Below, in pieces: positions 1-64,000 of a stretch of DNA of 64,000 nt. The notes beneath the pieces were generated by a model that did no database searches, had not been told where the DNA came from, and was given only the letters and a program-made list of their open reading frames with translations. Both the position numbers and the translations under genes were made by a program. Each line of letters starts with the position of its first letter. Position 1 is the stretch's first letter. Source of the DNA: Streptomyces sp. CB01201 (lineage in GTDB: Bacteria > Actinomycetota > Actinomycetes > Streptomycetales > Streptomycetaceae). The stretch spans positions 62,001-126,000 of the forward strand of contig NZ_NNBJ01000003.1 in assembly GCF_002803085.1 (NCBI RefSeq), written 5' to 3'.

Positions 1-1089
1 GGTGAGCACGCCGAGCACGTCCTCGGGATCGCCGCCGTCGTACTCGGCGAGCCACAGCAGGGCGTAGGGGCGGAGGCACGTTTCCGTCACGGCGGCGCGC
101 ACCCCGGCCTCGGCGGGCGGCCCCACGACCCGCAGCGCCTCGAAGGCGAGCCCGCGCAGCAGCGCGTCGTCGCCCCGGGCCACGTCGAGGAGCTCGGTGA
201 CGGCGCTGCCGACGGTGCGCGCGGCGGTCCACGCGCGGTACTCGGCGCGGGCCGGGCCGGGGGTGAGCCCCGCGCAGCCGCGCAGCATGTCCTCGGCGGG
301 CTGCTCGATGTTGCCGGCCGGGCTCTGCGCGGCGACGCAGATCTGCTCCAGCTTGACCCAGACCGCCCAGTTGCCCAGCGGGGTCAAGGTGGCCTGGTCC
401 TCGCCGAGGACGAGCGCGCCGACCGCGGCGAGGCCCGCCAGCGCCCAGTCGAGGAGGTGGGGAAGCAGCGGCGGCAGCGAGACGGGGTCGGGCTGGGGCC
501 CGTAGGGCACCTCGCAGCGCTCCTCGCGCAGCTCGGCGACCCGCTGTTCGAGCAGGTCGAGCAGGGCCGGCACGAGGACCGGCCCGTTGGAGAGCTGGAG
601 CAGGGAGAGCACCTGGGGGACGGCCTCGACGACCTCGGCGACCGCGGTGGGGGCGATGTCGGGCGCGGGGTGGACGAGGGACCAGGCGTCGAAGAGGGCG
701 ACCCAGCCGCGCAGGACCGCCGCGTCGTCGCGGTCCCAGGCGCGCAGCCGCCAGCCCGGCCGCACGGTGGCGCCGTGCAGTTCGACGAGCCCCGCGAGCC
801 GGGCCCGGTCCCAGCCGGCCCGCACCTGAGAGGCCGTCAGGCCCAGTGCGGCGGCCGCCCGCTCGGTGACCGGCGCGGGCAGCGGTCCCGGCCGGCCGGG
901 GCCGGGGGCGCCGGCGCGGGCACGCTCGGCGTCGGTCCAGCGGGCGACGCGTACGGCGTCGGCGAGCACCGCCCTGGCCTGGCGGGCCAGTTCGGCCTCG
1001 GCCGGGGTGCCCGCGGGCGGCCGCGGGGCCGGCCGGGTGCGCCGGTCGGTCGCGGCCCTGCGGGCGGCGGCAAGGGGTCGGGCTTGCAT
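1..1089 (-). CDS. Partial hypothetical protein, paralogue of the 485-aa protein at 49450-50907
   Basis: The reading frame is open from an ATG at 1089 to the left edge, giving 363 residues without a stop, so the C-terminus is missing. I do not recognise a named family. It resembles the protein at 49450-50907: both have an Ala/Arg-rich N-terminal helical region (ELARQARAVL...VRVARW against ELARDALSAP...VRLARW), a winged-helix-like LTPLG motif near the middle, and a later helical segment around ELLDVARGDDALLRGL (ELLAAARGDDAGGPLRRL in the paralogue) followed by LLWLAEYDGG / VWLAERG. There is no signal peptide or membrane segment, so it is probably cytoplasmic. Function unknown. The start follows no strong Shine-Dalgarno, so it could lie slightly elsewhere. 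Confidence 0.75.
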   Translation of the reverse strand, partial: MQARPLAAARRAATDRRTRPAPRPPAGTPAEAELARQARAVLADAVRVARWTDAERARAGAPGPGRPGPLPAPVTERAAAALGLTASQVRAGWDRARLAGLVELHGATVRPGWRLRAWDRDDAAVLRGWVALFDAWSLVHPAPDIAPTAVAEVVEAVPQVLSLLQLSNGPVLVPALLDLLEQRVAELREERCEVPYGPQPDPVSLPPLLPHLLDWALAGLAAVGALVLGEDQATLTPLGNWAVWVKLEQICVAAQSPAGNIEQPAEDMLRGCAGLTPGPARAEYRAWTAARTVGSAVTELLDVARGDDALLRGLAFEALRVVGPPAEAGVRAAVTETCLRPYALLWLAEYDGGDPEDVLGVLT

Positions 1090-1441
1090 CGGGTGCGGAG
1101 CGCGGACAAGCCGCAGTCTGGAGTCGCGCGGCAACTTCTCTTCAGGCTTCCGGGACGTCACGCATGCAGTCTTCCCGGTCACTGCCCGAAAGCCCAAACG
1201 GAACCGGCCGTCGAAGACCCGCCAAGGGCGCCGGGGGCGGCCGGGCATCGAGGGACCGCCGCCACGGTGAGCGAGCCCCGGCCCTGCCGCGACGGGCAAC
1301 CGGAATGAGCCGCGACCGGCCGGAACGGACCGCCGGAACCGAGCGGTGGCCGGGAGTCGCCCCGCGCGACCAACACGGCCCGGTGACCGCCCGAACGCGC
1401 AAGCGGAACCAGCCGTGCCGCAGCGCGGGACTGACGGAGTG
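1090..1441. other. Intergenic region without a recognisable gene
   Basis: This 352-base gap lies between two genes on the minus strand. It probably holds the promoter of the left-edge gene and the 3' region of the hydrolase gene. I see no convincing coding sequence, strong hairpin or known motif. Confidence 0.5.
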
Positions 1442-2569
1442 TCACATGAGGGGGGTCAGGAACCGGCGCAGGGTTTCTTCGTATCCGGCCGGGTCCGCGT
1501 TCCACATCGAGCCGTGCGGGGCGCCCGGCACCGGATGCAGGGTGATCAGTTCCGGCCGCCGGTCGGCCAGTTCGCGCGAGGGACCCCAGGGGGCGAGGGT
1601 GTCGTCGGGGCCGTGCAGGAGCAGGGTCGGCACCCGCAGCGCCTTGGGGTCGACGCCTTCCTGGAGCCGGTCGCCGTGGCGGCCGGTGCGGCCCTGGGCC
1701 GCCCGGACCGCGAGCGGCAGCAGCGGACCCGGGGTGCGGCGGGCCGAGGCGAGGGCCTTGAGCGTGAACTCCCAGTCCAGGACCGGCGAGTCGAGCACGA
1801 TTCCGGCGATCCGCTCGCGCAGCGCCGAGTGCGTTGCGGCGTGCAGGGCCATGGTGGCGCCGGTGGACCAGCCGTGCAGGATGACGCGCTGGGCCCCGGA
1901 GCGCAGGGCGTAGCGGATCGCCGCGTCCAGATCGCGCCACTCGGAGTCGCCGAGGTGGCCGAGCCCGTCCGGCGAGCGGGGCGCCCCCTCGTCGCCGCGG
2001 TAGGAGGGGATGAGGACCGGAAGGCGCTGGCCGCGCAGGAACTCCACGATGTTGAGGGGGTGTTCGCGGGTGGTGCCGAGCCCGTGCACGGCGATCACCC
2101 AGGTCGGGCGCTCGCCTGGCACCAACCAGGCGGGCAGCGGCCCGAGTTCGGCCGGGATCTCGACGTCCCGGTGCTCGATGCCGAGGGCGGTGTTCGGAGT
2201 GCCCCGGTGCGTCTGCGGGGTGAGCCGCAGCCGGTCTCCCGGGGTGAGGGCGCCGTGGGTGACCCGTTCCAGGCGGCGCACCACCGTGTCCGCGGTGTGC
2301 GGGGCGCCGTCGAGGACGGGCCCGACCACGGCGTGGACGCCGTCGCCGACGAGCCCGTAGGTGCCGGGGCGCAGCGCGGCGAGCGAGCGGGTCAGGGTGA
2401 CCCGGCCGGGCTCCAGGGCGTGCACGGTCAACGGGGGGTCGGCGGGCAGCGGGCTGCCCGGCGCCGCCTTGAGCGCGGCGTCGCTGGCGATGCGTCCGGC
2501 GACGACCGCTGCCGCCCCGACGCCGAGGAGTGTGGTGACGGCCGCTGCCGTCTTCGTAGCGGGGCGCAC
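1442..2569 (-). CDS. Alpha/beta hydrolase with N-terminal membrane anchor
   Basis: A 375-aa serine hydrolase of the prolyl-oligopeptidase-like alpha/beta fold. The N-terminus has a short positively charged stretch and one hydrophobic segment (about residues 8-25), suggesting a membrane anchor or signal. The oxyanion HG motif occurs in VIAVHGLG. The nucleophile elbow is GWSTG, followed by an Asp in LLHGPDDTLAPW and a His in GAPHGSMW, so Ser-Asp-His is complete. Substrate unknown; an esterase or peptidase role is likely. It starts with GTG and is transcribed away from the class II aldolase gene, 88 bases upstream on the same strand. The family assignment is secure, the substrate is not. Confidence 0.85.
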   Translation of the reverse strand: MRPATKTAAAVTTLLGVGAAAVVAGRIASDAALKAAPGSPLPADPPLTVHALEPGRVTLTRSLAALRPGTYGLVGDGVHAVVGPVLDGAPHTADTVVRRLERVTHGALTPGDRLRLTPQTHRGTPNTALGIEHRDVEIPAELGPLPAWLVPGERPTWVIAVHGLGTTREHPLNIVEFLRGQRLPVLIPSYRGDEGAPRSPDGLGHLGDSEWRDLDAAIRYALRSGAQRVILHGWSTGATMALHAATHSALRERIAGIVLDSPVLDWEFTLKALASARRTPGPLLPLAVRAAQGRTGRHGDRLQEGVDPKALRVPTLLLHGPDDTLAPWGPSRELADRRPELITLHPVPGAPHGSMWNADPAGYEETLRRFLTPLM

Positions 2570-2657
2570 GCGTTCAGTCTCGGGGCGGGGCGGCGGTGAT
2601 GCCAGTGGGCGTGGCCCATCGGTGCGGCGGGCCCCTGGGCGTGCGGCTCCGGGGCCG

Positions 2658-3311
2658 CTAGGGCTGTCCGTAGCCGCGCAGCTTCTCGCCCACCTCGTCG
2701 AGCTGGCCCGGGGTGAGGAGCGAGGGGGTGCGGCCGGGCAGCGCGGCGGCGGTGAGCCAGAGGCGGCACATCCACTCCAGCTGCGCGGTGCGGTCGTAGG
2801 CCTGGGCGAGGGAGGTGCCGTAGGTGACCGTGCCGTGGTTCTGGAGCAGGCATCCGGTGCGGCCCTCCAGGGCGCGCAGCATGTTCGCGGCCAACTCCTC
2901 GCTGCCGTACAGGGCGTACTCGGCGACCCGGACCGGGCCGCCGAGCGCGGCCGCCATGTAGTGGACCAGCGGCAGCTCGGGGACCAGGGTGGAGACGGCG
3001 GTGGCGTGCACGGCGTGGGTGTGGACGACGGCCCGGGCGTCGGTGCCCCGGTACACGGCGAGGTGCATCGGGATCTCGCTGGTGGGCCGCAGCGTGCCGA
3101 GGACCTGGCGGCCTTCGAGGTCGACGGCGACCGTGTCGGCGGGGCCGAGCCGGTCGTAGGGGACGCCGGTCGGGGTGACCAGGATCAGTTCGCCGACCCG
3201 TACCGACACATTGCCCGAGGTGCCGACGACCAGTCCCTCGGCGGCGGTTCGCCTCGCGGTGTCGATCAGTTCGGCCCAAGCCGCGGCCGTCGCCGCCTCG
3301 TCGTCGCTCAT
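2658..3311 (-). CDS. Class II aldolase/adducin family protein (fuculose-phosphate aldolase-like)
   Basis: This 217-aa protein has the length and motifs of zinc-dependent class II aldolases such as L-fuculose-1-phosphate aldolase. Visible landmarks are the phosphate-binding TSGNVSVR loop (about residues 30-37), the PTSEIPMHL segment with the catalytic Glu, the HTHAVHA zinc-binding histidines, and NHGTV with the third zinc histidine. Such enzymes cleave a sugar phosphate into dihydroxyacetone phosphate and an aldehyde; related members act as dehydratases or decarboxylases, so the substrate is open. It lies upstream of the hydrolase gene on the same strand and could be co-transcribed with it. 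The ATG at 3311 gives the standard family N-terminus. Confidence 0.88.
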   Translation of the reverse strand: MSDDEAATAAAWAELIDTARRTAAEGLVVGTSGNVSVRVGELILVTPTGVPYDRLGPADTVAVDLEGRQVLGTLRPTSEIPMHLAVYRGTDARAVVHTHAVHATAVSTLVPELPLVHYMAAALGGPVRVAEYALYGSEELAANMLRALEGRTGCLLQNHGTVTYGTSLAQAYDRTAQLEWMCRLWLTAAALPGRTPSLLTPGQLDEVGEKLRGYGQP

Positions 3312-3416
3312 GCGGGCGATCCTGCCAGCCGAAGGCGCCCGTACGGCGGATCGGGCGGTGATCTTGGACTAGCCTCTGGGTGCTTTGTTCCGTACACCGG
3401 GTTTTCGGGGGAATGC

Positions 3417-4205
3417 ATGACTAGCGGCCGTAATCCACTGCTTCGTCGGGTCCGGTCGCGGGTCGCGCTCGCGGGATCCCTGGCCGCGCTCGTCCTCGGC
3501 TGTGCGGCGCTCGCGGCCCCGCCCGGGGCGGCGGCCGAGACCAGGCCCGCGGGCCACGACGTCTCCTCGCACCAGGGACGCGTCGACTGGACGGCCGCCC
3601 GGAGCCTCGGCGCCTCCTTCGTCTATGTGAAGGCGACCGAGGCGACGACGTACCGCAATCCCTACTTCGGCCAGCAGTACGACGGCGCCCGGAGGGCGGG
3701 CCTGATCCGGGGCGCCTATCACTTCGCGGTTCCCGGCCAATCCTCCGGGCGGGACCAGGCCGACTACTTCGTGAGCAACGGCGGCGGCTGGTCGGGCGAC
3801 GGCTGGACGCTGCCGCCGGCGGTGGACCTGGAGCACAACCCGTACGGCAAGGGCGCCAAGGACACCAAGGACGGCAGCTCCGCCAGGTGCTACGGGCTGA
3901 GCCCGGCCGCGATGACCGAGTGGATCGCCGGGTTCAGCGACGAGGTGCGGCTGCGCACCGGCCGCCGGCCGGTGATCTACACGACCGCGGCCTGGTGGAA
4001 CGACTGCACCGGCCGCAGCCGCGCCTTCGGCCCGACCCACGCCCTGTGGCTGGCCCGGTACGCCACCACGCCGGGCGCGCTGCCCGCGGGCTGGTCGTAC
4101 TGGACCCTCTGGCAGTACGCGAACGGCAGCGGGACCCTGCCGGGTGACCAGAATCTCTTCAATGGGACTTTTGCGCAGTTGAAGCGGTTCGCGGCCGGGC
4201 GCTGA
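3417..4205 (+). CDS. Secreted GH25 lysozyme (muramidase)
   Basis: A 262-aa glycoside hydrolase family 25 enzyme that cleaves the beta-1,4 bond between N-acetylmuramic acid and N-acetylglucosamine in peptidoglycan. Residues 1-41 form a Sec signal peptide (Arg-rich start, hydrophobic core, Ala-x-Ala cleavage region). The mature protein begins with GHDVSSHQGRVDW, carrying Asp48; the catalytic pair Asp137 and Glu139 sits in AVDLEHN. The C-terminal strand YWTLWQYANG is typical of Streptomyces family members. The start is set by the purine-rich GGGGGA a few bases before ATG 3417; an in-frame extension further upstream has no signal-peptide logic. There is no cell-wall binding repeat, so it is a single-domain enzyme. 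Confidence 0.93.
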   Translation: MTSGRNPLLRRVRSRVALAGSLAALVLGCAALAAPPGAAAETRPAGHDVSSHQGRVDWTAARSLGASFVYVKATEATTYRNPYFGQQYDGARRAGLIRGAYHFAVPGQSSGRDQADYFVSNGGGWSGDGWTLPPAVDLEHNPYGKGAKDTKDGSSARCYGLSPAAMTEWIAGFSDEVRLRTGRRPVIYTTAAWWNDCTGRSRAFGPTHALWLARYATTPGALPAGWSYWTLWQYANGSGTLPGDQNLFNGTFAQLKRFAAGR

Positions 4206-4266
4206 ACGGGCCCCGGCCGTCGGCGGGGAGCGAGAAGCGGCCACGGTCACCACTGCGCCCGCCCCA

Positions 4267-4288
4267 GTTCACCTTCCGTTCACTCAGG
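4267..4288 (+). promoter_or_regulatory. PHO box (PhoP operator) upstream of the phosphate transporter
   Basis: Two adjacent 11-base direct repeats, GTTCACCTTCC and GTTCACTCAGG, match the Streptomyces PhoP-binding repeat (consensus begins GTTCACC). A weaker third unit (TTACTTACGTT) follows at 4289-4299. The site lies 48 bases before the pit start codon. PhoR-PhoP control of this transporter is inferred from the motif and agrees with its phosphate function. Confidence 0.75.
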
Positions 4289-4335
4289 TTACTTACGTTC
4301 GTCCCGCCACTGACGTCGAACGATTGCCTGGGTAA

Positions 4336-5607
4336 ATGGAACACATCACGCTGCTGCTCGCGATTGTGGTCGTGACAGCTCTCGTGTTCGATTTCACGAA
4401 CGGTTTCCACGACACCGCCAACGCGATGGCCACCACCATCTCGACCGGCGCCCTGAAGCCCAAGACGGCGGTCGCCATGTCCGCCGCGCTCAACCTGGTC
4501 GGCGCGTTCCTGTCAGTGGAGGTCGCCAAGACGATCTCCGGCGGGATCATCGACGAGAAAGGCATCAGAACCGAGGTCATCTTCGCGGCCCTGGTCGGTG
4601 CCATCCTCTGGAACCTCCTGACCTGGCTGCTCGGACTGCCCTCCAGCTCCTCGCACGCCCTGTTCGGCGGCCTCATCGGCGCCGCGGTCATGTCGGCCGG
4701 CTGGGGCTCGGTCAACGGCTCCACCGTCGTCACCAAGGTGCTGCTCCCCGCCGTCGCTGCCCCGATCGTCGCGGGTGTCGCCGCGATGCTGGCCACCAAG
4801 CTCACGTACCGGATCAACCGGAACACCGACCCGAAGGCCACCGCCAAGGGCTACCGGGCCGGCCAGATCGCCTCGGCCGGGCTCGTCTCGCTCGCCCACG
4901 GCACCAACGACGCCCAGAAGACGATGGGCATCATCACCCTCGCCCTGGTCACCGGCGGTGTGCTGCACCCGGGCGCGAACCCCCCGCTGTGGGTCATCGT
5001 CTCGGCCGGTCTGGCCATCGCGATGGGCACCTACCTCGGCGGCTGGCGCATCATCCGCACCATGGGCAAGGGCCTGACCGAGCTGCGCCCGCCGCAGGGC
5101 TTCGCCGCCCAGACCGGTGCCGCCACCGTCATCCTGGCCTCCTCGCACATCGGCTTCTCGCTCTCCACCACCCAGGTCTGCTCCGGCTCCGTCATGGGCG
5201 CGGGCCTCGGCCGCAAGGGCGGCGTGGTGCGCTGGTCCACCGCGAGCCGCATGGCCGTCGCCTGGGTCCTCACGCTTCCGGCCGCCGGTCTGGTCGGCGC
5301 GGGCGCCGAGTTCCTCACCCAGCAGGGCACTTGGGGCATCGCCGCCGTCGCGATCCTCCTGATCGCCGGCTCGGGCGTCATCTGGAAGCTGTCGCGCCGC
5401 CAGCCGGTCGACCACCACAACGTCACTTCCGACGCGATCGACGAGACTCCCGTGGCCGAGCCCGCCGGTGTCATCACCACCGCGATCGCCGCCGTCACCC
5501 CGCCGCCCACCACCGGCATCGCCGCGGCGGCCGCCGACCTCAAGGCCACGATCCAGTCCCCGGCCCCGGTGGCCCCCGTCGACCCGCCCACCCCGGCGAC
5601 GGTCTGA
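4336..5607 (+). CDS. pit: Low-affinity inorganic phosphate transporter, PiT family
   Basis: A 423-aa integral membrane protein of the PiT family (metal-phosphate:proton symport). The two diagnostic signatures are present: FDFTNGFHDTANAMATT near the N-terminus and AHGTNDAQKTMGI in the second half, each with the conserved Asn-Asp/His-Asp pattern. About ten hydrophobic segments are visible. The C-terminal 80 residues are a cytoplasmic Ala/Pro/Thr-rich tail without recognisable domain. A PHO box upstream suggests phosphate-starvation control by PhoP. The start ATG has only a weak ribosome-binding site but gives the standard family N-terminus. A small membrane protein gene follows after 31 bases, probably in the same operon. 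Confidence 0.93.
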   Translation: MEHITLLLAIVVVTALVFDFTNGFHDTANAMATTISTGALKPKTAVAMSAALNLVGAFLSVEVAKTISGGIIDEKGIRTEVIFAALVGAILWNLLTWLLGLPSSSSHALFGGLIGAAVMSAGWGSVNGSTVVTKVLLPAVAAPIVAGVAAMLATKLTYRINRNTDPKATAKGYRAGQIASAGLVSLAHGTNDAQKTMGIITLALVTGGVLHPGANPPLWVIVSAGLAIAMGTYLGGWRIIRTMGKGLTELRPPQGFAAQTGAATVILASSHIGFSLSTTQVCSGSVMGAGLGRKGGVVRWSTASRMAVAWVLTLPAAGLVGAGAEFLTQQGTWGIAAVAILLIAGSGVIWKLSRRQPVDHHNVTSDAIDETPVAEPAGVITTAIAAVTPPPTTGIAAAAADLKATIQSPAPVAPVDPPTPATV

Positions 5608-5638
5608 CCCCGCGCTCCGGCACAGCTAAGGAATCCTC

Positions 5639-5863
5639 ATGCACATCGACTGGGCAGCTCTCGGCTCCGTCTTCGGCGTCAGCCTCGCGGTGACCGTCGG
5701 CCTGGTGGGCCTGTTCACCCTCGGCATCGTCGGCCTCACCAAGCGGGAGGCCGCGGCCTCCGGCACCGCGGGCAACGTGGCGATGGCCCGCACCGGCGCC
5801 TACGCCTGCTTCGCGCTCTGCGCGGCGGCCGTGGCGTACGGGATCTATCTGATCGTCGCCTGA
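5639..5863 (+). CDS. Small membrane protein downstream of pit
   Basis: A 74-aa protein with two predicted transmembrane helices (about residues 8-33 and 50-73) separated by a short polar loop (TKREAAASGTAG). A purine-rich AAGGAA lies just before the ATG. Its position 31 bases after pit and before the operon terminator suggests co-transcription with the phosphate transporter, as in other Streptomyces as far as I recall. The function is unknown; an accessory or stabilising role for Pit is possible but unproven. Confidence 0.8.
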   Translation: MHIDWAALGSVFGVSLAVTVGLVGLFTLGIVGLTKREAAASGTAGNVAMARTGAYACFALCAAAVAYGIYLIVA

Positions 5864-5925
5864 CGCCCGCGTGCCGCGCCGTGCGCCCCCAGCGCACCGC
5901 GCCGCCCGCCCCGCACGCACCACCC

Positions 5926-5959
5926 GGACCGCCCCGTGGCACCCGCCGCGGGGCGGTCC
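5926..5959 (+). terminator. Hairpin terminator of the pit operon
   Basis: A perfect 11-bp inverted repeat, GGACCGCCCCG at 5926-5936 and its complement at 5949-5959, with a 12-base loop, lies 62 bases after the small membrane gene. It has no U-tract, as is usual for Streptomyces terminators. Confidence 0.65.
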
Positions 5960-6008
5960 CACGTGATGCCGGGCACTCTCACGCACCGCAGGTCAACAGC
6001 AAGTTGAC

Positions 6009-6168
6009 GGGTGTTCTCGCAGCGTGGTGGACTGCACCGGCCAGCTACGGCGGCAGAAGAGGAAGCCGGTGCGAATCCGGCGCGGTCCCGCCACTGTCAC
6101 CGGGGAGCGATCCCCGCGAAGCCAGGAACTCTCACCGCCGGTCACGTCGTACCAGGGCGCGGACACCC
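6009..6168 (+). ncRNA. Cobalamin (B12) riboswitch
   Basis: The leader carries the conserved cobalamin aptamer core: GGAAGCCGGTGCGAATCCGG, then GCGGTCCCGCCACTGT (B12 box), and downstream GAAGCCAGGAACTCT. The closing stem is visible as GGGTGTTC at 6009-6016 pairing with GGACACCC at 6161-6168. The Shine-Dalgarno GAGGA of the first downstream start lies 5-10 bases after the aptamer, consistent with translational control when adenosylcobalamin binds. It precedes cobD and the whole late-cobalamin operon, giving feedback repression. Confidence 0.93.
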
Positions 6169-6187
6169 TGAGTGAGGACACACCGCC

Positions 6188-6244
6188 ATGCGCGCCTGCC
6201 CGTCGAGATCTTCCGGCCCCTTCCGCGACGCCACGGCGCGCTGA
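6188..6244 (+). CDS. Short upstream ORF (18 aa) between riboswitch and cobD
   Basis: An ATG at 6188 opens an 18-codon frame (MRACPSRSSGPFRDATAR) that ends in TGA two bases before the cobD ATG. It has the only good ribosome-binding site in this leader (GTGAGGA, about nine bases upstream); cobD itself lacks one. I infer that ribosomes load here under riboswitch control and then reinitiate at cobD, so the peptide may matter only as a coupling device. It may be non-functional as a protein. Confidence 0.4.
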   Translation: MRACPSRSSGPFRDATAR

Positions 6245-6246
6245 CC

Positions 6247-7203
6247 ATGCGGGCCGATCGCACCTTCGCCTACGGCGCCGCCGCCGGGCTCCTCGGCGAC
6301 CTGCTGCTCGGCGACCCCCGCCGCGGCCATCCGGTCGCCGCCTTCGGCCGGGCCGCCGCCGCCGTCGAACGCGCCCTGTGGCGCGACGACCGCGGCCGGG
6401 GCGCGCTGCACACCCTGGTGTGCGCGGGCGGCGCCGCCGCTGCCGCCGCCCTCGCCTCCCGTGCCGTACGCGGCCGCCCCGCCGCATCCGTCGCGCTGAC
6501 CGCGGCCGCCACCTGGACGGTGATCGGCGGCACCTCGCTCGGCCGTGAGGCGCGCGCCATCGGCGGCGCGTTGGCCGCGGGCGACATCGAGGTGGCCCGG
6601 GAGCGCCTGCCCCATCTGTGCGGACGCGACCCGCAGTCCCTGGACGCCGACGGCGTCGCGCGGGCGGTCGTCGAATCGGTCGCCGAGAACACCTCGGACG
6701 CGGTGGTCGGCGCCCTGGTGTGGGGTGCGCTCGCGGGCGTGCCCGGCCTCGTGGGCTTCCGGGCGGTCAACACCCTGGATGCGATGGTCGGGCACAAGTC
6801 GCCCCGCTACCGCCGCTACGGCTGGGCCTCGGCGCGCCTGGACGATGTGATGGGCTGGCCCGGCGCCCGCCTCACCGCCGTCCTCGCGACGCTGGCGGGC
6901 CCCGATCCCCGGGGTGCGGCACGGGCCTGGCGGGCGGACGCCGTCCGGCACCCGAGCCCCAACGCGGGCCCGGTGGAAGCCGCGTTCGCCGGGGCGCTCG
7001 GGGTACGGCTCGGCGGCACGCTCTCGTACGCGGGGCGCGTCGAGCACCGGCCGGTCCTGAACGCGCCGGGGCGGGCCGTCGACGTCGCGGACATCGAACG
7101 GGCGGTACGGCTCTCGCGCACGGTGGGCTGGCTGACGCTGGCCACCGCCGTGGCGGCGCGGGCCGCTGTGAGGAAGGGACGTACATGGGTGGCGGGCTGC
7201 TGA
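6247..7203 (+). CDS. cobD: Adenosylcobinamide-phosphate synthase (CobD/CbiB)
   Basis: A 318-aa integral membrane enzyme that attaches (R)-1-amino-2-propanol phosphate to adenosylcobyric acid, forming adenosylcobinamide phosphate. Family hallmarks are LLGDPRRGHPVAAFGR near the N-terminus, the VESVAENTSDAVV segment, and NTLDAMVGHKSPRYRRYGW followed by SARLDDV. Several hydrophobic segments support membrane location. ATG 6247 starts two bases after a short upstream ORF and has no clear Shine-Dalgarno, so translation is probably coupled; an in-frame GTG at 6172 would extend it by 25 residues but overlaps the riboswitch exit. Its 3' end overlaps cobQ by 19 bases. First enzyme gene of the riboswitch-controlled operon. 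Confidence 0.92.
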   Translation: MRADRTFAYGAAAGLLGDLLLGDPRRGHPVAAFGRAAAAVERALWRDDRGRGALHTLVCAGGAAAAAALASRAVRGRPAASVALTAAATWTVIGGTSLGREARAIGGALAAGDIEVARERLPHLCGRDPQSLDADGVARAVVESVAENTSDAVVGALVWGALAGVPGLVGFRAVNTLDAMVGHKSPRYRRYGWASARLDDVMGWPGARLTAVLATLAGPDPRGAARAWRADAVRHPSPNAGPVEAAFAGALGVRLGGTLSYAGRVEHRPVLNAPGRAVDVADIERAVRLSRTVGWLTLATAVAARAAVRKGRTWVAGC

Positions 7204-8729
7204 TCGCGGGCACGACATCGGACGCCGGCAAGAGCGTCGTCACGGCCGGGATCTGCCGCTGGCTGGTGCGCCGGGGCGTCAAGGTCGCGCCCTTCAAGGG
7301 CCAGAACATGTCGCTGAACTCGTTCGTGACGCGCGAGGGCGCGGAGATCGGCCGGGCCCAGGCGATGCAGGCACAGGCGGCCCGGGTGGAGCCGACCGCG
7401 CTCATGAACCCGGTGCTGCTCAAGCCGGGCAGCGACCGCTCAAGCCAGGTCGTGTTCATGGGCCGGCCGGTGGGCGAGATGAGCGCCCGGGGCTTCTTCG
7501 GCGGGTCCGGCGGGACGGCCACCGGGACGGCCCTGAGCGGAGGGCGCCAACAGGCGCTCCTGGAGCCGGTGTTGGACTGCCTCGCGCAGCTTCGCAGCAC
7601 GTACGACGCGGTGATCTGCGAGGGGGCGGGCAGCCCTGCCGAGATCAATCTGCGCCGCACCGACATCGTCAACATGGGCATAGCGCGGGCCGCGAAGCTG
7701 CCGGTGGTCGTGGTCGGCGACATCGACCGGGGCGGGGTCTTCGCCTCGTTCTTCGGGACGACGGCGCTGCTGAGCCCCGAGGACCAGGCGCTGGTCGCCG
7801 GGTACGTCGTCAACAAGTTCCGGGGCGATGTGACGCTCCTTGAGCCCGGCATCGAGATGCTGCGCGGCCTCACCGGGCGGCACACCTACGGGATCCTGCC
7901 GTACGCCCACGGCCTGGGCATCGACGAGGAGGACGGGCTGCGCGTCTCGATGCGCGGGGCCGTGCGGGAGTCGGTGGTGACGCCGCCGTTCGGCCAGGAC
8001 GTGCTGCGGGTCGCGGTGTGCGCGGTGCCGCTGATGTCCAACTTCACCGACGTGGACGCGCTCGCGGCCGAACCCGGCGTGGTCGTGCGGTTCGTGGACC
8101 GGCCGGAGGAACTCACCGACGCCGACCTGGTGATCGTGCCCGGTACCCGCGGCACCGTCCGCGCCCTGGAGTGGCTGCGTGAGCGCGGCCTCGCGGCAGA
8201 GCTTTCCCGCCGGGCCGCCGAGGGCCGCCCGGTGCTCGGCATCTGCGGCGGGTTCCAGTTGCTCGGCGAGCACATCGAGGACGACGTCGAGTCGAAGGCG
8301 GGCACGGTGGCGGGCCTCGGGCTGCTGCCCGTACGGGTGCGGTTCGCCGCCGAGAAGACCCTGGCGCGGCCGGTCGGCGAGGCCCTCGGCGAGCGGGTCG
8401 AGGGGTACGAGATCCACCACGGGGTGGCCCAAGTCCTCGGTGGTGAAGCGTTCTTGGACGGGTGCCGGGTGGGCTCGGTGTGGGGGACGCACTGGCACGG
8501 CTCCCTGGAGAGCGACGCGTTCCGGCGCCGGTTCCTCGAACAGGTCGCGCGCGACGCGGGCCGCCGGTTCACGCCCGCGCCCGACACCTCGTTCGGGGTG
8601 CTGCGCGAGGAACAGCTCGACCGGCTCGGCGACCTGATCGAGGAACACGCCGACACCGACGCCCTGTTGCGGCTGATCGAGCAGGGCCCGCCCGCCGGGC
8701 TGCCCTTCATCCCGCCGGGGGCCCCGTGA
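7185..8729 (+). CDS. cobQ: Cobyric acid synthase (CobQ/CbiP)
   Basis: A 514-aa glutamine-dependent amidotransferase that amidates side chains b, d, e and g of adenosylcobyrinic acid a,c-diamide. The N-terminal ATP-binding domain begins with LLIAGTTSDAGKSVVTAG and contains FKGQNMSLNSF and EGAGSPAEINL. The C-terminal class I glutamine amidotransferase domain has the nucleophile Cys354 in LGICGGFQLLG and the histidine region GYEIHHGVAQ / GTHWHGSLE. ATG 7185 has AGGAAGG upstream and overlaps the end of cobD, indicating coupling. Length matches the family. A 36-bp tandem repeat begins at the stop codon. Confidence 0.95.
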   Translation: MGGGLLIAGTTSDAGKSVVTAGICRWLVRRGVKVAPFKGQNMSLNSFVTREGAEIGRAQAMQAQAARVEPTALMNPVLLKPGSDRSSQVVFMGRPVGEMSARGFFGGSGGTATGTALSGGRQQALLEPVLDCLAQLRSTYDAVICEGAGSPAEINLRRTDIVNMGIARAAKLPVVVVGDIDRGGVFASFFGTTALLSPEDQALVAGYVVNKFRGDVTLLEPGIEMLRGLTGRHTYGILPYAHGLGIDEEDGLRVSMRGAVRESVVTPPFGQDVLRVAVCAVPLMSNFTDVDALAAEPGVVVRFVDRPEELTDADLVIVPGTRGTVRALEWLRERGLAAELSRRAAEGRPVLGICGGFQLLGEHIEDDVESKAGTVAGLGLLPVRVRFAAEKTLARPVGEALGERVEGYEIHHGVAQVLGGEAFLDGCRVGSVWGTHWHGSLESDAFRRRFLEQVARDAGRRFTPAPDTSFGVLREEQLDRLGDLIEEHADTDALLRLIEQGPPAGLPFIPPGAP

Positions 8730-8797
8730 CCCGGCCCGCCCGCCACCGCCCCGTGGGCGCCGTGACCCGGTCCGCCCCGCACCGCCCCGTGGGAACC
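8726..8797 (+). repeat. Two tandem 36-bp repeats at the cobQ stop codon
   Basis: Positions 8726-8761 and 8762-8797 are imperfect copies (both begin GTGACCCGG and end CACCGCCCCGTGGG plus five to six bases, differing at only a few sites). The first copy includes the cobQ stop codon. The repeat occupies the place where cobN stands in related cob clusters, so it may mark a rearrangement junction. Confidence 0.8.
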
Positions 8798-8853
8798 AGG
8801 AACACCCTCGCGGGCCCCCGGCGTACAGCACTACTCGAAGGAGAGACCAGCAC

Positions 8854-10926
8854 ATGAGCACCCGGTATCCGTTCACCGCCGTCGTCGGCATGGACGACCT
8901 GCGCCTCGCGCTGCTCCTGAACGCCGTCAGCCCGGCGGTGGGCGGGGTCCTCGTCCGGGGCGAGAAGGGCACCGCCAAGAGCACCGCCGTGCGGGCGCTC
9001 GCGGATCTGCTGCCCGCGGTGGCGGTCGTCGCGGGCTGCCGGTTCAGCTGCGACCCGGCCGCGCCGGACCCCGAGTGCCCGGACGGGCCGCACGAGAGCG
9101 GCCCCGGCACGGCCCGCGCGGCCCGCATGGTCGAGCTTCCCGTCGGCGCGTCCGAGGACCGCCTGGTGGGCGCCCTCGACATCGAGCGGGCGCTGGGCGA
9201 GGGCGTGAAGTCCTTCGAGCCGGGGCTGCTCGCGGACGCCCATCGCGGCATCCTGTACGTCGACGAGGTCAACCTGCTGCACGACCACCTCATCGACCTC
9301 CTCCTCGACGCCGCCGCCATGGGCTCGTCCTATGTCGAGCGCGAGGGCGTCTCGGTACGGCACGCGGCCCGCTTCCTGCTCGTCGGCACGATGAACCCCG
9401 AAGAGGGCGAGCTGCGGCCGCAGTTGCTCGACCGGTTCGGCCTGACCGTGGAGGTCGCCGCCTCGCGCGAGCCCGAGCAGCGGGTCGAGGTGGTGCGCCG
9501 CCGTCTCGCCTACGACGACGACCCGGCCGGCTTCGCCGCGCGCTGGGCCGAGGACGAGGGCGCACTGCGCCAACGGATCGTCGCCGCACGGGAGTTGCTG
9601 CCGTCCGTCACGCTCGGGGACGCGGTGCTGCTCCAGATCGCCGCGACCTGCGCCGCGTTCGAGGTCGACGGCATGCGCGCCGACATCGTGATGGCCCGCA
9701 CCGCGACCGCGCTCGCCGCGTGGGCGGGCCGCACCGAGGTGACGAGCGACGACGTCCGCCAGGCCGCGCTGCTCGCGCTGCCGCACCGGCGCCGGCGCAA
9801 CCCCTTCGACGCGCCGGGCCTCGACCAGGACAAGCTCGACGAGACCCTTGAGCAGTTCAAGGACGAGCAGTCCACGAGCGAGCGGTCCAAGGACGAGGAC
9901 GACGATCCCGACCCGGGCCCCGAGGGCCCCGGCGGCGGTGGGGGCGGCGGGGTGCCCCCGCAGGGCGACTCCCCCGAGAACCCCGCCGAATCGCCTGAAT
10001 CACCCGAGTCCTCGGACGCGTCCGAGTCCTCCGAGTCCTCCGAGTCCACGGAGCCGTCCGCCGCGCCCGCCCCGGGCGGACCCGGCGAGCGGGCCGCGGT
10101 GAAGGCCGCCGAACCGTTCCGTACGAAGATGCTGAGCGTGCCCGGTCTGGGCGAGGGGGCCGCGGGCCGGCGCTCGCGGGCCCGCACCGACCACGGCCGC
10201 ACCACCGGCTCGCGCCGGCCCCAAGGGGCGCTCACCAAGCTGCACTTGGCGGCGACCGTACAGGCCGCGGCCCCGCACCAGCGGGCGCGCGGGCGCTCCG
10301 GGCGGGGTCTCGTGGTGCGCCGGGACGATCTGCGCCAGGCCACCCGCGAGGGGCGCGAGGGCAACCTCGTGCTGTTCGTGGTGGACGCGTCCGGGTCGAT
10401 GGCGGCGCGGCAGCGGATGAGCGCGGTCAAGGGCGCGGTGCTCTCGCTGCTGCTCGACGCCTACCAGCGCCGCGACAAGGTCGGCCTGGTCACCTTCCGC
10501 GGCAAGGACGCCGAGCTCGCGCTGCCGCCCACCTCGTCGGTGGACGCGGCCGCGGCCCGGCTCGAAACGCTGCCGACCGGCGGGCGCACCCCGCTCGCGG
10601 CGGGGCTGCTCAAGGCCCATGACGTGCTGCGGGTGGAGCGGCTGCGCGATCCCTCGCGCCGGCCGCTGCTCGTGGTGGTCACCGACGGCCGGGCCACCGG
10701 CGGCCCCGAGCCGGTGGCGCTCGGCGCCCGCGCGGCCCGGCTGCACGCCGGCGAGGGCACCGCCTCGGTGGTCGTGGACTGCGAGTCGGGGATGGTCCGG
10801 CTCGGGCTCGCCGGGGAGCTCGCACGCGAACTCGGCGGCACCGCCGTCACGTTGGACGAGCTGCGGGCGGATTCCATCGCCGGTCTCGTCAAGGACGCAA
10901 CCGCACCTTCGAGGAGGGCCGCTTAA
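8854..10926 (+). CDS. Putative cobaltochelatase AAA+/VWA subunit (BchI-BchD/ChlI-ChlD type)
   Basis: A 690-aa fusion of an AAA+ ATPase and a von Willebrand factor A domain, the layout of the small subunits of magnesium/cobalt chelatases. Walker A is RGEKGTAKST (about residues 35-44), Walker B is ILYVDEVNLL (about 133-142), and the lid helices follow to about residue 325. A highly acidic, Pro/Ser/Glu-rich linker (about 330-410, including runs such as SPESPESSDASESSESSE) joins the C-terminal VWA domain, which has the MIDAS motif VVDASGSM. It should power cobalt insertion into hydrogenobyrinic acid diamide together with a CobN subunit, which is not encoded nearby. A strong AAGGAG precedes ATG 8854. 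The stop overlaps the cobO start. Confidence 0.88.
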   Translation: MSTRYPFTAVVGMDDLRLALLLNAVSPAVGGVLVRGEKGTAKSTAVRALADLLPAVAVVAGCRFSCDPAAPDPECPDGPHESGPGTARAARMVELPVGASEDRLVGALDIERALGEGVKSFEPGLLADAHRGILYVDEVNLLHDHLIDLLLDAAAMGSSYVEREGVSVRHAARFLLVGTMNPEEGELRPQLLDRFGLTVEVAASREPEQRVEVVRRRLAYDDDPAGFAARWAEDEGALRQRIVAARELLPSVTLGDAVLLQIAATCAAFEVDGMRADIVMARTATALAAWAGRTEVTSDDVRQAALLALPHRRRRNPFDAPGLDQDKLDETLEQFKDEQSTSERSKDEDDDPDPGPEGPGGGGGGGVPPQGDSPENPAESPESPESSDASESSESSESTEPSAAPAPGGPGERAAVKAAEPFRTKMLSVPGLGEGAAGRRSRARTDHGRTTGSRRPQGALTKLHLAATVQAAAPHQRARGRSGRGLVVRRDDLRQATREGREGNLVLFVVDASGSMAARQRMSAVKGAVLSLLLDAYQRRDKVGLVTFRGKDAELALPPTSSVDAAAARLETLPTGGRTPLAAGLLKAHDVLRVERLRDPSRRPLLVVVTDGRATGGPEPVALGARAARLHAGEGTASVVVDCESGMVRLGLAGELARELGGTAVTLDELRADSIAGLVKDATAPSRRAA

Positions 10927-11534
10927 TGCCGCAGGGACAGGTCAGTGTCGTACCCGAAGACGGTCTGACGACCCGTCAGCGTCGCAACAGGCACCTGGTC
11001 ATGGTGCACACGGGCGTCGGCAAGGGGAAGTCGACGGCCGCGTTCGGCATGGCGCTGCGCGCTTGGAACCAGGGCTGGCCGGTCGGGGTCTTCCAGTTCG
11101 TGAAGTCGGCGAAGTGGAAGGTCGGCGAGGAGAACGCGCTGAAGGTCCTCGGGGCCTCCGGCGAGGGCGGCCCGGTGGACTGGCACAAGATGGGCGAGGG
11201 CTGGTCCTGGATCCAGCGCGAGACCGCCGAGGGCGAGCCCACCCACGAGGAGAAGGCGCGGGAGGGCTGGGAGCAGGTCAAGCGCGACCTGGCCGCCGAG
11301 ACGTACAAGTTCTACGTGCTCGACGAGTTCGCCTATCTGCTGCACTGGGGCTGGGTGGACGTCGAGGAGGTCGTCGCGGTCCTGCGCGACCGGCCCGGCA
11401 CCCAGCACGTGGTCATCACCGGCCGCAACGCCCCCGAGCAGTTGGTGGAGTTCGCGGATCTGGTCACCGACATGTCCAAGGTCAAGCATCCGATGGACGC
11501 CGGCCAGAAGGGCCAGCGGGGCATCGAGTGGTAG
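10926..11534 (+). CDS. cobO: Cob(I)yrinic acid a,c-diamide adenosyltransferase (CobO/BtuR type)
   Basis: A 202-aa ATP:corrinoid adenosyltransferase that forms the Co-carbon bond of adenosylcobalamin intermediates. The N-terminal nucleotide-binding loop HTGVGKGKSTAAFGMALRA is diagnostic for the CobA/CobO/BtuR family, as are KWKVGEENAL, YVLDEFAYLL and the C-terminal KGQRGIEW. The start ATG overlaps the stop of the chelatase gene (TAATG), and its 3' end overlaps cobB by seven bases, so the three genes are translationally coupled. Cytoplasmic. Full family length. Confidence 0.94.
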   Translation: MPQGQVSVVPEDGLTTRQRRNRHLVMVHTGVGKGKSTAAFGMALRAWNQGWPVGVFQFVKSAKWKVGEENALKVLGASGEGGPVDWHKMGEGWSWIQRETAEGEPTHEEKAREGWEQVKRDLAAETYKFYVLDEFAYLLHWGWVDVEEVVAVLRDRPGTQHVVITGRNAPEQLVEFADLVTDMSKVKHPMDAGQKGQRGIEW

Positions 11535-12970
11535 CACGTCTCGTCATCGCTGCCCCGGCGTCGGGCAGCGGCAAGACCACCGTGGCGACGGGCCTGATGG
11601 CCGCGTTCGCGCGGTCCGGGCTCACCGTGTCCCCGCACAAGGTGGGCCCCGACTACATCGACCCCGGCTACCACTCGCTCGCCACCGGGCGGCCGGGCCG
11701 CAACCTCGACGCGTACATGTGCGGGCCGGAGCTGATGGCCCCGCTGTTCGCGCACGGCGCGCGCGGCTGCGACCTCGCCGTGGTCGAGGGCGTGATGGGT
11801 CTGTACGACGGGGCCAGCGGCCTCGGTGAACTCGCCTCCACCGCCCAGGTGTCCAAGCTGCTGCGCGCCCCGGTGGTGCTCGTCGTGGACGCCTCCTCGC
11901 AGTCGCGGTCGGTGGCCGCGCTCGTGCACGGCTTCGCTTCGTGGGACCCCGGGGTGCGGATCGGCGGGGTGATCCTCAACAAGGTCGGCTCGGACCGGCA
12001 CGAGGCGCTGCTCCGGGAGGCCATGGAGGACGTGGGCATCCCCGTCCTGGGCGCCCTGCGTCGCGCGCCCCAGGTGGACACCCCCTCCCGCCACCTGGGC
12101 CTGGTCCCGGTCGCGGAACGCCGCGCGGACGCGGTGGACGCGGTGGCGGCGATGGGGGAACAGGTGCGGGCGGGCTGCGATCTGCCCGGGCTCCTGGCTC
12201 TGGCTCGCAGCGCGCCGCGGCTGGCTGGCGAGCCGTGGGATCCTGCTGCCGCGCTCCCGCGACCCGGCGGCCAGGACGCAGTCCAGCCCCCGCGGCTTTC
12301 GGGGGGCGCAGGCCCGGGGGCAGAGCCCGCGGTTCCGGACGGGGCCGGGCGGGCAAGAGGCTCCGCGCAGCGGCCCGTCATCGCCGTCGCCGGGGGCTCC
12401 GCGTTCACCTTCTCCTACGCCGAACACCCCGAACTGCTCGCCGCGGCAGGCGCGGAGGTCGTCGCCTTCGACCCGCTCAAGGACGAGCAACTCCCGCCCG
12501 GGACCGGCGGGTTGGTCATAGGCGGCGGGTTTCCCGAGGTGTACGCGGCCGAGCTGTCGGCCAACGAGCGGCTCCGCAAGGCCGTGGCCGAGCTGGCCCG
12601 GTCGGGGGCGCCGGTCGCGGCCGAGTGCGCGGGGCTGCTGTATCTGGCGCGCTCGCTCGACGGGCAGCCCATGTGCGGGGTACTGGACGCAGACGCGCGG
12701 ATGTCGGGTCGGCTCACCCTCGGCTATCGCGAGGCCGTCGCGGTACGGGACAACAGCCTGGCCGTCGCCGGAACGCGGCTGCGCGGCCACGAGTTCCACC
12801 GCACCGTGATCGAGCCGGGCTCCGGGGCCGACCCGGCGTGGGGCGTGGTGCACCCGGAGCGCCGCGTCGAGGGTTTCGTGCAGGGGGGTGTGCACGCCAG
12901 CTATCTGCACACGCACTGGGCGGCCCGCCCCGAGGTGGCGGGCCGGTTCGCCGAGGGCTGCGCCCCGTGA
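11528..12970 (+). CDS. cobB: Cobyrinate/hydrogenobyrinic acid a,c-diamide synthase (CobB/CbiA)
   Basis: A 480-aa enzyme that amidates carboxylates a and c of the corrin ring using ATP and glutamine. The N-terminal domain has the P-loop APASGSGKTT and KVGPDYIDPGYHSLATGRPGRNLD; the C-terminal amidotransferase domain carries Cys367 in AAECAGLLYLA, with HEFHRTVIEP and GVHASYLHTHW downstream. GTG 11528 overlaps the end of cobO. Between the two domains (about residues 235-280) is a low-complexity Pro/Gly/Ala linker whose DNA resembles the intergenic GC-rich hairpin repeats of this genome. The gene ends five bases before the opposing ZIP transporter gene. Confidence 0.93.
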   Translation: MVARLVIAAPASGSGKTTVATGLMAAFARSGLTVSPHKVGPDYIDPGYHSLATGRPGRNLDAYMCGPELMAPLFAHGARGCDLAVVEGVMGLYDGASGLGELASTAQVSKLLRAPVVLVVDASSQSRSVAALVHGFASWDPGVRIGGVILNKVGSDRHEALLREAMEDVGIPVLGALRRAPQVDTPSRHLGLVPVAERRADAVDAVAAMGEQVRAGCDLPGLLALARSAPRLAGEPWDPAAALPRPGGQDAVQPPRLSGGAGPGAEPAVPDGAGRARGSAQRPVIAVAGGSAFTFSYAEHPELLAAAGAEVVAFDPLKDEQLPPGTGGLVIGGGFPEVYAAELSANERLRKAVAELARSGAPVAAECAGLLYLARSLDGQPMCGVLDADARMSGRLTLGYREAVAVRDNSLAVAGTRLRGHEFHRTVIEPGSGADPAWGVVHPERRVEGFVQGGVHASYLHTHWAARPEVAGRFAEGCAP

Positions 12971-12975
12971 CGTAC

Positions 12976-13698
12976 TCAGCCGGCGATGCCCACCACCAGC
13001 CAGATGAAGCCCACGCCCGCGACGGTGCAGAGCAGCGTCGACAGGGCGGGGTGCTCGTGGTGGGCCTCGGGGAGGATCTCGGCGGCGGCCAGATAAAGGA
13101 GCACGCCGCCGAAGAACCCCAGATAGCTGCCGAGCAGCTGCTCCGGAAGGGTGAAGAGCAGGGTCGAGGCGGCACCCGCCATCGGGGCCAGCGCATCGGC
13201 GAACAGCATCGCGAGCGCCTTGCGCTTCTCGTTCCCGTACAGGCTCGTGATCGTGTACGTGTTGAAGCCGTCGGCGAAGTCGTGGGTGATGACGGCGAGG
13301 GCCACCGCGAGGCCCATTCCGGCGCCCACCTGGAAGGCCGCGCCGATCGCGATGCCGTCCATCAGGCTGTGCCCGACCATCGCGGCGGCGACGGTGACGC
13401 CGACCTGCGGCGCCCGGTGCTCGCCCGCGCCGTGGGCGGCCTGGCGCACCGCGAGCACACGCTCGACGACGTGCGCGAACAGGAAGCCGCCGACGAACAG
13501 GAGCAGCGCGCGGGGCACCCCGAAGAGGTCCTCGCCGGCCGCGTCCAGGGCCTCCGGCAGCAGGTCGAGCCCGACCACGCCGAGCATGAGTCCGCCCGCG
13601 AGCCCGAGCACCAGATGGCGCTGGTCGGTGACCCGCTGGGCGGTCCAGCCGCCGACCAGGGTCATCAGGAACGCGCCGAGCGCGACGAATACCGCCAT
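12976..13698 (-). CDS. ZIP family divalent metal transporter
   Basis: A 240-aa membrane protein with about eight hydrophobic segments and the ZIP metal-binding signatures: HSLMDGIAIGAAF in the fourth helix and THDFADGFNTY in the fifth, plus a His-rich EAHHEH loop near the C-terminus. ZIP proteins move Zn2+, Fe2+ or other divalent ions into the cytoplasm. Embedded convergently inside the cobalamin operon, it may supply cobalt; this is inferred only from position. The ATG at 13698 gives a normal family N-terminus; a longer in-frame form would add 32 polar residues without support. Confidence 0.88.
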   Translation of the reverse strand: MAVFVALGAFLMTLVGGWTAQRVTDQRHLVLGLAGGLMLGVVGLDLLPEALDAAGEDLFGVPRALLLFVGGFLFAHVVERVLAVRQAAHGAGEHRAPQVGVTVAAAMVGHSLMDGIAIGAAFQVGAGMGLAVALAVITHDFADGFNTYTITSLYGNEKRKALAMLFADALAPMAGAASTLLFTLPEQLLGSYLGFFGGVLLYLAAAEILPEAHHEHPALSTLLCTVAGVGFIWLVVGIAG

Positions 13699-13785
13699 GC
13701 GCCCCTGCTTACCGACACGGCCCGCACTCCGCACGTCCACGCCGGGGCCCGTCGCCGCCCCCGGGCGGCCTGAGAGGACCCTGCC

Positions 13786-15321
13786 ATGGCCCACGACGTC
13801 TCCCGGGAATGCGGGGCTCCCCTGGTGGTGGGCGTCGGCGCCTCACTGGGCGTCCCGGCGGACGAGGTGCTCGCGCTGATCGGGGCCGCCCTCGCGGAGG
13901 CGGGCCCGGATCCCGGCACCGTCGTCGAACTGGCCACCGTGGACGCCAAGGCGCACGAGCCCGGGCTCATCGGGGCGGCGGCCGTGCTCGGGGTGCCGCT
14001 CGTCGGGTACCCGGTCGGGGAACTGGCCGGGGTGCAGGTGCCGCACGGCTCGGACGTGGTCCTCGCCGCGGTCGGCACCCCGTCCGTGGCGGAGGCCGCC
14101 GCCCTGGCCGGAGGCGGTCAACTGGTCGTCCCCAAGCGGAAGTCGAGCCCCGCGGGCCGTGCCGCCATGGCGACGTGTGCGATCGTACGTCGGCCCCGCC
14201 TCCGGCCGATCGCCGGGGGCGGGGACGGACCCCCCACAAGGAGCGAGGAAGCCATGACCATCCCCACCACCGACGCCCCGCACGATCTGCGCCACCACGG
14301 TGACGCCGAGGTCCGCGACGACGGCGGCGCGCTGATCGATCTCGCGGTCAATGTCCGCACCGGCACTCCCCCCGCCTGGCTGCGCGAGCGGATCGCCGAC
14401 TCGCTGACCGGGCTCGCCGCCTATCCGGACGGGCGCCCGGCGCGTGCGGCGGTGGCCGCGCGGCACGGTCTCGCGGTGGAGCGGGTGCTCCTGACGGCGG
14501 GCGCGGCGGAGGCGTTCGTACTGCTCGCCAGAGCGCTGACGTTCCGTCACGCAGTCGTGGTGCACCCGCAGTTCACCGAGCCGGAGGCCGCCCTGCGGGA
14601 CGCGGGGCACGAGGTGCGGCGGATACTGCTGCGGGCGGAGGACGGCTTCCGGCTCGATCCCGCGGCCGTGCCCGAGGAGGCGGACCTGGTGGTGGTCGGC
14701 AATCCGACCAACCCCACCTCCGTACTGCACCCGGCCGCGGTACTGGCTCAACTGGCGCGCCCCGGGCGGACGTTGGTGGTGGACGAGGCGTTCATGGACG
14801 CGGTGCCGGGTGAACGCGAGGCACTGGCCGGCCGTACCGATCTGCCCGGTCTGGTCGTCCTGCGCAGCCTGACCAAGACCTGGGGCCTGGCGGGGCTGCG
14901 GATCGGCTATGTGCTGGCCGAGCCGGACACGGTCGCGGCCCTCCAGCGGGCCCAGCCGCTGTGGCCGGTGTCGACGCCCGCGCTGGTCGCGGCGGGCGCC
15001 TGCATGGAGCCCCGGGCCCTCGCGGAGGCCGAGGCCGCCGCGGTGCGGATCGCCGAGGACCGGGCCCATCTCCTGGCGGGGCTGGCCGAGTTCGAGGAGG
15101 TGCGCGCGGTGGAGGCGGCGGCGGGGCCGTTCGTCCTGGTACGGATCGAGGGCGCGGCGCAGGTGCGCGCCCGGCTGCGCACGCTGGGTTTCGCGGCGCG
15201 GCGCGGTGACACGTTCCCCGGGCTCGGCACGGACTGGCTGCGTCTGGCGGTGCGGGACCGCCCCACCACCAACCGCTTCCTCCAGGCCCTGGATCAGGCC
15301 CTGACCCTCACCCACCCCTGA
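13786..15321 (+). CDS. cobC: CobE (CbiG C-terminal domain) - CobC (threonine-phosphate decarboxylase-like) continuous frame
   Basis: One uninterrupted 511-codon frame. Residues about 1-130 match CobE/CbiG C-terminal domains (VVGVGASLGVPADEVLALI, VDAKAHEPGL, VGTPSVAEAAAL, ending in a CAIVRR-like strand). Residues from about 157 are a PLP aminotransferase-fold enzyme (ADLVVVGNPTNPTSVLHP, Asp in VVDEAFMD, PLP Lys364 in SLTKTWGLAGLRIGY) like CobC/CobD, which makes (R)-1-amino-2-propanol phosphate from L-threonine phosphate. An internal ATG at 14254 with a good AAGGAGCGAGGA upstream could start CobC independently, so the locus may make a fusion, two proteins, or both. The first ATG has GAGAGGA. 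Confidence 0.85.
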   Translation: MAHDVSRECGAPLVVGVGASLGVPADEVLALIGAALAEAGPDPGTVVELATVDAKAHEPGLIGAAAVLGVPLVGYPVGELAGVQVPHGSDVVLAAVGTPSVAEAAALAGGGQLVVPKRKSSPAGRAAMATCAIVRRPRLRPIAGGGDGPPTRSEEAMTIPTTDAPHDLRHHGDAEVRDDGGALIDLAVNVRTGTPPAWLRERIADSLTGLAAYPDGRPARAAVAARHGLAVERVLLTAGAAEAFVLLARALTFRHAVVVHPQFTEPEAALRDAGHEVRRILLRAEDGFRLDPAAVPEEADLVVVGNPTNPTSVLHPAAVLAQLARPGRTLVVDEAFMDAVPGEREALAGRTDLPGLVVLRSLTKTWGLAGLRIGYVLAEPDTVAALQRAQPLWPVSTPALVAAGACMEPRALAEAEAAAVRIAEDRAHLLAGLAEFEEVRAVEAAAGPFVLVRIEGAAQVRARLRTLGFAARRGDTFPGLGTDWLRLAVRDRPTTNRFLQALDQALTLTHP

Positions 15322-15821
15322 GCACCCCGCAAGCCCCCTGGGGCTCCGCCCCAGACCCCGGGAGCTGCCCCACCCCGCCCCTTCCCGCAACCCTCCGGGG
15401 GCTGAAGTGCCCCTGGGACCCTGGGGGCTCCGCCCCCAGACCCCCGTTCGCGCCTCAAGGGCGCTCGTCCTCAATCTCCCCCAAGGCCTTAAGGGCCAGG
15501 GGGGACCCCCATGACGGGCTGACATGCCCGATGCGGGCCAGCACCAAGGCCTTTAGGGGCGCGGGGAACTGCGCGAGAAGCGACCGCGGTCCGCAGACCG
15601 AGACGGGGTTGGGGGCGCGGGGAACTGCGCGACCAGCCACGCACGGTCCGCAGCCGGGCACACCACCCCCGGAGGCCACGCGGCGGAGCCGCAGAGTGTC
15701 ACAGCGGGAAGGGGCGGGGCGGGGTGGGAACCCCACGCGAGCAGCCCCGCACGGCCCGCGGCCGACAACGCGTCAGGGGGCCCGGGGGTGCAGCCCCAGG
15801 CCCCTCGGCCGCCCGGGGCGG
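15322..15821. repeat. Intergenic region filled with palindromic and dispersed repeats
   Basis: No gene is recognisable in these 500 bases. Instead there are GGGGCTCCGCCCC-type hairpins (15345-15360 and 15425-15440), a copy of the CTCAAGGGCGCTCGTCCTCAA element (about 15453-15475), and two direct copies of a GGGGCGCGGGGAACTGCGCG element (15555-15600 and 15611-15657). The same families recur at 30.9, 31.1, 34.3, 40.2, 47.8 and 56.4 kb. The region lies between convergent genes and probably terminates both. Confidence 0.75.
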
Positions 15822-16787
15822 TCAGGCGCGGCCCCGGGCCCGCGCACGGGTCAGGACGAGCGCCCCCGCCCCACCCACGAGCAGCACCGCCGCACCCCCC
15901 GCCAGGTAGGGCGTGGCCGAACTCCCCCCGGTCTCGGCCAACTTCGTGTCGGCGACGTTCTGGGTCTTCACCGCCGTCTCGACGGGCCCCTTGTCCGGGG
16001 CGGTCGGGACGGCCGGCGCGCTCGCCTGCGGCTTGGCGGGGGCCGCCTTCGGCGTACGGCAGGTCGCCTCGGCGAGGGTGACCTCCCCCTTCACGTCGGC
16101 GACGTTCAGGTGGAGCGGATTGACCGAGATCTTCAACTGGAGGGCGACGGCCGCGGCGGTGCGCGAGGTGGTGGTGGCCCGGGACAGGTCCAGGGACACC
16201 TCGCCGACCCCGGGCACGTCCACCCGCGTCGTGCCGCCCGCGGACAGCGTGATCTTCCGCCCGAGCACGGTGACCGCACCGAGCACATTGGACTTGGCGA
16301 CCGGCGCGCGGCCCGCCTCGCACACCGCGCTCGACGTCACCTCGCCCACCTCGATGAGCGAGAGCAGCGGCAGGCCCGGCAGGTGCAACCGGGCGTTGAC
16401 CAGGCGCGTCGAGCCCTCCGCCCGCTTCTCGTCGACGCTCGCCTTCGCCGTGGCCACATCCGCCCTCAGGACATCGACGGGCCGGCCGCCCGCCACCCCG
16501 TCGAGCTTCACGGTCAGCGCGGTCTTCTCGGCGCCGGCCGGCGCCTGCACCTCGTTGAGCGTGGCCTTCAGTGGTACGTCGACCGCCTTGTTGAGCAGGG
16601 ACACATCGAGCCCGGTACGCAGCACGACGGCGCTCGCCCGGCCCCCGCCGTCGCCCTCGACCCCGGTGGCGTGCGCGGGCGCGGCCAGCAGCAGCGGCCC
16701 CGCGACGAGCGCCGTGCAGGCCGCGATCGTGGCGGCGCGGCGGCCGGCCGGACCGTTCGCGGGCAGGCGGAAGTTGTTGCTGTTCAA
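15822..16787 (-). CDS. LAETG-anchored surface protein (sortase substrate)
   Basis: A 321-aa exported protein. It has an N-terminal signal peptide (hydrophobic stretch about residues 20-40 ending AHA), a beta-rich mature region containing Val/Leu/Thr repeats, a Pro/Ala linker (about 250-280), and a C-terminal sorting signal: LAETG, a hydrophobic helix and an Arg-rich tail (RARARGRA). Class E sortases of Streptomyces cut LAXTG motifs and attach the protein to peptidoglycan. The family is, from memory, named after SCO1860 of S. coelicolor; its molecular role is unknown. The start appears to be TTG at 16787, as no ATG or GTG is available in frame nearby. An 8-bp inverted repeat lies upstream at 16909-16939. 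Confidence 0.85.
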   Translation of the reverse strand: MNSNNFRLPANGPAGRRAATIAACTALVAGPLLLAAPAHATGVEGDGGGRASAVVLRTGLDVSLLNKAVDVPLKATLNEVQAPAGAEKTALTVKLDGVAGGRPVDVLRADVATAKASVDEKRAEGSTRLVNARLHLPGLPLLSLIEVGEVTSSAVCEAGRAPVAKSNVLGAVTVLGRKITLSAGGTTRVDVPGVGEVSLDLSRATTTSRTAAAVALQLKISVNPLHLNVADVKGEVTLAEATCRTPKAAPAKPQASAPAVPTAPDKGPVETAVKTQNVADTKLAETGGSSATPYLAGGAAVLLVGGAGALVLTRARARGRA

Positions 16788-17192
16788 AATGGTGGAACCC
16801 CCACAGGAGACATGGCTGGCCGGCCGCCCGCCACGGGGACTCGTGGGACTCCTGCGAATCGAGGGGCGCGCCGGCGACTTGGGACACCGGAATCTTTACG
16901 CACTGAGAGTGAACTGACCGTCACACGGCGCCAGTTCACCCCAAAGGGTGGTTTCCGTGCCCATATTCGATTCGCCGGTCCCCAGCACCCCCTCCCGTCA
17001 CCCCCGCCTCCGCCCCGCACCCCGTACGCCGCCCCAGCACCCCGGCGCACACATGAAGAGATTCAACGACCCGACGGCCCCCGGCGTCACGCCCGGTCAA
17101 CCCGGTGGTGTGCAGCGGAAGCGCCGCGGACTCCCCTCCGCGGAGGCCGAGTCGGCCGGCCGGACGGCGCCCTCGGCGCACGGCCGACGTCC
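16788..17192. promoter_or_regulatory. Upstream region of the LAETG protein gene, with inverted repeat
   Basis: This 405-base gap contains the promoter side of the LAETG gene. A perfect 8-bp inverted repeat, GTGAACTG at 16909-16916 and CAGTTCAC at 16932-16939, is the only clear candidate operator. The part next to the amidohydrolase gene (17050-17190) is GC-rich with short palindromes and no convincing coding sequence. Confidence 0.4.
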
Positions 17193-18278
17193 TCAGCCCA
17201 CGATCCGCCCGTTGAGCACGATGCGGCTCGGCGCGGCCAGTACGCGGACGTCGGCGCGCGGGTCCTCGGCGTAGACGACCAGGTCGGCCGGGGCGCCCTC
17301 CTCCAGGGCGGGGCGGCCGAGCCAGGCGCGGGCACCCCAGGCCGTCGCCGAGAGGGCGTCGAGGGCGGGGATGCCCGCCTTGACGAGTTCGGCGACCTCG
17401 GCGGCGACCAGGCCGTGGGCGAGCGAGCCGCCCGCGTCCGTGCCGACGAAGACGGGCACCCCGGCGTCGTAGGCCGAGCGCACGGTGTCGTAGCGGCGCT
17501 CGTACAACCGCCGCATGTGGGCGGCCCAGTTGGGGAACTTCGCCGCGCCGCCGTCGGCCATGTGCGGGAACGTGGCGATGTTGACCAGCGTCGGCACGAT
17601 CGCCACGCCCCGCTCGGCGAACAGCGGAATGGTGTCCTCGGTCAGGCCGGTGGCGTGCTCGATGCAGTCGATGCCCGCCTCGACGAGGTCCCGCAGCGAG
17701 TCCTCGGCGAAGCAGTGCGCGGTGACACGGGCGCCGAGCCGGTGGGCCTCGGCGATCGCGGCCTCCACCTCGCCGCGCGGCCAGCAGGCGGCCAGGTCCC
17801 CGGCGTCCCGGTCGATCCAGTCGCCGACCAGCTTGACCCAGCCGTCCCCGCGCCGCGCCTCGCGTCCGACGTAGGCGACCAGATCGCCGGGCTCGATCTC
17901 GTGCGCGTAGTTGCGGATGTAGCGGCGGGTGCGGGCGATGTGCCGGCCCGCCCGGATGATCTTCGGCAGGTCCTCGCGGGCGTCGATCCAGCGGGTGTCG
18001 GAGGGCGAGCCCGCGTCGCGCACCAGGAGCGTCCCGGCGTCGCGGTCGGTGAGGGCCTGCTTCTCGCTCACCTCGTCGGGCACCGGACCGTGCTGGTCCA
18101 GGCCCACATGGCAGTGCGCGTCGACCAGGCCCGGCAGCACCCAGCCGCTGACGGTGACCGCCTCGCCCGGGGGCCGCTCGTAGGTGATCCGCCCGTCGAC
18201 CGCCCACAGCTCGTCCCGTACGTCCTCGGGCCCCGCGAGGACGCGCCCCTTCACATGCAGCACCATGCGATCGCTCAT
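17193..18278 (-). CDS. Amidohydrolase family protein
   Basis: A 361-aa metal-dependent hydrolase of the imidazolonepropionase/prolidase-like amidohydrolase superfamily. Landmarks in order: the N-terminal beta-sandwich, LPGLVDAHCHVGLDQHG with the His-x-His pair, WVKLVGDW with a candidate carboxylated lysine, TAHCFAED with the third histidine, CIEHATG with the fourth, and FVGTDAGGSLAHG with the catalytic aspartate. All metal ligands are present. The substrate cannot be told from sequence; cyclic amide or peptide-type bonds are usual. The start is placed at ATG 18278; the longer frame upstream would run into the promoter shared with the divergent aminotransferase gene. Confidence 0.88.
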   Translation of the reverse strand: MSDRMVLHVKGRVLAGPEDVRDELWAVDGRITYERPPGEAVTVSGWVLPGLVDAHCHVGLDQHGPVPDEVSEKQALTDRDAGTLLVRDAGSPSDTRWIDAREDLPKIIRAGRHIARTRRYIRNYAHEIEPGDLVAYVGREARRGDGWVKLVGDWIDRDAGDLAACWPRGEVEAAIAEAHRLGARVTAHCFAEDSLRDLVEAGIDCIEHATGLTEDTIPLFAERGVAIVPTLVNIATFPHMADGGAAKFPNWAAHMRRLYERRYDTVRSAYDAGVPVFVGTDAGGSLAHGLVAAEVAELVKAGIPALDALSATAWGARAWLGRPALEEGAPADLVVYAEDPRADVRVLAAPSRIVLNGRIVG

Positions 18279-18391
18279 GGTCAGCACTGTACGAGGCGCT
18301 GGGTAGTCTCCATCCAGAGGATCGAACACCCGAACCGATCCCCGGCGCGACTCCCGCCGCGACCCCCGAGCTGATCGAAGAAGGCATCGCC

Positions 18392-19489
18392 GTGACACAC
18401 CCGCTCCTGGACCTGGCCCCGCTGACCGCCGACCACTTCGCGGCGATCGAGCGACGGGTGGCCGCCCTGCTCGCCACCGAGCAGGACGTGGTGATCATGC
18501 AGGGCGAGGCGCTGCTCCCCCTGGAGGGCTGCATCCGGGGCGCCGCCCGCCCCGGCTCCACCGCGCTCAACGTGGTGACCGGCCCCTACGGGCAGACCTT
18601 CGGCAACTGGCTGCGCGACTGCGGGGCCGAGGTCGTCGACCTGGAGGTGCCCTTCCACGCGGCGGTCACCGCGGAGCAGATCGACCGGGCGCTCACCGAC
18701 CACCCGGAGATCGACTTCGTCTCGCTGGTGCACGCGGAGGCGGCGACCGGCAACACGAACCCGGTCGCGGAGATCGGCGAGGTGGTGCGCCGGCACGGCG
18801 CCCTGTTCATGCTGGACGCGGTCGCCTCGGTGGCCGCCGAGCCGCTGCTCCCGGACGTCTGGGGCGTGGACCTGTGCGTGATCGGCGCGCAGAAGGCGAT
18901 GGGCGGCCCGGCCGGCGTCTCGGCCGTCTCGGTCAGCGCCCGCGCCTGGGAGCGCATCGCGGCCAACACGAGCGCCCCGCGCCGCTCCTACCTCTCGCTC
19001 CTGGACTGGAAGCAGCGCTGGATCGACGGCGGCCGCAAGGCCCTGCTGCACGCGCCCGCGCAGCTGGAGATGCTGGCCCTTGAGGCGTGCGTGGAGCGCA
19101 TCGAGTCCGAGGGCCTGGACGCCGTGATGGCCCGGCACGCCTCGGCCGCCGCGGCGACCCGCGCCGGCGCCCTGGCACTGGGCGGCGGTCTCGCCCCGTA
19201 TGTGCACGAGGCCGCCGATGCCGCCCCGGTGGCCACGACGCTGCGCACCCCCGAGGGCGTCGACGCCGCCGAGCTGGTGGCCAAGGCGCTCGCCGCGGAC
19301 CCCTCGCTGCCCCTGATCGCCGGCGGCGGGGCACTGGCCTCCACGATGGTCCGGGTCAACCACTACGGCGTGGACGCCACGCGGGGCGTCGTGCAGTCCT
19401 CGCTCGCGGCGCTGGGCGCGGCACTCGGCGAGTACGGGATCGCCGTGGACCTGGAGGCGGCCCGCAAGGCCGTTTCCGCCAGTTGGTGA
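18392..19489 (+). CDS. PLP-dependent class V aminotransferase (alanine-glyoxylate type)
   Basis: A 365-aa fold type I PLP enzyme of the class V group related to alanine-glyoxylate and pyridoxamine-pyruvate aminotransferases. Visible motifs are GPYGQTFGNW, LVHAEAATGNTNP (substrate/cofactor contacts), MLDAVASVAAEPL with the PLP-binding Asp, and GAQKAMGGPAG with the Schiff-base Lys168. GTG 18392 is preceded by AGAAGG. The gene is divergent from the amidohydrolase (113-base gap), and a strong terminator follows it. The donor and acceptor are not predictable. Cytoplasmic. Confidence 0.88.
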   Translation: MTHPLLDLAPLTADHFAAIERRVAALLATEQDVVIMQGEALLPLEGCIRGAARPGSTALNVVTGPYGQTFGNWLRDCGAEVVDLEVPFHAAVTAEQIDRALTDHPEIDFVSLVHAEAATGNTNPVAEIGEVVRRHGALFMLDAVASVAAEPLLPDVWGVDLCVIGAQKAMGGPAGVSAVSVSARAWERIAANTSAPRRSYLSLLDWKQRWIDGGRKALLHAPAQLEMLALEACVERIESEGLDAVMARHASAAAATRAGALALGGGLAPYVHEAADAAPVATTLRTPEGVDAAELVAKALAADPSLPLIAGGGALASTMVRVNHYGVDATRGVVQSSLAALGAALGEYGIAVDLEAARKAVSASW

Positions 19490-19561
19490 CACTTCCCCGC
19501 GATCCCCCGATGCGTTGAACTACGCGTTAAAGCGCAACTGAATTCCATAGAAATTCCACAG

Positions 19562-19600
19562 AACGGGAAGCTGCTTATTCACCGCAGCTTCCCGTTTTCT
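19562..19600 (+). terminator. Strong intrinsic terminator after the aminotransferase gene
   Basis: A perfect 13-bp stem (AACGGGAAGCTGC at 19562-19574, complement at 19584-19596) with a nine-base loop, followed by a TTCTTAT tract. This is unusually canonical for Streptomyces and insulates the ectoine operon from upstream transcription. Confidence 0.88.
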
Positions 19601-19690
19601 TATGCCCCACCTTCCCGGGCTCAAACGCAAAAGTTTCAACAAGGTTCCGAGCCTGTCACAACGGTGTGATCGACTCCACAACCCCGACCT

Positions 19691-19714
19691 TTTGTCCGGT
19701 AATTACCGGACAAA
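19691..19714. promoter_or_regulatory. Perfect 24-bp palindrome upstream of ectABCD (candidate operator)
   Basis: The half-site TTTGTCCGGTAA is followed directly by its exact reverse complement, giving a 24-bp perfect palindrome 100 bases before the ectA start. No other strong symmetry occurs in the leader. It is likely the binding site of a dimeric regulator of the osmoprotectant operon; the regulator is not identifiable here. Confidence 0.6.
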
Positions 19715-19813
19715 CCGGTTCGCGCACATGCTCGCGTGATAACACAGCCGACCTCTGTGCGCACCCCCTCACGGGAATGCAATTTCAATTTCCGGTCGGT
19801 AAATTCCCTCGGC

Positions 19814-20335
19814 ATGACCGCCGCGCAAACAGCAGTCCGAATCGAAAGCCCACGAGTGGAGGACGGAGCCGCGATCTGGCGCATTGCCCGTGACTCCGAG
19901 GTGCTCGACCTCAACTCCTCGTACAGCTATCTGCTCTGGTGCCGCGACTTCGCCAGGACGTCCGCGGTGGCCCGGGACGACGACGGCACGCCCATCGCGT
20001 TCATCACCGGCTACGTACGGCCCGACCGTCCGGGCACGCTGGTGATCTGGCAGGTCGCCGTCGACCACGCCCACCGCGGCCACGGGCTCGCGGGGCTGCT
20101 GCTCGAAGCGCTGACGGCGAGGGTGTCCTCCTCGCACGGGACCACGTGCCTGGAGACGACGGTGTCGCCGGACAACACCCCGTCCGACCGGCTCTTCACC
20201 TCGTTCGCCAAGCGCCGCGGCGCCGCCCTAGACCGAGAACTGCTCTTCGACGCGGGCCTTTTCCCCGATGACGGGCATCAGCCCGAAGTCCTCTACCGCA
20301 TCGGCCCCCTCCACCCCCAGGGAGAATCGCTGTGA
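19814..20335 (+). CDS. ectA: L-2,4-diaminobutyrate acetyltransferase
   Basis: A 173-aa GNAT-fold acetyltransferase that acetylates the gamma-amino group of L-2,4-diaminobutyrate, the second enzymatic step of ectoine synthesis. Family residues are visible: LDLNSSYSYLLWCRDF near the N-terminus, VAVDHAHRGHGLAGLLL as the acetyl-CoA motif A, and LETTVSPDN. ATG 19814 gives the usual family N-terminus and is the last start before conserved sequence. The 3' end overlaps ectB by four bases (GTGA), indicating translational coupling. First gene of ectABCD. Confidence 0.95.
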   Translation: MTAAQTAVRIESPRVEDGAAIWRIARDSEVLDLNSSYSYLLWCRDFARTSAVARDDDGTPIAFITGYVRPDRPGTLVIWQVAVDHAHRGHGLAGLLLEALTARVSSSHGTTCLETTVSPDNTPSDRLFTSFAKRRGAALDRELLFDAGLFPDDGHQPEVLYRIGPLHPQGESL

Positions 20336-21603
20336 CCATCACCCCGCCCGCCCTGAGTGTCTTCGAATCCCTCGAATCGGAGGTACGCAGCTACTGCCGC
20401 GGCTGGCCCGCCGTGTTCGACCGCGCGCAGGGTGCCCGCCTCACCGACGAGGACGGCCACAGCTATCTGGACTTCTTCGCCGGGGCCGGCTCACTCAATT
20501 ACGGGCACAACAACCCCGTACTGAAACGGGCGCTGCTCGACTACATCGAGCGGGACGGCATCACACACGGCCTGGACATGGCGACGACCGCGAAACGGGC
20601 CTTCCTGGAGACGTTCCAGAACGTGATCCTGCGCCCGCGCGACCTGCCGTACAAGGTGATGTTCCCGGGCCCGACCGGCACCAACGCCGTCGAGGCCGCG
20701 CTGAAGCTGGCCCGCAAGGTGAAGGGCCGCGAGTCGATCGTCTCCTTCACCAACGCCTTCCACGGCATGTCGCTCGGCTCGCTCGCCGTCACCGGCAACG
20801 CCTTCAAGCGGGCCGGGGCCGGCATCCCGCTGGTGCACGGCACCCCGATGCCGTTCGACAACTACCTCGACGGCCAGGTGCCGGACTTCCTGTGGTTCGA
20901 GCGGCTCCTGGAGGACCAAGGCTCGGGTCTCAACAAGCCGGCCGCCGTGATCGTGGAGACCGTGCAGGGCGAGGGCGGCATCAACGTGGCCCGGCCCGAG
21001 TGGCTGCGTGCGCTCGCCGACCTGTGCCGCCGCCGCGACATGCTGCTCATCGTCGACGACATCCAGATGGGCTGCGGCCGCACCGGCGCCTTCTTCTCCT
21101 TCGAGGAGGCGGGCATCGTGCCGGACATCGTCACCGTCTCCAAGTCGATCAGCGGCTACGGACTCCCGCTGTCGCTCTGCCTGTTCAAGGGCGAGCTCGA
21201 CGTCTGGGAGCCCGGCGAGCACAACGGCACCTTCCGAGGCAACAACCCGGCGTTCGTCACCGCGACCGCCGCGCTTGAGGCGTACTGGGCCGATGCCGGC
21301 CAGATGGAGAAGCACACCCTGGCGCGCAGCGAGCAGATCGAGCAGGCCCTGCTCGCGCTGTGCACCGAGCACAGCGCGCTCGGCGCCAGTTACCGCGGCC
21401 GCGGGATGGTGTGGGGCCTGGAGTTCGCCGACCCCGCCCGCGCCTCCGAGGTCTGCGCCCGCGCCTTCGAGCTGGGGCTGCTCCTGGAGACCTCCGGCCC
21501 CAAGAGCGAGGTGGTCAAGCTGCTTCCGTCGCTGACCATCACGCACGAGGAGCTGGACGAGGGCCTGCGGTCGCTGGCCCGCGCGGTCGCGGCGACGGTC
21601 TGA
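20332..21603 (+). CDS. ectB: Diaminobutyrate-2-oxoglutarate transaminase
   Basis: A 423-aa class III PLP aminotransferase that converts L-aspartate semialdehyde and glutamate to L-2,4-diaminobutyrate, the committed step to ectoine. Conserved segments are FFAGAGSLNYGHNNP, MFPGPTGTNAVEAALKLARK, LIVDDIQMGCGRTG with the PLP aspartate, and VTVSKSISGYGLP with Lys271, followed by GTFRGNNPAFV. GTG 20332 overlaps the ectA stop. Length is standard. It draws on aspartate semialdehyde, which also feeds DapA encoded later in this window. Confidence 0.96.
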   Translation: MTITPPALSVFESLESEVRSYCRGWPAVFDRAQGARLTDEDGHSYLDFFAGAGSLNYGHNNPVLKRALLDYIERDGITHGLDMATTAKRAFLETFQNVILRPRDLPYKVMFPGPTGTNAVEAALKLARKVKGRESIVSFTNAFHGMSLGSLAVTGNAFKRAGAGIPLVHGTPMPFDNYLDGQVPDFLWFERLLEDQGSGLNKPAAVIVETVQGEGGINVARPEWLRALADLCRRRDMLLIVDDIQMGCGRTGAFFSFEEAGIVPDIVTVSKSISGYGLPLSLCLFKGELDVWEPGEHNGTFRGNNPAFVTATAALEAYWADAGQMEKHTLARSEQIEQALLALCTEHSALGASYRGRGMVWGLEFADPARASEVCARAFELGLLLETSGPKSEVVKLLPSLTITHEELDEGLRSLARAVAATV

Positions 21604-21706
21604 CCCGCTCGCCCGGCCGACGCCCGCACCCGCAGGCCGACACACAAGCGCAGCCAGGAACGCAGACACACAGCTGCACAGCTAGACAGAAAGTGAGCAA
21701 CTCACC

Positions 21707-22111
21707 GTGATTGTCCGCTCGTTCAAGGACATCGAGAACACCGACCGGCATGTGAAGGCCGCCTCCGGTACCTGGGAGAGCAAGCGGATCGTCCTCGCGA
21801 AGGAAAAGGTCGGCTTCTCCCTGCACGAGACCGTCCTGTACGCGGGCACCGAGACCTCCATGTGGTACGCCAACCACATCGAGGCGGTCCTGTGCACCGA
21901 GGGCGAGGCCGAGCTCACCAACGAGGAGACCGGCGAGACCCACTGGATCGAGCCGGGCACGATGTATCTCCTGAACGGTCACGAGCGCCACACCCTGCGC
22001 CCCAAGACCGACTTCCGCTGTGTCTGCGTCTTCAACCCGCCCGTCACCGGACGGGAGGACCACGACGAGAACGGCGTCTACCCGCTGCTGACCGAACCCG
22101 AGGAGGGCTGA
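21707..22111 (+). CDS. ectC: Ectoine synthase
   Basis: A 134-aa cupin-fold enzyme that cyclises N-gamma-acetyl-diaminobutyrate to ectoine. The sequence [19 protein letters not shown] at the start, [25 protein letters not shown] with metal and substrate residues, and [13 protein letters not shown] are diagnostic. It begins with GTG 21707 after a 103-base gap from ectB; AAAGTGAG lies upstream. The gap could hold an internal promoter or processing site, but no clear structure was found. ectD follows after two bases. Confidence 0.96.
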
Positions 22112-22113
22112 CC

Positions 22114-22974
22114 ATGACCGCCCAGGATCTCTACCCCACCCGTGGCTCCGCCGAGGTGATCACGCCCCGCCAGGACCCGGTCGTCTGGGGACCGTCCGCC
22201 GGACTCGAATCCTTCGAGCAGGACGGCTTCCTCGCGATCGAGGACCTGCTCTCGGACGACGAAGTGGCGCTCTACCGCTCGGAATTGGAGCGTTTGATCG
22301 CCGATCCTTCCGTACGTGCCGACGAGCGGTCGATCATCGAACCGCAGTCGCAGTCCGTGCGGTCGGTCTTCGAGGTGCACCGGATCAGTGAGATCTTCGC
22401 GCGTCTGGTGCGCGACGAGCGGGTCGTGGGCACGGCCCGCCGGATCCTCGGCTCGGACGTGTACGTCCACCAGTCGCGGATCAACGTGAAGCCGGGCTTC
22501 GGTGCCTCCGGCTTCTACTGGCACTCGGACTTCGAGACCTGGCACGCCGAGGACGGTCTGCCGCGGATGCGGACGGTGTCGGTCTCGATCGCGCTGACCG
22601 AGAACCACGACACCAACGGCGGGCTGATGATCATGCCCGGCTCGCACCTGGACTTCCTCGGCTGCGAGGGCGCCACCCCGAAGGACAACTACAAGAAGTC
22701 CCTTCAGATGCAGGACGCGGGCACCCCGTCCGACGAGGCGCTCACCAAGATGGCCGACCGGCACGGCATCAAGCTGTTCACCGGCCGGGCCGGCTCGGCG
22801 ACCTGGTTCGACTGCAACGCGATGCACGGTTCCGGGGACAACATCACCCCGTTCCCGCGCAGCAACGTGTTCATCGTCTTCAACAGCGTGGAGAACGCGG
22901 CCGAGGAACCCTTCGCCGCCCCCATCCGCCGCCCGGAATTCATCGGGGCGCGGGACTTCACGCCGGTGCGGTAG
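22114..22974 (+). CDS. ectD: Ectoine hydroxylase
   Basis: A 286-aa Fe(II)/2-oxoglutarate dioxygenase that hydroxylates ectoine to 5-hydroxyectoine. The iron triad is His137 and Asp139 in FYWHSDFETWHAEDG and His238 in NAMHGSGDN; the 2-oxoglutarate-binding arginine lies shortly after in PFPRSNVF. The N-terminus has the family's FEQDGFLAIEDLLS. ATG 22114 follows the ectC stop by two bases, with GAGGAGGG upstream. The last ten codons are duplicated in tandem downstream together with the terminator. Confidence 0.96.
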   Translation: MTAQDLYPTRGSAEVITPRQDPVVWGPSAGLESFEQDGFLAIEDLLSDDEVALYRSELERLIADPSVRADERSIIEPQSQSVRSVFEVHRISEIFARLVRDERVVGTARRILGSDVYVHQSRINVKPGFGASGFYWHSDFETWHAEDGLPRMRTVSVSIALTENHDTNGGLMIMPGSHLDFLGCEGATPKDNYKKSLQMQDAGTPSDEALTKMADRHGIKLFTGRAGSATWFDCNAMHGSGDNITPFPRSNVFIVFNSVENAAEEPFAAPIRRPEFIGARDFTPVR

Positions 22975-23132
22975 AGCCCGTCCGGCCGGGGGTCCGGGGG
23001 TTGCCCCCGGAAAACACAGCATCGGGGCGCGGGACTTCACGCCGGTGCGGTAGAGCCCCTCCGGCCGAGGGTCCGGGGGTTGCCCCCGGAAAACACAGCA
23101 TCGGGGCGCGGGACTTCACGCCGGTGCGATAG
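22942..23132 (+). repeat. 79-bp tandem repeat carrying the ectD 3' end and terminator
   Basis: Unit 1 (22942-23020) contains the last ten ectD codons (IGARDFTPVR and stop) plus a hairpin TCCGGGGG-TTG-CCCCCGGA at 22993-23011 and the tail AAAACACAGC. Unit 2 (23021-23099) repeats it with two base changes and a second hairpin at 23072-23090. A third, partial copy (23100-23132) ends within the stop region. The result is a double terminator and three copies of the C-terminal coding end. Confidence 0.95.
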
Positions 23133-23180
23133 CCGCAGCGATAGCCGCAGAAGTAGCGCGCAGGCCGCGCGATGGCCAAG

Positions 23181-23211
23181 GGCCCGGGGGCTCCCCCACT
23201 GCTCCCGGGCC
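23181..23211 (+). terminator. Hairpin between the ectD repeat and the next gene
   Basis: An 8-bp perfect inverted repeat, GGCCCGGG at 23181-23188 and CCCGGGCC at 23204-23211, lies after the repeated ectD tail and could add termination before the following gene. Confidence 0.4.
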
Positions 23212-23213
23212 GG

Positions 23214-23260
23214 GGACCGTACCAACGCCTCCATCCCCACAGAGATCGTTGGTACGGTCC
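23214..23260. promoter_or_regulatory. 14-bp perfect inverted repeat abutting a start codon
   Basis: GGACCGTACCAACG at 23214-23227 and its exact complement at 23247-23260 flank a 19-base spacer; the start ATG of the next gene begins four bases later. There is no ribosome-binding site between. It is either an operator over the promoter of a leaderless transcript, or an RNA hairpin controlling translation. Confidence 0.55.
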
Positions 23261-23264
23261 CTCC

Positions 23265-23933
23265 ATGTCCATGGTCGATGAACCTTCCCGAACTCCCGTC
23301 ACCGGCGCCGATGTCGAGCACGCCGTGCGGCTGTCCGTGACCGCGCTGCGCGCCGGGCTCACGGCGGACTGGAGCGTGCCGGCCGGCACGCTGGAGTGGG
23401 ACTGCTGGGAGACCGTCGAGCACCTCTCGGACGACCTGTTCGCCTACGCCGTACAGATCGGCCCCGCCCAGCCCCCGCTGGACGGCGAGGTGCCGTACCT
23501 GTGGGAGGCCAGGCGTCCCGGCGGCCCCCGGAACTCCGTGCACGCGGACCGCGCCGCCGGGCCTGCCGGACTCCTTCAGACGCTGGAGGCGAGCGGCGCC
23601 CTGCTCACCGCGATGGTGCGCACCACCCCGCCCGAGGTGCGGGCGTACCACGGCTTCGGCATCTCGGACCCCGAAGGGTTCGGCGCGATGGGCATCGTGG
23701 AGACGCTGCTGCACACGCACGACGTGGCCGAGGGGCTCGGCCTGGCCTGGACTCCGCCGGCCGGTCTGTGCGAGCGGGTGCTGGCCCGGCTCTTCCGGGA
23801 CGTGCCGAAGGACCCGGACCGCTGGCGGGTACTGCTGTGGGCCACCGGCCGGGCGGATCTGCCGGGGCGGACCCGTCCGGACAAGTGGCGCTGGTACGGC
23901 GAGCCGCTCAGCTCGGGCGCAGCCACACCCTGA
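23265..23933 (+). CDS. Mycothiol-dependent maleylpyruvate isomerase-like (DinB fold) protein
   Basis: A 222-aa protein of the DinB/maleylpyruvate isomerase superfamily, small helical-bundle proteins that often use mycothiol or bind a metal. The pattern DWSVPAGTLEWDCWETVEHLSDDLFAYA contains the N-terminal His, and LLHTHDVAEGLGLAW the C-terminal His pair of the family metal site. No conserved substrate information is available. ATG 23265 is used; a second in-frame ATG two codons on (23271) is equally possible. The start follows the right arm of a 14-bp inverted repeat by four bases. Its end overlaps the opposing acetyltransferase-like gene by 26 bases. Confidence 0.75.
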   Translation: MSMVDEPSRTPVTGADVEHAVRLSVTALRAGLTADWSVPAGTLEWDCWETVEHLSDDLFAYAVQIGPAQPPLDGEVPYLWEARRPGGPRNSVHADRAAGPAGLLQTLEASGALLTAMVRTTPPEVRAYHGFGISDPEGFGAMGIVETLLHTHDVAEGLGLAWTPPAGLCERVLARLFRDVPKDPDRWRVLLWATGRADLPGRTRPDKWRWYGEPLSSGAATP

Positions 23934-24615
23934 GCGGCCCGGTCGGGGCGAACCCCGCGCGCAGGGCGGCTGCCAGGTCGTCGCCGCTCTCGTAGCCGAC
24001 GACCTCACGGCCCGGCCACAGCCGGGCGACGGTGGCGAGGCAGCCGGCCCAGGCCGCGTCCTGGTCGCCGTCGACGGCGTACAGGTTGGAGATTCCCACG
24101 ACGTCCCCGCTCCGGCTGGCGACGGCACCCGCGGTCGCCTCTCCTCGCTCGTCGTAGTCCACCAGGAAGGTGTGACCGGGGTCGGCGAGCAGCGCGGGCG
24201 GGAAGAGGCCCTCGCTCCCGCCGTCGGACCACGCCCGCTCCCAGGCGGTCAACTCGCCCTCGCCGTCGACGAGTTGCCAGCTCCTGCCGGAGGCCTCGGG
24301 GGGCGTGTGATGGATCCACCGCGCCTCGAAGAGGACCTCGAAGCCGTCGTCGCCCAGATCGAGCGTTGCGAAGCTGTCCTTCACCGAGGCGCCGGGGGCG
24401 GTGAGGTCGATGCGGCCGAGGATGTCACCGGGCGAGGCCTCGGGGGTGAGCGTCACGGCGTCGGGATAGTAGAGCGGGGTGCGGCGCGGGCTGGTCCAGG
24501 CGTACGGGCCCGCGTCCCCCGTGATGCCGTGTGCGCGGCAGAGGGCGGCACACCAGTCGGCGTTGTTGCGGGCGGCGGCGCGCGCCTGCGGGGTCGGGTG
24601 GCTGCTCGTGGTCAC
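23908..24615 (-). CDS. GNAT-like acetyltransferase family protein
   Basis: A 235-aa cytoplasmic protein. The second half (about residues 140-230) resembles a GNAT fold: a strand-turn GHTFLVDYDERGEATAGAVAS, the segment VVGISNLYAVDGD and a final strand with YESGDDLAAALRAGFAPTGPLRVWL, where a GF before the last strands is typical of GNAT C-termini. The acetyl-CoA loop is poorly conserved, so activity is uncertain. The N-terminal half does not resemble anything I know. It overlaps the preceding opposing gene at the 3' ends. Confidence 0.65.
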   Translation of the reverse strand: MTTSSHPTPQARAAARNNADWCAALCRAHGITGDAGPYAWTSPRRTPLYYPDAVTLTPEASPGDILGRIDLTAPGASVKDSFATLDLGDDGFEVLFEARWIHHTPPEASGRSWQLVDGEGELTAWERAWSDGGSEGLFPPALLADPGHTFLVDYDERGEATAGAVASRSGDVVGISNLYAVDGDQDAAWAGCLATVARLWPGREVVGYESGDDLAAALRAGFAPTGPLRVWLRPS

Positions 24616-24658
24616 GGCCCGATCCTGCCTTGCCCGGCCGGGCCGCGACCAGCGGATT

Positions 24659-25786
24659 TCACGCGTCGAGCGGGGCGGTGCGCGGGGCGTCGAGCGGGGC
24701 GTCGAGCGGGGCGTCCGCGTCGAGCGTCGGGTAGTCGAGGTAGCCGCGGTCGTCGCCGCCGAAGAAGGTCGACGGGTCGGGGGCGTTGAAGGGGCCGCCC
24801 GCGCGCAGCCGGGCCGGCAGGTCCGGGTTGGCGAGGAAGAGCGCGCCGTAGGAGATGAGGTCGGCGGTGCCGTCCTCGATCAGGGTGAGCGCGTCCGGCC
24901 CGGTGGGTCCTTCGGTGGCCGCGTTGAGGACGAACACGCCGGAGAACGCCTTGCGCAGCCGGAGCGTCAACTCGCGCTGCTGCGGGGCGACTTCGAGGAC
25001 GTGCAGATAGGCGAGGCCGAGGGGTTCGAGGGCGGCCACCAGGGCGGTGTAGACCGGCTCGGGCTCGGGCTCCACGGTGCCGTTGTACGGGTTGCCGGGC
25101 GAGAGGCGGATCGCGGTGCGCTCGGGGCCGATCGCGGCGGCCACGGCCTTCGTCACCTCGACGGCGAACCGGATGTGCCCCTCGACGGACCCGCCCCAGC
25201 CGTCCTCACGCACATTGGAGTTGGGCGCGAGGAACTGGTGGATGAGGTAGCCGTTGGCGCCGTGCAGTTCGACACCGTCGAAGCCGGCCTCGATCGCGTT
25301 GCGCGCGGCGGCCGCGAAGTCGCCGATGGTGACCTGGATCTGGTCCTCGCTGAGCGCCTGCGGGGTGATGAAGGGCTTGGGCCCCTCGTGCGTGAAGACC
25401 TGCCCCTCGGCGGCCACCGCGGACGGGCCCACGTTGATCAGGTCGCCGGGCAGCAGGTCGGGGTGCCCGATCCGGCCCGCGTGCATCAGCTGGGCGAAGA
25501 TCCGGCCGCCCTTGGCGTGCACCGCGTCGGTGACCTTGCGCCAGGCCGCGATCTGCTCGTCGCTGTGCAGGCCCGGGGTGTCGGGGTAGCCCTGTCCGAC
25601 CACGGAGGGCTGGACGCCCTCGGTGATCAGCAGCCCGGCGGAGGCGCGCTGGGCGTAGTACTCGGCGGTCGACGCGGTGGGCGAGTTGCCCGGTCCGGTG
25701 GCGCGGCTGCGCGTCATGGGGGCCAGGGCGATGCGGTTGGTGAGCGGGGTGCCGGCCAGGTCGATCGAGTCGAAAGCGGTGGTCAC
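24659..25786 (-). CDS. Old yellow enzyme family NADH:flavin oxidoreductase/alkene reductase
   Basis: A 375-aa FMN-dependent TIM barrel of the old yellow enzyme family (NemA/OPR type), reducing activated alkenes, nitro compounds or electrophiles with NAD(P)H. Motifs: RIALAPMTRSRA at the N-terminus, QLMHAGRIGHP, VELHGANGYLIHQFL with the substrate-binding His-x-x-Asn, and ISYGALFLANPDLPARL near the C-terminus. GTG 25786 is preceded by GGAGG with six-base spacing. After the usual C-terminus comes a short repeated Asp-Ala-Pro-Leu tail. Divergent from a MarR gene with an inverted pair of shared sites between, so repression by that MarR is likely, with electrophiles as probable inducers. Confidence 0.9.
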   Translation of the reverse strand: MTTAFDSIDLAGTPLTNRIALAPMTRSRATGPGNSPTASTAEYYAQRASAGLLITEGVQPSVVGQGYPDTPGLHSDEQIAAWRKVTDAVHAKGGRIFAQLMHAGRIGHPDLLPGDLINVGPSAVAAEGQVFTHEGPKPFITPQALSEDQIQVTIGDFAAAARNAIEAGFDGVELHGANGYLIHQFLAPNSNVREDGWGGSVEGHIRFAVEVTKAVAAAIGPERTAIRLSPGNPYNGTVEPEPEPVYTALVAALEPLGLAYLHVLEVAPQQRELTLRLRKAFSGVFVLNAATEGPTGPDALTLIEDGTADLISYGALFLANPDLPARLRAGGPFNAPDPSTFFGGDDRGYLDYPTLDADAPLDAPLDAPRTAPLDA

Positions 25787-25862
25787 AGCGGCCTCCAGGG
25801 AGACAGGAAGGGAGACGGAGGAAGGGCGGGAGGGGGCTGGAAGGCCCATCCGACGGTTTATG

Positions 25863-25917
25863 TGGTCGGCCAAGTATCGGCGCCGAAAACCACTGTAACG
25901 CATTACTTGGCCGACCA
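25863..25917. promoter_or_regulatory. Inverted pair of 14-bp sites between the OYE and marR genes
   Basis: TGGTCGGCCAAGTA at 25863-25876 recurs as its exact reverse complement TACTTGGCCGACCA at 25904-25917, 16 bases before the marR start. The second site extends into an internal imperfect palindrome (TTACTTGG ... CCAAGGTAA). The layout suggests one operator for each divergent promoter, bound by the MarR protein. Confidence 0.7.
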
Positions 25918-25932
25918 AGGTAATCTGGTCGC

Positions 25933-26487
25933 ATGACCTCCGACGACCCCGTCTGTACCGACCACCCCCATCTGCCGAGCGCGGCCCGCGGCGGCCCGTT
26001 CAGCCATGCGGTCTCCCGGGTGGCCCGGCTGCACCGCATCGCCGCGGGCCGTCAGCTGCGCTCCATCGGGCTCTACCCGGGGCAGGAGCTCCTGATGATG
26101 CACCTGTGGGACGCGGGGGCGGCGCGCCAGTCCGAGCTGATCAAGCTCCTTGAGCTCGACCCGTCGACGGTCACCAAGATGCTCCAGCGCCTGGAGCAGG
26201 CCGGCTATGTGCGGCGCAGCCCCGACCCGAAGGACCGGCGCGCCTCGCTGGTCGAGGCCACCGACGACGGCTGCGTACTGCACGAGCGCGTGAAGCGGGC
26301 CTGGACGGACCTGGAGGAGCAGACCCTCGCGGGCCTGGACGCGGACGAACGGGCCGCGCTGGCAAGGCTGTTGGGGAAGGTGGAGGCCAACCTGTGCCGC
26401 TCGGCGGGCACCCCGGCCGACTGCGGGGGCGCGCCGCCCCGCGCGAGCGAGCCGTCCTGCGCGAGCGAGCCGTCCTGCGGGGAGTGA
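25933..26487 (+). CDS. MarR family transcriptional regulator
   Basis: A 184-aa winged-helix regulator. The DNA-binding part is RQSELIKLLELDPSTVTKMLQRLEQAGYVRRSPDPKDRRASLVEATDDG (about residues 58-110), with the wing arginines in DPKDRRAS. Helices on both sides form the dimer. The C-terminus carries a Pro/Ser/Cys-rich tail in which the hexapeptide ASEPSC occurs twice in tandem (an 18-bp direct repeat); three or more cysteines there could sense oxidants or electrophiles, which is speculative. It is divergent from the old yellow enzyme gene and probably autoregulates and represses it. Confidence 0.88.
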   Translation: MTSDDPVCTDHPHLPSAARGGPFSHAVSRVARLHRIAAGRQLRSIGLYPGQELLMMHLWDAGAARQSELIKLLELDPSTVTKMLQRLEQAGYVRRSPDPKDRRASLVEATDDGCVLHERVKRAWTDLEEQTLAGLDADERAALARLLGKVEANLCRSAGTPADCGGAPPRASEPSCASEPSCGE

Positions 26488-26495
26488 CGGCGCGC

Positions 26496-26528
26496 GTCCG
26501 GCCGGTGCGCGAACTCCCCCGGCCGGAC
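26496..26528 (+). terminator. Bidirectional hairpin between marR and the opposing class V gene
   Basis: A perfect 9-bp inverted repeat, GTCCGGCCG at 26496-26504 and CGGCCGGAC at 26520-26528, sits in the 48-base gap between convergent genes. Confidence 0.6.
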
Positions 26529-26535
26529 GGGCACT

Positions 26536-27585
26536 TCAGCGAGTGGGCAGCAGATCGAGGAGCCGGTCCACATCCTCGGCCGAGCTGTACAGGTGGAAGG
26601 CCGCGCGCAGATTCCCGGCGCGGTTGGAGAGCTCGACGCCCGCGCGGCTCAGCTCCTCCTGATGGCGGCCGAGGCCCGGAACCGCCACGATCGCCGAGCC
26701 GGGCGCGGTCACCGGCTCGTAGCCGAGCGGAGCGAGGCCGTCCCGGAAGCGGTCGGCGAGCGCGGTGTTGTGGGCGTGGATGCGCTCGATGCCCAGCTCC
26801 TCGACGAGGGCCAGGGAGTGCCGGCCTCCGGTGTACGAGAACAGGGCCGGGCTCTCGTCGAACCGCCGTGCGGAACGGGCGAGTTCGTCGATGGGGCCGT
26901 AGCAGGCGTCCCAGGGCTGCTCCCCCGCAACCCAGCCGGCGAAGATCGGGTTCAGGTCGCCGAGGTCGTCGGGGACGGTGAGGAAGGCGACCCCGCGCGG
27001 GGCGGTCAGCCATTTGAAGCCGACCGTCACGGTGTAGTCGTACGCCCCCGCGTCCACCGGGTACCAACCCGCACCCTGGGACACGTCGATCAGCGTCCGG
27101 GCGCCGTGGGCGCGGGCGGCCGCGCGGATCGCGGCGAGGTCCGCGATGCGCCCGTCGGCGGACTGCACCGCACTGACCGCGACCAGGGCCGTGCCGGGCC
27201 GCACCGCCTCGGCGAGCCGCTCCAGCGGAACGGTGCGCACCTTCAGGTCGCGGCGCATGTGGAACGGGTTCACCACGGAGCTGAAGTCGGCCTCGGCGAC
27301 GAGGACTTCGCCGCCCTCGGGCAGGGAGGCGGCGACGAGACCGGTGTAGACGGCGACGGAGGCGCCGGTCGCCACCCGCCGCACGGGCACGCCGACGAGC
27401 CGGGCGTAGGTGGCGCGGGCCGCCTCCACATCGCCGAACATGTCGGTGGGCCGGCCCGCCGCCGATGCGGCCACGGCTTCACCCATGGCCGCCACGGTCC
27501 GGGCCGGCAGCAGCCCGGTGCTCGCGGTGTTGAGGTAGGTGGTCTGCGGCGCGAACTCGCCGCGCGCGAGGGAGTCCAGTTCCAT
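26536..27585 (-). CDS. Class V aminotransferase-fold PLP enzyme (cysteine desulfurase/isopenicillin epimerase-like)
   Basis: A 349-aa PLP-dependent protein of the class V group. It has YLNTASTGLLP at the N-terminus, the PLP aspartate in TLIDVSQGAGWYPVD, the Schiff-base lysine in TVGFKWLTAPRG and a late LSNRAGNLRAAFHLY segment with the substrate-binding arginine. The lack of a cysteine-bearing loop argues against a true cysteine desulfurase; similarity to isopenicillin-N-epimerase-like and kynureninase-like proteins is better. Reaction unknown. The start ATG 27585 has GGTGGAG upstream. A LysR-like palindrome lies about 60 bases upstream. Confidence 0.83.
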   Translation of the reverse strand: MELDSLARGEFAPQTTYLNTASTGLLPARTVAAMGEAVAASAAGRPTDMFGDVEAARATYARLVGVPVRRVATGASVAVYTGLVAASLPEGGEVLVAEADFSSVVNPFHMRRDLKVRTVPLERLAEAVRPGTALVAVSAVQSADGRIADLAAIRAAARAHGARTLIDVSQGAGWYPVDAGAYDYTVTVGFKWLTAPRGVAFLTVPDDLGDLNPIFAGWVAGEQPWDACYGPIDELARSARRFDESPALFSYTGGRHSLALVEELGIERIHAHNTALADRFRDGLAPLGYEPVTAPGSAIVAVPGLGRHQEELSRAGVELSNRAGNLRAAFHLYSSAEDVDRLLDLLPTR

Positions 27586-27644
27586 GGCTCCACCCTGAAT
27601 CCCCGACAACCCCAAGTCAATTGGGCAAAATCGTCGGATACCCC

Positions 27645-27657
27645 TAAGCGATGCTTA
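27645..27657. promoter_or_regulatory. LysR-type palindrome TAAGC-GAT-GCTTA
   Basis: A perfect 5-3-5 palindrome, of the ATAAGC-type site bound by many LysR regulators, upstream of the class V PLP gene. A related imperfect copy (TAAGCGATACTAA) occurs at 55341-55353 before dapA. No LysR gene is present in the window. Confidence 0.4.
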
Positions 27658-27692
27658 TGAAAAGCGCCCAGGGGCCGGGCCGACGGGACGGA

Positions 27693-28406
27693 TCAGCGCG
27701 GAACCTCGCACCCTTCCGGCCCACAGGCCTCCGCGTCGCCCTCGACGGTCTTGAGGGCCGGTACCGGGGTGCGCTCCCGCCAGGCCTGCTCCAGGGCCTG
27801 GGTGAAGACCTCGGCGGGCTGGCCGCCGGAGATGCCGTACTTGCGGTCGATCACGAAGAACGGGACGGCGTTGGCGCCGAGCTCGGCCGCCTCGCGCTCA
27901 TCGGCGCGCACCTCGTCGGCGTATGCGCTCTCGTCGGCGAGGACCGCACGGACCTCGGCCTCTTCCAGCCCCGCCTCGACCGCGATGGCGGCCAGGGCCT
28001 CGGCGTCGAAGACGGAACGCTCCTCGGCGAAGTTGGCCCGGTAGGCCAGGTCGAGCAGCTCGCTCTGGCGCCCGCGCGCCTTCGCCAGGTGCAGGACGCG
28101 GTGGATGTCGAAGGTGTTCCCGTGGTCACGCCCGTCGGCGAGGTAGCCGAGGCCTTCGGCGTGCGCGTTGGCGGCGACATTGGCCTCCATGGCACGGGCC
28201 TCCTCCAGGGTGCGCCCGTACTTCTTGGCCAGCATCGGAATCACCGGGTCGACATCGCCCTTGGGCCGGTTCGGGTCGAGCTCGAAGGAGCGGTGGACCA
28301 CCTCGATGTCGTCCCCGTGGGCGAACTCCGCCAGGCCCTTCTCGAACCGGGCCTTGCCGATGTAGCACCACGGGCAGGCGATGTCGCTCCAGATCTCGAC
28401 GCGCAT
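27693..28406 (-). CDS. DsbA family oxidoreductase (FrnE-like)
   Basis: A 237-aa cytoplasmic thioredoxin-fold protein of the FrnE/DsbA-like group. The active site CPWC appears in WSDIACPWCYIGKARFEKGL at the start, the helical insertion spans the middle, and the cis-proline loop is NAVPFFVIDRKYGISG. The C-terminus ends with a second cysteine pair, CGPEGC, which is reminiscent of the extra redox pair in some FrnE proteins. No signal peptide, so it is not a periplasmic-type DsbA; thiol-disulfide exchange or isomerisation of small molecules or proteins in the cytoplasm is likely. Confidence 0.9.
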   Translation of the reverse strand: MRVEIWSDIACPWCYIGKARFEKGLAEFAHGDDIEVVHRSFELDPNRPKGDVDPVIPMLAKKYGRTLEEARAMEANVAANAHAEGLGYLADGRDHGNTFDIHRVLHLAKARGRQSELLDLAYRANFAEERSVFDAEALAAIAVEAGLEEAEVRAVLADESAYADEVRADEREAAELGANAVPFFVIDRKYGISGGQPAEVFTQALEQAWRERTPVPALKTVEGDAEACGPEGCEVPR

Positions 28407-28537
28407 GTCACTTCTCTCAGTTTGTTGAAGGTCGTACGTTCCCCGTCAACGCGTGCACCTTCCGCCCCATTCCCGCTCGGCCCGCGGCACGGTTCGGGCC
28501 CTGTCGCGAGCCTGCCCCGCTCGGGCCGCCGCAGGGA

Positions 28538-29497
28538 TCAGGCCGCCACCGTGAGCCTGCTGAAGGTGGCCCGGTAGGCGGTCGGGGTCAGGCCGGTGCG
28601 GCGGACGAGATGGGCGCGCAGGGAGTCGGCGGTGCCCAGGCCACTGGCCGTGGCGATCCGGTCCATGGGCAGGCCGGTCGTCTCCAGGAGTTCCTTGGCC
28701 CGCTCGATGCGCTGGTGGAGGAGCCATTGCAGCGGGCTCACGCCGCTCTCGGCGTGGAAGCGCCGGGTCAGGGTGCGCACGCTGACGCCCGCGTGCCGGG
28801 CCAGGTCGGTCAGGGTGAGCGGCTTGTCGAGGTTGCGCATCGCCCAGCCGCGGGTGTCCGCGCAGACCTCCCCGCGCTCGGCGGGCAGCGGGGTCTGGGT
28901 GAACTGGGTCTGACCGCCCGGCCGCACCGGCGCGACCAGCGCACCGCGGGCCACCGCGTTGGCGACGGCGGCGCCGTAGTCGGTGCGGATGATGTGCAGG
29001 CACAGGTCGATCCCGGCGGCGTATCCGGAGGACGTCATCACATTGCCGTCCTGGACATACAGGACGTCGCCCTTGAGATCGAGCGCCGGATAGCGCCTGC
29101 GCAGCTCCTCGGCCAGCTCCCAGTACGTGGTGGCGCTGCGCCCGTCCAGCAGCCCGGCCTCGGCCAGCACGAAGGCGCCGCTGCAGATGGACGCGACGCG
29201 CCCGCCCGCCGCCGCGGCGCGGCCGACCGCGGCCACCGTGCGGGGGTCCGGCTCGTAGCGCTCCCCGGTGCCCGCGACGAGGACCGTGTCGGCGCCCTCG
29301 ACCGCCTCCAGACCCCGGCCCACGTACAGATCGAGCCCGCCCGTCGTGGCGATCGGGCCGGGCTCGGGGGTGCACACGATCACCTCGTAGCCGGGACCGC
29401 CGTCCACCTCGACCTTCCCGAACAGCAGCTCCGGGATGGCGAGGTTGAACATCGAGACGGGCGAGGGCGCGATGACGGCGACCCGGTGCAGCGGCAT
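28538..29497 (-). CDS. GlxA family transcriptional regulator (DJ-1/PfpI domain plus AraC HTH)
   Basis: A 319-aa regulator. Residues about 1-180 are a class I glutamine-amidotransferase-like/DJ-1 domain (VAVIAPSPVSMFNLAIPELLFG, then ICSGAFVLAEAGLLDGRSATTYW with the nucleophile-elbow Cys). Residues about 225-319 form the AraC-type double helix-turn-helix (LTLTDLARHAGVSVRTLTRRFHAESG and MDRIATASGLGTADSLRAHLVRRTGLTPTAYR). It is divergent from an MFS exporter gene with 70 bases between, so it probably controls it; the ligand is unknown. ATG 29497 gives the standard family start. Confidence 0.9.
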   Translation of the reverse strand: MPLHRVAVIAPSPVSMFNLAIPELLFGKVEVDGGPGYEVIVCTPEPGPIATTGGLDLYVGRGLEAVEGADTVLVAGTGERYEPDPRTVAAVGRAAAAGGRVASICSGAFVLAEAGLLDGRSATTYWELAEELRRRYPALDLKGDVLYVQDGNVMTSSGYAAGIDLCLHIIRTDYGAAVANAVARGALVAPVRPGGQTQFTQTPLPAERGEVCADTRGWAMRNLDKPLTLTDLARHAGVSVRTLTRRFHAESGVSPLQWLLHQRIERAKELLETTGLPMDRIATASGLGTADSLRAHLVRRTGLTPTAYRATFSRLTVAA

Positions 29498-29567
29498 GGC
29501 CAGAACCTCCGGACGTATGGCATTCGGGCCACTACTGTACGCGTCGCGCACTCGCCAAGCTGGGGGC

Positions 29568-30959
29568 ATGCCAGCGAACACCGCACTCCAAACCACGCCC
29601 GCCGAAGGCCAGTTGGCCCACGAGCCGTCCGGCGGCCCCTCCCCCGCCCTCACCCTGACCGCCGCCCTGCTCGGCTTCGCCCTGATCACCTTGGACGCCT
29701 CCGTGGTGAACGTCGCGCTGCCCGCCATCGGCGGCGACCTCGGCGGCGGCATGTCCGGGCTCCAGTGGGTGGTGGACGCCTACACGCTCACCTTCGCCGC
29801 GCTGATGCTGTCGACCGGCGCCTTCGCCGACCGGATCGGCTCGGCGAAGGCGTACGCGCTCGGCACGGTCGTCTTCACCCTGGCCTCGGCGGCCTGCGGC
29901 CTGGCCCCCGGCCTCGGCGTGCTGATCGGCGCCCGGGTCGTGCAGGGCGCGGCGGCCGCGGTGGTGCTGCCCGCCTCGCTCGCCCTGGTGCGCCAGGCCT
30001 ACCCGGACCCGGAGCGCCGGGCCAGGGCGGTGGCGATGTGGGCGGCCGGGGGTTCGGTGGCGGTCGCGCTCGGCCCGGTCGCGGGCGGCGCGCTGACCAC
30101 CGCCTGGGGCTGGCGGGGCATCTTCTTCATCAACCTGCCGCTCGGCCTCGCGGCCCTCGCCCTCACCGCCCGCGCCCCGCGCACCGGGCGCCGCCCCGCA
30201 CCGCTCGACCTGCCGGGCCAGCTGACGGCCGTGGTGGCACTGTCCGCACTCGCCTTCGCGGTGATCGAGCAGGGTGCGGTACGCGTGGTGGCGGGCGGGC
30301 TCGCGGTCGCCGCGGGGCTCGCGTTCTGGCTCGTCGAGCGGCGTGTGGCGCACCCGGTGGTGCCGCTCGGCCTCTTCCGCCGCCGGACCGTGGCCGTCGC
30401 GATGGGCGCGGGCGCGGCGGCCAGCGTCGCGTTCTACGGGGTGGTGTTCGTCTTCAGCCTGTACTTCCAGCGGGTGCGGGGCGAGTCCGCGCTGACGGCG
30501 GGGCTGATGTTCCTGCCGATGACGGTACTGATCCCGGTCATGAACGTGCTGTCCGGAAGGCTCTCGAACCGCTTCGGCCCGCGTGTGCCCCTGCTCGTCG
30601 GCCAACTCACGGCCCTGGTTGGCCTGTTGGTGCTGCTGCTCGCCGACGAGCACACGCCGACGCTGCTCACCGCGTTCCTGATGGTGCCGCTCGCCCTCGG
30701 CTGCGGCATCTCGGTGCCCGCGCTCACCGCCGCGATGATGGAGGCGCTGCCGCGGGAGCGGGCGGGGTTGGCGGCGGGGGTGCTGAACGCCGGCCGGCAG
30801 GTCGCGGGTGCGCTCAGCATCGCGGTGTTCGGCTCCCTCGTCGCGGGCTCCGCGGGCTTCGTTCCCGGCCTGCGGCTCGGCCTGCTCCTTGCGGCGGCGC
30901 TGTTCGCGGTGGCGGCGGTGGGAACGGTGCGGCTTCCCCGTGGGGGCTTGGGGGGCTGA
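29568..30959 (+). CDS. MFS transporter, DHA2 (EmrB/QacA) family drug exporter
   Basis: A 463-aa proton-coupled exporter with about 14 transmembrane helices. The first helix carries the DHA2 motif LDASVVNVALPAIGGDLG, and motif A is seen in TGAFADRIGSAKAY; motif C-like sequence AVALGPVAGGALTTAWGWRGIFFINLPLG follows. The substrate is presumably a toxic organic compound. It is divergently oriented from the GlxA-family regulator gene, a frequent regulator/pump arrangement. ATG 29568 has GGGGG upstream. Downstream are dispersed palindromic repeats. Confidence 0.9.
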   Translation: MPANTALQTTPAEGQLAHEPSGGPSPALTLTAALLGFALITLDASVVNVALPAIGGDLGGGMSGLQWVVDAYTLTFAALMLSTGAFADRIGSAKAYALGTVVFTLASAACGLAPGLGVLIGARVVQGAAAAVVLPASLALVRQAYPDPERRARAVAMWAAGGSVAVALGPVAGGALTTAWGWRGIFFINLPLGLAALALTARAPRTGRRPAPLDLPGQLTAVVALSALAFAVIEQGAVRVVAGGLAVAAGLAFWLVERRVAHPVVPLGLFRRRTVAVAMGAGAAASVAFYGVVFVFSLYFQRVRGESALTAGLMFLPMTVLIPVMNVLSGRLSNRFGPRVPLLVGQLTALVGLLVLLLADEHTPTLLTAFLMVPLALGCGISVPALTAAMMEALPRERAGLAAGVLNAGRQVAGALSIAVFGSLVAGSAGFVPGLRLGLLLAAALFAVAAVGTVRLPRGGLGG

Positions 30960-30978
30960 GGCGCCCTGGGGCCCCGCC

Positions 30979-31183
30979 CCGGACCCCGTTCGCGCCTTGA
31001 GGGCGCTCGTCCTCAAGCGCCGGACAGGCTGAAGGTGCCTGTGCCGAGGGGCGCGGGATCGTGACCTGCGAAACTCCGCCGCGTGGGCGCGAACGGGCCC
31101 ACGGTCCGCAGCCGATCGACGCCGCACTTCAGCCCCTCCGGCGTTTGAGGAGCGGGGTCTGGGGCGGAGCCCCAGCGCCCCCG
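30979..31183. repeat. Dispersed palindromic repeat cluster between convergent genes
   Basis: Contains a copy of the CCTTGAGGGCGCTCGTCCTC element with the following CAAGCGCCGGACAGGCTGAAG (30984-31035), a degenerate copy of the GGGGCGCGGG...CCACGGTCCGCAGCC element (31053-31114), and CCCCTCCGGCGTTTGAGG plus a GGGGCGGAGCCCC hairpin (31133-31172). No gene is visible. Confidence 0.7.
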
Positions 31184-31795
31184 TCACGTGCCGTCGCGCA
31201 GATCGTCCGGCGCGTACCCCCGGAACTCGACGGAGTCGAAGGCCACCGCGCACCCCTCACCCGTGGGCGACTGCGCGAGGAACCCCACCCGGGCCACCGC
31301 GCTCTCCTGCGCCGTGCCGAGCGCGAAGACCCGTACGAACACCCAGCGTTCGCCGTCCACGGACGCGTGGAAGGCGAACGCCTTGCCCGTCCGGGTGACC
31401 CGGAGCCAGACGCTGTCCCCCTCCACCTCCCAGGAGTTCGCGTCGTCCGAGAGCCCCCGGGTGACGACCGTGCAGATGGTGGGCCGCCGCGGCGAGAGCT
31501 CCAGGCAGAGTTTGGCCCACTGCCGCTCCCCGACATGGACGTAGAGCACACCCGCGTCGAAGGGCGCCTCGAAGCCGACGGTGGCCCGCGCGATCAGCTG
31601 GAAGTCGCCCGCGGGGGCGGCCCCCAGCAGCCGGGGCGCGTCGGAGGCGGGCTCCAGGCCCTCCCCGGCGGGCGGCACGAACCGGTCCTGGCGGGCCCCG
31701 GCCCGTACCGACAGGACGCCGTCGTCGTACGTCCAGTCCGCCTCGGGCCCGAACGGCTCCAGCGGGAAGGGGAGTTCGGGCAGGCGCACGGTCAT
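31184..31795 (-). CDS. DUF1349 domain protein (concanavalin-like beta-sandwich)
   Basis: A 203-aa cytoplasmic protein of the DUF1349 family, a beta-sandwich related to regulation-of-enolase and laminarinase-like folds. Typical segments are DFQLIARATVGFEAPFDAGVLYVHVGERQWAKLCLE, VVTRGLSDDANSW and FAFHASVDGERWVFVRVF. The function of the family is unknown; a carbohydrate-related role is suggested by its fold. Its ATG overlaps the stop of the aldehyde dehydrogenase gene (ATGA), so the two are translationally coupled and probably serve the same sugar-acid pathway. Confidence 0.85.
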   Translation of the reverse strand: MTVRLPELPFPLEPFGPEADWTYDDGVLSVRAGARQDRFVPPAGEGLEPASDAPRLLGAAPAGDFQLIARATVGFEAPFDAGVLYVHVGERQWAKLCLELSPRRPTICTVVTRGLSDDANSWEVEGDSVWLRVTRTGKAFAFHASVDGERWVFVRVFALGTAQESAVARVGFLAQSPTGEGCAVAFDSVEFRGYAPDDLRDGT

Positions 31796-33321
31796 GCGGG
31801 GGTTCCGTTCACTCGGCGGGGCAGGCCCAGCGGGTTGTCGTCGCGCAGCTCCGGCGGCAGCAGGGCCGCGGGGGTGCTCTGGTACGTGACCGGCCTCAGC
31901 CAGCGCTCGATGGCGGTGGCGCCGACCGAGGTCGAGGTGGAGGTGGCCGCAGGGTAGGGGCCGCCGTGGTGCTGGGCCGGGGCCACCGCGACCCCGGTGG
32001 GCCAGCCGTCCACCAGCACTCGGCCCGCCAACTGGGTCAGTTCCCGCAGGAGTTGTCCCCCAGCCCCCTCCCCTTCCGCCTCCGCCGCGGAGAGCTGGAG
32101 CGTGGCCGTGAGGTTGCCCGGCAGCCGCGAGAGCACCTCGCCGACCTCGGACTCGTCGGCGTAGCGGGCCACGACGGTGACCGGCCCGAAGCACTCCTCC
32201 AGGAGCAGATCGTGCGCGCCCGGCGCCGCGAGCGAAGCGGCCGGGACGGTCAAGTAGCCCCCGCTTACCGTGTGTTCGCCGCCCGCGCCGGCCGTGACCG
32301 GCGCCTCGACGCCGGGCAGCGCGGCCCGCTCGGCGACCCCGGCGACGAACGCGTCCCGCATCCGGTGGTCGAGCATGACCCCCGCGTCGGTGTCGCAGAC
32401 GGCCGCGGTCAGCGACTTGAGCAGGGCGTCGCCCGCCGTGCCCGCCGGGACCAGGACGAAGCCGGGCTTGGTGCAGAACTGGCCGACACCCATGGTCATC
32501 GAAGCGCCGAGCCCCGCCCCGATCGCCTCGCCGCGCTCCTCGGCGGCGGCCCGCGTCACCACGACCGGGTTGAGCGAGCCGAGCTCACCGTGGAAGGGGA
32601 TGGGCACGGGCCGCGCCGCCGCCGCGTCGAACAGGGCTCGCCCGCCGCGCACGGAACCGGTGAACCCGGCGGCCGAGACCAGCGGGTGGCGGACCAGCTC
32701 GACGCCGGCGGTGAAGCCGTGCACCAGGACCACGACGTCCTCGGGCAGCCCGGCCCGGACGGCGGCCCGGCGCAGCAGCGAGACACACAGCTCGGAGGTT
32801 GCCGGGTGGTCGGGGTGCGCCTTGACGACGACCGGGCAGCCGGCCGCGAGGGCGCTCGCCGTGTCGCCGCCGGGCACGGAGAAGGCGAGCGGGAAGTTGG
32901 AGGCCGCGTAGACCGCGACCACACCGAGCGGGATCTTGACGCGCCGGAGGTCGGGCCACGGCGGGGTGCGGGACGGGTCCGCGTGGTCGATCCGTATGTC
33001 GAGGAAGGAGCCCTCCTCGACGGCCTCCGCGAATGCCCTCAACTGGGCCGTGGTGCGGGCGAGTTCGCCGGTGAGCCGGACCGGCCCCAGGGCGGTCTCG
33101 GCGTCGGCGGCCTCCACGACGTGCTCGGCGGAGGCATCCAGCAGGTCGGCCGCGGCCCGCAGGAACCCGGCGCGTACGCTCAGGTCGGCCAGCGCTCCCC
33201 GGGTGGCCCGGGCGGCCCGGACCGCTTGGTCGACCTCTTCGGGCGTGGCTTCGACCGCAACCTCTTCGCGCGGCTTCCCCGTTCGGGGGTCGACACTCCA
33301 GACTGGTGCTGCTGCGCTCAC
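31792..33321 (-). CDS. 2,5-dioxovalerate (alpha-ketoglutarate semialdehyde) dehydrogenase
   Basis: A 509-aa NAD(P)-dependent aldehyde dehydrogenase of the KGSADH type, oxidising 2-oxoglutarate semialdehyde to 2-oxoglutarate at the end of hexuronate, glucarate and pentose oxidative pathways. Features: GVVAVYAASNFPLAFSVPGGDTASALAAGCPVVVKAHPDHP (cofactor binding), the general-base Glu in FHGELGSLNP, and the catalytic Cys in GVGQFCTKPGFVLVP. I prefer GTG 33321, which has GGAAGGA six bases upstream; GTG 33351 would add ten residues. Divergent from an IclR gene with a candidate operator between. It fits the 5-dehydro-4-deoxyglucarate dehydratase at 41450-42457. Confidence 0.87.
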   Translation of the reverse strand: MSAAAPVWSVDPRTGKPREEVAVEATPEEVDQAVRAARATRGALADLSVRAGFLRAAADLLDASAEHVVEAADAETALGPVRLTGELARTTAQLRAFAEAVEEGSFLDIRIDHADPSRTPPWPDLRRVKIPLGVVAVYAASNFPLAFSVPGGDTASALAAGCPVVVKAHPDHPATSELCVSLLRRAAVRAGLPEDVVVLVHGFTAGVELVRHPLVSAAGFTGSVRGGRALFDAAAARPVPIPFHGELGSLNPVVVTRAAAEERGEAIGAGLGASMTMGVGQFCTKPGFVLVPAGTAGDALLKSLTAAVCDTDAGVMLDHRMRDAFVAGVAERAALPGVEAPVTAGAGGEHTVSGGYLTVPAASLAAPGAHDLLLEECFGPVTVVARYADESEVGEVLSRLPGNLTATLQLSAAEAEGEGAGGQLLRELTQLAGRVLVDGWPTGVAVAPAQHHGGPYPAATSTSTSVGATAIERWLRPVTYQSTPAALLPPELRDDNPLGLPRRVNGTPA

Positions 33322-33384
33322 CGCAAGTCCTTCCGCTGCCCGGTCCGCCACTGCTCGGTCCGCTCCTGCCGCCCATCAGAACTT

Positions 33385-33400
33385 GTTCGGTATTCTGAAC
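33385..33400. promoter_or_regulatory. Candidate IclR operator, GTTC-N8-GAAC
   Basis: GTTCGGTATTCTGAAC is a 16-bp interrupted palindrome with matching four-base arms, within the AT-richer 168-base gap between the dehydrogenase and the iclR-type gene. IclR proteins commonly bind such sites. The assignment rests on position and symmetry only. Confidence 0.5.
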
Positions 33401-33489
33401 AGAGTTCCCGATGCTGAATATGCTGGGACTCTATTAACGGGTGTTCCGCCTTGGCAAGAAGCCAGGGCGAGAAGGAGCGGGGTGCTGGG

Positions 33490-34260
33490 ATGTCGGCTGC
33501 CGATTCAGGTGGAGCACAGGTCAAGTCCGCGGTGCGCACGGTCGAGTTGCTTGAGTATTTCGCAGGCCGTCCCGGAATGCACTCCCTCGCCGCGGTCCAG
33601 GAGGCGGTCGGCTACCCCAAGTCCAGCCTGTACATGCTGCTCCGCACGCTGGTGGAGCTCGGCTGGGTGGAGACGGACGCCACGGGCACCCGGTACGGCA
33701 TCGGCGTACGGGCTCTCCTCGTGGGCACCTCCTACATCGACGGCGACGAGGTGGTGGCGGCGGCCCGCCCCACCCTGGACCGCCTCTCGGACGACACCAC
33801 CGAGACGATCCACCTCGCGCGGCTCGACGGCACGAACGTGGTCTACCTCGCCACCCGCCAGTCCCAGCACTATCTGCGCCCCTTCACCCGGGTCGGGCGG
33901 CGCCTGCCCGCCCACTCGACCTCGCTCGGCAAGGCGCTGCTCGCCACGCACAGCGACGAGCAGGTGCGCAAGCTCCTGCCGGAGACGCTCCAGCAGCTCA
34001 CCGAGCACACCATCACGGACCGCGAGAAGCTCATCGAGGAGCTGCACCTCGTCCGCGAGCAGGGCTACGCCGTGGACCGCGAGGAGAACACGCTGGGCCT
34101 GCGCTGCTTCGGCGTCGCGATCCCGTACCGCACCCCGGCCCGTGACGCGATCAGCTGCTCGGTACCGGTGGCCCGACTCACCCCCGCGCACGAACAGATG
34201 GTGAAGGACGCCCTGTTCGACGCGAGAGACCGCCTGACCCTGGCCACCCGCCGCCTCTGA
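33490..34260 (+). CDS. IclR family transcriptional regulator
   Basis: A 256-aa regulator with an N-terminal winged helix (VKSAVRTVELLEYFAGRPGMHSLAAVQEAVGYPKSSLYMLLRTLVELGWVE, about residues 12-65) and a C-terminal GAF-like effector domain (ETIHLARLDGTNVVYLATRQSQHYLRPFTRVGRRLPAHSTSLGKALLA and YAVDREENTLGLRCFGVAIPY). It probably senses a sugar acid or its breakdown product and regulates the divergent semialdehyde dehydrogenase and DUF1349 genes. The same type of regulator could also act on the uronate genes near 42.5 kb. ATG 33490 is chosen; GTG/ATG codons further upstream add polar residues without support. Confidence 0.9.
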   Translation: MSAADSGGAQVKSAVRTVELLEYFAGRPGMHSLAAVQEAVGYPKSSLYMLLRTLVELGWVETDATGTRYGIGVRALLVGTSYIDGDEVVAAARPTLDRLSDDTTETIHLARLDGTNVVYLATRQSQHYLRPFTRVGRRLPAHSTSLGKALLATHSDEQVRKLLPETLQQLTEHTITDREKLIEELHLVREQGYAVDREENTLGLRCFGVAIPYRTPARDAISCSVPVARLTPAHEQMVKDALFDARDRLTLATRRL

Positions 34261-34345
34261 CACCCGGGCCCCTGGGGGCGCGCGCCCGTGACAGGTGCGC
34301 GGCTCCCCCGCGTCGACCGCGACCAACAAGTCCCGGTCCGCCTAC

Positions 34346-34560
34346 GGGGCGCGAGGAACCGCGCGAGCAACCACCCACAGCCCGAGGCCAAAAACGGGGC
34401 AAGGGGCGCGAGGAACCGCGCGAGCAACCACCCACAGCCCGAGGCCAAAAACGGGGCAAGGGGCGCGAGGAACCGCGCGAGCAACCACCCACAGCCCGAG
34501 GCCAAAGACGGGCGAGGGGCGCGAGGAACTGCGCGAGCAACCAGCCACGGCCCGCAGCCG
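34346..34560 (+). repeat. Four tandem copies of a 57-bp dispersed repeat
   Basis: Copies start at 34346, 34403, 34460 and 34516 (periods 57, 57 and 56). Each begins GGGGCGCGAGGAACCGCGCG and continues GAGCAACCACCCACAGCCCG. Copies 1-3 are nearly identical; the fourth diverges towards the form seen elsewhere. Because 57 is divisible by three, the repeat keeps an apparent reading frame open, but nothing supports translation. Confidence 0.9.
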
Positions 34561-34614
34561 AACGGCGACGGCATCGGGGCCCGGGGCGAAGCCCCGCCCC
34601 GCCAACCCCGCAAC

Positions 34615-34674
34615 CCTGCACCCCGCACCCTGCACCCCGCACCCCGCACCCCGCACCCCGCACCCCGCACCCCG
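34615..34674 (+). repeat. GCACCCC heptamer microsatellite
   Basis: About eight to nine nearly perfect copies of the 7-base unit GCACCCC, with one T variant (GCACCCT), lie 80 bases before the membrane protein gene. Such short repeats can change copy number and alter promoter spacing. No coding sequence is visible in this stretch. Confidence 0.85.
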
Positions 34675-34755
34675 GCGGAGCCTCCCCCGCACGGCGGAGC
34701 CGGATCGCCGCCCAGCAGGACGCGCCGAGGGACACCCCCACGGGAGCGTGAGGGC

Positions 34756-35778
34756 ATGACCCTCACCACCCCCACCCGGCGGCGGCCCCGCACAGCCCTC
34801 CGCGCCGTGGCCATCACCGCCTGCCTCCCCTACCTCTGCCTGAAGGCCGCCTGGATCGCGGGCAGTCACCTGGGCATCCCGGACCACAGCGTGCTGCTGG
34901 CCCACCGAGCCCACATCGCGACAGCCAACACCGCATCGATCCTCCTCGACTCGTGCGTGGTCGTCCTCGCGTACCTGCTGACCCGCCCCTGGGGCCTGCG
35001 CGTGCAGGCGTGGCTGCTCGCGCTCCCGATGTGGATCGCCACCGGCCTGCTCGCCCCCGTCATGACCGGCTATCCCCTCCAACTCCTGCTCCACACGGTC
35101 GGGTCGACCGCGAAACCCGCCGCCCCCAGCACCGACCCGTTCCTCGACACATGGGTCTTCGCGGTCGTCTACACCGGCTTCATCGTCCAGGGCCTGGCCC
35201 TCGGCACCCTGTTCACGCTGTACGCCCGCGACCGCTGGGGACACCTGCTGCGCGGCCGGATCGGCGAACTCCCCCCGGCCACGGCGGGGCCGCGCCGAGC
35301 GGCCGTCACGGTGGCGGCCCTCTCACTGCTGCCCGCCGGGGCGCACCTGCTCTGGGCGACGGGTTCGGGACGCGGCCTGAGTCCGGCCCTGGCCGAGGGG
35401 CGGAGCGCCGACCAGTACGTACTGGAAGCCGTCTTCGCGGTGTTCGCCCTGATGGGCGCGGCGGGTGCGCTGATGACCGCCTTCCGGCTGCGCCGCTCAC
35501 TGCCACTGCGGCTTCCCCTGGCCCTGGCGTGGCTGGGCTCGGGCGCCACCGCCTGCTGGGGCGGCTGGCTGTGGCTCTCCGCGCTGACGACGACGGGCGG
35601 TGCCGGCGAAGGGCCCACCCTCACGATGGGCCTCACCTACGCTGTGCAGATGATCACCGGCACGCTGGTCGTCGTGATGGGCACCCACTTCTTCACCGAG
35701 CGCGGGCGCGAGCGCGATCGCGCCGGGATCCGCCCCCCGGTCCACCCTTCGGTCGACCCCCCGGTCCGCAAGCCGTGA
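34756..35778 (+). CDS. Polytopic membrane protein upstream of a two-component system
   Basis: A 340-aa protein with about eight transmembrane helices, for example around residues 15-33, 53-73, 82-102, 131-155 and 250-320. I do not recognise the family. Its stop overlaps the histidine kinase start (TGATG), so all three genes form one coupled operon; it may be a sensor partner or the regulated transporter. The C-terminus is a Pro/Arg-rich cytoplasmic tail (PPVHPSVDPPVRKP). ATG 34756 has GTGAGGG upstream. Confidence 0.75.
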   Translation: MTLTTPTRRRPRTALRAVAITACLPYLCLKAAWIAGSHLGIPDHSVLLAHRAHIATANTASILLDSCVVVLAYLLTRPWGLRVQAWLLALPMWIATGLLAPVMTGYPLQLLLHTVGSTAKPAAPSTDPFLDTWVFAVVYTGFIVQGLALGTLFTLYARDRWGHLLRGRIGELPPATAGPRRAAVTVAALSLLPAGAHLLWATGSGRGLSPALAEGRSADQYVLEAVFAVFALMGAAGALMTAFRLRRSLPLRLPLALAWLGSGATACWGGWLWLSALTTTGGAGEGPTLTMGLTYAVQMITGTLVVVMGTHFFTERGRERDRAGIRPPVHPSVDPPVRKP

Positions 35779-37010
35779 TGCGCGCACTGCTGGGCGCCCG
35801 GGCCCGGCACCGCTGGATCCATCTGGTCATCGGCGGCGCCCTGTTGATGCCGTACTTCCTGGTCGGCTCGGTCGTCGTCGGCGGCACCGCACACGGCGCC
35901 GGCTCCTTCGACTCCTTCCCGCTCGCACTCGTCACGTTCGCCCTCGCGCTGCCCCTGGCCGCCGCGTCCGGCCTGGTGCCCATCGCCCGGCCGCTGCTCG
36001 TGCTCGGTGTCCGCGCGCTGTGCGGGGTGGATCCGGTGGCGCTCGCCGACGGGCCCGCGCGCTCCTGGGACGCCCGGCTGCGGACCTCTGCCTGGTACAC
36101 CCTGCATGTCGCCCTCGGCGGGATCCTGAGCGGGGCGAGCCTCGTGCTGCCGCCGTTCACGGTGTTCCTGATCGCGCTGCCCGTCTTCCCGGGCCTGCGT
36201 CACAGCGTCTACAGCACGGGCGGCCCGCTGGCCACCGACTGGGGGATCGCCCTCGCCCCGGCCGCCGGGATCGCGATGCTGCTGGCCCTCGCGGCCTGTT
36301 CGGCGGCGGCCGGCGCACTGCTCGCCCGGCTCGCGCCCCTACTCCTCGGCCCGACGCCCGTGGACCGCCTCGCCGCCGCCGAACAGCGCGCGGCGGAACT
36401 CGCGGTGCGCAACCGCCTCGCCCGCGAGCTGCACGACTCGGTGGGCCACGCCCTGAGCGCGGTCACCCTCCAGGCGAGCGCGGCGCGGCGGGTCCTGGAC
36501 TCGAATCCCGAGTTCGTCCGCGAGGCCCTGGCCGCCATCGAGGAGACCACCCGGCGCACGGTGGATGAACTCGATTCCGTACTGGGCCTGTTGCGTCAGG
36601 ACGACGACCCCGACGCCCCCGATCCCACCACCCCGGATCTCGCCGCCCTGGAGGGTCTGCTGGCACGCACGGGCCTCGACGTCGGGTACGCCCTGGAGGG
36701 CGACGCATCCCGCCTGCCCGAACTCGTCTCGCGCGAGGCGTACCGGATCGTCCAGGAGGGGCTGAGCAACGCCCTTCGCCACGGCGGGAGTTCACCGGTA
36801 ACTCTGCAAGTAGCCGTGAGAGAAGGAGAGTTGACGATAACCATGGAGAACTCCTTGTCCGGCGCGGAGCCGGCGGTGCGTCCCGGCGGCGGGCGCGGGC
36901 TGCGCGGCATGGCCGAGCGGGCCGCGCTGCTCGGGGGCCAGGCATCTGCCGGCCCGCACGACGGCGCCTGGAGGCTCAGCGCGCGGCTGCCGATCGGCGG
37001 TGCCCGATGA
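35778..37010 (+). CDS. Sensor histidine kinase, NarL/DesK-type (HisKA_3)
   Basis: A 410-aa kinase. The N-terminal 190 residues contain about five hydrophobic helices forming a membrane sensor. The dimerisation/phosphoacceptor segment RNRLARELHDSVGHALSAVTLQ carries His219. The ATP-binding domain has the N box in VQEGLSNALRHGG and the glycine box in GGGRGLRGMAERAALLGG. There is no clear extracellular ligand domain, so it may sense membrane or lipid state or the preceding membrane protein. The gene overlaps both neighbours by a few bases and pairs with the response regulator downstream. Confidence 0.92.
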   Translation: MRALLGARARHRWIHLVIGGALLMPYFLVGSVVVGGTAHGAGSFDSFPLALVTFALALPLAAASGLVPIARPLLVLGVRALCGVDPVALADGPARSWDARLRTSAWYTLHVALGGILSGASLVLPPFTVFLIALPVFPGLRHSVYSTGGPLATDWGIALAPAAGIAMLLALAACSAAAGALLARLAPLLLGPTPVDRLAAAEQRAAELAVRNRLARELHDSVGHALSAVTLQASAARRVLDSNPEFVREALAAIEETTRRTVDELDSVLGLLRQDDDPDAPDPTTPDLAALEGLLARTGLDVGYALEGDASRLPELVSREAYRIVQEGLSNALRHGGSSPVTLQVAVREGELTITMENSLSGAEPAVRPGGGRGLRGMAERAALLGGQASAGPHDGAWRLSARLPIGGAR

Positions 37011-37663
37011 GCGACGCGATCCGGGTGGTGGTGGCCGACGACGAGCGGATGGTCCGTACGGCGCTGCGGGTGATCCTGGACGCCGAGCCGGGCATCGAGG
37101 TCGTCGGCGAGGCCACCACGGGAGCGGAGGCGGTGTCGGTCGTGCGTGACAGGCTGCCCGGCGTCGTCCTGATGGACGTCCGGATGCCCGGGATCGACGG
37201 TATCCGCGCGACCGAGCAGATCCTGGCCACCCTGGCCGCACCGCCGAGGATCGTGGTGGTCACGACCTTCGAGAACGACAGCCATGTGTACGACGCGCTG
37301 CGCGCGGGCGCCGCCGGGTTCCTGCTCAAGCGGGGCGCCGCCGAGGAGCTGATCCAGGCGGTCCGCCTGGTCGCCCGCAGCGACTCGCTGCTCTTCCCCG
37401 CGCAGATCCGTGAACTGGCCGCCCGCCACGCGCCCGCACACGCCACGGCCCATCCCTGGACGGCCCGGCTCACCGAGCGCGAGGCGCAGGTGCTGCGCCT
37501 GATGGCGACGGGCCGCACCAACGCGGAGATCGCCGAGCGGTTGGGCGTCGGTCCGGCCACGGTCAAGACGCACGTCGCCTCCGTCCTCGCCAAGACGGGC
37601 ACCCGCGACCGCACCCAGGCGGTGATCGCGGCGTACGAGTCGGGCTTCGTACGCCCCCGGTGA
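37007..37663 (+). CDS. LuxR/NarL family response regulator
   Basis: A 218-aa response regulator. The receiver domain has the acidic pair in VVVADDERMVRTAL, the phosphoacceptor Asp57 in VVLMDVRMPGIDG, the conserved Thr in VVVTTFENDSHVYDAL and Lys in FLLKRGAAEELIQAV. The C-terminal GerE-type helix-turn-helix is LTEREAQVLRLMATGRTNAEIAERLGVGPATVKTHVASVLAKTG. Start overlaps the kinase stop (ATGA), marking a cognate pair. Targets are unknown; the preceding membrane protein gene is a natural candidate. Confidence 0.94.
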   Translation: MSDAIRVVVADDERMVRTALRVILDAEPGIEVVGEATTGAEAVSVVRDRLPGVVLMDVRMPGIDGIRATEQILATLAAPPRIVVVTTFENDSHVYDALRAGAAGFLLKRGAAEELIQAVRLVARSDSLLFPAQIRELAARHAPAHATAHPWTARLTEREAQVLRLMATGRTNAEIAERLGVGPATVKTHVASVLAKTGTRDRTQAVIAAYESGFVRPR

Positions 37664-37796
37664 GGGCCTTCGTAGGGCCCCGGTCACGGCCTTTCGTGCG
37701 ACCCCGCCGCCGGTTCTCCCTACGGCCGATGAAGGTTTCCTGAGAAACCCGGACAAGTGGAACTCCACACTCTGCCCCGTCCGTCTTGCGTACGGG

Positions 37797-39257
37797 ATGA
37801 ACAAGACAATCAGGCGCGCCTCGGTCTTCTGTCTGCTGATGGTGCTCGCCCTCCTCGGTCGAGCCACCTATGTGCAGTTCTACAAAGGCCAGGCCCTCGC
37901 GGACGACAAGCTGAACCGGCGGAACACCATCGCGGAGTACTCGCAGCCGCTCGGGGACATCATCGTGGCCGGCTCCCCGGTCACCGGATCGGAAAGGACG
38001 AAGAGCGGCGACCTCGCCTACCAGCGCAGCTACAAGGACGGACCGATGTACGCGCCCGTCACCGGCTTCGCCTCGCAGGTGTTCGGGTCGACCCAGCTGG
38101 AGGGGATCTACGCCAAGATCTTCGACGGCAGCGACCCGCGCATGCAGAACCCTCTCGACGCGCTCACCCGGCAGCGGGCGCCCGGCGGGGACGTGCTGAC
38201 CACCATCGACCCCGCGGTGCAGAAGGCCGGTTACCAGGCGCTCGGCAACAAGGAGGGCGCGGCCGTCGCGATGGACCCGAAGACCGGCCGCATCCTCGGC
38301 ATGGTCTCCACGCCGTCGTACGACCCGTCGAAGATCGCGGGTTCGTCCTCGGCGGCGGGCGACGCGTGGAAGCAGCTGTCCGAGGACAAGAGCCAGCCGA
38401 TGCTCAACCGGGCGCTGCGCCAGCCGCTGGCGCCGGGCTCCACGTTCAAGCTGGTGGTGGCCTCGGCGGCGCTTGAGAACGGGCTCTATCCGGACATCGA
38501 CGCGAAGACCGACAGCCCCAATCCGTACCGGATGCCGGGCACGACGACGGACCTGCGCAACGAGTCGGCGTCGGCGCCCTGCGAGAACGCCTCGATCCGT
38601 ACCGCGCTCGAATACTCCTGCAACAACGTCTTCGGCAAGATGGCCGTGGACCTGGGCCAGGACAAGGTGCGGGCGATGGCCGAGAAGTTCGGCTTCAACG
38701 ACTCCGCGCTGGACGTGCCGGTGCGCGCCTCGGCGAGTGTGTACCCGAAGAACATGAACAAGTCGTCGACCGCGTTGTCCGGCATCGGCCAGTTCGATGT
38801 GACGGCGACCCCGATGCAGATGGCGATGGTGTCCGCGGCCATAGCGAACGACGGGGTGATGTCTTCGCCGCACATGGTGTCCAAGGTGACGGACTCCAAG
38901 GGGAGCACGCTCCAGTCCTACTCGGACTCGGACGGCAAGCGGATCATGTCGTCGAAGACGGCCCAGCAGATGCACGACGCGATGATCTCGGTGGTCACGG
39001 ACGGCACCGGCTCCAACGCGAAGATCGGCGGCCTGGAGGTCGGCGCGAAGACGGGTACGGCCCAGCACGGAGTGGACAACTCCAAGACCCCGTACGCCTG
39101 GTTCACCGCGTTCGCCAAGGACCCGAAGACCGGCAAGCAGGTCGCGGTGGCCGTGGTCATCCAGGACTCCGACGCCGAGCGCTCCGAGGTCAGCGGCAAC
39201 GGCCTGGCGGGCCCGGTCGCCCAGGCGATGATGAAGGCGGCGCTGGCTTCGCAGTGA
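37797..39257 (+). CDS. Class B penicillin-binding protein (transpeptidase)
   Basis: A 486-aa peptidoglycan DD-transpeptidase. One N-terminal membrane anchor (about residues 7-25) is followed by a dimerisation region and the penicillin-binding domain, with the catalytic Ser215 in PGSTFKLV, the SCN motif in YSCNNVFG and KTGT in VGAKTGTAQHG. The length and absence of PASTA domains fit PbpA-like proteins of actinobacteria; S. coelicolor has similar secreted PBPs. It should cross-link peptidoglycan during growth or sporulation. ATG 37797 has ACGGGATG context but no strong ribosome-binding site. A strong terminator follows. Confidence 0.93.
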   Translation: MNKTIRRASVFCLLMVLALLGRATYVQFYKGQALADDKLNRRNTIAEYSQPLGDIIVAGSPVTGSERTKSGDLAYQRSYKDGPMYAPVTGFASQVFGSTQLEGIYAKIFDGSDPRMQNPLDALTRQRAPGGDVLTTIDPAVQKAGYQALGNKEGAAVAMDPKTGRILGMVSTPSYDPSKIAGSSSAAGDAWKQLSEDKSQPMLNRALRQPLAPGSTFKLVVASAALENGLYPDIDAKTDSPNPYRMPGTTTDLRNESASAPCENASIRTALEYSCNNVFGKMAVDLGQDKVRAMAEKFGFNDSALDVPVRASASVYPKNMNKSSTALSGIGQFDVTATPMQMAMVSAAIANDGVMSSPHMVSKVTDSKGSTLQSYSDSDGKRIMSSKTAQQMHDAMISVVTDGTGSNAKIGGLEVGAKTGTAQHGVDNSKTPYAWFTAFAKDPKTGKQVAVAVVIQDSDAERSEVSGNGLAGPVAQAMMKAALASQ

Positions 39258-39267
39258 GGCGAGGGGC

Positions 39268-39295
39268 CCGGTCCGGGGCGCGCGCCCCGGACCGG
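39268..39295. terminator. 28-bp palindromic terminator between convergent genes
   Basis: CCGGTCCGGGGCGC is followed immediately by its complement, giving a perfect 14-bp stem with no spacer. It lies in the 46-base gap between the PBP gene and the opposing phosphatase gene and can serve both. Confidence 0.8.
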
Positions 39296-39303
39296 AGGGG
39301 TCC

Positions 39304-40092
39304 TTACGGCAGGAAGTACATCGGGTTCGGGAGCTTGTACGTGTTGTCGGCGTGGCCGCCCGAGAGGTCGGTGTACTGGTCGCCGAGGTTGGCCACGATG
39401 CGGTAGCCGAGCGACTCGATGTGCTGGCGGGTGCCGGCCTTGTAATCGACCGTCGAGCAGGTCCAGGTGGGCTTGGCACAGCTCAGGTAGGCCGGCGGGT
39501 TGGCCTTGTCCTTGAGGAAGAAGTGGGCGGGGTCGACCGGCACGTCGTAGCCGGCCCCGGTCAGGTTGACGGCGCTCGCGGTGCGCTGCGAGGCATCGCG
39601 TCCGGTGAGGAAGAAGACGGTGACGCCGTTCTTGGCGGCGTAGTTGACGAGGTCCGGCATGCCGAACACGGCGATCGACTTCGCGCTCCGTACGTACGCG
39701 TCGAACGCGGCGGCGTTGTAGGCGAAGCCGTTCTTCTTCTCGTAGTCGTAGGTGAGCAGCGTGGTGTCGTCGACGTCGAGCACGATGGCGGGCTTACGGC
39801 CGTCCCGCCCCGGGTGCTCGGCGGCGTGCTTGATCTGCCGCTTGGCGCGGGCCTCGATGTCCGCGACCTGCTGGGCGTAGTTGCTCCTGGGCGACGCCTG
39901 GAAGTTCCCCGAGGCGTCGGCCGTGCCGCCGTAGTACGCGTTGATCTTGTCCTCGACCTTGGTGATGTTGGGGATCTCGCGGTCCGACTTGGGCACGGAG
40001 TTGTCGGCGGAGGCCGCGCCGACGCCATAGGCGGCGACGCCGGTGAGGGCGAGGGCGGCGGTGGTGGCGGCGGCTTTAGTGAGAATGCGCAT
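39304..40092 (-). CDS. Secreted HAD-superfamily acid phosphatase (class B / P4-lipoprotein-like)
   Basis: A 262-aa exported HAD phosphatase. A signal peptide covers about residues 1-30 (hydrophobic run ending ASA). The nucleophile motif is IVLDVDDTTLL, motif II is FFLTGRDAS, and the final motif with a conserved Asp is in YRIVANLGDQYTDLSGG. Members dephosphorylate organic phosphomonoesters outside the cytoplasm and supply phosphate or nucleosides. The ATG at 40092 gives a regular signal peptide; a longer frame would put 21 polar residues ahead of it. Confidence 0.88.
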   Translation of the reverse strand: MRILTKAAATTAALALTGVAAYGVGAASADNSVPKSDREIPNITKVEDKINAYYGGTADASGNFQASPRSNYAQQVADIEARAKRQIKHAAEHPGRDGRKPAIVLDVDDTTLLTYDYEKKNGFAYNAAAFDAYVRSAKSIAVFGMPDLVNYAAKNGVTVFFLTGRDASQRTASAVNLTGAGYDVPVDPAHFFLKDKANPPAYLSCAKPTWTCSTVDYKAGTRQHIESLGYRIVANLGDQYTDLSGGHADNTYKLPNPMYFLP

Positions 40093-40210
40093 GGGCGCTT
40101 GTCTACGCGCATCACACGCGTCCCGCCAGGGCGGATGCGGGAATCTTTGCCGCACCGTGTCCTACCGGGGGTAGCCGGACCGACCAAGTCTGCCCGTGCC
40201 ACGGGCTTTC

Positions 40211-40260
40211 AGGGGCGCGGGGAACTGCGGGAGCAACCACGTACGGTCCCCAGCCGGACC
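40211..40260 (+). repeat. Single copy of the GGGGCGCGGGGAACTGCGGG repeat
   Basis: A solitary copy of the dispersed element found at 15.5, 34.3, 47.8 and 56.4 kb, here followed by a GC-rich hairpin (CCCGGGGCG... at 40268-40310). It fills most of the 218-base gap between phosphatase promoter and the next gene's end. Confidence 0.8.
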
Positions 40261-40310
40261 AAGGGTCCCGGGGCGCAGCACCCGGCAGCCCCCCGCCCCC
40301 GGGGCGGGGG

Positions 40311-41453
40311 TTACCCCGCCACGCCCGCCCTGCGCACCGCCTCAAGGTCCGCGTCCGACGCCAACCCCGCGTGGTAGAGCCGGAGTTCCGTCGCCCCCAA
40401 CGCCACCGCCCACGCCGCGTCATCCGCCAACGACAGGGGCCGACCCCCCATCCCCGACACCACCGTGAGGTTCGCGGCAACCACGGCCCCCTCGCACCCC
40501 ACCGCCACGAACGGCTCAAGCAGCTCCGGCCCGCCCGTGCACGGCACCACCACCCCATCGGCCAAGCCGAGGACGTGCTCGGCGTCCACCCCCGCGTTCG
40601 CCCCGCTCCGCCACGCCCGGGGGTCCGCGTGCAGCAGCACCTGGAACTCCGCGCCGCCCCGGCCCCGCACCGCCGCCACGGCCGCCTCCTGGAGCGCCCG
40701 CGCCGCCCCCGCACGGAAGCCCAGCGTCGCAGCGAGCAGCTCGGTGCCGGACGCGCCGACCGTCCCGCCCCGCCACACCGGCTCCAGCGCCCCCCGCACC
40801 CGTGCCCTCAACTCACCATCGTCCAGGCCGAGTTCCGCGTAGCCCTGTGCGCACGAGGGGCAGAAGCAGAGCGACATCAGGTACTGCGCGGTGTCGTCGA
40901 GGGCCACGCCCGCGAGCTTGTCGTGGGCGTGCAGATGCGCGAGGCCGTACCAGCCGCACGACTCCAGCTCGGTGCCGAGCGCCCCCGGCCGCACCGCCGC
41001 CTCCGCCGCGAGGGCGGCGAGGAACGCGCGCACCCGGGGCTGCGCGATGCACGGCGCCCACGGGTAGCGGTCACCGTAGGCGTTGACGACGGAGGTCCCG
41101 GGGTGCTCGGCGCCGAGCCGGGAGTTGTGGGCGAGCACCACCCAGGAGTGGATGTCGAGCCCGGCCGCCGCAAGGGCATCCGCGGCCCGGCCGAACGCGT
41201 CGCCCGGCGCCCAGGAGCCGGCCGCGTACGGGCTCAACTCCCGCCCCCGCCAATACAGTTCGCTCGGCGGATACAGCACCGAGGCATACTCGGCGGTGAC
41301 GATGCGATGCTTCGGGTGACGGGGCGTCAGGGCCCGGGTCGAGTGGTAGGCGGAGGCGAGCGTCACCTGACGGACGCCGAGGTCGGCGATGCGGGTCGGG
41401 GCGTCGGGATCCCCGAGGACGTCCCAGGGGTACAGGAAAGCGGAAGTCTTCAC
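40311..41453 (-). CDS. Hypothetical protein coupled to 5-dehydro-4-deoxyglucarate dehydratase; possible TIM-barrel glycosidase-like fold
   Basis: A 380-aa cytoplasmic protein I cannot name. The alternation of strands and helices, the segments DIHSWVVLAHNSRLG, NAYGDRYPWAPCIAQPRVRAFL and GTELESCGWYGL, and a CFCPSC motif are reminiscent of glycoside-hydrolase-like TIM barrels, in which a Cys-x-Cys-x-x-Cys loop is common. The start ATG overlaps the stop of the dehydratase gene (ATGA), so it is translationally coupled and likely acts in the same uronate or glucarate pathway. Acidic catalytic residues cannot be assigned. Confidence 0.72.
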   Translation of the reverse strand: MKTSAFLYPWDVLGDPDAPTRIADLGVRQVTLASAYHSTRALTPRHPKHRIVTAEYASVLYPPSELYWRGRELSPYAAGSWAPGDAFGRAADALAAAGLDIHSWVVLAHNSRLGAEHPGTSVVNAYGDRYPWAPCIAQPRVRAFLAALAAEAAVRPGALGTELESCGWYGLAHLHAHDKLAGVALDDTAQYLMSLCFCPSCAQGYAELGLDDGELRARVRGALEPVWRGGTVGASGTELLAATLGFRAGAARALQEAAVAAVRGRGGAEFQVLLHADPRAWRSGANAGVDAEHVLGLADGVVVPCTGGPELLEPFVAVGCEGAVVAANLTVVSGMGGRPLSLADDAAWAVALGATELRLYHAGLASDADLEAVRRAGVAG

Positions 41454-42457
41454 TCGCCCACCCCGGGCACACCCGCACCGGACGCACCCGCACCGGCACC
41501 GGCACCGGACGCTCCCCCGGCTTCGCCTCCGGCGAGCAGCGCCCGCCCGCGCTCGATCAGGACGGCCAGCCGCTTGACATGGCCGGCTTCGGGCTCGCTC
41601 AAGGGCGGGCGGACTCCGCCGACGTCCAGGCCACCCAGCCGCACCCCCGCCTTGACCAGCGAGACGGCGTACCCCCGCCCCTGGTTGCGCAGTTCGACCA
41701 GCGGCACGAAGAAGCCGTCGAGCAGGCGGTTGGCCAGCGCGTCGTCACCGGATTCGAGAGCCCGGTGGAAGGCGAGCGCGATGTCGGGCGCGAAGCAGAA
41801 GACGGCGGAGGAGTACCGGGTGATGCCGATGCCCCGGTAGGCGAGGCCCGTGAGTTCGGCGGTGGGCAGCCCGTTGAAGTACAACGGATTCAGGCCCGCC
41901 GACCGTACGGCGCTGACGATCCGCTGCATCAGATCGAGGTCGCCCAGACCGTCCTTGAACCCGATGATCCCGTCGACGCGGGCGAGCGCGACGGCGGTTT
42001 CGGGCGTGAGCACGGCGTTGTCGCGCTGGTAGACGATGACGTCGAGCGAGGTCGCCGCCGCCAGCTCGGAGTAGTGGTCGATCAGGCCGGCCTGATCGGC
42101 GACGACGAGATAGGGCGGCATCGCGAGCAGCCCGTCGGCCCCGGCCTCCTCCGCGAGCCGGGCGTACTGGACGGCGAGCGCGGTCCCGTACCCCGCGCCC
42201 GCGACCACCGGCACGCGCCCTGCGCTCTCCTCCACCGCCGCGGCGACGCACGCCCGGAACTCCTGCGGGGTCAGGGCGTGGAACTCCCCCGTGCCGCAGC
42301 AGGCGAACACGGCGGCCGCACCGGCCTCGATGCCGCCCTGCACATGAGCACGGAAGACGTCGAGGTCGAGACCGCCGTCCGGCCCGTACGCGGTCACGGG
42401 GAAGAACAGCGGTCCGCCCACGTGGGTGAGTCGGGCGGCGAGCGGGGCTGAGGTCAC
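41450..42457 (-). CDS. kdgD: 5-dehydro-4-deoxyglucarate dehydratase (KdgD), DapA superfamily
   Basis: A 335-aa class I aldolase-fold enzyme that converts 5-dehydro-4-deoxy-D-glucarate to 2-oxoglutarate semialdehyde, water and CO2. Motifs: GPLFFPVTAYGPDGGLDLDVF, CCGTGEFHALTPQEF, VIVYQRDNAVLTP with the catalytic Tyr, and IIGFKDGLGDLDLMQR with the Schiff-base Lys. The F/Y-x-N-G-L-P-T-A segment is typical of KdgD rather than DapA. GTG 42457 has GGGAG upstream. The last 30 residues are a Gly/Ala/Ser tail encoded by CACCGG-type repeats. Divergent from a uronate dehydrogenase gene; its product is the substrate of the dehydrogenase at 31792-33321. Confidence 0.87.
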   Translation of the reverse strand: MTSAPLAARLTHVGGPLFFPVTAYGPDGGLDLDVFRAHVQGGIEAGAAAVFACCGTGEFHALTPQEFRACVAAAVEESAGRVPVVAGAGYGTALAVQYARLAEEAGADGLLAMPPYLVVADQAGLIDHYSELAAATSLDVIVYQRDNAVLTPETAVALARVDGIIGFKDGLGDLDLMQRIVSAVRSAGLNPLYFNGLPTAELTGLAYRGIGITRYSSAVFCFAPDIALAFHRALESGDDALANRLLDGFFVPLVELRNQGRGYAVSLVKAGVRLGGLDVGGVRPPLSEPEAGHVKRLAVLIERGRALLAGGEAGGASGAGAGAGASGAGVPGVGE

Positions 42458-42786
42458 GGGCTGCTCCCTGGGCGAGGACCGTCGGGCCGAAACCGTCGCG
42501 CGGCGCTGCGCGGCGCGGCGTCCGGCAGTACACGACGTGCACAATTCTGACTACTGTCCATATCTCTGAACTCCTCCAAACTAAGCCCGCGCCCCGGCGA
42601 CGGTCAAGGTCAACAGCCTTGGCGGACGGGCGGATTGAGGCCCCCGGCGCGACACTTGACTCAGCACGCCCCGGCTCCTTAGCGTGTCCATGCATGTGAA
42701 TGTTGTCCATGGATGTATGGCTCGGGCGGTTGCGCCGCCCCCGACCCGAGTGCCGTCCGGACGGCCCCGCACCCCGAGGAGAGCCC
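42458..42786. promoter_or_regulatory. Divergent promoter region of the kdgD and uronate dehydrogenase genes
   Basis: This 329-base gap is less GC-rich than its flanks in the stretch TTCTGACTACTGTCCATATC (from about 42543). A TTGTCCATGGATGTATGG-like segment (about 42699-42716), preceded by TGTCCATGCATGTGAATG (about 42686-42703), gives two direct TGTCCATG elements near the dehydrogenase side, and GTCCATAT occurs on the kdgD side. These could be operator half-sites for an IclR or GntR regulator. No gene is visible. Confidence 0.4.
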
Positions 42787-43596
42787 ATGCCCAGCCCCCG
42801 CACCCTCCTGCTCACCGGCGCCGCCGGGGGGCTCGGCACCCTGATGCGGGGGCTGCTCCCGTCGTACGGATACGAGCTGCGGCTCCTGGACGCACTGCCC
42901 GTCCCCGGCGAGCCGGACGCGATCACCGCCGACCTCGCCGACAGGGGCGCTCTGCGCGAGGCGGTTCGCGGGGTCGACGCGGTGCTCCATCTGGCGGGGA
43001 TCTCGCTGGAATCGTCCTTCGACAAAATCCTCCGGGCCAACATCGAGGGCACGTACAACCTCTACGAGGCCGCGCGCGAGGAGGGCGTGCGCCGGATCGT
43101 GTTCGCCTCCTCCAACCACGCGGTCGGCTTCACGCCCCGCCCGCAGGCCGCGGACCCGCTGATTCCGATCGGTGTCCCCCACCGCCCCGACACGTTCTAC
43201 GGCCTGTCCAAGGCCTTCGGCGAGGACCTGGCCCAGTTCTACTGGGACAAGCACGGTCTGGAGAGCGTCTCGGTCCGCATCGGCTCGTGCTTCCCGGAGC
43301 CCACGTCCGTACGGATGCTGTCGATCTGGCTGAGCCCGGACGACGCGGCGCGGCTGTTCGACGCCGTGCTGACGGCCGAGGGCGTCGGGCACACCGTCGT
43401 GTACGGGTCGTCCGCCAACACCCGCCTGTGGTGGGACCTCTCGTCGGCGCGGGCGCTCGGCTACGAGCCGCACGACGACTCCGAGCAGTACGCCGACAAG
43501 CTCGTCGCCGAGCAGGGCGAACTCGACCCGGCCAAGCCGGCGGGCGCCCGCCTCGGCGGCGAGTTCACCACCAATCCGCCGATCTGGCCGCACTGA
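42787..43596 (+). CDS. NAD-dependent uronate dehydrogenase-like epimerase/dehydratase family protein
   Basis: A 269-aa short-chain (extended) dehydrogenase. The Rossmann motif is LLLTGAAGGLGTLM; DAVLHLAGIS, VFASSNHAVGF and FYGLSKAFGEDLAQ supply the Ser, Tyr and Lys of the catalytic triad. Length and the SSNHAVG/YGLSK combination match bacterial uronate dehydrogenases, which oxidise galacturonate or glucuronate to the aldaro-lactone. With KdgD and the semialdehyde dehydrogenase this defines an oxidative uronate route, although the aldarate dehydratase is not in the window. GAGGAGA precedes ATG 42787. Confidence 0.85.
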   Translation: MPSPRTLLLTGAAGGLGTLMRGLLPSYGYELRLLDALPVPGEPDAITADLADRGALREAVRGVDAVLHLAGISLESSFDKILRANIEGTYNLYEAAREEGVRRIVFASSNHAVGFTPRPQAADPLIPIGVPHRPDTFYGLSKAFGEDLAQFYWDKHGLESVSVRIGSCFPEPTSVRMLSIWLSPDDAARLFDAVLTAEGVGHTVVYGSSANTRLWWDLSSARALGYEPHDDSEQYADKLVAEQGELDPAKPAGARLGGEFTTNPPIWPH

Positions 43597-43640
43597 CGCG
43601 GGGGGGGCGGCCGGGGGGGGCGTGGGTCGGGGTTCATCGT

Positions 43641-43760
43641 TCGTCGAAGCTGGCCGAGGCTGGCCGAGGCTGGCCGAGGCTGGCCGAGGCTGGCCGAGGC
43701 TGGCCGAGGCTGGCCGAGGCTGGCCGAGGCTGGCCGAGGTTCGTCGAGGTTCGTCGAGGT
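43641..43760 (+). repeat. Decamer minisatellite (12 x 10 bp)
   Basis: Nine copies of TGGCCGAGGC (the last ending in T) occupy 43651-43740, preceded by one TCGTCGAAGC and followed by two TCGTCGAGGT units. The block ends 39 bases before the TerD gene start, in its likely promoter region. Confidence 0.95.
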
Positions 43761-43798
43761 TCAAGGAACCGTAAAGCTGCGCCGCTCGTTTCCGGGGC

Positions 43799-45013
43799 AT
43801 GACCGCAATGACCCCCGGCTCGAACCTCCCGCTCCCGACCACCCGTGTGACGGTCGACGTGGCCGCCCCCGTGCGGCTCGACGTCTCGGGCCTGCTGCTC
43901 ACCGCAGACGGCAAGGTCCGCTCGGACGACGACTTCATCTTCTACAACCAGCCGCAGGGCCCCGGCGTGACCTACCGCTCGGGCGGCGGCACCGCGCCCG
44001 ACGCGATCGTGGTGGACACCGCGGCCGTGCCGCCCGGCATCGAGAAGATCGTGGTGACCGCGAGCCCGGACGCGGCGGGCCAGACGTTCCAGGGCATCGA
44101 GCCCACGGCCACCCTGCGCAACGGGGACGACGGCGGAGTGATCGCCTCGTTCACACCGCCCCAACTGGGCAGCGAGACGGCTTTGGTGGTCATGGAGATC
44201 TATCTGCGCGGCGGTGCCTGGAAGGCCCGCGCGGTGGGTCAGGGATACGCGAACGGCCTCGCCGGGATCGCCACCGACTTCGGGGTCTCGGTCGAGGAGC
44301 AGCCCGCGGCGGCCCCGGCCGCCCCTCCGACGCCGGCCGCCCCGCCGGCCGACCCCCGTCTCGCCGCCCCCGCCCCGGCCCCGGTAGCCCCTGCGGCACC
44401 GGCAGCCCCGGCCGCGCCCGCCCCCGTGGGCGCCGGAAAGATCAACCTGGACAAGGGCCGGGTCAACCTCCAGAAGAACCAGACGGTGTCCCTGGTCAAG
44501 GGCGGTCGTCCGCTGCTCTCCCAGGTGAAGATGGGCCTGGGCTGGGAGCCCGCCTTCCGCGGCAAGGACATCGACCTGGACGCCTCGGTGATCGCCTACG
44601 GCCCGCAGCGCAACCATCTGGACAGCTGCTACTTCGGCAAGCTCTCCATCCTGGGCGGCGCGATCAAGCACTCCGGGGACAACCTGACGGGCGAGGGCGC
44701 GGGCGACGACGAGGTGATCGTGGTCGACCTCGGCCGCATCCCGGCGGAGGCCACGGGCCTGGTCTTCACCGTGAACTCGTTCTCCGGCCAGAAGTTCACG
44801 GAGGTCGCCAAGGCGTACTGCCGTCTGATCGACGCGACGAGCGGCGAGGAGCTGGTCCGTTTCGACCTGACGAGCGCGGAGCCGCAGACGGGGGTCATGA
44901 TGGCCAAATTGATCCGGCAGTTCTCCGGCGAGTGGGAGATGACGGCGCTCGGCTCCTTCGTGAAGTCCCGTACGGCGCGGGGCATGGTGAAGCCGGGAGC
45001 GGAGGCGCTGTAG
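43799..45013 (+). CDS. TerD family protein with two TerD domains
   Basis: A 404-aa protein with two TerD-type calcium-binding domains. The first spans about residues 1-165 (LTADGKVRSDDDFIFYNQP, with acidic residues typical of the calcium site), the second about 220-395 (VKMGLGWEP, DIDLDASVIAYG, SGDNLTGEGAGDDEVIVVDLGRIP). A 50-residue Ala/Pro linker joins them. TerD proteins in Streptomyces are linked to tellurite resistance, calcium signalling and differentiation. ATG 43799 is used; ATG 43808 (MTPGSNLPL) is equally plausible. The promoter region contains the decamer minisatellite. A terminator follows at 45071. Confidence 0.9.
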   Translation: MTAMTPGSNLPLPTTRVTVDVAAPVRLDVSGLLLTADGKVRSDDDFIFYNQPQGPGVTYRSGGGTAPDAIVVDTAAVPPGIEKIVVTASPDAAGQTFQGIEPTATLRNGDDGGVIASFTPPQLGSETALVVMEIYLRGGAWKARAVGQGYANGLAGIATDFGVSVEEQPAAAPAAPPTPAAPPADPRLAAPAPAPVAPAAPAAPAAPAPVGAGKINLDKGRVNLQKNQTVSLVKGGRPLLSQVKMGLGWEPAFRGKDIDLDASVIAYGPQRNHLDSCYFGKLSILGGAIKHSGDNLTGEGAGDDEVIVVDLGRIPAEATGLVFTVNSFSGQKFTEVAKAYCRLIDATSGEELVRFDLTSAEPQTGVMMAKLIRQFSGEWEMTALGSFVKSRTARGMVKPGAEAL

Positions 45014-45070
45014 CTGTCTGCTGGTCAGCGGCCCGGGGCGCGTGATGCGCGGCAGTGTGGCAGGTGACCG

Positions 45071-45100
45071 CCTCTCCGGACGCGACCTGGGCCGGAGAGG
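45071..45100. terminator. Hairpin terminator after the TerD gene
   Basis: CCTCTCCGG at 45071-45079 and its complement at 45092-45100 with a 12-base loop, between convergent genes. Confidence 0.65.
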
Positions 45101-45170
45101 CCCCCGCCCTCCCGGCGCGGCCCCGTGCGCATGGGTAACCTGCCGTCGACCTATGACCTGAGCTGCGCGG

Positions 45171-45341
45171 TTACCGTCGCGGAGTGCGACAGGCCGGGTC
45201 GCCGTTCAGGTGCTTCCAGTTGTCGGGGCGGGCCCCGCTCGCCGAGGCCCACGCACCCGCTTGGCTCGCGGGGACGGCGACGCCCACGATGGGCCGGTCG
45301 CAGTAGATGCAGAACTTGGTGCCGCTCACACCTAGCGTCAT
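45171..45341 (-). CDS. Small zinc-ribbon-like protein (56 aa)
   Basis: A 56-aa protein beginning MTLGVSGTKFCIYCDRPIVG and containing a later WKHLNGDPACRTPRR. A CxxC pair plus a third Cys near the C-terminus suggests a zinc-knuckle or treble-clef-like site, with the His in WKHLNG as the possible fourth ligand. Its ATG overlaps the stop of the preceding mini-gene (ATGA on the minus strand), so they are translationally coupled. Function unknown; lies at the end of the locus that includes an XRE regulator and flavoprotein. Confidence 0.65.
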   Translation of the reverse strand: MTLGVSGTKFCIYCDRPIVGVAVPASQAGAWASASGARPDNWKHLNGDPACRTPRR

Positions 45342-45541
45342 GACGCCTGGTCCAGCCGGACGGTGTGCTGTGCGGTGAGGCGGTACAGCGGCCTGATGCC
45401 ACGGTCCCCGGCGCAGCCCTCGTGGGCGTACACCGGGCTGGCGGAGCCGCTCGTCGGGGCGGACAGGCGCACGCAGCGGTCCGCCCCTGCCTTCCCGCAG
45501 TACGCGCACTCGTGGGGTGCGATTGCAGGCTTGTCGCTCAT
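45338..45541 (-). CDS. Small zinc-ribbon-like protein (67 aa)
   Basis: A 67-aa protein with CAYCGKAGADRC near the start and YAHEGCAGDRG in the middle; two CxxC-like pairs and one His give a likely zinc-binding site. It resembles small hypothetical proteins found beside XRE regulators in Streptomyces. Coupled to the 56-aa gene downstream by an ATGA overlap. The promoter lies in the 111-base gap behind the strong hairpin at 45606-45634. Role unknown. Confidence 0.68.
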   Translation of the reverse strand: MSDKPAIAPHECAYCGKAGADRCVRLSAPTSGSASPVYAHEGCAGDRGIRPLYRLTAQHTVRLDQAS

Positions 45542-45605
45542 GCCGACCGTCCTCGGGATCGCGGTTGATCAGGTACGGAATCCAGGATGGCGGGCCGGCA
45601 AGCGT

Positions 45606-45634
45606 CCAACGCTCACGATTTTCGTGAGCGTTGG
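45606..45634 (-). terminator. Perfect 13-bp hairpin after the XRE regulator gene
   Basis: CCAACGCTCACGA (45606-45618), a TTT loop, and the exact complement (45622-45634). Placed between the XRE gene end and the start of the zinc-ribbon genes on the same strand, it probably terminates the XRE transcript; it could alternatively be an attenuator for the small genes. Confidence 0.75.
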
Positions 45635-45652
45635 CAGGTCAGGATATGAGCG

Positions 45653-46843
45653 TCAGCGGCCGATCCAGGCGGCCATGTGGCCGAGGCTCTCGGAGGTCCG
45701 GCGCGAGAGGTGTACCAGGCCTTTGATCGTCTCGCGGGCGCCCGGGTGGTAGCGGGTCTGCTCCGGGGCGGCGTGCCGGGCTTCGACGAGGGAGGCGAGT
45801 GCCGCTTCGGTGCGGCCGGTCTCCATTTCGGAGCGGGCTTGGTCGATCAGGAAGTGCGAGCGGCGGGAAGTCGCCAGAGTGGGCGGCAACTTGGGCCCGA
45901 TCCTCTTGGCCAGTTCGACAGCGTCGTCGTACCGCCGCATCTCCACCGCCGCCGACATGCGGTGCAGGGCCACGTTGGCCGGGCCGAAGGACAGCCAGTG
46001 CACGTCGGAGGCGTCCCCGACCCGCCGGGCGTGGTCGGCCGCCTCGGCCAAGTGGGTCTCGACGGCATGGCTGTCGTCGGCCCGGGCGGCGATGACCGAA
46101 GCACCGAGATGCAGTTGGCCGGCCACGGCGACGCTTTCCCGGGTGACTTCGGCGGCGCCGAGGGTGCTGTGGCCGGAACTGATGAGGCGCTGTCCGATGC
46201 TGTAGTCGCCCTCACGGAAGTACACGAGGGCGCGCATGTACTGGCGCAGGCTGTCGAGGCAGGGGTCGGAGGCGCGTTGCGCGGCCCAGCCGAGCCGGTC
46301 CAGGGCTACTGAACTCAGGTCGTAGTAACCGAGCTTGACGGTGATGTCGTGGGCGGTGCGGTACGTCGAGGCGAGCGCATGCCACAGTTCGGTCGACGGA
46401 GCCCGCCAAGCCGCCGTGGTGAGCTCCGCGATCAGGCCGGGCAGCCGGCCGGCGGCCCTACGGAGGCGGGTCGCTCTGACGTCGGCGCACAACTGGTCCG
46501 CCGCCTCCAGCAGCTTGGCCGCGGGGCTCGCGACGATGACGTCGTCGGCGCCCAGGTCGTACAGGTCGAGGGCTTCGCGGATGGGCCGGACCAGCACGGC
46601 CAGGCGGTCTTGCTGGAGTTCGGTCACGTAAGGCTGTCCTGTCAGCACGGTGACGTCGATCCGGAGGGCGTGCGCGACAGCCGCCAAGAGGTCGACGGTT
46701 GCCGGTTTGGCGCCGCATTCGACCTGGTTGAGGAGGCTGTACGAGTAGGGGATCCTCTCGGCCAGTTGTTTCTGGGTGAGGCGGGCCAGCTTCCGCTGCT
46801 GTTTGATGCGGTTGCCGGTGTGGTCGTCGTCCAGTCTCGGCAT
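45653..46843 (-). CDS. XRE family transcriptional regulator with C-terminal TPR-like repeats
   Basis: A 396-aa regulator. The N-terminal helix-turn-helix is IKQQRKLARLTQKQLAERIPYSYSLLNQVECGAKPATVDLL (about residues 13-55). The rest is all-helical with TPR-like repeats (for example ALDRLGWAAQRASDPCLDSLRQYMRALVYFREGDYSIG), as in peptide-sensing or NsdA/BldD-neighbour regulators of Streptomyces. It is divergent from the flavoprotein gene with a 117-base gap, so it probably controls it. Codon use is slightly less GC-biased than neighbouring housekeeping genes by eye, which suggests an accessory locus. Confidence 0.85.
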   Translation of the reverse strand: MPRLDDDHTGNRIKQQRKLARLTQKQLAERIPYSYSLLNQVECGAKPATVDLLAAVAHALRIDVTVLTGQPYVTELQQDRLAVLVRPIREALDLYDLGADDVIVASPAAKLLEAADQLCADVRATRLRRAAGRLPGLIAELTTAAWRAPSTELWHALASTYRTAHDITVKLGYYDLSSVALDRLGWAAQRASDPCLDSLRQYMRALVYFREGDYSIGQRLISSGHSTLGAAEVTRESVAVAGQLHLGASVIAARADDSHAVETHLAEAADHARRVGDASDVHWLSFGPANVALHRMSAAVEMRRYDDAVELAKRIGPKLPPTLATSRRSHFLIDQARSEMETGRTEAALASLVEARHAAPEQTRYHPGARETIKGLVHLSRRTSESLGHMAAWIGR

Positions 46844-46960
46844 AGTGGCTCCGTTCCCTGCTCGTCATGTGGAACGGTACGCGCGCGGGCCCCGCCCGAG
46901 GCCTGATCCGCCCCCGATTCCCCACGTTCGGGGGCCCGTTGCATGTGATCCACTGGTGAC

Positions 46961-47512
46961 ATGACGACGCAACGGACCTTGTATCTGTTCTGCTCGGCCG
47001 CACCACCGGCGTTCGATGTCGCCCACGTCATCGAGCAGGCCCAGGCCGAAGGCTGGGACGTGTGCCTGGGGTTGACGCCGACGGCCGCATCCTGGCTGGA
47101 GGAGAGCCTGTCGGGGCTGGCCACCCTGACGGGGCATCCTGTGCGCAGCCAGTACAAGAGGCCGGGTGAGCCGGACGTCTGGCCGCCCGCAGACGTCATC
47201 CTGGTCGCGCCGGCCACGTTCAACACGATCAACGCCTGGGCGCTCGGACTGACTTCGAACTTCGTGGTGGGCGTCGTCGCCGAGGGCATCGGCAAGCGGA
47301 TTCCGACGGTGACGATGCCGTGCGTGAACGCGGCCTACGTGCGGCATCCGCAGTTCGAGCAGTCGGTGGCGGTGCTGCGCGGGGCCGGGGTGACGGTGCT
47401 GTACGGGGAAGGCGGGTTCGTGCCGAACCAGCCGGGCGAGCGCCGGCCGGAGGGCTATCCGTGGCGGATCGCGCTGGATGCGGCAGAGTCGATTGTCAGT
47501 GCCCCGCAGTAG
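46961..47512 (+). CDS. HFCD-family flavoprotein (phosphopantothenoylcysteine decarboxylase-like)
   Basis: A 183-aa FMN-binding protein of the homo-oligomeric flavin-containing Cys decarboxylase family. The nucleotide-binding strand TLYLFCSAAPPAFDVAHVI, the PASANT-like motif APATFNTINAWALGLTSNFV, and the substrate-clamp-like TMPCVNAAYVRHPQFEQSV are present. Members decarboxylate phosphopantothenoylcysteine or C-terminal Cys residues of peptides. The single-domain form without a synthase partner, next to an XRE regulator and small proteins, points to an accessory role rather than CoA synthesis. A 59-aa protein gene follows after nine bases. Confidence 0.83.
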   Translation: MTTQRTLYLFCSAAPPAFDVAHVIEQAQAEGWDVCLGLTPTAASWLEESLSGLATLTGHPVRSQYKRPGEPDVWPPADVILVAPATFNTINAWALGLTSNFVVGVVAEGIGKRIPTVTMPCVNAAYVRHPQFEQSVAVLRGAGVTVLYGEGGFVPNQPGERRPEGYPWRIALDAAESIVSAPQ

Positions 47513-47521
47513 CCTAGGTAC

Positions 47522-47701
47522 ATGCCTCGTACACCTGCCACTCCTGGCCCCGCGCGCCCCGCTGCGGTGATCAACGCGCAGATTCGCGGGCTCGTCGATG
47601 GCGGCGGGCTCGGGTCCGACGAATATCTGGAGCTGCTGGTGGAGTGGGCTGTGGCGGTGCGCCCGGAGGGCCTGCGCGGGGACGTGACCGAGGCGGCTTG
47701 A
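47522..47701 (+). CDS. Small protein (59 aa) downstream of the flavoprotein
   Basis: A 59-aa frame from ATG 47522 to TGA 47701, starting nine bases after the flavoprotein stop. Its sequence begins MPRTPATPGPARPAAVINAQ and continues with an acidic helical part (SDEYLELLVEWAVAVRPEGLRGDVTEAA). It contains no cysteine, so it is not an obvious substrate for C-terminal Cys decarboxylation. A GGTAC/TAGGTAC sequence precedes the start. Likely co-transcribed with the flavoprotein; function unknown. Confidence 0.6.
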   Translation: MPRTPATPGPARPAAVINAQIRGLVDGGGLGSDEYLELLVEWAVAVRPEGLRGDVTEAA

Positions 47702-47794
47702 GATCGCGCCGGAAGGCTGCATCTGACCGCGGTACATGATGTCCAGCTCGTCGTCGGGTTTCACCGACTCGTCGCTCCGGGCGATCGGTACGGC

Positions 47795-47905
47795 AGGGGC
47801 GCGGGAAACCGCGCGAGCAACCCCACACGGTTCGCGGCCGGACACGAGCCCGGGGCGCGGGGCGCGGGGCGCGGGGAACCGCGCGAGAATCGCCCGGCCG
47901 CAGAG
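47795..47905 (+). repeat. Two copies of the dispersed GGGGCGCGGG(A)AACCGCGCG repeat
   Basis: One copy at 47795-47842 (GGGGCGCGGGAAACCGCGCG) and a second at 47865-47905, preceded by GGGGCGCGGGGCGCGGGGCG. They fill the gap before the ketosynthase gene, here not between convergent genes. Confidence 0.75.
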
Positions 47906-47997
47906 GCCCAACCTGTCGGAACCCCACAACACCCCCCGGACAAATCGCTGCACCCGCCCCCTCCCCACCCCGCCCCATCCCCTGGCAGGGTCGAGGT

Positions 47998-49215
47998 ATG
48001 AGCGATCTTGCAGAAGTACTCGTCACCGGCCTCGGCGCGATCACCCCGCTCGGCGCGAATGCGGGCTCCACCTGGGCGGGAATGCTGGAGGGGGCCTCCG
48101 GGGTCACGCTGATCGAGGAGGAGTGGGCGGCCGGGTCGCCGGTCCGGGTGGCGGCCGGGCTATCCGTGGACCCGCTGTCGATGCTCGCTCGCGTAGAGGC
48201 CCGCAAGCTTGACCGTTGTGAACAACTCGCGATGATCGCCTCCCGCGAGGCCTGGCGGGACGCGGGCGCCCCCGAGGTCGCCCCGGAGCGGCTCGCCGTG
48301 GTGATCGGCACCGGTACCGGCGGCGTACTGACCACGCTCGGCCAGGACGACACGTTCGAGCGGAGCGGAGCCCGGCGGCTCTCGCCGTACGCCGTGCCGA
48401 TGCTCATGCCGAACGGCCCCGCCGCCTGGGTGTCGATGGAGCTCGGCGCGCAGGGCGGGGCCCGTACCCCGGTCAGCGCCTGTGCGTCCGGCGCCGAGGC
48501 CATCGCGATGGGCCTGGACCTGATCCGGGCGGGGCGCGCCGACGTAGTGGTGGCCGGCGGCACCGAGGCGTGTCTGCACCCCTTCACCATCGCCGCGTTC
48601 GCGCAGATGAAGGCCCTCTCGCCCCAGGACGGCGACCCCGCCGCGGTGTCCCGGCCCTTCGACGCGGACCGCAGCGGGTTCGTGATGGGCGAGGGCGCGG
48701 GCCTGGTCGTCCTGGAGCGGGCCGAGTTCGCGCGGGCGCGGGGAGCCCGCGTGTACGGCTCGGTGGCGGGCGCGGCGGTGACGTCCAGCGCGGACCACAT
48801 CACGGCGTCGGACGTGGCCGGCCAGGTCCGGGCGATCGAATCGGCGCTGCGGGACGCGCAGTTGGGCCCGTCGGACATCGGCGTGGTGCACGCGCACGCC
48901 ACCTCCACGCCGTCGGGCGACCTCGCCGAGGCGGAGGCGGTGGCCAAGGCGATCGGTACGCATCCGGTGGTCACGGCGACCAAGTCGATGACCGGGCACA
49001 TGCTGGGCGCGTCCGGCGCGGTGGGCGCGATCGCGGCGCTGCTCGCCCTGCGCGACGGCACCGCACCCGCCACTCGCAACCTGGACCGCCTCGACCCGGC
49101 GATCTCCCTCGACGTGGTGGCGGGCGAGAACCGCCGGGGCTCCTGGGACGCGGCGCTCGCCAACTCCTTCGGGTTCGGCGGGCACAACGTGAGCCTGGTG
49201 CTCGGCCGCGCCTGA
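47998..49215 (+). CDS. Beta-ketoacyl-[acyl-carrier-protein] synthase II (FabF-like)
   Basis: A 405-aa condensing enzyme extending an acyl chain by decarboxylative condensation with malonyl-ACP. The catalytic triad is Cys162 in SACASGAEAIA, His300 in HAHATSTPSGD and His334 in KSMTGHMLGASG (with Lys329). Overall length and motifs fit KAS II rather than a polyketide ketosynthase alpha. It stands alone: no ACP or acyltransferase gene adjoins, so it is a paralogue of the main FabF or a dedicated lipid/secondary-metabolism enzyme. ATG 47998 starts MSDLAEVLVTGLGAITP. Confidence 0.92.
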   Translation: MSDLAEVLVTGLGAITPLGANAGSTWAGMLEGASGVTLIEEEWAAGSPVRVAAGLSVDPLSMLARVEARKLDRCEQLAMIASREAWRDAGAPEVAPERLAVVIGTGTGGVLTTLGQDDTFERSGARRLSPYAVPMLMPNGPAAWVSMELGAQGGARTPVSACASGAEAIAMGLDLIRAGRADVVVAGGTEACLHPFTIAAFAQMKALSPQDGDPAAVSRPFDADRSGFVMGEGAGLVVLERAEFARARGARVYGSVAGAAVTSSADHITASDVAGQVRAIESALRDAQLGPSDIGVVHAHATSTPSGDLAEAEAVAKAIGTHPVVTATKSMTGHMLGASGAVGAIAALLALRDGTAPATRNLDRLDPAISLDVVAGENRRGSWDAALANSFGFGGHNVSLVLGRA

Positions 49216-49449
49216 CGCTCCGGCCGCCCCGCCCCTGCGGCCGGCGGCCCCGAGGAGTGGCCCCGGACACACCCAGGGGCCCTGTACGACCCCGGCCCCC
49301 TGAGCAGAAGCATCAGGAGGCCGGGGAAGGGCTACATCAGGGGGGCCGGGGAAGGGCAACCCGCGGGCGAGACGGGGAAGACGATCCGCGGGCGAGGCCG
49401 GAAGGCAACCCGCACGCGAGGCCGGAAGGCAACCCGCACGCGGGCGGGA
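49216..49449. repeat. Intergenic region with 24-bp tandem repeat
   Basis: The 234-base gap between convergent genes contains two tandem copies of GCGAGGCCGGAAGGCAACCC with four more bases each (24-bp period, about 49390-49440) and two looser GGCCGGGGAAGGGC units before them. No gene is visible. Confidence 0.7.
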
Positions 49450-50907
49450 TCAGACGCGGGAGCGGGCCTTGAAGGCCGCCTTGCGCGCTTCCTTGGCCGT
49501 GGACTTGTCGGGGTGGAGGCGGCCCATCGCCTCCAGGACGTCCGCGGTGGCGGGGTGCTCGACGCGCCAGGCCGCGTCGAAGAAGCCGCTGTGCTGGCCG
49601 ACCAGGCCCTCGACGAGTTCCTGGAGTTCCTCCAGGTCGCCCTCCACCGCGAGTTGGGCGGCGATGGTGTCGATGGCCAGCCAGAAGATCATCGTCTCGG
49701 AGGGCGGCGGCACGTCGGCGGCCCCGCGCTCGGCGAGCCAGACCCGGGCCAGACCGCCGAGTTCGGGGTCGGGCAGGACCTCGCGTACGGCGGGTTCGGC
49801 GGAGGCGCCGGTGAGCGCGAGCGCCTGCTGGCAGTGCAGCCGGCGCAGCGGGCCGCCCGCGTCGTCACCCCGGGCCGCGGCGAGCAACTCGCTTGCCGCA
49901 TCGGCCGGTTGACGCCGGGCCAGCCACTGCTCGGTCTCGGCGCGGGCCGAGAGCTCGGGGAAGTAGGCGATGCCGTCGAGCAGCGCGTCGGCGCCCTTGT
50001 CGGCCAGGTCGCCGACGGCCGGCGCGTCCACCCCGGCCTCCAGCATCCGGGCACGGACACCGTAGAGGCCGAGCGGGGTCAGCCGGACCATGCCGTAGCG
50101 GGCCACGTCCTCGTCGTCGACGGGCGGGGCCGGCTCGTCGCCGACGTCGGCCATCAGGGCCTCGTCGACGGGCTCGTACTCGACCAGGCCGATCGGCTCC
50201 AGGAGCCGGAACTGGTCGTCGAGCCGCATCATCGCGTCGGAGACCTGCTCCAGGATGTCGTCGGTGGGCTCGCCCATGTCGTCGGGGACGATCATCGAGG
50301 CGGCGAGCGCGGGCAGCGGCACCGGCCCCTCGGGGGCGCCGCCCTCGCTGACGGTGAGCAGGTAGAGGTTGCCGAGGACGCCCTCCAGGAAGTCGGCCTC
50401 CTCCTCCGGGTCCCACTCCAGGCGCTCGAAGTCGATCTCGCCGTCCTCGCCGACCAGGTCGGCGAAGTCGTCGATCATAGGGGCGGTGGCATCGGCGAAG
50501 ACCACGTCGAAGGCGTCCAGCCAGATGGCGAGCACATCGGAGGGCGATCCGGCGGTGAGCACGCCGAGGTTCTCGCCCACGGAGGCGGTGCCCGTGCCGT
50601 CCTCGTCCTCATCGCCGGAGGCCTCGGGGGCGTCCTGGACATCGACGAGGCCGGTGTCGACCGCGACCCGCCAGGCCTCGCTCGCGTACGCCGGGCCGTC
50701 CTGGTCGTCGGCCAGCCCGAGTTCGGCGGCGGCCGCGGGCAGCTGCTCCTCGACGAGTTCGCCGCCCGCGCCGACCCGGGTGTCGGGTCCGGCCCAGCGG
50801 GCGAGCCGCACGGCGCGGGCGATGAGCGGGGCGGACAGCGCGTCCCGGGCCAGCTCCGCCTCGGAGTTCAGCCGAACCGGCGGCAGGGTGGGGCGGTCTC
50901 CGGACAT
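49450..50907 (-). CDS. Hypothetical protein, paralogue of the partial protein at the left window edge
   Basis: A 485-aa acidic cytoplasmic protein of a family I cannot name. Segments: a helical N-terminus (AELARDALSAPLIARAVRLARW), an acidic low-complexity stretch (about 95-110, DEDEDGTG), a winged-helix-like part with YGMVRLTPLGLYGVRARM (about 285-300), helical repeats ELLAAARGDDAGGPLRRLHCQQAL, and a basic C-terminus (STAKEARKAAFKARSRV). The last part, TADVLEAMGRLHPDKSTAKEARKAAFKAR, looks like a nucleic-acid-binding tail. The homologous gene at 1-1089 shows the family is duplicated. ATG 50907 gives MSGDRPTLPPVRL; the longer frame is not supported. Confidence 0.72.
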   Translation of the reverse strand: MSGDRPTLPPVRLNSEAELARDALSAPLIARAVRLARWAGPDTRVGAGGELVEEQLPAAAAELGLADDQDGPAYASEAWRVAVDTGLVDVQDAPEASGDEDEDGTGTASVGENLGVLTAGSPSDVLAIWLDAFDVVFADATAPMIDDFADLVGEDGEIDFERLEWDPEEEADFLEGVLGNLYLLTVSEGGAPEGPVPLPALAASMIVPDDMGEPTDDILEQVSDAMMRLDDQFRLLEPIGLVEYEPVDEALMADVGDEPAPPVDDEDVARYGMVRLTPLGLYGVRARMLEAGVDAPAVGDLADKGADALLDGIAYFPELSARAETEQWLARRQPADAASELLAAARGDDAGGPLRRLHCQQALALTGASAEPAVREVLPDPELGGLARVWLAERGAADVPPPSETMIFWLAIDTIAAQLAVEGDLEELQELVEGLVGQHSGFFDAAWRVEHPATADVLEAMGRLHPDKSTAKEARKAAFKARSRV

Positions 50908-51217
50908 CTGGGGGTACTCCTCGGCCGTACGGTCTGGGTGCTCGGGTCGCGCTGGGTCCGCGGTGTCGAGCGGCACCCAGCGTAGACGCATTTCACCGGG
51001 TTTCGCTGCGCCGCCCGTACGCACCCGGCCCGCGCACCGTTCGGCACGCTCCGGCCCCGCCGCCTCCCACCGGCCTCCCCCAGGGGTTCATCTACCCGTC
51101 GGTAGCCGTCTACCCGTCACCTCTTGACAACTCCCCTTGCCAGACAAGAGATTGACGCGCGTAGAACCGCACCGCCACATGCACGCCCCTTTCCCTCATC
51201 ACCCTCGGAGTACCTGA
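50908..51217. promoter_or_regulatory. Divergent promoter region of the hypothetical and nuclease genes
   Basis: This gap holds a direct repeat TCTACCCGTC at 51091-51100 and 51109-51118 (18-base period), overlapping GTTCATCTACC at 51086-51096, which resembles one PHO-box unit. A TTGACA hexamer lies at 51124-51129, but no good -10 was found at standard spacing. The site may be a PhoP or other operator for the secreted nuclease. Confidence 0.4.
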
Positions 51218-53053
51218 ATGCCCGTTCCCAGAACCGCCGCCGTGTCCGCCGTGGTCGCCGCCGCACTCGCCGCCGGCCTGGTCTGTGCCGCCTCCTCGCA
51301 GGCCGCCCCCGCCGCCCCCGTGCCGGCGAAGATCCACGACATCCAGGGCACCACCCGGATATCCCCGCTGGCGGGCCAGCAGGTCACCGGCGTGACCGGG
51401 GTCGTCACCGGGGTGCGCACCTACGGGTCCTCCAAGGGCTTCTGGTTCCAGGACACCCAGCCCGACAAGAACCCCGCGACCAGCGAGGGCGTCTTCGTCT
51501 TCACCGGCTCCAACCCGACGGTCGCGGTGGGCGACGCGGTGGAGGTCTCGGCAACCGTCACCGAGTACGTGCCCGGCGGAGCGGCCTCGGGCAACCAGTC
51601 GGTGACCGAGCTGTCGAAGCCGACCGTCACGGTCGTCTCCTCGGGCAACGCCGTGCCCGCCCCGGTCGTCATCACCGCCCGCTCGGTGCCCGACCGCTAC
51701 ACGCCGAACGGCGACCCGGCGGCCGGCAACAGCGTCAACGGACTGACTCTCCAGCCGAAGAAGTACGCCACGGACTACTACGAGTCCCTGGAGGGCATGA
51801 ACGTCCGCATCGGCACCTCGCGGGTGGTCGGCGCCACGGACCCGTACTCCGAGCTGTGGGTCACGGTGAAGCCGCAGGAGAACCGCACGGCGCGCGGCGG
51901 TTCGCTGTACTCCTCGTACCACGACCAGAACACCGGGCGGCTCCAGATCCAGAGCCTGATCCCGACGGCGCAGCAGCCCTTCCCCACCGCGAACGTCGGC
52001 GACACCCTGACCGGCAGCACCGAAGGCCCCCTGGACTTCAACCAGTTCGGCGGCTACACGATCACCGCGCGCACGCTCGGCACGGTCAAGGACAACGGTC
52101 TCAAGCGCGAGGTGACCCGCAAGCAGCGCACCGGCGAGCTGGCGGTGGCCACGTACAACGTGGAGAACCTGGACCCGACCGACCCGCAGTCCAAGTTCGA
52201 CGCGCTGGCGCAGGGCGTGGTGACCAACCTCGCCTCGCCGGACATCGTGGCCCTGGAGGAGATCCAGGACAACAACGGCGCGAAGAACGACGGCACGGTG
52301 GACGCCTCGGCGACCGTGAAGAAGTTCACGGACGCGATCGTCGCGGCGGGCGGCCCTGCCTACCAGTGGCGTTCGATCGACCCGGAGAACAACAAGGACG
52401 GCGGCGAGCCCGGCGGCAACATCCGCCAGGGCTTCCTGTTCAACCCGGCGCGGGTCTCCTTCACCGACCGGCCCGGCGGGGACTACAAGACCGCCGTCGG
52501 CGTCACCGGCACCAAGGGCCACCCGGCCCTGACGCTCTCCCCCGGCCGGATCGACCCGTCCAACGCGGCCTGGGCGGACAGCCGCAAGCCGCTGGCCGGC
52601 GAGTTCGTGTTCAAGGGGAAGACGGTCTTCGTGATCGCGAACCACTTCGCTTCCAAGGGCGGCGACGAGAGCCTGGTCTCGCAGCACCAGCCGGTGCCGC
52701 GCTCCTCGGAGGCCAAGCGGCTCCAGCAGGCGCAGGCCGTCAACGCCTTCGTGAAGCAGCTGCTCGCGGTCGACAAGCACGCGGACGTCCTGGCCGTCGG
52801 CGACATCAACGACTTCGACTTCTCGGGCACGACCAAGGCCCTGGAGGACGGCGGCGCGCTGCGCTCGGCCTACCGCACGCTGCCCAAGAAGGAGCGCTAC
52901 TCCTACGTCTACCAGGGCAACACCCAGGTCCTCGACCAGGTCCTGACCAGCCCCGCGATCCGTGGCTTCGACTACGACAGCGTGCACATCAACGCGGAGT
53001 TCGCGAACCAGACCAGCGACCACGACCCGCAGATCATCCGCTTCCACCCGTAG
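51218..53053 (+). CDS. Secreted endonuclease/exonuclease/phosphatase family nuclease
   Basis: A 611-aa exported nuclease. A Sec signal peptide covers about residues 1-30. An OB-fold-like domain (TGVTGVVTGVRTYGSSKGFWFQDT ... VFVFTGSNPTVAVGDAVEVSATVTEY) precedes the EEP catalytic domain, which has VATYNVENLDP at its start, a metal-binding Glu in IVALEEIQDNNGAK, ANHFASKGGDE, the GDINDFDF motif and the final SDHDPQIIRF. The architecture matches extracellular DNases such as ExeM/EddB. It could scavenge phosphate and nucleosides from DNA. A long hairpin terminator follows. Confidence 0.92.
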   Translation: MPVPRTAAVSAVVAAALAAGLVCAASSQAAPAAPVPAKIHDIQGTTRISPLAGQQVTGVTGVVTGVRTYGSSKGFWFQDTQPDKNPATSEGVFVFTGSNPTVAVGDAVEVSATVTEYVPGGAASGNQSVTELSKPTVTVVSSGNAVPAPVVITARSVPDRYTPNGDPAAGNSVNGLTLQPKKYATDYYESLEGMNVRIGTSRVVGATDPYSELWVTVKPQENRTARGGSLYSSYHDQNTGRLQIQSLIPTAQQPFPTANVGDTLTGSTEGPLDFNQFGGYTITARTLGTVKDNGLKREVTRKQRTGELAVATYNVENLDPTDPQSKFDALAQGVVTNLASPDIVALEEIQDNNGAKNDGTVDASATVKKFTDAIVAAGGPAYQWRSIDPENNKDGGEPGGNIRQGFLFNPARVSFTDRPGGDYKTAVGVTGTKGHPALTLSPGRIDPSNAAWADSRKPLAGEFVFKGKTVFVIANHFASKGGDESLVSQHQPVPRSSEAKRLQQAQAVNAFVKQLLAVDKHADVLAVGDINDFDFSGTTKALEDGGALRSAYRTLPKKERYSYVYQGNTQVLDQVLTSPAIRGFDYDSVHINAEFANQTSDHDPQIIRFHP

Positions 53054-53061
53054 CGGTACGC

Positions 53062-53116
53062 GCCCGGGCGGGCGGTCGGTCGGTCGTCAGGCAGCACGAC
53101 GACCGCCCGCCCGGGC
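53062..53116 (+). terminator. Long hairpin terminator after the nuclease gene
   Basis: A perfect 17-bp stem: GCCCGGGCGGGCGGTCG at 53062-53078 and its complement at 53100-53116, with a 21-base loop, eight bases after the stop codon. Confidence 0.85.
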
Positions 53117-53159
53117 CGGGAGGCGGCGACCGGGAGACGGCCGCCGGGCGAAGACGGCC

Positions 53160-53184
53160 AACGTCCGCTCCCCGGGCGGACGTT
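53160..53184. promoter_or_regulatory. Inverted repeat just upstream of the PPOX gene
   Basis: AACGTCCGC at 53160-53168 and its complement at 53176-53184 form a perfect 9-bp stem, 15 bases before the start codon. It may be an operator or a second terminator hairpin. Confidence 0.5.
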
Positions 53185-53199
53185 GATAGCGTCCGGATC

Positions 53200-53613
53200 A
53201 TGACAACCACGAGTCCGAACGACGCCGCCTCCGTGATCCCCGCCGACCACGAGGACCTGCTGACCCGCCCCCTCTTCGTGCACCTCGCGACCAAGGGCCC
53301 GAACGGCTCTCCGCACGTGAACCCCGTCTGGCAGCAGTGGGACGGCGAGTTCCTGCGCTTCACCACGACGACCACGCGCCGCAAGTACAAGAACGTCGTC
53401 GCCGATCCCCAGGTCTCCCTCTCGGTCAACGACCCCGACCAGCCCTACCGCTATCTGGAGGTCCGGGGCACGGTCGAGCGGATCGAGCCCGATCCGACGG
53501 GCGCGTTCTTCGACGTCCTGGCCAAGCGGTACGGCCTGGAGTACGAGCGCCCGTTGGACGACGCCGAGCGCCGGGTGGTCCTGGTCGTACGCCCGGAGCG
53601 CACCACCTCGTAG
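53200..53613 (+). CDS. PPOX-class, probably F420-dependent, oxidoreductase
   Basis: A 137-aa flavin/F420-binding split-barrel protein of the pyridoxamine-5'-phosphate-oxidase-like superfamily. Typical are LLTRPLFVHLATKGPNGSPHVNPVWQQWDGEFLRFTTT, KYKNVVADPQVSLSVNDPDQPYRYLEVRGTVERI. This short single-domain type usually binds F420 in actinobacteria. Substrate unknown. ATG 53200 is chosen; it starts MTTTSPNDAAS after a palindromic spacer. No operon partner is evident. Confidence 0.87.
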   Translation: MTTTSPNDAASVIPADHEDLLTRPLFVHLATKGPNGSPHVNPVWQQWDGEFLRFTTTTTRRKYKNVVADPQVSLSVNDPDQPYRYLEVRGTVERIEPDPTGAFFDVLAKRYGLEYERPLDDAERRVVLVVRPERTTS

Positions 53614-53766
53614 CACTCCGGGCGGGCCGGGGGCTCACGCCAGGTTCCGGCCGCCGACGCGTGCGGTGTCGTTCGGCCGCGGCCGCCGGAGATCATGCCA
53701 TGGCCGGGCCCGGCTCCCCGCACACTGGTGTCCCCCGGGAACCGAACGGCAGAGCGGAGTGGTGCG

Positions 53767-55326
53767 ATGGACCGCGCGGCCTTCAGTCGCAGGACCTTCC
53801 TCGGAGCGGCCGGAGCGGCCGGAGCGGTCGCCGCGGCGGGAGCGGCGGGCTGTGCGCCCGGCGAGCACGCGGGCGGCGGTGAAGCCTCCCGCTCGCCCGC
53901 CCCGAAGCCGCCGGCGAAGGAGAACGACCGCCCCGGCGACGCGGGTTGGCGCCTCACCCGGCGGGGCGCCGAGCACGAGGTGGAGGGCTACGCGGACCGT
54001 ACGAGCGTGGCGTCCGGCGACCCGTTCCGCCTCCATGTGCACACCACCGCGAAGACGTTCCGCGCCGAGGCGTTCCGGATGGGCTGGTACGGCGGGACAC
54101 TGGCCCGCAAGGTGTGGGAATCGGGGCCGCTGAAGGGCACGCGTCAGCCGGCCGCGAAGGTCGAGCCGACGACGTACACGGTGTCGGCCGACTGGCCGGC
54201 CACCACCGAAGTCTCCACCAAGGACTGGCCCGAGGGCTCCTATCTGATCCGCCTCACCGCGGACAGCGGCGGCCAGCGCTACGTTCCGGTCACCGTGAGG
54301 TCGGCCGCCACCCAAGACCGGGTGGTGATCGTCAACGCGGTCGCGACCTGGCAGGCGTACAACGAGTGGGGCGGGCACAGCCTCTACAACGGGCCGACCG
54401 GCGACGACGCGGACCGCTCGCGCGCGGTGAGCTGCGACCGCCCCTACCACGAGGACGGCGACGGCCTGTTCCTCACGTACGAGCAGCCGGTGGTGGCGCT
54501 CGCGGAGAGGCTGGGCCTGCCCCTGGCGTACGTGACGAACATGGACATCGACGAGGACCCGCACCTGCTCGACGGAGCAACTGCCGTGCTCTCCCTGGGA
54601 CATGACGAATACTGGACGCAGCCGATGCGGGACCGGGTGACGGCGGCGCGCGACCGGGGCACGAACGTGGCCTTCCTCGGCGCGAACGCCTGCTTCCGCC
54701 GGATACGCCTGGAGAAGACCGCGCTCGGCGGGCGGCGGCTGATCGTCTGCTACAAGAACGACTGGCCCAGGGACCCGGGCCGCCGCGAGGGCGAACCCCC
54801 GACGACCAACTTCCGCGAGCCGCCGCACGCCCAGCCGGAGAACTCCCTGACCGGAACGCTGTACGAGTCGAACCCGACCACCGCCGACTATGTGGTCACC
54901 TCGCCCGGCCACTGGCTCTTCGAGGGCACGGGCGTGCGGCAGGGCTCCGAGTTCCCCGGCCTGGTGGGCACGGAGTACGACCGGGCGAACGGGATCGGGA
55001 CGACCCCGCGCCCGATGGAGGTCATATCCCACTCGCCGCTCACCTGCCGAGGGATCCGCTCGTTCGCCAACTCCGCCTATTACACGGTGAGTTCGGGGGC
55101 CGGCGTGTTCAACACGGGCACGATGCGGTGGGTGCAGTCGACGGCGGGCCGGGGCGGGCACGGCATCGACGCGACGACGGCGACGTTCACGACGAGGGTG
55201 ACCGAGAACCTGCTGCGTGTCTTCGCCGCGGGGCCGGCCGGGCGCACGCACCCGGCGAAGGACAACCTCGACACGTTCCACCCGTACGCCGGGGACCCGA
55301 CCTGGTCGAAGCGGAACCTGTGGTGA
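53767..55326 (+). CDS. Tat-exported protein with N,N-dimethylformamidase beta subunit-like domain
   Basis: A 519-aa secreted protein. The N-terminus has a twin-arginine signal (SRRTFLGAAG) followed by a hydrophobic segment ending AAGC, so it may become a lipoprotein. The mature part contains the conserved region of N,N-dimethylformamidase beta-like proteins: RMGWYGGTLARKVWESGPLKG, ATWQAYNEWGGHSLY, LSLGHDEYWTQPMRDRV, GTNVAFLGANACFRRIRLE. Whether it hydrolyses amides is unknown, since the partner alpha subunit is absent; a structural or polysaccharide-related role is possible. ATG 53767. Confidence 0.85.
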   Translation: MDRAAFSRRTFLGAAGAAGAVAAAGAAGCAPGEHAGGGEASRSPAPKPPAKENDRPGDAGWRLTRRGAEHEVEGYADRTSVASGDPFRLHVHTTAKTFRAEAFRMGWYGGTLARKVWESGPLKGTRQPAAKVEPTTYTVSADWPATTEVSTKDWPEGSYLIRLTADSGGQRYVPVTVRSAATQDRVVIVNAVATWQAYNEWGGHSLYNGPTGDDADRSRAVSCDRPYHEDGDGLFLTYEQPVVALAERLGLPLAYVTNMDIDEDPHLLDGATAVLSLGHDEYWTQPMRDRVTAARDRGTNVAFLGANACFRRIRLEKTALGGRRLIVCYKNDWPRDPGRREGEPPTTNFREPPHAQPENSLTGTLYESNPTTADYVVTSPGHWLFEGTGVRQGSEFPGLVGTEYDRANGIGTTPRPMEVISHSPLTCRGIRSFANSAYYTVSSGAGVFNTGTMRWVQSTAGRGGHGIDATTATFTTRVTENLLRVFAAGPAGRTHPAKDNLDTFHPYAGDPTWSKRNLW

Positions 55327-55414
55327 CCCCCGGCAATCCCTAAGCGATACTAAAGGGATCTGGAACCCAATCTAAGTAGACGTAAACCGTCATGGACGGC
55401 AACACTTCTGCGGC

Positions 55415-56305
55415 ATGACGACATCACGCCCACCCGGCCCGCCGCCGCGCCCGTTCGGACGCGCCCTGTGCGCCATGGTCACGCCGTTCACCCCGTCGTA
55501 CGAACTCGACCTCCCGGCCGCGCAGGAGCTGGCCGTGCGCCTGGTGGACGGCGGGTGCGACGGGCTGGTCCTGAACGGCACGACCGGGGAGTCGCCGACG
55601 ACCTCCGACGAGGAGAAGACCGCGCTCGTACGGGCCGTGGCGGAGGCGGTCGGCGACCGGGCCGCGGTCGTGGCGGGGGTGGGCAGCGCGTCCACCGCCC
55701 ACACCGTCGCACTGGCCCGCGCGGCCGAACAGGCGGGCGCGGACGGCCTGTTGGTGGTGACCCCCTACTACAGCCGGCCTCCGCAGGCCGCCGTGGAGGC
55801 GCACTTCCGTACGGTGGCCGACGCGACGGGGCTGCCGGTGATGCTGTACGACATCCCCGGCCGCACGGGGACGCGGATCGAGGTGGACACGATGCTGAGG
55901 CTCGCGGAGCACGGGCGCATCGTGGCGGTGAAGGACTGCGCGTACGACGTGCTGGGCTCGACCAAGGTCATGGGCCGTACGTCGCTCGCGTACTACTCGG
56001 GGTGCGAGGAGCTGAACCTTCCGCTGTACGCGGTGGGCGGGGCGGGGTACGTGAGCACGGTGGCGAACGTGGCGCCGCGGGCGATGCGGGGGGTGCTGGA
56101 CGCGTACGACGCGGGTGCGGTGGCCGAGGCGGCCCGCCTCAACCAACTCGCCCTGCCCCTGGTCGAGTTGATGATGGCCTCGGGCCTGCCGGGTGCCGTC
56201 ACGGCGAAGGCGCTCCTGAACCTCCCGGTCCGGGGGCCCTTGCAACGACCGAGCGAGGAGACTACCGCCCGCCTCCGCTCAGCCCTGTCCGCCCTGGCGG
56301 GGTGA
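55415..56305 (+). CDS. dapA: 4-hydroxy-tetrahydrodipicolinate synthase
   Basis: A 296-aa class I aldolase that condenses pyruvate with L-aspartate semialdehyde, the first step of lysine and diaminopimelate synthesis. The catalytic residues are present: Thr-Thr in LNGTTGESPTTS, Tyr and Arg in LYDIPGRTGTR, and the Schiff-base Lys173 in VAVKDCAYD. YYSGCEELNLPLYAVGGAGYVSTVANVAP matches the family. It is the first of two dap genes in this region, with dapD convergent and separated by minisatellite repeats. Upstream lies an imperfect ATCCCT...AGGGAT palindrome. Confidence 0.92.
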   Translation: MTTSRPPGPPPRPFGRALCAMVTPFTPSYELDLPAAQELAVRLVDGGCDGLVLNGTTGESPTTSDEEKTALVRAVAEAVGDRAAVVAGVGSASTAHTVALARAAEQAGADGLLVVTPYYSRPPQAAVEAHFRTVADATGLPVMLYDIPGRTGTRIEVDTMLRLAEHGRIVAVKDCAYDVLGSTKVMGRTSLAYYSGCEELNLPLYAVGGAGYVSTVANVAPRAMRGVLDAYDAGAVAEAARLNQLALPLVELMMASGLPGAVTAKALLNLPVRGPLQRPSEETTARLRSALSALAG

Positions 56306-56442
56306 CCCAGGGCCCGCCCTGGCGGGGTGACCCCGAGCCCCGGTTTTTGTCCCCTCCCCGCCCCTTCCCGCAACCCTCCGGGGGTGAAAAGGGGCGTGAG
56401 GCTCTCCGGGGCTCTGCCCCGGGGCCCCGGGCCCTCTGGCTC

Positions 56443-56549
56443 GGCTGCGGGACATGCGTGGCTGGTCGCGCAGTTCCTCGCGCCCCTGAAAAGACGTCTT
56501 TGGGCTGCGGACCGTGCCCGCTTCTCGCGCAGTTCCCCGCGCCCCTGAA
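56443..56549 (-). repeat. Two inverted-orientation copies of the dispersed GGGGCGCGAGGAACTGCGCG repeat
   Basis: The complement reads GGGGCGCGAGGAACTGCGCG and GGGGCGCGGGGAACTGCGCG, giving two copies (56443-56489 and 56502-56549) of the element seen at 15.5, 34.3, 40.2 and 47.8 kb, here on the minus strand. Another CGTTTGAGGACGAGCGCCCTTAAG element follows at 56592-56616. Confidence 0.85.
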
Positions 56550-56623
56550 GGCGTCGGCGCCGGCCCGCGCCGGAGACCCCCAGCCCGTCCGGCGTTTGAG
56601 GACGAGCGCCCTTAAGGCGCGAC

Positions 56624-56873
56624 GGGGGTGCAGGGGGCGGAGCCCCGCGGGGGTGCAGGGGGCGGAGCCCCGCGGGGGTGCAGGGGGCGGAGCCCCGCGG
56701 GGGTGCAGGGGGCGGAGCCCCGCGGGGGTGCAGGGGGCGGAGCCCCGCGGGGGTGCAGGGGGCGGAGCCCCGCGGGGGTGCAGGGGGCGGAGCCCCGCGG
56801 GGGTGCAGGGGGCGGAGCCCCGCGGGGGTGCAGGGGGCGGAGCCCCGCGGGGGTGCAGGGGGCGGAGCCCCCT
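56624..56873. repeat. Ten-copy 25-bp minisatellite of terminator-like hairpins
   Basis: The unit starts GGGGGTGCAGGGGGCGGAGC and ends CCCGC; copies begin every 25 bases at 56624, 56649 and so on to 56849. Each contains the perfect hairpin GGGGC-GGA-GCCCC. The array lies between convergent dapA and dapD. Its lack of stop codons in any frame creates long spurious reading frames. Confidence 0.95.
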
Positions 56874-57104
56874 GCGGGGGTCCGAGGGGCGCAGCCCCTC
56901 AAGGGGGTCTGGGGCGCAGCCCCAGGGGCCGAACCCTTCAACCCCGCCGCACGGGCGGGCGGGTGGGCAAACCCCCCGGGGTCCGGGGCGGAGCCCCAGG
57001 GGGAGCCGGAACCCGCCAACCCCGAGCAACGGGCGGGAGGGTGGGCAAACCCCCCGGGGTCCGGGGCAGCGCCCCGGTGACCCCGGGCTTCCGGGCGACC
57101 CCGG
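56874..57104. repeat. Degenerate GC-rich hairpins before the dapD gene
   Basis: Further GGGGCGGAGCCCC, GGGGCGCAGCCCC and CCCCCGGGGTCCGGGG hairpins, plus two AACGGGCGGGAGGGTGGGCA / ACGGGCGGGCGGGTGGGCAA units, fill this stretch. No gene is visible. It probably terminates the dapD transcript. Confidence 0.6.
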
Positions 57105-58100
57105 CTAGTTGTGGGCGTGCAGAACCTCGTTCAGGCCACCCCACACCGCGTTGTTCGGCCGCGCCTCGACCGCCCCCGTGACCGAGTTCCGCCGGAACAG
57201 GATGTTGGACGCCCCCGACAGCTCGCGCGCCTTGACGATCTGCCCGTCGGGCATGGTGACCCGGGTCCCGGCAGTGACGTAGAGCCCCGCCTCCACGACG
57301 CACTCGTCGCCGAGCGCGATCCCCACGCCCGCCTCGGCCCCCACCAGGCACCGCTCGCCGATGACGATGCGGACGTTGCCACCGCCGGACAGCGTGCCCA
57401 TCGTGGACGCGCCACCGCCGATGTCGGAGCCGTCACCGACGACGACGCCGGCCGAGATGCGGCCTTCGACCATGGACGTGCCGAGCGTGCCCGCGTTGAA
57501 GTTCACGAAGCCCTCGTGCATGACCGTGGTGCCCTCGGCGAGGTGCGCCCCGAGACGTACCCGGTCCGCGTCGGCGATGCGTACGCCCTTGGGCGCGACG
57601 TAGTCCGTCATGCGCGGGAACTTGTCGACGGACGTCACCTGAAGGTGCAGCCCCTCGGCACGGGCGTTGAGGCGGACGGTCTCCAGGTCGTCGACGGCGA
57701 CCGGGCCGAGCGAGGTCCAGGCGACGTTCGCGAGCAGCCCGAACAGGCCGTCCAGGTTCTGGCCGTGCGGCTTCACGAGCCGGTGCGAGAGGAGGTGGAG
57801 ACGCAGGTAGGCGTCGTGCGCGTCGAGCGGCTTGTCCTCCAGGGAGGCGATGACCGTACGGACGGCGACGACCTCGACCCCGCGGCGCTCGTCGACGCCG
57901 ACGGCCTTGAGCGCACCCGCGCCCAGGAGTTCGGCGGCGCGCTCGGCGGAGAGGCGCTCGGTGCCGGCCGGGCCGGGCTCGGCGACGGCCACGAGCTCGG
58001 GGGCGGGGAACCAGGTGTCCAGGATGGTGCCGTCGGCGGCGATGGTGGCGAGTCCGGCGGCCGCGGCGCCGGTCGTAGCAGTAGCAGTCGTGTCGGTCAT
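57105..58100 (-). CDS. dapD: 2,3,4,5-tetrahydropyridine-2,6-dicarboxylate N-succinyltransferase
   Basis: A 331-aa enzyme that succinylates tetrahydrodipicolinate in the succinylase branch of diaminopimelate/lysine synthesis. It has the left-handed beta-helix hexapeptide repeats typical of the family ([60 protein letters not shown]). The actinobacterial long type with a divergent N-terminal domain is recognised. ATG 58100 gives [16 protein letters not shown]. Convergent with dapA across the minisatellite; both feed cell-wall and lysine synthesis. Confidence 0.92.
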
Positions 58101-58110
58101 GACCCAAAAC

Positions 58111-59346
58111 CTAACCGGCCACCGCCCGCCGGGGCGAACCGGTCTCAAGTGACGGGCCCGTGTCCCGCCCGGCGCCCCCGTCGGGCAGCCGCCTCGCCCA
58201 CAGCACGGCGAGGCCCGCAAGCGCTGCGAGCACGGCGCACAGCGGCCAGAGCAGCCCGGGCGCGGCGGTGTAGAGCGCCCCGCCGAGCGGCGGGGCGAGC
58301 ACCTGGCCGCTGATGGAGGCGCCCGCGTACAGGCTCTGGAATCGGCCCTGGGCGTGGGCGGGCGCCTGGTCGGCGACGTACGCGGTGGCGGTGGTCTTGT
58401 AGAGGATCTCCCCGAAGGTCAGCGACACCATCAGGGCGACGGCCGCGCCGAGCGAGGCGCCGGGCACCAGGGCCAGGTATCCGAGCCCGACCAGGAGCAG
58501 CCCGGCACCGATCACCGACAGCGGGGCGCGCTTGCGCAGGGCGTGTGCGGCGGGCAGTTCCAGGCAGAGGATGACGCCGCCGTTGATGGCGATGAGCCAG
58601 CCGTACACCCCGGCGTCGAAGCCGCGGTCGCCGAGGAAGACGGGCAGGGTCGAGTACTGCTGGCGGTAGACGAGGTCGACGCAGACGATCGCCACGAGCA
58701 GCACCAGGACGGCGGGCCGCGCCCGCAGTTCGGCGCCCAACCTCGGTGCCCCGGCGGCGCGTGACGGCCGGGGCGCCTGGGCGGCGCCGCGGCCGGGCAG
58801 CACCCGCGCCGCGTACACCGCGAAGAGCAGGGTCGCGACGCCGTCGGCGGCGAAGAGCCAGCCGTAGGAGAACCGGGCGGCGACCAGCGCCCCGAGCGGT
58901 GGACCGATGGTGAATCCGGCGTTGCTCGCGAAGCGCATGACGGCGAAGCCCTGGCGGCGGCTGCCCTCGGCGACACCGACCGCGATCAGCGCGGAGTTGG
59001 CGGATCTGACCACACCGGCCGCGTACTGGGCGAGCGGCAGCGCGACGCAGAGCGCGGCGGTCGGCAGCAGCACGATCACGCACAGGATGCTGCCGCTCAC
59101 GGCGGCGCCCGCGAGCAGTGCGCGGCGGTGGCCGTAGGCGTCGCCGAACCAGCCGCCGCTGAAGTTCCCGGCCACCAGGCCGACGCCGCCGATGCCGCTG
59201 AGCAGGCCCGCCTGGGCGACGGTGAGGCCGCGCGGGCCCGTCAGCCAGACGAAGAGATAGATGAAGGTGAAGCTGACGACCGCGTTGAAGAAGATGCCGC
59301 AGCACAGCAGTCGCACGCTTCTTGGCACTGCGCGCAGTGTGTTCAC
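58111..59346 (-). CDS. MFS transporter (12-TM, drug/metabolite exporter)
   Basis: A 411-aa major facilitator with about 12 transmembrane helices (motif A-like [21 protein letters not shown]). The substrate is unknown. It starts with GTG 59346 and runs divergently from the HxlR-peroxiredoxin fusion gene with a 239-base shared region. Its stop lies ten bases from the dapD start, so dapD could be read from the same transcript. The likely regulator is the HxlR domain of the neighbour. Confidence 0.87.
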
Positions 59347-59463
59347 TCCGCCCCCCCGAGCTCGAAACCTGAACCGGTTGTGGTGGTCCGGCCTTCGCCT
59401 TCGGCCGGAACCCCGGGGGATCCCGGCTCCCTCAAGGGGTCCCCCAGCCGGAACCCCGAGTGG

Positions 59464-59491
59464 GTTCCTTATGGGAACTGACTATGTCAGT
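59464..59491. promoter_or_regulatory. Overlapping palindromes upstream of the HxlR-peroxiredoxin gene
   Basis: GTTCC-TTATG-GGAAC (59464-59478) overlaps ACTGAC-TAT-GTCAGT (59477-59491), two perfect interrupted palindromes between the MFS and HxlR-peroxiredoxin genes. They are good candidates for HxlR (DUF24) operators and promoter elements. Confidence 0.6.
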
Positions 59492-59585
59492 ATGGTCCCC
59501 GCAGGTCAACGGGGTTGCCCGGCGGGCCGGGTCCGGTCCGCCGGGCCGAATGCGGCCCGCCGGGTGGGCGCGAAAGGATGGGGCC

Positions 59586-60470
59586 ATGCCTCAACGCACC
59601 CGACTCGACGACGAGCACTGCGCCATCGCCCAGGCCCTGGACGTGGTGGGCGACTGGTGGACCCTGCTGATCGTGCGCGACACGGCACGCGGGGTGCACC
59701 GCTTCGACGCGCTCCAGCGGGAGCTCGGCATGTCCCGCAAGGTTCTCGCCGAACGCCTGAAGCTGCTCGTGGAGTGCGGGGTGCTGGCGCGCGAGCCGTA
59801 CCAGGAGCGGCCGGTGCGGTACGAGTACCGGCTCACCCCGCGCGGTCGCGCCCTGCTGCCCGTACTGATCGCACTCCAGGACTGGGGAGACACCTGGGTG
59901 CTGGGAGAGGGAGAGACGATGGCCACCTCGACGGAGACCTCGGGCGAGACGGAGCGGGTGCGGGAGCTGGTCGGCACCCGGCTGCCGGAGCTTCGACTAC
60001 CGGATTTCGACGGGGAGTTGAGGGATCCCGTCGCGTCCTCGACGCCGTACACGGTGCTGTACTGCTTCCCCGGCGCCTATGCCCGCGCCGAGTCGTATCC
60101 GCCGGGCTGGGCCGGGATCCCCGGCGCGCGCGGCTGCACCCTGGAGTCCTGCACCTACCGGGACCAGCTGGCACGGTTCACGGCGGCGGGTGCGAGCGTG
60201 CACGGGGTGTCGACCCAACGCCCGGACGAACAAAGGGCATTCGCGGACAAGGAGGCCCTGCGCTTCCCGCTGCTCTCGGACGCGGACCTCGGCCTGACGG
60301 CGGCGTTGCGGCTGCCGACCTTCCGCACGGCCGGGGTGAGCCGGCTCAAACGGCTGACGCTGGTGGTCGACCGGGACCGTACGGTGATCGAGGCGATCTA
60401 TCCGATCACCGACATCGAGGAGAGCGTGCGGGCCGCGCTCGCCGCGGTGCGCCGGGCGGCGGACGCCTGA
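59586..60470 (+). CDS. HxlR family regulator fused to a peroxiredoxin domain
   Basis: A 294-aa two-domain protein. Residues about 1-105 are an HxlR/DUF24 winged helix (CAIAQALDVVGDWWTLLIVRDTARGVHRFDALQRELGMSRKVLAERLKLLVECGVL and the conserved Cys at the N-terminus). Residues about 125-294 are a PrxQ/AhpC-like redoxin domain (LPDFDGELRDPVASSTPYTVLYCFPGAYARAESYPPGW, the Cys184-x4-Cys189 pair in GCTLESC, and TLVVDRDRTVIEAIYP). A redox-active domain attached directly to a DNA-binding domain makes a plausible peroxide or thiol sensor. ATG 59586 starts MPQRTRLDDEHC. Divergent from an MFS pump. Confidence 0.88.
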   Translation: MPQRTRLDDEHCAIAQALDVVGDWWTLLIVRDTARGVHRFDALQRELGMSRKVLAERLKLLVECGVLAREPYQERPVRYEYRLTPRGRALLPVLIALQDWGDTWVLGEGETMATSTETSGETERVRELVGTRLPELRLPDFDGELRDPVASSTPYTVLYCFPGAYARAESYPPGWAGIPGARGCTLESCTYRDQLARFTAAGASVHGVSTQRPDEQRAFADKEALRFPLLSDADLGLTAALRLPTFRTAGVSRLKRLTLVVDRDRTVIEAIYPITDIEESVRAALAAVRRAADA

Positions 60471-60526
60471 GCCACGCGCTCGGGGCCCGGCCTAGCCCCT
60501 GAGCCACGCGCTCGGCGGCCCGGCCC
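60466..60526 (+). repeat. 32-bp tandem duplication at the stop of the HxlR-peroxiredoxin gene
   Basis: CCTGAGCCACGCGCTCGG beginning at 60466 (containing the stop codon) recurs at 60498 with a 32-base period, then continues with CGGCCC units. It resembles the stop-codon duplications after cobQ and ectD. Confidence 0.7.
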
Positions 60527-60541
60527 GGCCCGGTGAGCCTC

Positions 60542-60865
60542 TCAGTGAGCCGCGCCGCCGAGGTTGAGCAGGACCACGCCTCCGATGATGAACGCGATCC
60601 CGGCCAGCTTGGCGGCGGTCATCGCCTCACCCATGAACACCATGCCGACGGCCGCGATGACGGCCGTGCCCGCGCCGGACCAGATCGCGTACGCGGTGCC
60701 CACGGACATCGACTTCAGCGTCAGCGACAGCAGGTAGAAGGCGAGCAGGTAGCCGGCGCCGGTGAGCAGCGAGGGCCACAGCCGCGTGAAGCCCTCGCTG
60801 TACTTCAGCGCGGACGTGGCGACGATCTCCGAGCCGATGGCACAGGCGAGCAGGACATAGGGCAT
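60542..60865 (-). CDS. SMR family small multidrug resistance exporter
   Basis: A 107-aa protein with four transmembrane helices and the SMR signature: MPYVLLACAIGSEIVATSALKYSEGFTRLWPS, with the essential membrane-embedded Glu13, and LTLKSMSVGTAYAIWSGAGTAVIAAVGMVFMGEAMT. It exports cationic compounds in exchange for protons as a dimer. It lies 54 bases after the TetR gene on the same strand and is probably its regulatory target. ATG 60865; an in-frame GTG two codons earlier is an alternative. Confidence 0.93.
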   Translation of the reverse strand: MPYVLLACAIGSEIVATSALKYSEGFTRLWPSLLTGAGYLLAFYLLSLTLKSMSVGTAYAIWSGAGTAVIAAVGMVFMGEAMTAAKLAGIAFIIGGVVLLNLGGAAH

Positions 60866-60919
60866 GCACACCAGGATATCCGTGGATGCGTACGCCCGTA
60901 CACATCGCGGCGGGCGGGG

Positions 60920-61456
60920 CTATCGCAGGAGCCGGGCGAGCAGGTCCCGGGCCTGGGACTCGTCGTACGGGCCGCCGGTGAGCAGGGCCTGGAGGCAGAT
61001 GCCGTCCATCACGGCGACGAGCCCGCGCGCGGTGACCGGATCGGTGTGCCGGGCGAGCAGTTCGGCGACGGAGTCGGTCCACTCCGCGGCGACGGGCCGC
61101 AGCGCGGGGCGGCGCAGGGCGGCAAGGTAGAGCTCGTACTCCAGCTCGGCACGGGCCCGGTCGCCGGTCAGCCACTCGCCCATCAGCCGGGCCAGCTCGA
61201 CGGCCAGGTCCGCGCCGGGTTCGTCGAGCCGTACGCAGTCGCGCACCGCCGTGGCGAAGCCCTCGTTGGCCTGCCGCAGCGCCGCGACGAGCAGCTCGTC
61301 CAGTGTCTTGAAGTGGTAGGTCGTCGATCCCAGCGGCACATCGGCCTCGGCCGCGACCGTGCGGTGGCTGAGCCCGGCGATGCCGCGCGCGGCGACGACC
61401 CGGATCGCCGCGTCGATGATCCGCCGACGCCGGTCGGGGTCGTAGCGGCGGCCCAT
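60920..61456 (-). CDS. TetR family transcriptional regulator
   Basis: A 178-aa regulator with an N-terminal helix-turn-helix (RRRIIDAAIRVVAARGIAGLSHRTVAAEADVPLGSTTYHFKTLDELLVAAL) and a helical ligand-binding domain. It is the first gene of a two-gene unit with the SMR exporter downstream, so it likely represses its own transcript and is released by a substrate of the pump. ATG 61456; GTG one codon earlier is an alternative. The SHRTVAAEADVPLGSTTYHF pattern is close to BetI-like TetR proteins. Confidence 0.9.
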   Translation of the reverse strand: MGRRYDPDRRRRIIDAAIRVVAARGIAGLSHRTVAAEADVPLGSTTYHFKTLDELLVAALRQANEGFATAVRDCVRLDEPGADLAVELARLMGEWLTGDRARAELEYELYLAALRRPALRPVAAEWTDSVAELLARHTDPVTARGLVAVMDGICLQALLTGGPYDESQARDLLARLLR

Positions 61457-61619
61457 CACCGGCCCCCGCGCGTGCCGGCGGCCGGTGTTCCGACGACGGT
61501 TGTCGCGGCCTGGTCACAGAGCATGCCCCCGACCGTACCCGCAGGTCGCGCGGGACTACCGTAAGGCGATCGATCAGGGGACGGGACGTACGGAGACGTA
61601 CGGGAAGTGCGAGGTTGTG

Positions 61620-62780
61620 GTGTCGCAGGACATGGGGTGGGGCCCGGGGGCCCAGGGCGGGCCGCCGGGACCGCCGGCGGGACCGCCGGCGGGACCGCCG
61701 CCGGGCTGGGGGCCGGGGTGGGGGCCGGGCTGGGGCGGTGGCTGGATGCCGCCGCCGCCGAAGCCGGGCGTGATCCCGCTCCGGCCGCTGAGCGTCGGCG
61801 ACATGCTGAGCGGCTCCTTCAACACCCTCGGCCGCCACTGGAAGCAGATCTTCGGCATGGCCCTCGTGGCCTACGGTCTTGCGGCACTGCTGTTCGGCGG
61901 GGCGATCGCGATCGCGGTCTCCGTCGTGTACGACCACTTCGACCCCGTCTTCCACCACGACTACGGCGTGGAGCCGGCGCGCTCCGACGTGGCGCCGCTG
62001 GTGATCGCCGGGGCGGTCCTCTTCGTCGTGTCGATGACGCTGTGGGTGCTGTCGCTGGCGCTGATGTACGCGGCGGTCCCCGCGGTGCTCCAGGACGCGG
62101 TACTGGGGCGCCGCAGCAGCTTCGGCGCGGTGTGGCGCAGGGCCTGGTCCCGGTTCCCGGCCGTGCTCGGCACCCTGATGATCCAGATGGCGGCGATGCT
62201 GGTCGCGTCGTTCCTGCTCGCCGCCCTGGTGGTGACGACGGTCCTGGCGAGCTCGGGCTCCGGCCACCGCGCCCCGCCGGTCGCCCTCGTCGTGCTGTTC
62301 ATCGTGGGCTTCTTCGGCCTGGTCCCGGTCGGCATCTGGCTGTGGGTGCGCTTCGCCTTCGCTCCGGCGGCCGCGGTCCTGGAGAACCAGGGGCCCGTCG
62401 AGGCGCTGCGGCGTTCGGCCCGCCTGGTGGCGAACGCCTGGTGGCGCACCTTCGGCATCCTGATGCTGATCGGCATGATCAGCGGGGCGATCGGCTACTT
62501 CGTGCAACTGGCGCTCGGCTACGGCGGGATCTTCGCGGCCATGCCGCTCGCCATGGCCGACGACTCGGACGGCGCCAAGGTCGCCGCCGTCGTCGTCATG
62601 GTGGTGCTCTATCTGATCGGCACGGTGATCAGCCAGTTCCTGTCGGCCACGCTGCCGCAGCTCGGCGCCGGCCTGCTCTACATCGACCAGCGCATCCGCC
62701 GGGAGAACCTGGCTCCCTCGCTCGTGGAGGCGGCCGGAGTCCCGCCGGTACCGACCGGCCCCGCGGACACCCGGTGGTAG
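61620..62780 (+). CDS. Membrane protein with Pro/Gly-rich N-terminus
   Basis: A 386-aa integral membrane protein. The N-terminal 50 residues are a Pro/Gly/Trp-rich low-complexity region built from PPAGPPAGPP- and GWGPGWGPGW-like repeats, followed by about six transmembrane helices in a body that resembles glycerophosphodiester phosphodiesterase membrane-domain proteins (LRPLSVGDMLSGSFNTLGRHWKQIFGMAL; ALRRSARLVANAWWRTFGILML). No catalytic domain is attached. The start is uncertain: GTG 61620 has GAGG five bases upstream; GTG 61617 and ATG 61632 are alternatives. Function unknown, perhaps membrane organisation. Confidence 0.75.
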   Translation: MSQDMGWGPGAQGGPPGPPAGPPAGPPPGWGPGWGPGWGGGWMPPPPKPGVIPLRPLSVGDMLSGSFNTLGRHWKQIFGMALVAYGLAALLFGGAIAIAVSVVYDHFDPVFHHDYGVEPARSDVAPLVIAGAVLFVVSMTLWVLSLALMYAAVPAVLQDAVLGRRSSFGAVWRRAWSRFPAVLGTLMIQMAAMLVASFLLAALVVTTVLASSGSGHRAPPVALVVLFIVGFFGLVPVGIWLWVRFAFAPAAAVLENQGPVEALRRSARLVANAWWRTFGILMLIGMISGAIGYFVQLALGYGGIFAAMPLAMADDSDGAKVAAVVVMVVLYLIGTVISQFLSATLPQLGAGLLYIDQRIRRENLAPSLVEAAGVPPVPTGPADTRW

Positions 62781-62854
62781 CGACGGCAGCCCACTCGGCC
62801 GTCCATGCAGCCGCCGGCTGAGCCACTGGCTCAGCCGGTCACTCAGCCGCTCAC

Positions 62855-64000
62855 TCAGCCGGTCACGGTGAACCAGGTGGCCCGGGACTTCTTCCACTCG
62901 GCGTGGGAGAGGTCCTTGGCCTCGGTGCCGTCGCCGTAGAGGTCGGCGGATCCGTCGTCGGTGATGAACTGCGCCCTGGCCCCGGCCTGGTTCAGGTCCG
63001 GCACGTCCACCACGGCCTCCCAGCCGCCCGGGTCGCTGGTCGGCAGGTCGGCCCGCTTGACGGGGGCGTGTCCGGCGACGCCGTCCCAGGAGTAGACCGC
63101 GTACGGGTCGGAGTTGTCGTCCGCGGCCCACGACCCGGCGACGATCAGATACTGGTCGGCGGCGTTCTTGCGGATGTCACGGATGCTGAGCCCGCCGAGG
63201 TCCAGCTGGATCGCGGAGCCGAACACCGGCTTGGCGCCGCTGCCCAGCACCTTGTCGAAGTTGGTGACGGGCACGATGAGCGCCTTGCCGCCGTTCGCCG
63301 GCGGCACAAGGGGTGCCCGGAAGCCGATGTAGGCGGTGCTGGTGGAGCCCGGCGCGAACTCCAGACCCTCCACGTTGAACCCGTCGATCTGCTTGGGCAC
63401 TTGGCCGTTCGCGGTCCCGGCCGCGAACCCGAAGCGGTCCCCGTTGGAGTGGTCCCAGGCCACGAGGTCGTCCCGCAGCTTCTTGTAGGAGCCGCCGAGC
63501 GCGAGCTGGGTGGTGGCGCCCGAGCCGGTGACGGTGGTGGTGAAGACGGTGTTGCGGTCGGCCTTGTACTCGCCGTCCTTGTTGTTGCCGAGTGAGCCGG
63601 TCCAGTAGATGGTGTTGCCGACGCGGGCCGCGCCCTCGATGTCGATCTCCTTGGACACGCCGAGCTTGGAGCTGAAGTCCCAGGTCTTCACGGGCGCGCC
63701 GGAGGCCGAACGGTCGTACAGGCGCAGCGTGTTGGACTCGTCGTCGGCCACGACGGCATAGCCGCCGCCGACGTCCACGGCGGCCGAGGCGTCGCTGGAG
63801 CCGGTGAGGTAGCGGGTGTCGGCGGCGTTCCGCACGGCGGCCGAGGCCGCGTAGTGCAGCGTCTTGGTGGCGGTCTTGCCGCCGAGCCCGGTCACCTTGA
63901 TGGTGAGGTCCGTGTAGCCCTGCGCGTGCGCGGTCACGGAGAGCCGGCGGCTGCCACCGCTCCCGGTGACGCCGACGTCGCCGGTCCCGGCCACCGAGCC
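62855..64000 (-). CDS. Partial DUF3616-type secreted protein (esterase/phytase-like propeller)
   Basis: The frame is open from 62855 to the right window edge (382 residues visible), so the true start lies outside. The visible part begins with a Gly/Ser/Thr-rich immunoglobulin-like segment (VTGSGGSRRLSVTAHAQGYTDLTIKVTGLGG), followed by a beta-propeller-like region (YAVVADDESNTLRLYDRS, IDIEGAARVGNTIYWTGSLGNNKDG, GFNVEGLEFAPGSTSTAYIGFRAPL) typical of DUF3616. Members resemble phytase/esterase-like propellers; extracellular location is likely but no signal peptide is visible here. Confidence 0.75.
   Translation of the reverse strand, partial: GSVAGTGDVGVTGSGGSRRLSVTAHAQGYTDLTIKVTGLGGKTATKTLHYAASAAVRNAADTRYLTGSSDASAAVDVGGGYAVVADDESNTLRLYDRSASGAPVKTWDFSSKLGVSKEIDIEGAARVGNTIYWTGSLGNNKDGEYKADRNTVFTTTVTGSGATTQLALGGSYKKLRDDLVAWDHSNGDRFGFAAGTANGQVPKQIDGFNVEGLEFAPGSTSTAYIGFRAPLVPPANGGKALIVPVTNFDKVLGSGAKPVFGSAIQLDLGGLSIRDIRKNAADQYLIVAGSWAADDNSDPYAVYSWDGVAGHAPVKRADLPTSDPGGWEAVVDVPDLNQAGARAQFITDDGSADLYGDGTEAKDLSHAEWKKSRATWFTVTG

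Follow-up and report, generated by a model that had tools for sequence, protein, structure and literature searches.

The HFCD flavoproteins TvaF, SpaF, EpiD and CoaC/AtHAL3a share with the small flavoprotein considered here (FLAV) a predicted fold (Z 16.6–19.2), an FMN-site Asn and a clamp Asn. The known HFCD members form a homotrimer or a dodecamer (PMC7794376). In contrast to these proteins, FLAV lacks the catalytic His and is paired with a regulator, and its locus shows neither a substrate peptide nor a CoA partner.

That regulator (XRE) invites comparison with the RRNPP systems, for which the criteria are a receptor of 250–500 aa with TPRs and an adjacent exported propeptide (PMC10075063). 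The RRNPP receptors PlcR, Rap, NprR and AimR share HTH and TPR architecture and size with XRE, whereas the constant neighbour of XRE is a flavoprotein and no exported propeptide was recognised at the locus. Also comparable are the Streptomyces XRE-DUF397 pairs (Scr1/Scr2, SCO4441/4442), which were proposed to be toxin-antitoxin systems, were found to regulate antibiotic production and, like XRE and FLAV, consist of a regulator beside a small partner gene in many scattered copies (PMC10364602). Their XRE ends in a C-terminal DUF5753 and the partner is a DUF397 protein of 63–96 aa, whereas in the present pair the regulator ends in a TPR superhelix and the partner is a flavoprotein of 183 aa, the two being encoded divergently in the clade of the window; none of the five proteins of the locus matches DUF397 or DUF5753 in Pfam at E 1. 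As to the NsdA-family TPR regulators of Streptomyces, NCBIfam NF053720 is matched weakly by XRE, at 26.2 bits, and by a paralogous XRE at locus L114, at 46.8 bits; with a cut-off of 75 bits, neither is a member.

No description of the XRE–FLAV pair was found in the literature searched, which consisted of search listings, in several cases their top-ranked entries, with subscription literature mostly outside it. To that extent the proposal of a sequence-only reading of the window (the whole 64,000-nucleotide stretch of Streptomyces sp. CB01201 that was analysed), that this locus is a candidate for an undescribed system, holds for the pair.

Organization of the locus

The five ORFs and the 13-bp hairpin were confirmed at the positions first given for them (Table 1), with 117 bp in the divergent region between XRE and FLAV and a 4-bp overlap of the Zn56 start with the Zn67 stop. 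The whole had been described as a self-contained unit. This is right for XRE and FLAV, which recur as a module in varied genomic places, and wrong for a fixed set of five genes: the actual unit is the pair, and P59, Zn67 and Zn56 are optional extras.

Table 1. Features of the XRE–FLAV locus, with positions in the window
Feature	Position	Strand	Description
Zn56	45171-45341	−	56-aa ORF; optional CxxC...H...C mini-protein
Zn67	45338-45541	−	67-aa ORF; optional CxxC...C...HxxC mini-protein
Hairpin	45606-45634		Perfect 13-bp dyad 3' of XRE; probable terminator or binding site
XRE	45653-46843	−	396 aa; HTH (residues about 10-66) and TPR-like helical superhelix; regulator half
XRE-side dyad	46851-46877		Candidate operator; CCGTTCC-N13-GGAACGG, 7 nt away from the start codon of XRE
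FLAV-side dyad	46910-46935		GCCCCCGA-N10-TCGGGGGC; perfect 8-bp arms in the window; candidate operator
FLAV leader/promoter element	46938-46950	+	GTTGCATGTGATC; recurring patterns; putative
FLAV	46961-47512	+	183 aa; predicted HFCD-fold flavoprotein without the catalytic His (Pfam, structure matches, residue profile)
P59	47522-47701	+	Optional 59-aa member of a family widespread in Streptomyces; nine bases 3' of FLAV

The regulator and the flavoprotein

The regulator had been read as an XRE/TPR protein. Its HTH is borne out by Pfam (HTH_3, E 1.3e-6), whereas the TPRs fall under the Pfam cut-off (TPR_14, E 0.095) and their assignment comes from the AF2 structure model (mean pLDDT 86.6). Structural matches to this model include PlcR, Rap, NprR and AimR. 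PlcR (E 1.6e-4) is the sole Foldseek match below 0.001, and the other three align at Z 16–18; many unrelated proteins also match the TPR superhelix, some of them better. Rap lacks the HTH.

FLAV matches Pfam PF02441 (Flavoprotein, E 1e-9), and an HFCD Rossmann-like fold is predicted from its model, which aligns with TvaF (6jls; Z 19.2, rmsd 2.5, 156 aligned) and 6tgv_C (Z 18.9, rmsd 2.9, 170 aligned) and has SpaF, EpiD and CypD among its further structural matches. In the stretch around FLAV position 70, TvaF, SpaF and the CoaBC of the same genome carry a His, which we take to be the catalytic His of the decarboxylases. None of 205 unique FLAV relatives has a His at position 70, where 194/205 have E, D or Q. 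The register comes from an ungapped match of E70 to CoaBC, counting from the right, and hhalign places the CoaBC His in a gap. A His at any one position from 60 to 79 occurs in at most 11/205. N88, the PASANT-type, FMN-site Asn, is kept in 190/205 relatives, and the same count holds for the clamp Asn (N123); in HFCD enzymes the former belongs to the FMN site and the latter holds the substrate. Identity with CoaC was rejected, since FLAV scores 29.9 and 28 bits against the CoaC/CoaBC NCBIfam equivalogs, which need 261.4 and 219.7 (L003 scores 399.9 in the same test), and the source genome has a separate CoaBC elsewhere. With the catalytic His missing and CoaBC supplied by another gene, ordinary cysteine decarboxylation by FLAV is unlikely.

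Pairing, age and spread

Among the matches listed in 199 Streptomyces genomes, all 24 places with an XRE of at least 55% identity (the window and one partial XRE included; XRE and FLAV lists compared by eye) are divergent to FLAV, and chance grouping of the two was rejected on this count. None of the 42 weaker XREs (<55% identity) among the matches listed adjoins a listed FLAV. The distances of XRE and FLAV are correlated over 47 loci (r 0.52; highest of 1000 permutations 0.20), in line with paired inheritance. The sequence-only reading had held that the grouping would be accidental if the neighbours never co-occurred with the flavoprotein; XRE does co-occur, and the small genes do so more weakly.

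Viewed from FLAV, an XRE of the window's type lies divergent and adjacent in 56 of 81 loci, some truncated, and is missing beside FLAV in the other 25; an intact facing XRE start is absent in 28/81, three of which do have an XRE, its start being altered. FLAV can thus do without XRE. Where the expected XRE was missing, 21 loci were chosen for inspection by eye; their ORFs upstream of FLAV had nothing constant and looked like kinases, a replication-type protein or reading frames in the wrong register. No XRE–FLAV fusion was found in the loci examined, an ORF of L149 that matches both profiles being a frame-broken XRE running into FLAV.

The pairing appears to be old, because distant FLAVs, also outside Streptomyces, often follow an XRE-TPR gene. 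A same-strand XRE-TPR ORF ends at the FLAV start in 14/40 loci of other Actinomycetes families and in 10/20 of a Streptomyces class of about 40% identity, the test failing in the remaining 26 and 10, and 21 of these 24 pairs show a 4-bp start-stop overlap. FLAV relatives occur in 172/199 Streptomyces genomes (E 1e-20), in 109/394 Actinomycetes genomes, Streptomyces included (E 1e-15), and in 91 plasmid records (>=60% identity in 59). TerD-anchored stretches of 19 other genomes contained neither XRE nor FLAV, and the small-gene flanks of the window recur elsewhere (L033). Judged by this distribution, the pair is most likely horizontally mobile. Two plasmid copies sit among biosynthesis-type genes.

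The optional small genes

P59, Zn67 and Zn56 all have homologues in other genomes and, though mostly missing from FLAV loci, near the pair are nearly always in the same slot. P59 has eight matches in the 81 FLAV loci, every one immediately 3' of FLAV, and on plasmid NZ_CP109244.1 even the order and the nine-base gap are the same. Relatives of P59 are present in 126/199 Streptomyces genomes, where few places among the matches listed adjoin FLAV (by eye). Zn67 and Zn56 are rarer (7/199 and 8/199 genomes; 4/81 and 11/81 FLAV loci) and are also found in stretches where no FLAV was detected, which makes them unlikely substrates of FLAV, a role once suggested for these cysteine-rich mini-proteins. 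The label of zinc ribbons comes down to a Cys/His pattern: both families carry C-x2-C followed further on by a His and a Cys, and neither protein matches any Pfam or NCBIfam family. Zn67, XRE, FLAV and P59 occur together, within the 81 loci, only in L033 and L040 besides the window, both with no match to Zn56, and a fixed five-gene system was rejected on these grounds. For the small genes, chance grouping is partly right, P59 being common among the genomes and Zn56 and Zn67 rare.

The divergent promoter region and the hairpin

Patterns built on the dyads and the leader element recur among 53 intergenic regions: GTTCC-N8..18-GGAAC in 19 (0.1 in shuffles), GGAAC[GA][GC]TAC in 25 (0.0), a pattern related to the FLAV-side dyad in 7 (0.1), GGTTGC[AG] in 20 (1.3) and GGGG..TTGC in 16 (0.0), although simple shuffles overstate the dyad patterns, because these were chosen after the sequences had been viewed and the loci are related. 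Counting perfect 6-bp inverted repeats of whatever sequence, which avoids the bias of choice, gave 34/53 against 20.1. TGTG[AG]TC near the FLAV start is found in 26/53 loci with an intact facing XRE start and in 17/28 without one, so the element before FLAV is more likely a promoter than an XRE site. A promoter scan found no site of the sigma-70 type, a consensus from which promoters of Streptomyces often deviate.

The hairpin is probably a terminator or a binding site, judging from the folding energy of a 40-nt piece of the minus strand (-23.3 kcal/mol) and from perfect stems of at least 9 bp 3' of XRE in 16/49 loci (shuffles mean 0.17). A genome-wide repeat was rejected, the site being single in its genome, with no further copies at up to 3 mismatches.

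A proposed switch and its alternatives

Sequence comparison shows that XRE and FLAV are paired, and are so in several families, that the loci share motifs, and that the catalytic His is missing from a protein with a predicted HFCD fold. From this we infer, tentatively and at a strength that stops just short of probable, a self-regulated, mobile regulator-flavoprotein pair. XRE would bind the dyads of the divergent promoter region and control both its own gene and FLAV; FLAV, which appears to retain both the HFCD fold and the Asn of the FMN site but has an acidic residue or Gln in place of the catalytic His, would bind FMN, a related flavin or a ligand; and the TPR domain of XRE would read the state or product of FLAV, whereupon repression would be released. 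P59, Zn67 and Zn56 would be optional cargo in fixed slots. Extended to the class, with the His-less HFCD protein serving an RRNPP-like HTH-TPR repressor as its dedicated sensor subunit throughout the Actinomycetes, the idea of a flavin-sensing switch is doubtful.

FLAV may instead be an enzyme whose flavin chemistry on a small molecule has changed, be it oxidation, reduction or binding; XRE would then be only its dedicated local repressor, with no sensing between the proteins. This is rather unlikely, if the most serious of the alternatives: the close XREs among the matches listed are all beside FLAV, yet 25/81 FLAV loci do without such an XRE, which favours FLAV as an independent effector, and the conserved clamp Asn and the two plasmid copies among biosynthesis-type genes point the same way. 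However, the repeated 4-bp overlaps suggest matched amounts of XRE and FLAV, and no constant enzyme partner was found within 5 kb.

It is improbable that XRE is an RRNPP-like peptide quorum-sensing receptor, with a peptide encoded nearby and FLAV as the target gene. The HTH and TPR model, with its matches to PlcR, Rap, NprR and AimR, fits such a receptor, and 396 aa lies within the RRNPP size range (PMC10075063). Against this, TPR superhelices match many unrelated proteins, and none of P59, Zn67 and Zn56 has a strongly hydrophobic N-terminal segment (best 12-residue hydrophobicity means 1.23, 0.27 and 1.32).

The earlier suggestion that FLAV decarboxylates cysteine or peptides, acting as a true peptidyl- or phosphopantothenoyl-cysteine decarboxylase on an unseen peptide or a mini-protein, has become very improbable. 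The HFCD fold and the matches to TvaF, SpaF, EpiD and CypD agree with it, as does an S. albidoflavus plasmid on which FLAV is followed at 0.5 kb by a 68-aa piece annotated 'lasso peptide biosynthesis protein' (Pfam Transglut_core3), with lasso genes at a distance of about 5.6 kb. That piece, however, matches only three records of that plasmid type in 275 loci and shares 88% identity with the end of B2, a gene nearby, and so looks like a stray copy; the lasso-peptide link was rejected as confined to one plasmid type. The aligned His is absent throughout the family (0/205, with the register caveat against CoaBC), no constant peptide gene lies near FLAV and, as first noted, no CoA partner or peptide-modifying enzyme was seen in the module itself, CoaBC being encoded elsewhere.

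Least probable of all is that the pair acts as a toxin-antitoxin or anti-phage system in which XRE is the antitoxin and FLAV the effector, since, despite the mobility, varied places and autoregulated look of the pair and the presence of XRE relatives in six Streptomyces phages (ten records), 25/81 FLAV loci lack XRE, and PADLOC gave no FLAV match at E 1 and matched XRE via its HTH end only.

Significance

The XRE–FLAV genes are common, yet the annotated plasmid copies examined bear only the labels 'flavoprotein' and 'helix-turn-helix', and the analysis also serves as a warning that these flavoproteins should not be labelled cysteine decarboxylases. If the flavin-switch reading is true, FMN or a flavin ligand, rather than a peptide, would set a TPR regulator, and a short two-gene system would be open to testing. 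In antibiotic producers, an enzyme fold would then have been put to new use, as the component of a transcription switch that reads flavin.

Linkage of the Regulator and the Flavoprotein

The XRE gene, which encodes a 396-aa regulator, and FLAV, which encodes a 183-aa flavoprotein, form a conserved regulator–flavoprotein unit, which is described in none of the papers listed by literature searches. The unit was followed in 81 loci, made up of the window and 80 fetched loci with a close FLAV (the top-ranking 80 among 325 confirmed stretches, with up to 10 kb per side). A divergent, adjacent match to the window-type XRE lies beside FLAV in 56 of the 81, with the XRE start at most 400 bp from the FLAV start in 53, and both genes are near full length in 47 of the 80 fetched loci. 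When genes within 5 kb were clustered, FLAV was present in 80 loci, XRE in 51 (counting two distant XRE-like genes, in L057 and L059) and the next cluster in 11. In 199 Streptomyces genomes, with FLAV places listed down to about E 2e-31 and at most nine XRE candidates scored per genome, a comparison by eye found all 24 listed XRE places at 55% identity or more, among them the window and one partial XRE, to be divergent to FLAV, whereas none of the remaining 42 adjoins a listed FLAV. Close XREs thus accompany FLAV, but the reverse need not hold, as 25 of the 81 loci have no window-type XRE beside FLAV. The XRE and FLAV distances correlate (r 0.52 over 47 loci, with 1000 permutations peaking at 0.20), as is expected if both travel together.

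Among the loci without XRE, an HTH gene precedes FLAV in L059, L073 and the plasmid record NZ_CP109020.1 (110253–112689), with an annotated class IV adenylate cyclase also preceding it in the last. An SLOG/DprA-like gene (a weak Pfam match) and a TPR-like gene precede FLAV in L037 (about 8.1–11.1 kb) and L043 (about 7.8–10.6 kb); Zn56 is close by in both, and L037 carries a second FLAV after the first.

In a profile search, 109 of 394 Actinomycetes genomes, spread over 25 of 137 genera with Streptomyces counted in, carried a FLAV relative. A same-strand XRE-TPR ORF (called at profile E < 1e-20) stops at the FLAV start in 9 of 15 loci of one small set, which takes in the paralogue L114 of the window's own genome, and in 10 of 15 of another (L154 being the same place as L124). 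Because the XRE profile derives from the window XRE together with eight pairs taken from these two sets, 60 further distant loci, picked from the matches listed, provide a fairer test. In these, some of whose XRE matches are short or broken (L212, L215, L219), 14 of 40 loci from other families have such a same-strand ORF stopping at the FLAV start, as do 10 of 20 from the Streptomyces class of ~40% identity; the two genes overlap by 4 bp in 11 and 10 of these, respectively.

Optional Small Genes and Genomic Setting

The sequence-only reading had described a five-gene unit. On the window sequence its five ORFs were borne out, as were the 13-bp hairpin, the nine bases separating FLAV from P59 and the 4 bp shared by the two mini-protein genes. 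The assembly is 8.76 Mb in size, and in the window a TerD gene lies on one side of the unit and a ketosynthase gene on the other.

Features of the unit and tandem arrays in the window
Feature	Position	Strand	Description
Zn56	45171-45341	-	56 aa
Zn67	45338-45541	-	67 aa
Hairpin	45606-45634		perfect 13-bp dyad, 3' of XRE
XRE	45653-46843	-	396 aa, HTH and TPR-like
Divergent region	46844-46960		117 bp, between XRE and FLAV
XRE-side dyad			CCGTTCC-N13-GGAACGG, next to XRE start, within divergent region
FLAV-side dyad			GCCCCCGA-N10-TCGGGGGC, before FLAV, within divergent region
FLAV	46961-47512	+	183 aa, HFCD fold
P59	47522-47701	+	59 aa
Tandem array	22941-23132		2.4 copies of 79 bp
Tandem array	34346-34554		3.7 copies of 57 bp
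Tandem array	43645-43739		about 9.5 head-to-tail copies of the 10-bp unit CGAGGCTGGC, just before TerD gene
Tandem array	56623-56898		11 copies of 25 bp

XRE matched HTH_3 (E 1.3e-6) and FLAV matched Flavoprotein (E 1e-9) in Pfam; P59, Zn67 and Zn56 had zero matches at E 1 in Pfam and NCBIfam. With profiles iterated over the 81 loci, P59 was found in 8, each time directly 3' of FLAV, Zn67 in 4, each time directly 3' of XRE, and Zn56 in 11 (13 matches, 11 of them at −3.1 to −1.1 kb from the FLAV start), and all three are taken as optional cargo. Relatives of P59 occur in 126 of the 199 Streptomyces genomes, with five copies in the window's own. Plasmid NZ_CP109244.1 repeats the order XRE/FLAV, P59-like, 67 aa, with an identical nine-base gap; in its stretch 111301–121967, the XRE-FLAV-P59 unit is followed by a 68-aa transglutaminase-like fragment and, about 5.6 kb farther along, by an asparagine-synthase/B2/ABC lasso-peptide cluster. 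Elsewhere in the window genome (L113, contig C3 256001–276000, at 9485–10699), a GntR-type gene sits between Zn67 and P59 relatives, near holin and endolysin genes; the same flanks can therefore surround another regulator, as if regulators had been swapped inside them.

FLAV relatives were found on 91 plasmid records, of which 86 bear a Streptomyces name; 59 of the 91 reach at least 60% identity. In the 20 TerD-anchored loci (one being the window), roughly 1.5 kb beyond the TerD gene was covered, and there neither XRE nor FLAV occurs in any of the 19 others, one of which (L236) has a P59 relative. L036 has both outer neighbours in common with the window, with FLAV present and XRE absent.

Control Region and Hairpin

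Chosen patterns recurred in the divergent regions of 53 loci above single-base shuffles (19 vs 0.1, 25 vs 0.0, 16 vs 0.0, and, for further patterns, 20 vs 1.3 and 7 vs 0.1), these patterns having been picked after viewing the sequences and their counts being inflated by shared descent. Unbiased counts give a weaker signal: a perfect 6-bp inverted repeat of any kind is present in 34 of 53 regions against 20.1 in shuffles, and 24 regions, against 6.5, carry one in the 60 bases closest to XRE. The motif TGTG[AG]TC, located at the FLAV start or directly before it, is present in 26 of the 53 loci with a facing XRE start and in 17 of the 28 others; being common in both groups, it looks like a promoter rather than an XRE site.

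In 16 of 49 loci (shuffle mean 0.17), the XRE stop is followed by a perfect stem 9 bp or longer, and 11 of these 16 carry AACGCTCAC. Across 121 genomes, which list 18 window-type XREs, ACGCTCAC-N2..8-GTGAGCGT occurs at 15 sites, 6 of them lying no more than about 35 bp from where a window-type XRE ends. As the window hairpin has no T-run, it may be either a terminator or a putative binding site.

The Flavoprotein Fold and the Missing Histidine

The best structural matches of the predicted FLAV model (mean pLDDT 85.5) are HFCD structures, namely TvaF, CoaBC, SpaF, dipicolinate synthase B, MrsD and EpiD (Z 17–19). Among 205 unique FLAV relatives, the column aligned to the catalytic His holds E in 130, D in 42, Q in 22 and His in none, while N88 (PASANT-like motif) and N123 (clamp) are conserved in 190 relatives each and H129 in 176. 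In the window genome's CoaBC, PHVRIGQGAD faces GEPDVWPPAD of FLAV, and the CoaBC His aligns with E70 when counted back, ungapped, from the common AD, hhalign opening a gap at that His. The H67N mutant of EpiD is reportedly inactive; its complex is among the PDB entries (1g5q). From these residues, ordinary decarboxylation is read as probably lost in FLAV, with flavin binding likely. The reading of FLAV as a peptide decarboxylase is disfavoured by the lack of His at the aligned catalytic column in all 205 relatives.

Relatives of the Regulator and a Possible Sensing Role

The XRE model (mean pLDDT 86.6) has an HTH and then a TPR-like superhelix, and its sole Foldseek match below 0.001 was PlcR. 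Rap, NprR and AimR reach Z 16–18 against it, but eukaryotic TPR proteins equal or exceed these scores. XRE matches PHROG 5823 along its length (E 5.7e-64), and relatives at 27–45% identity are present in ten records of six Streptomyces phages, FLAV matches being found in only four phage records, each below 30% identity. A HAD hydrolase gene, apparently an alternative partner to FLAV, lies directly before the XRE-TPR relative in phage VWB (NC_005345.2, 45049–46918), as does a HAD-like gene (HAD by eye) in L128 (4535–6470).

For the conserved XRE–FLAV pair, a repressor-plus-enzyme arrangement comes close behind the preferred reading. The best guess is that XRE would sense the state of the flavoprotein.
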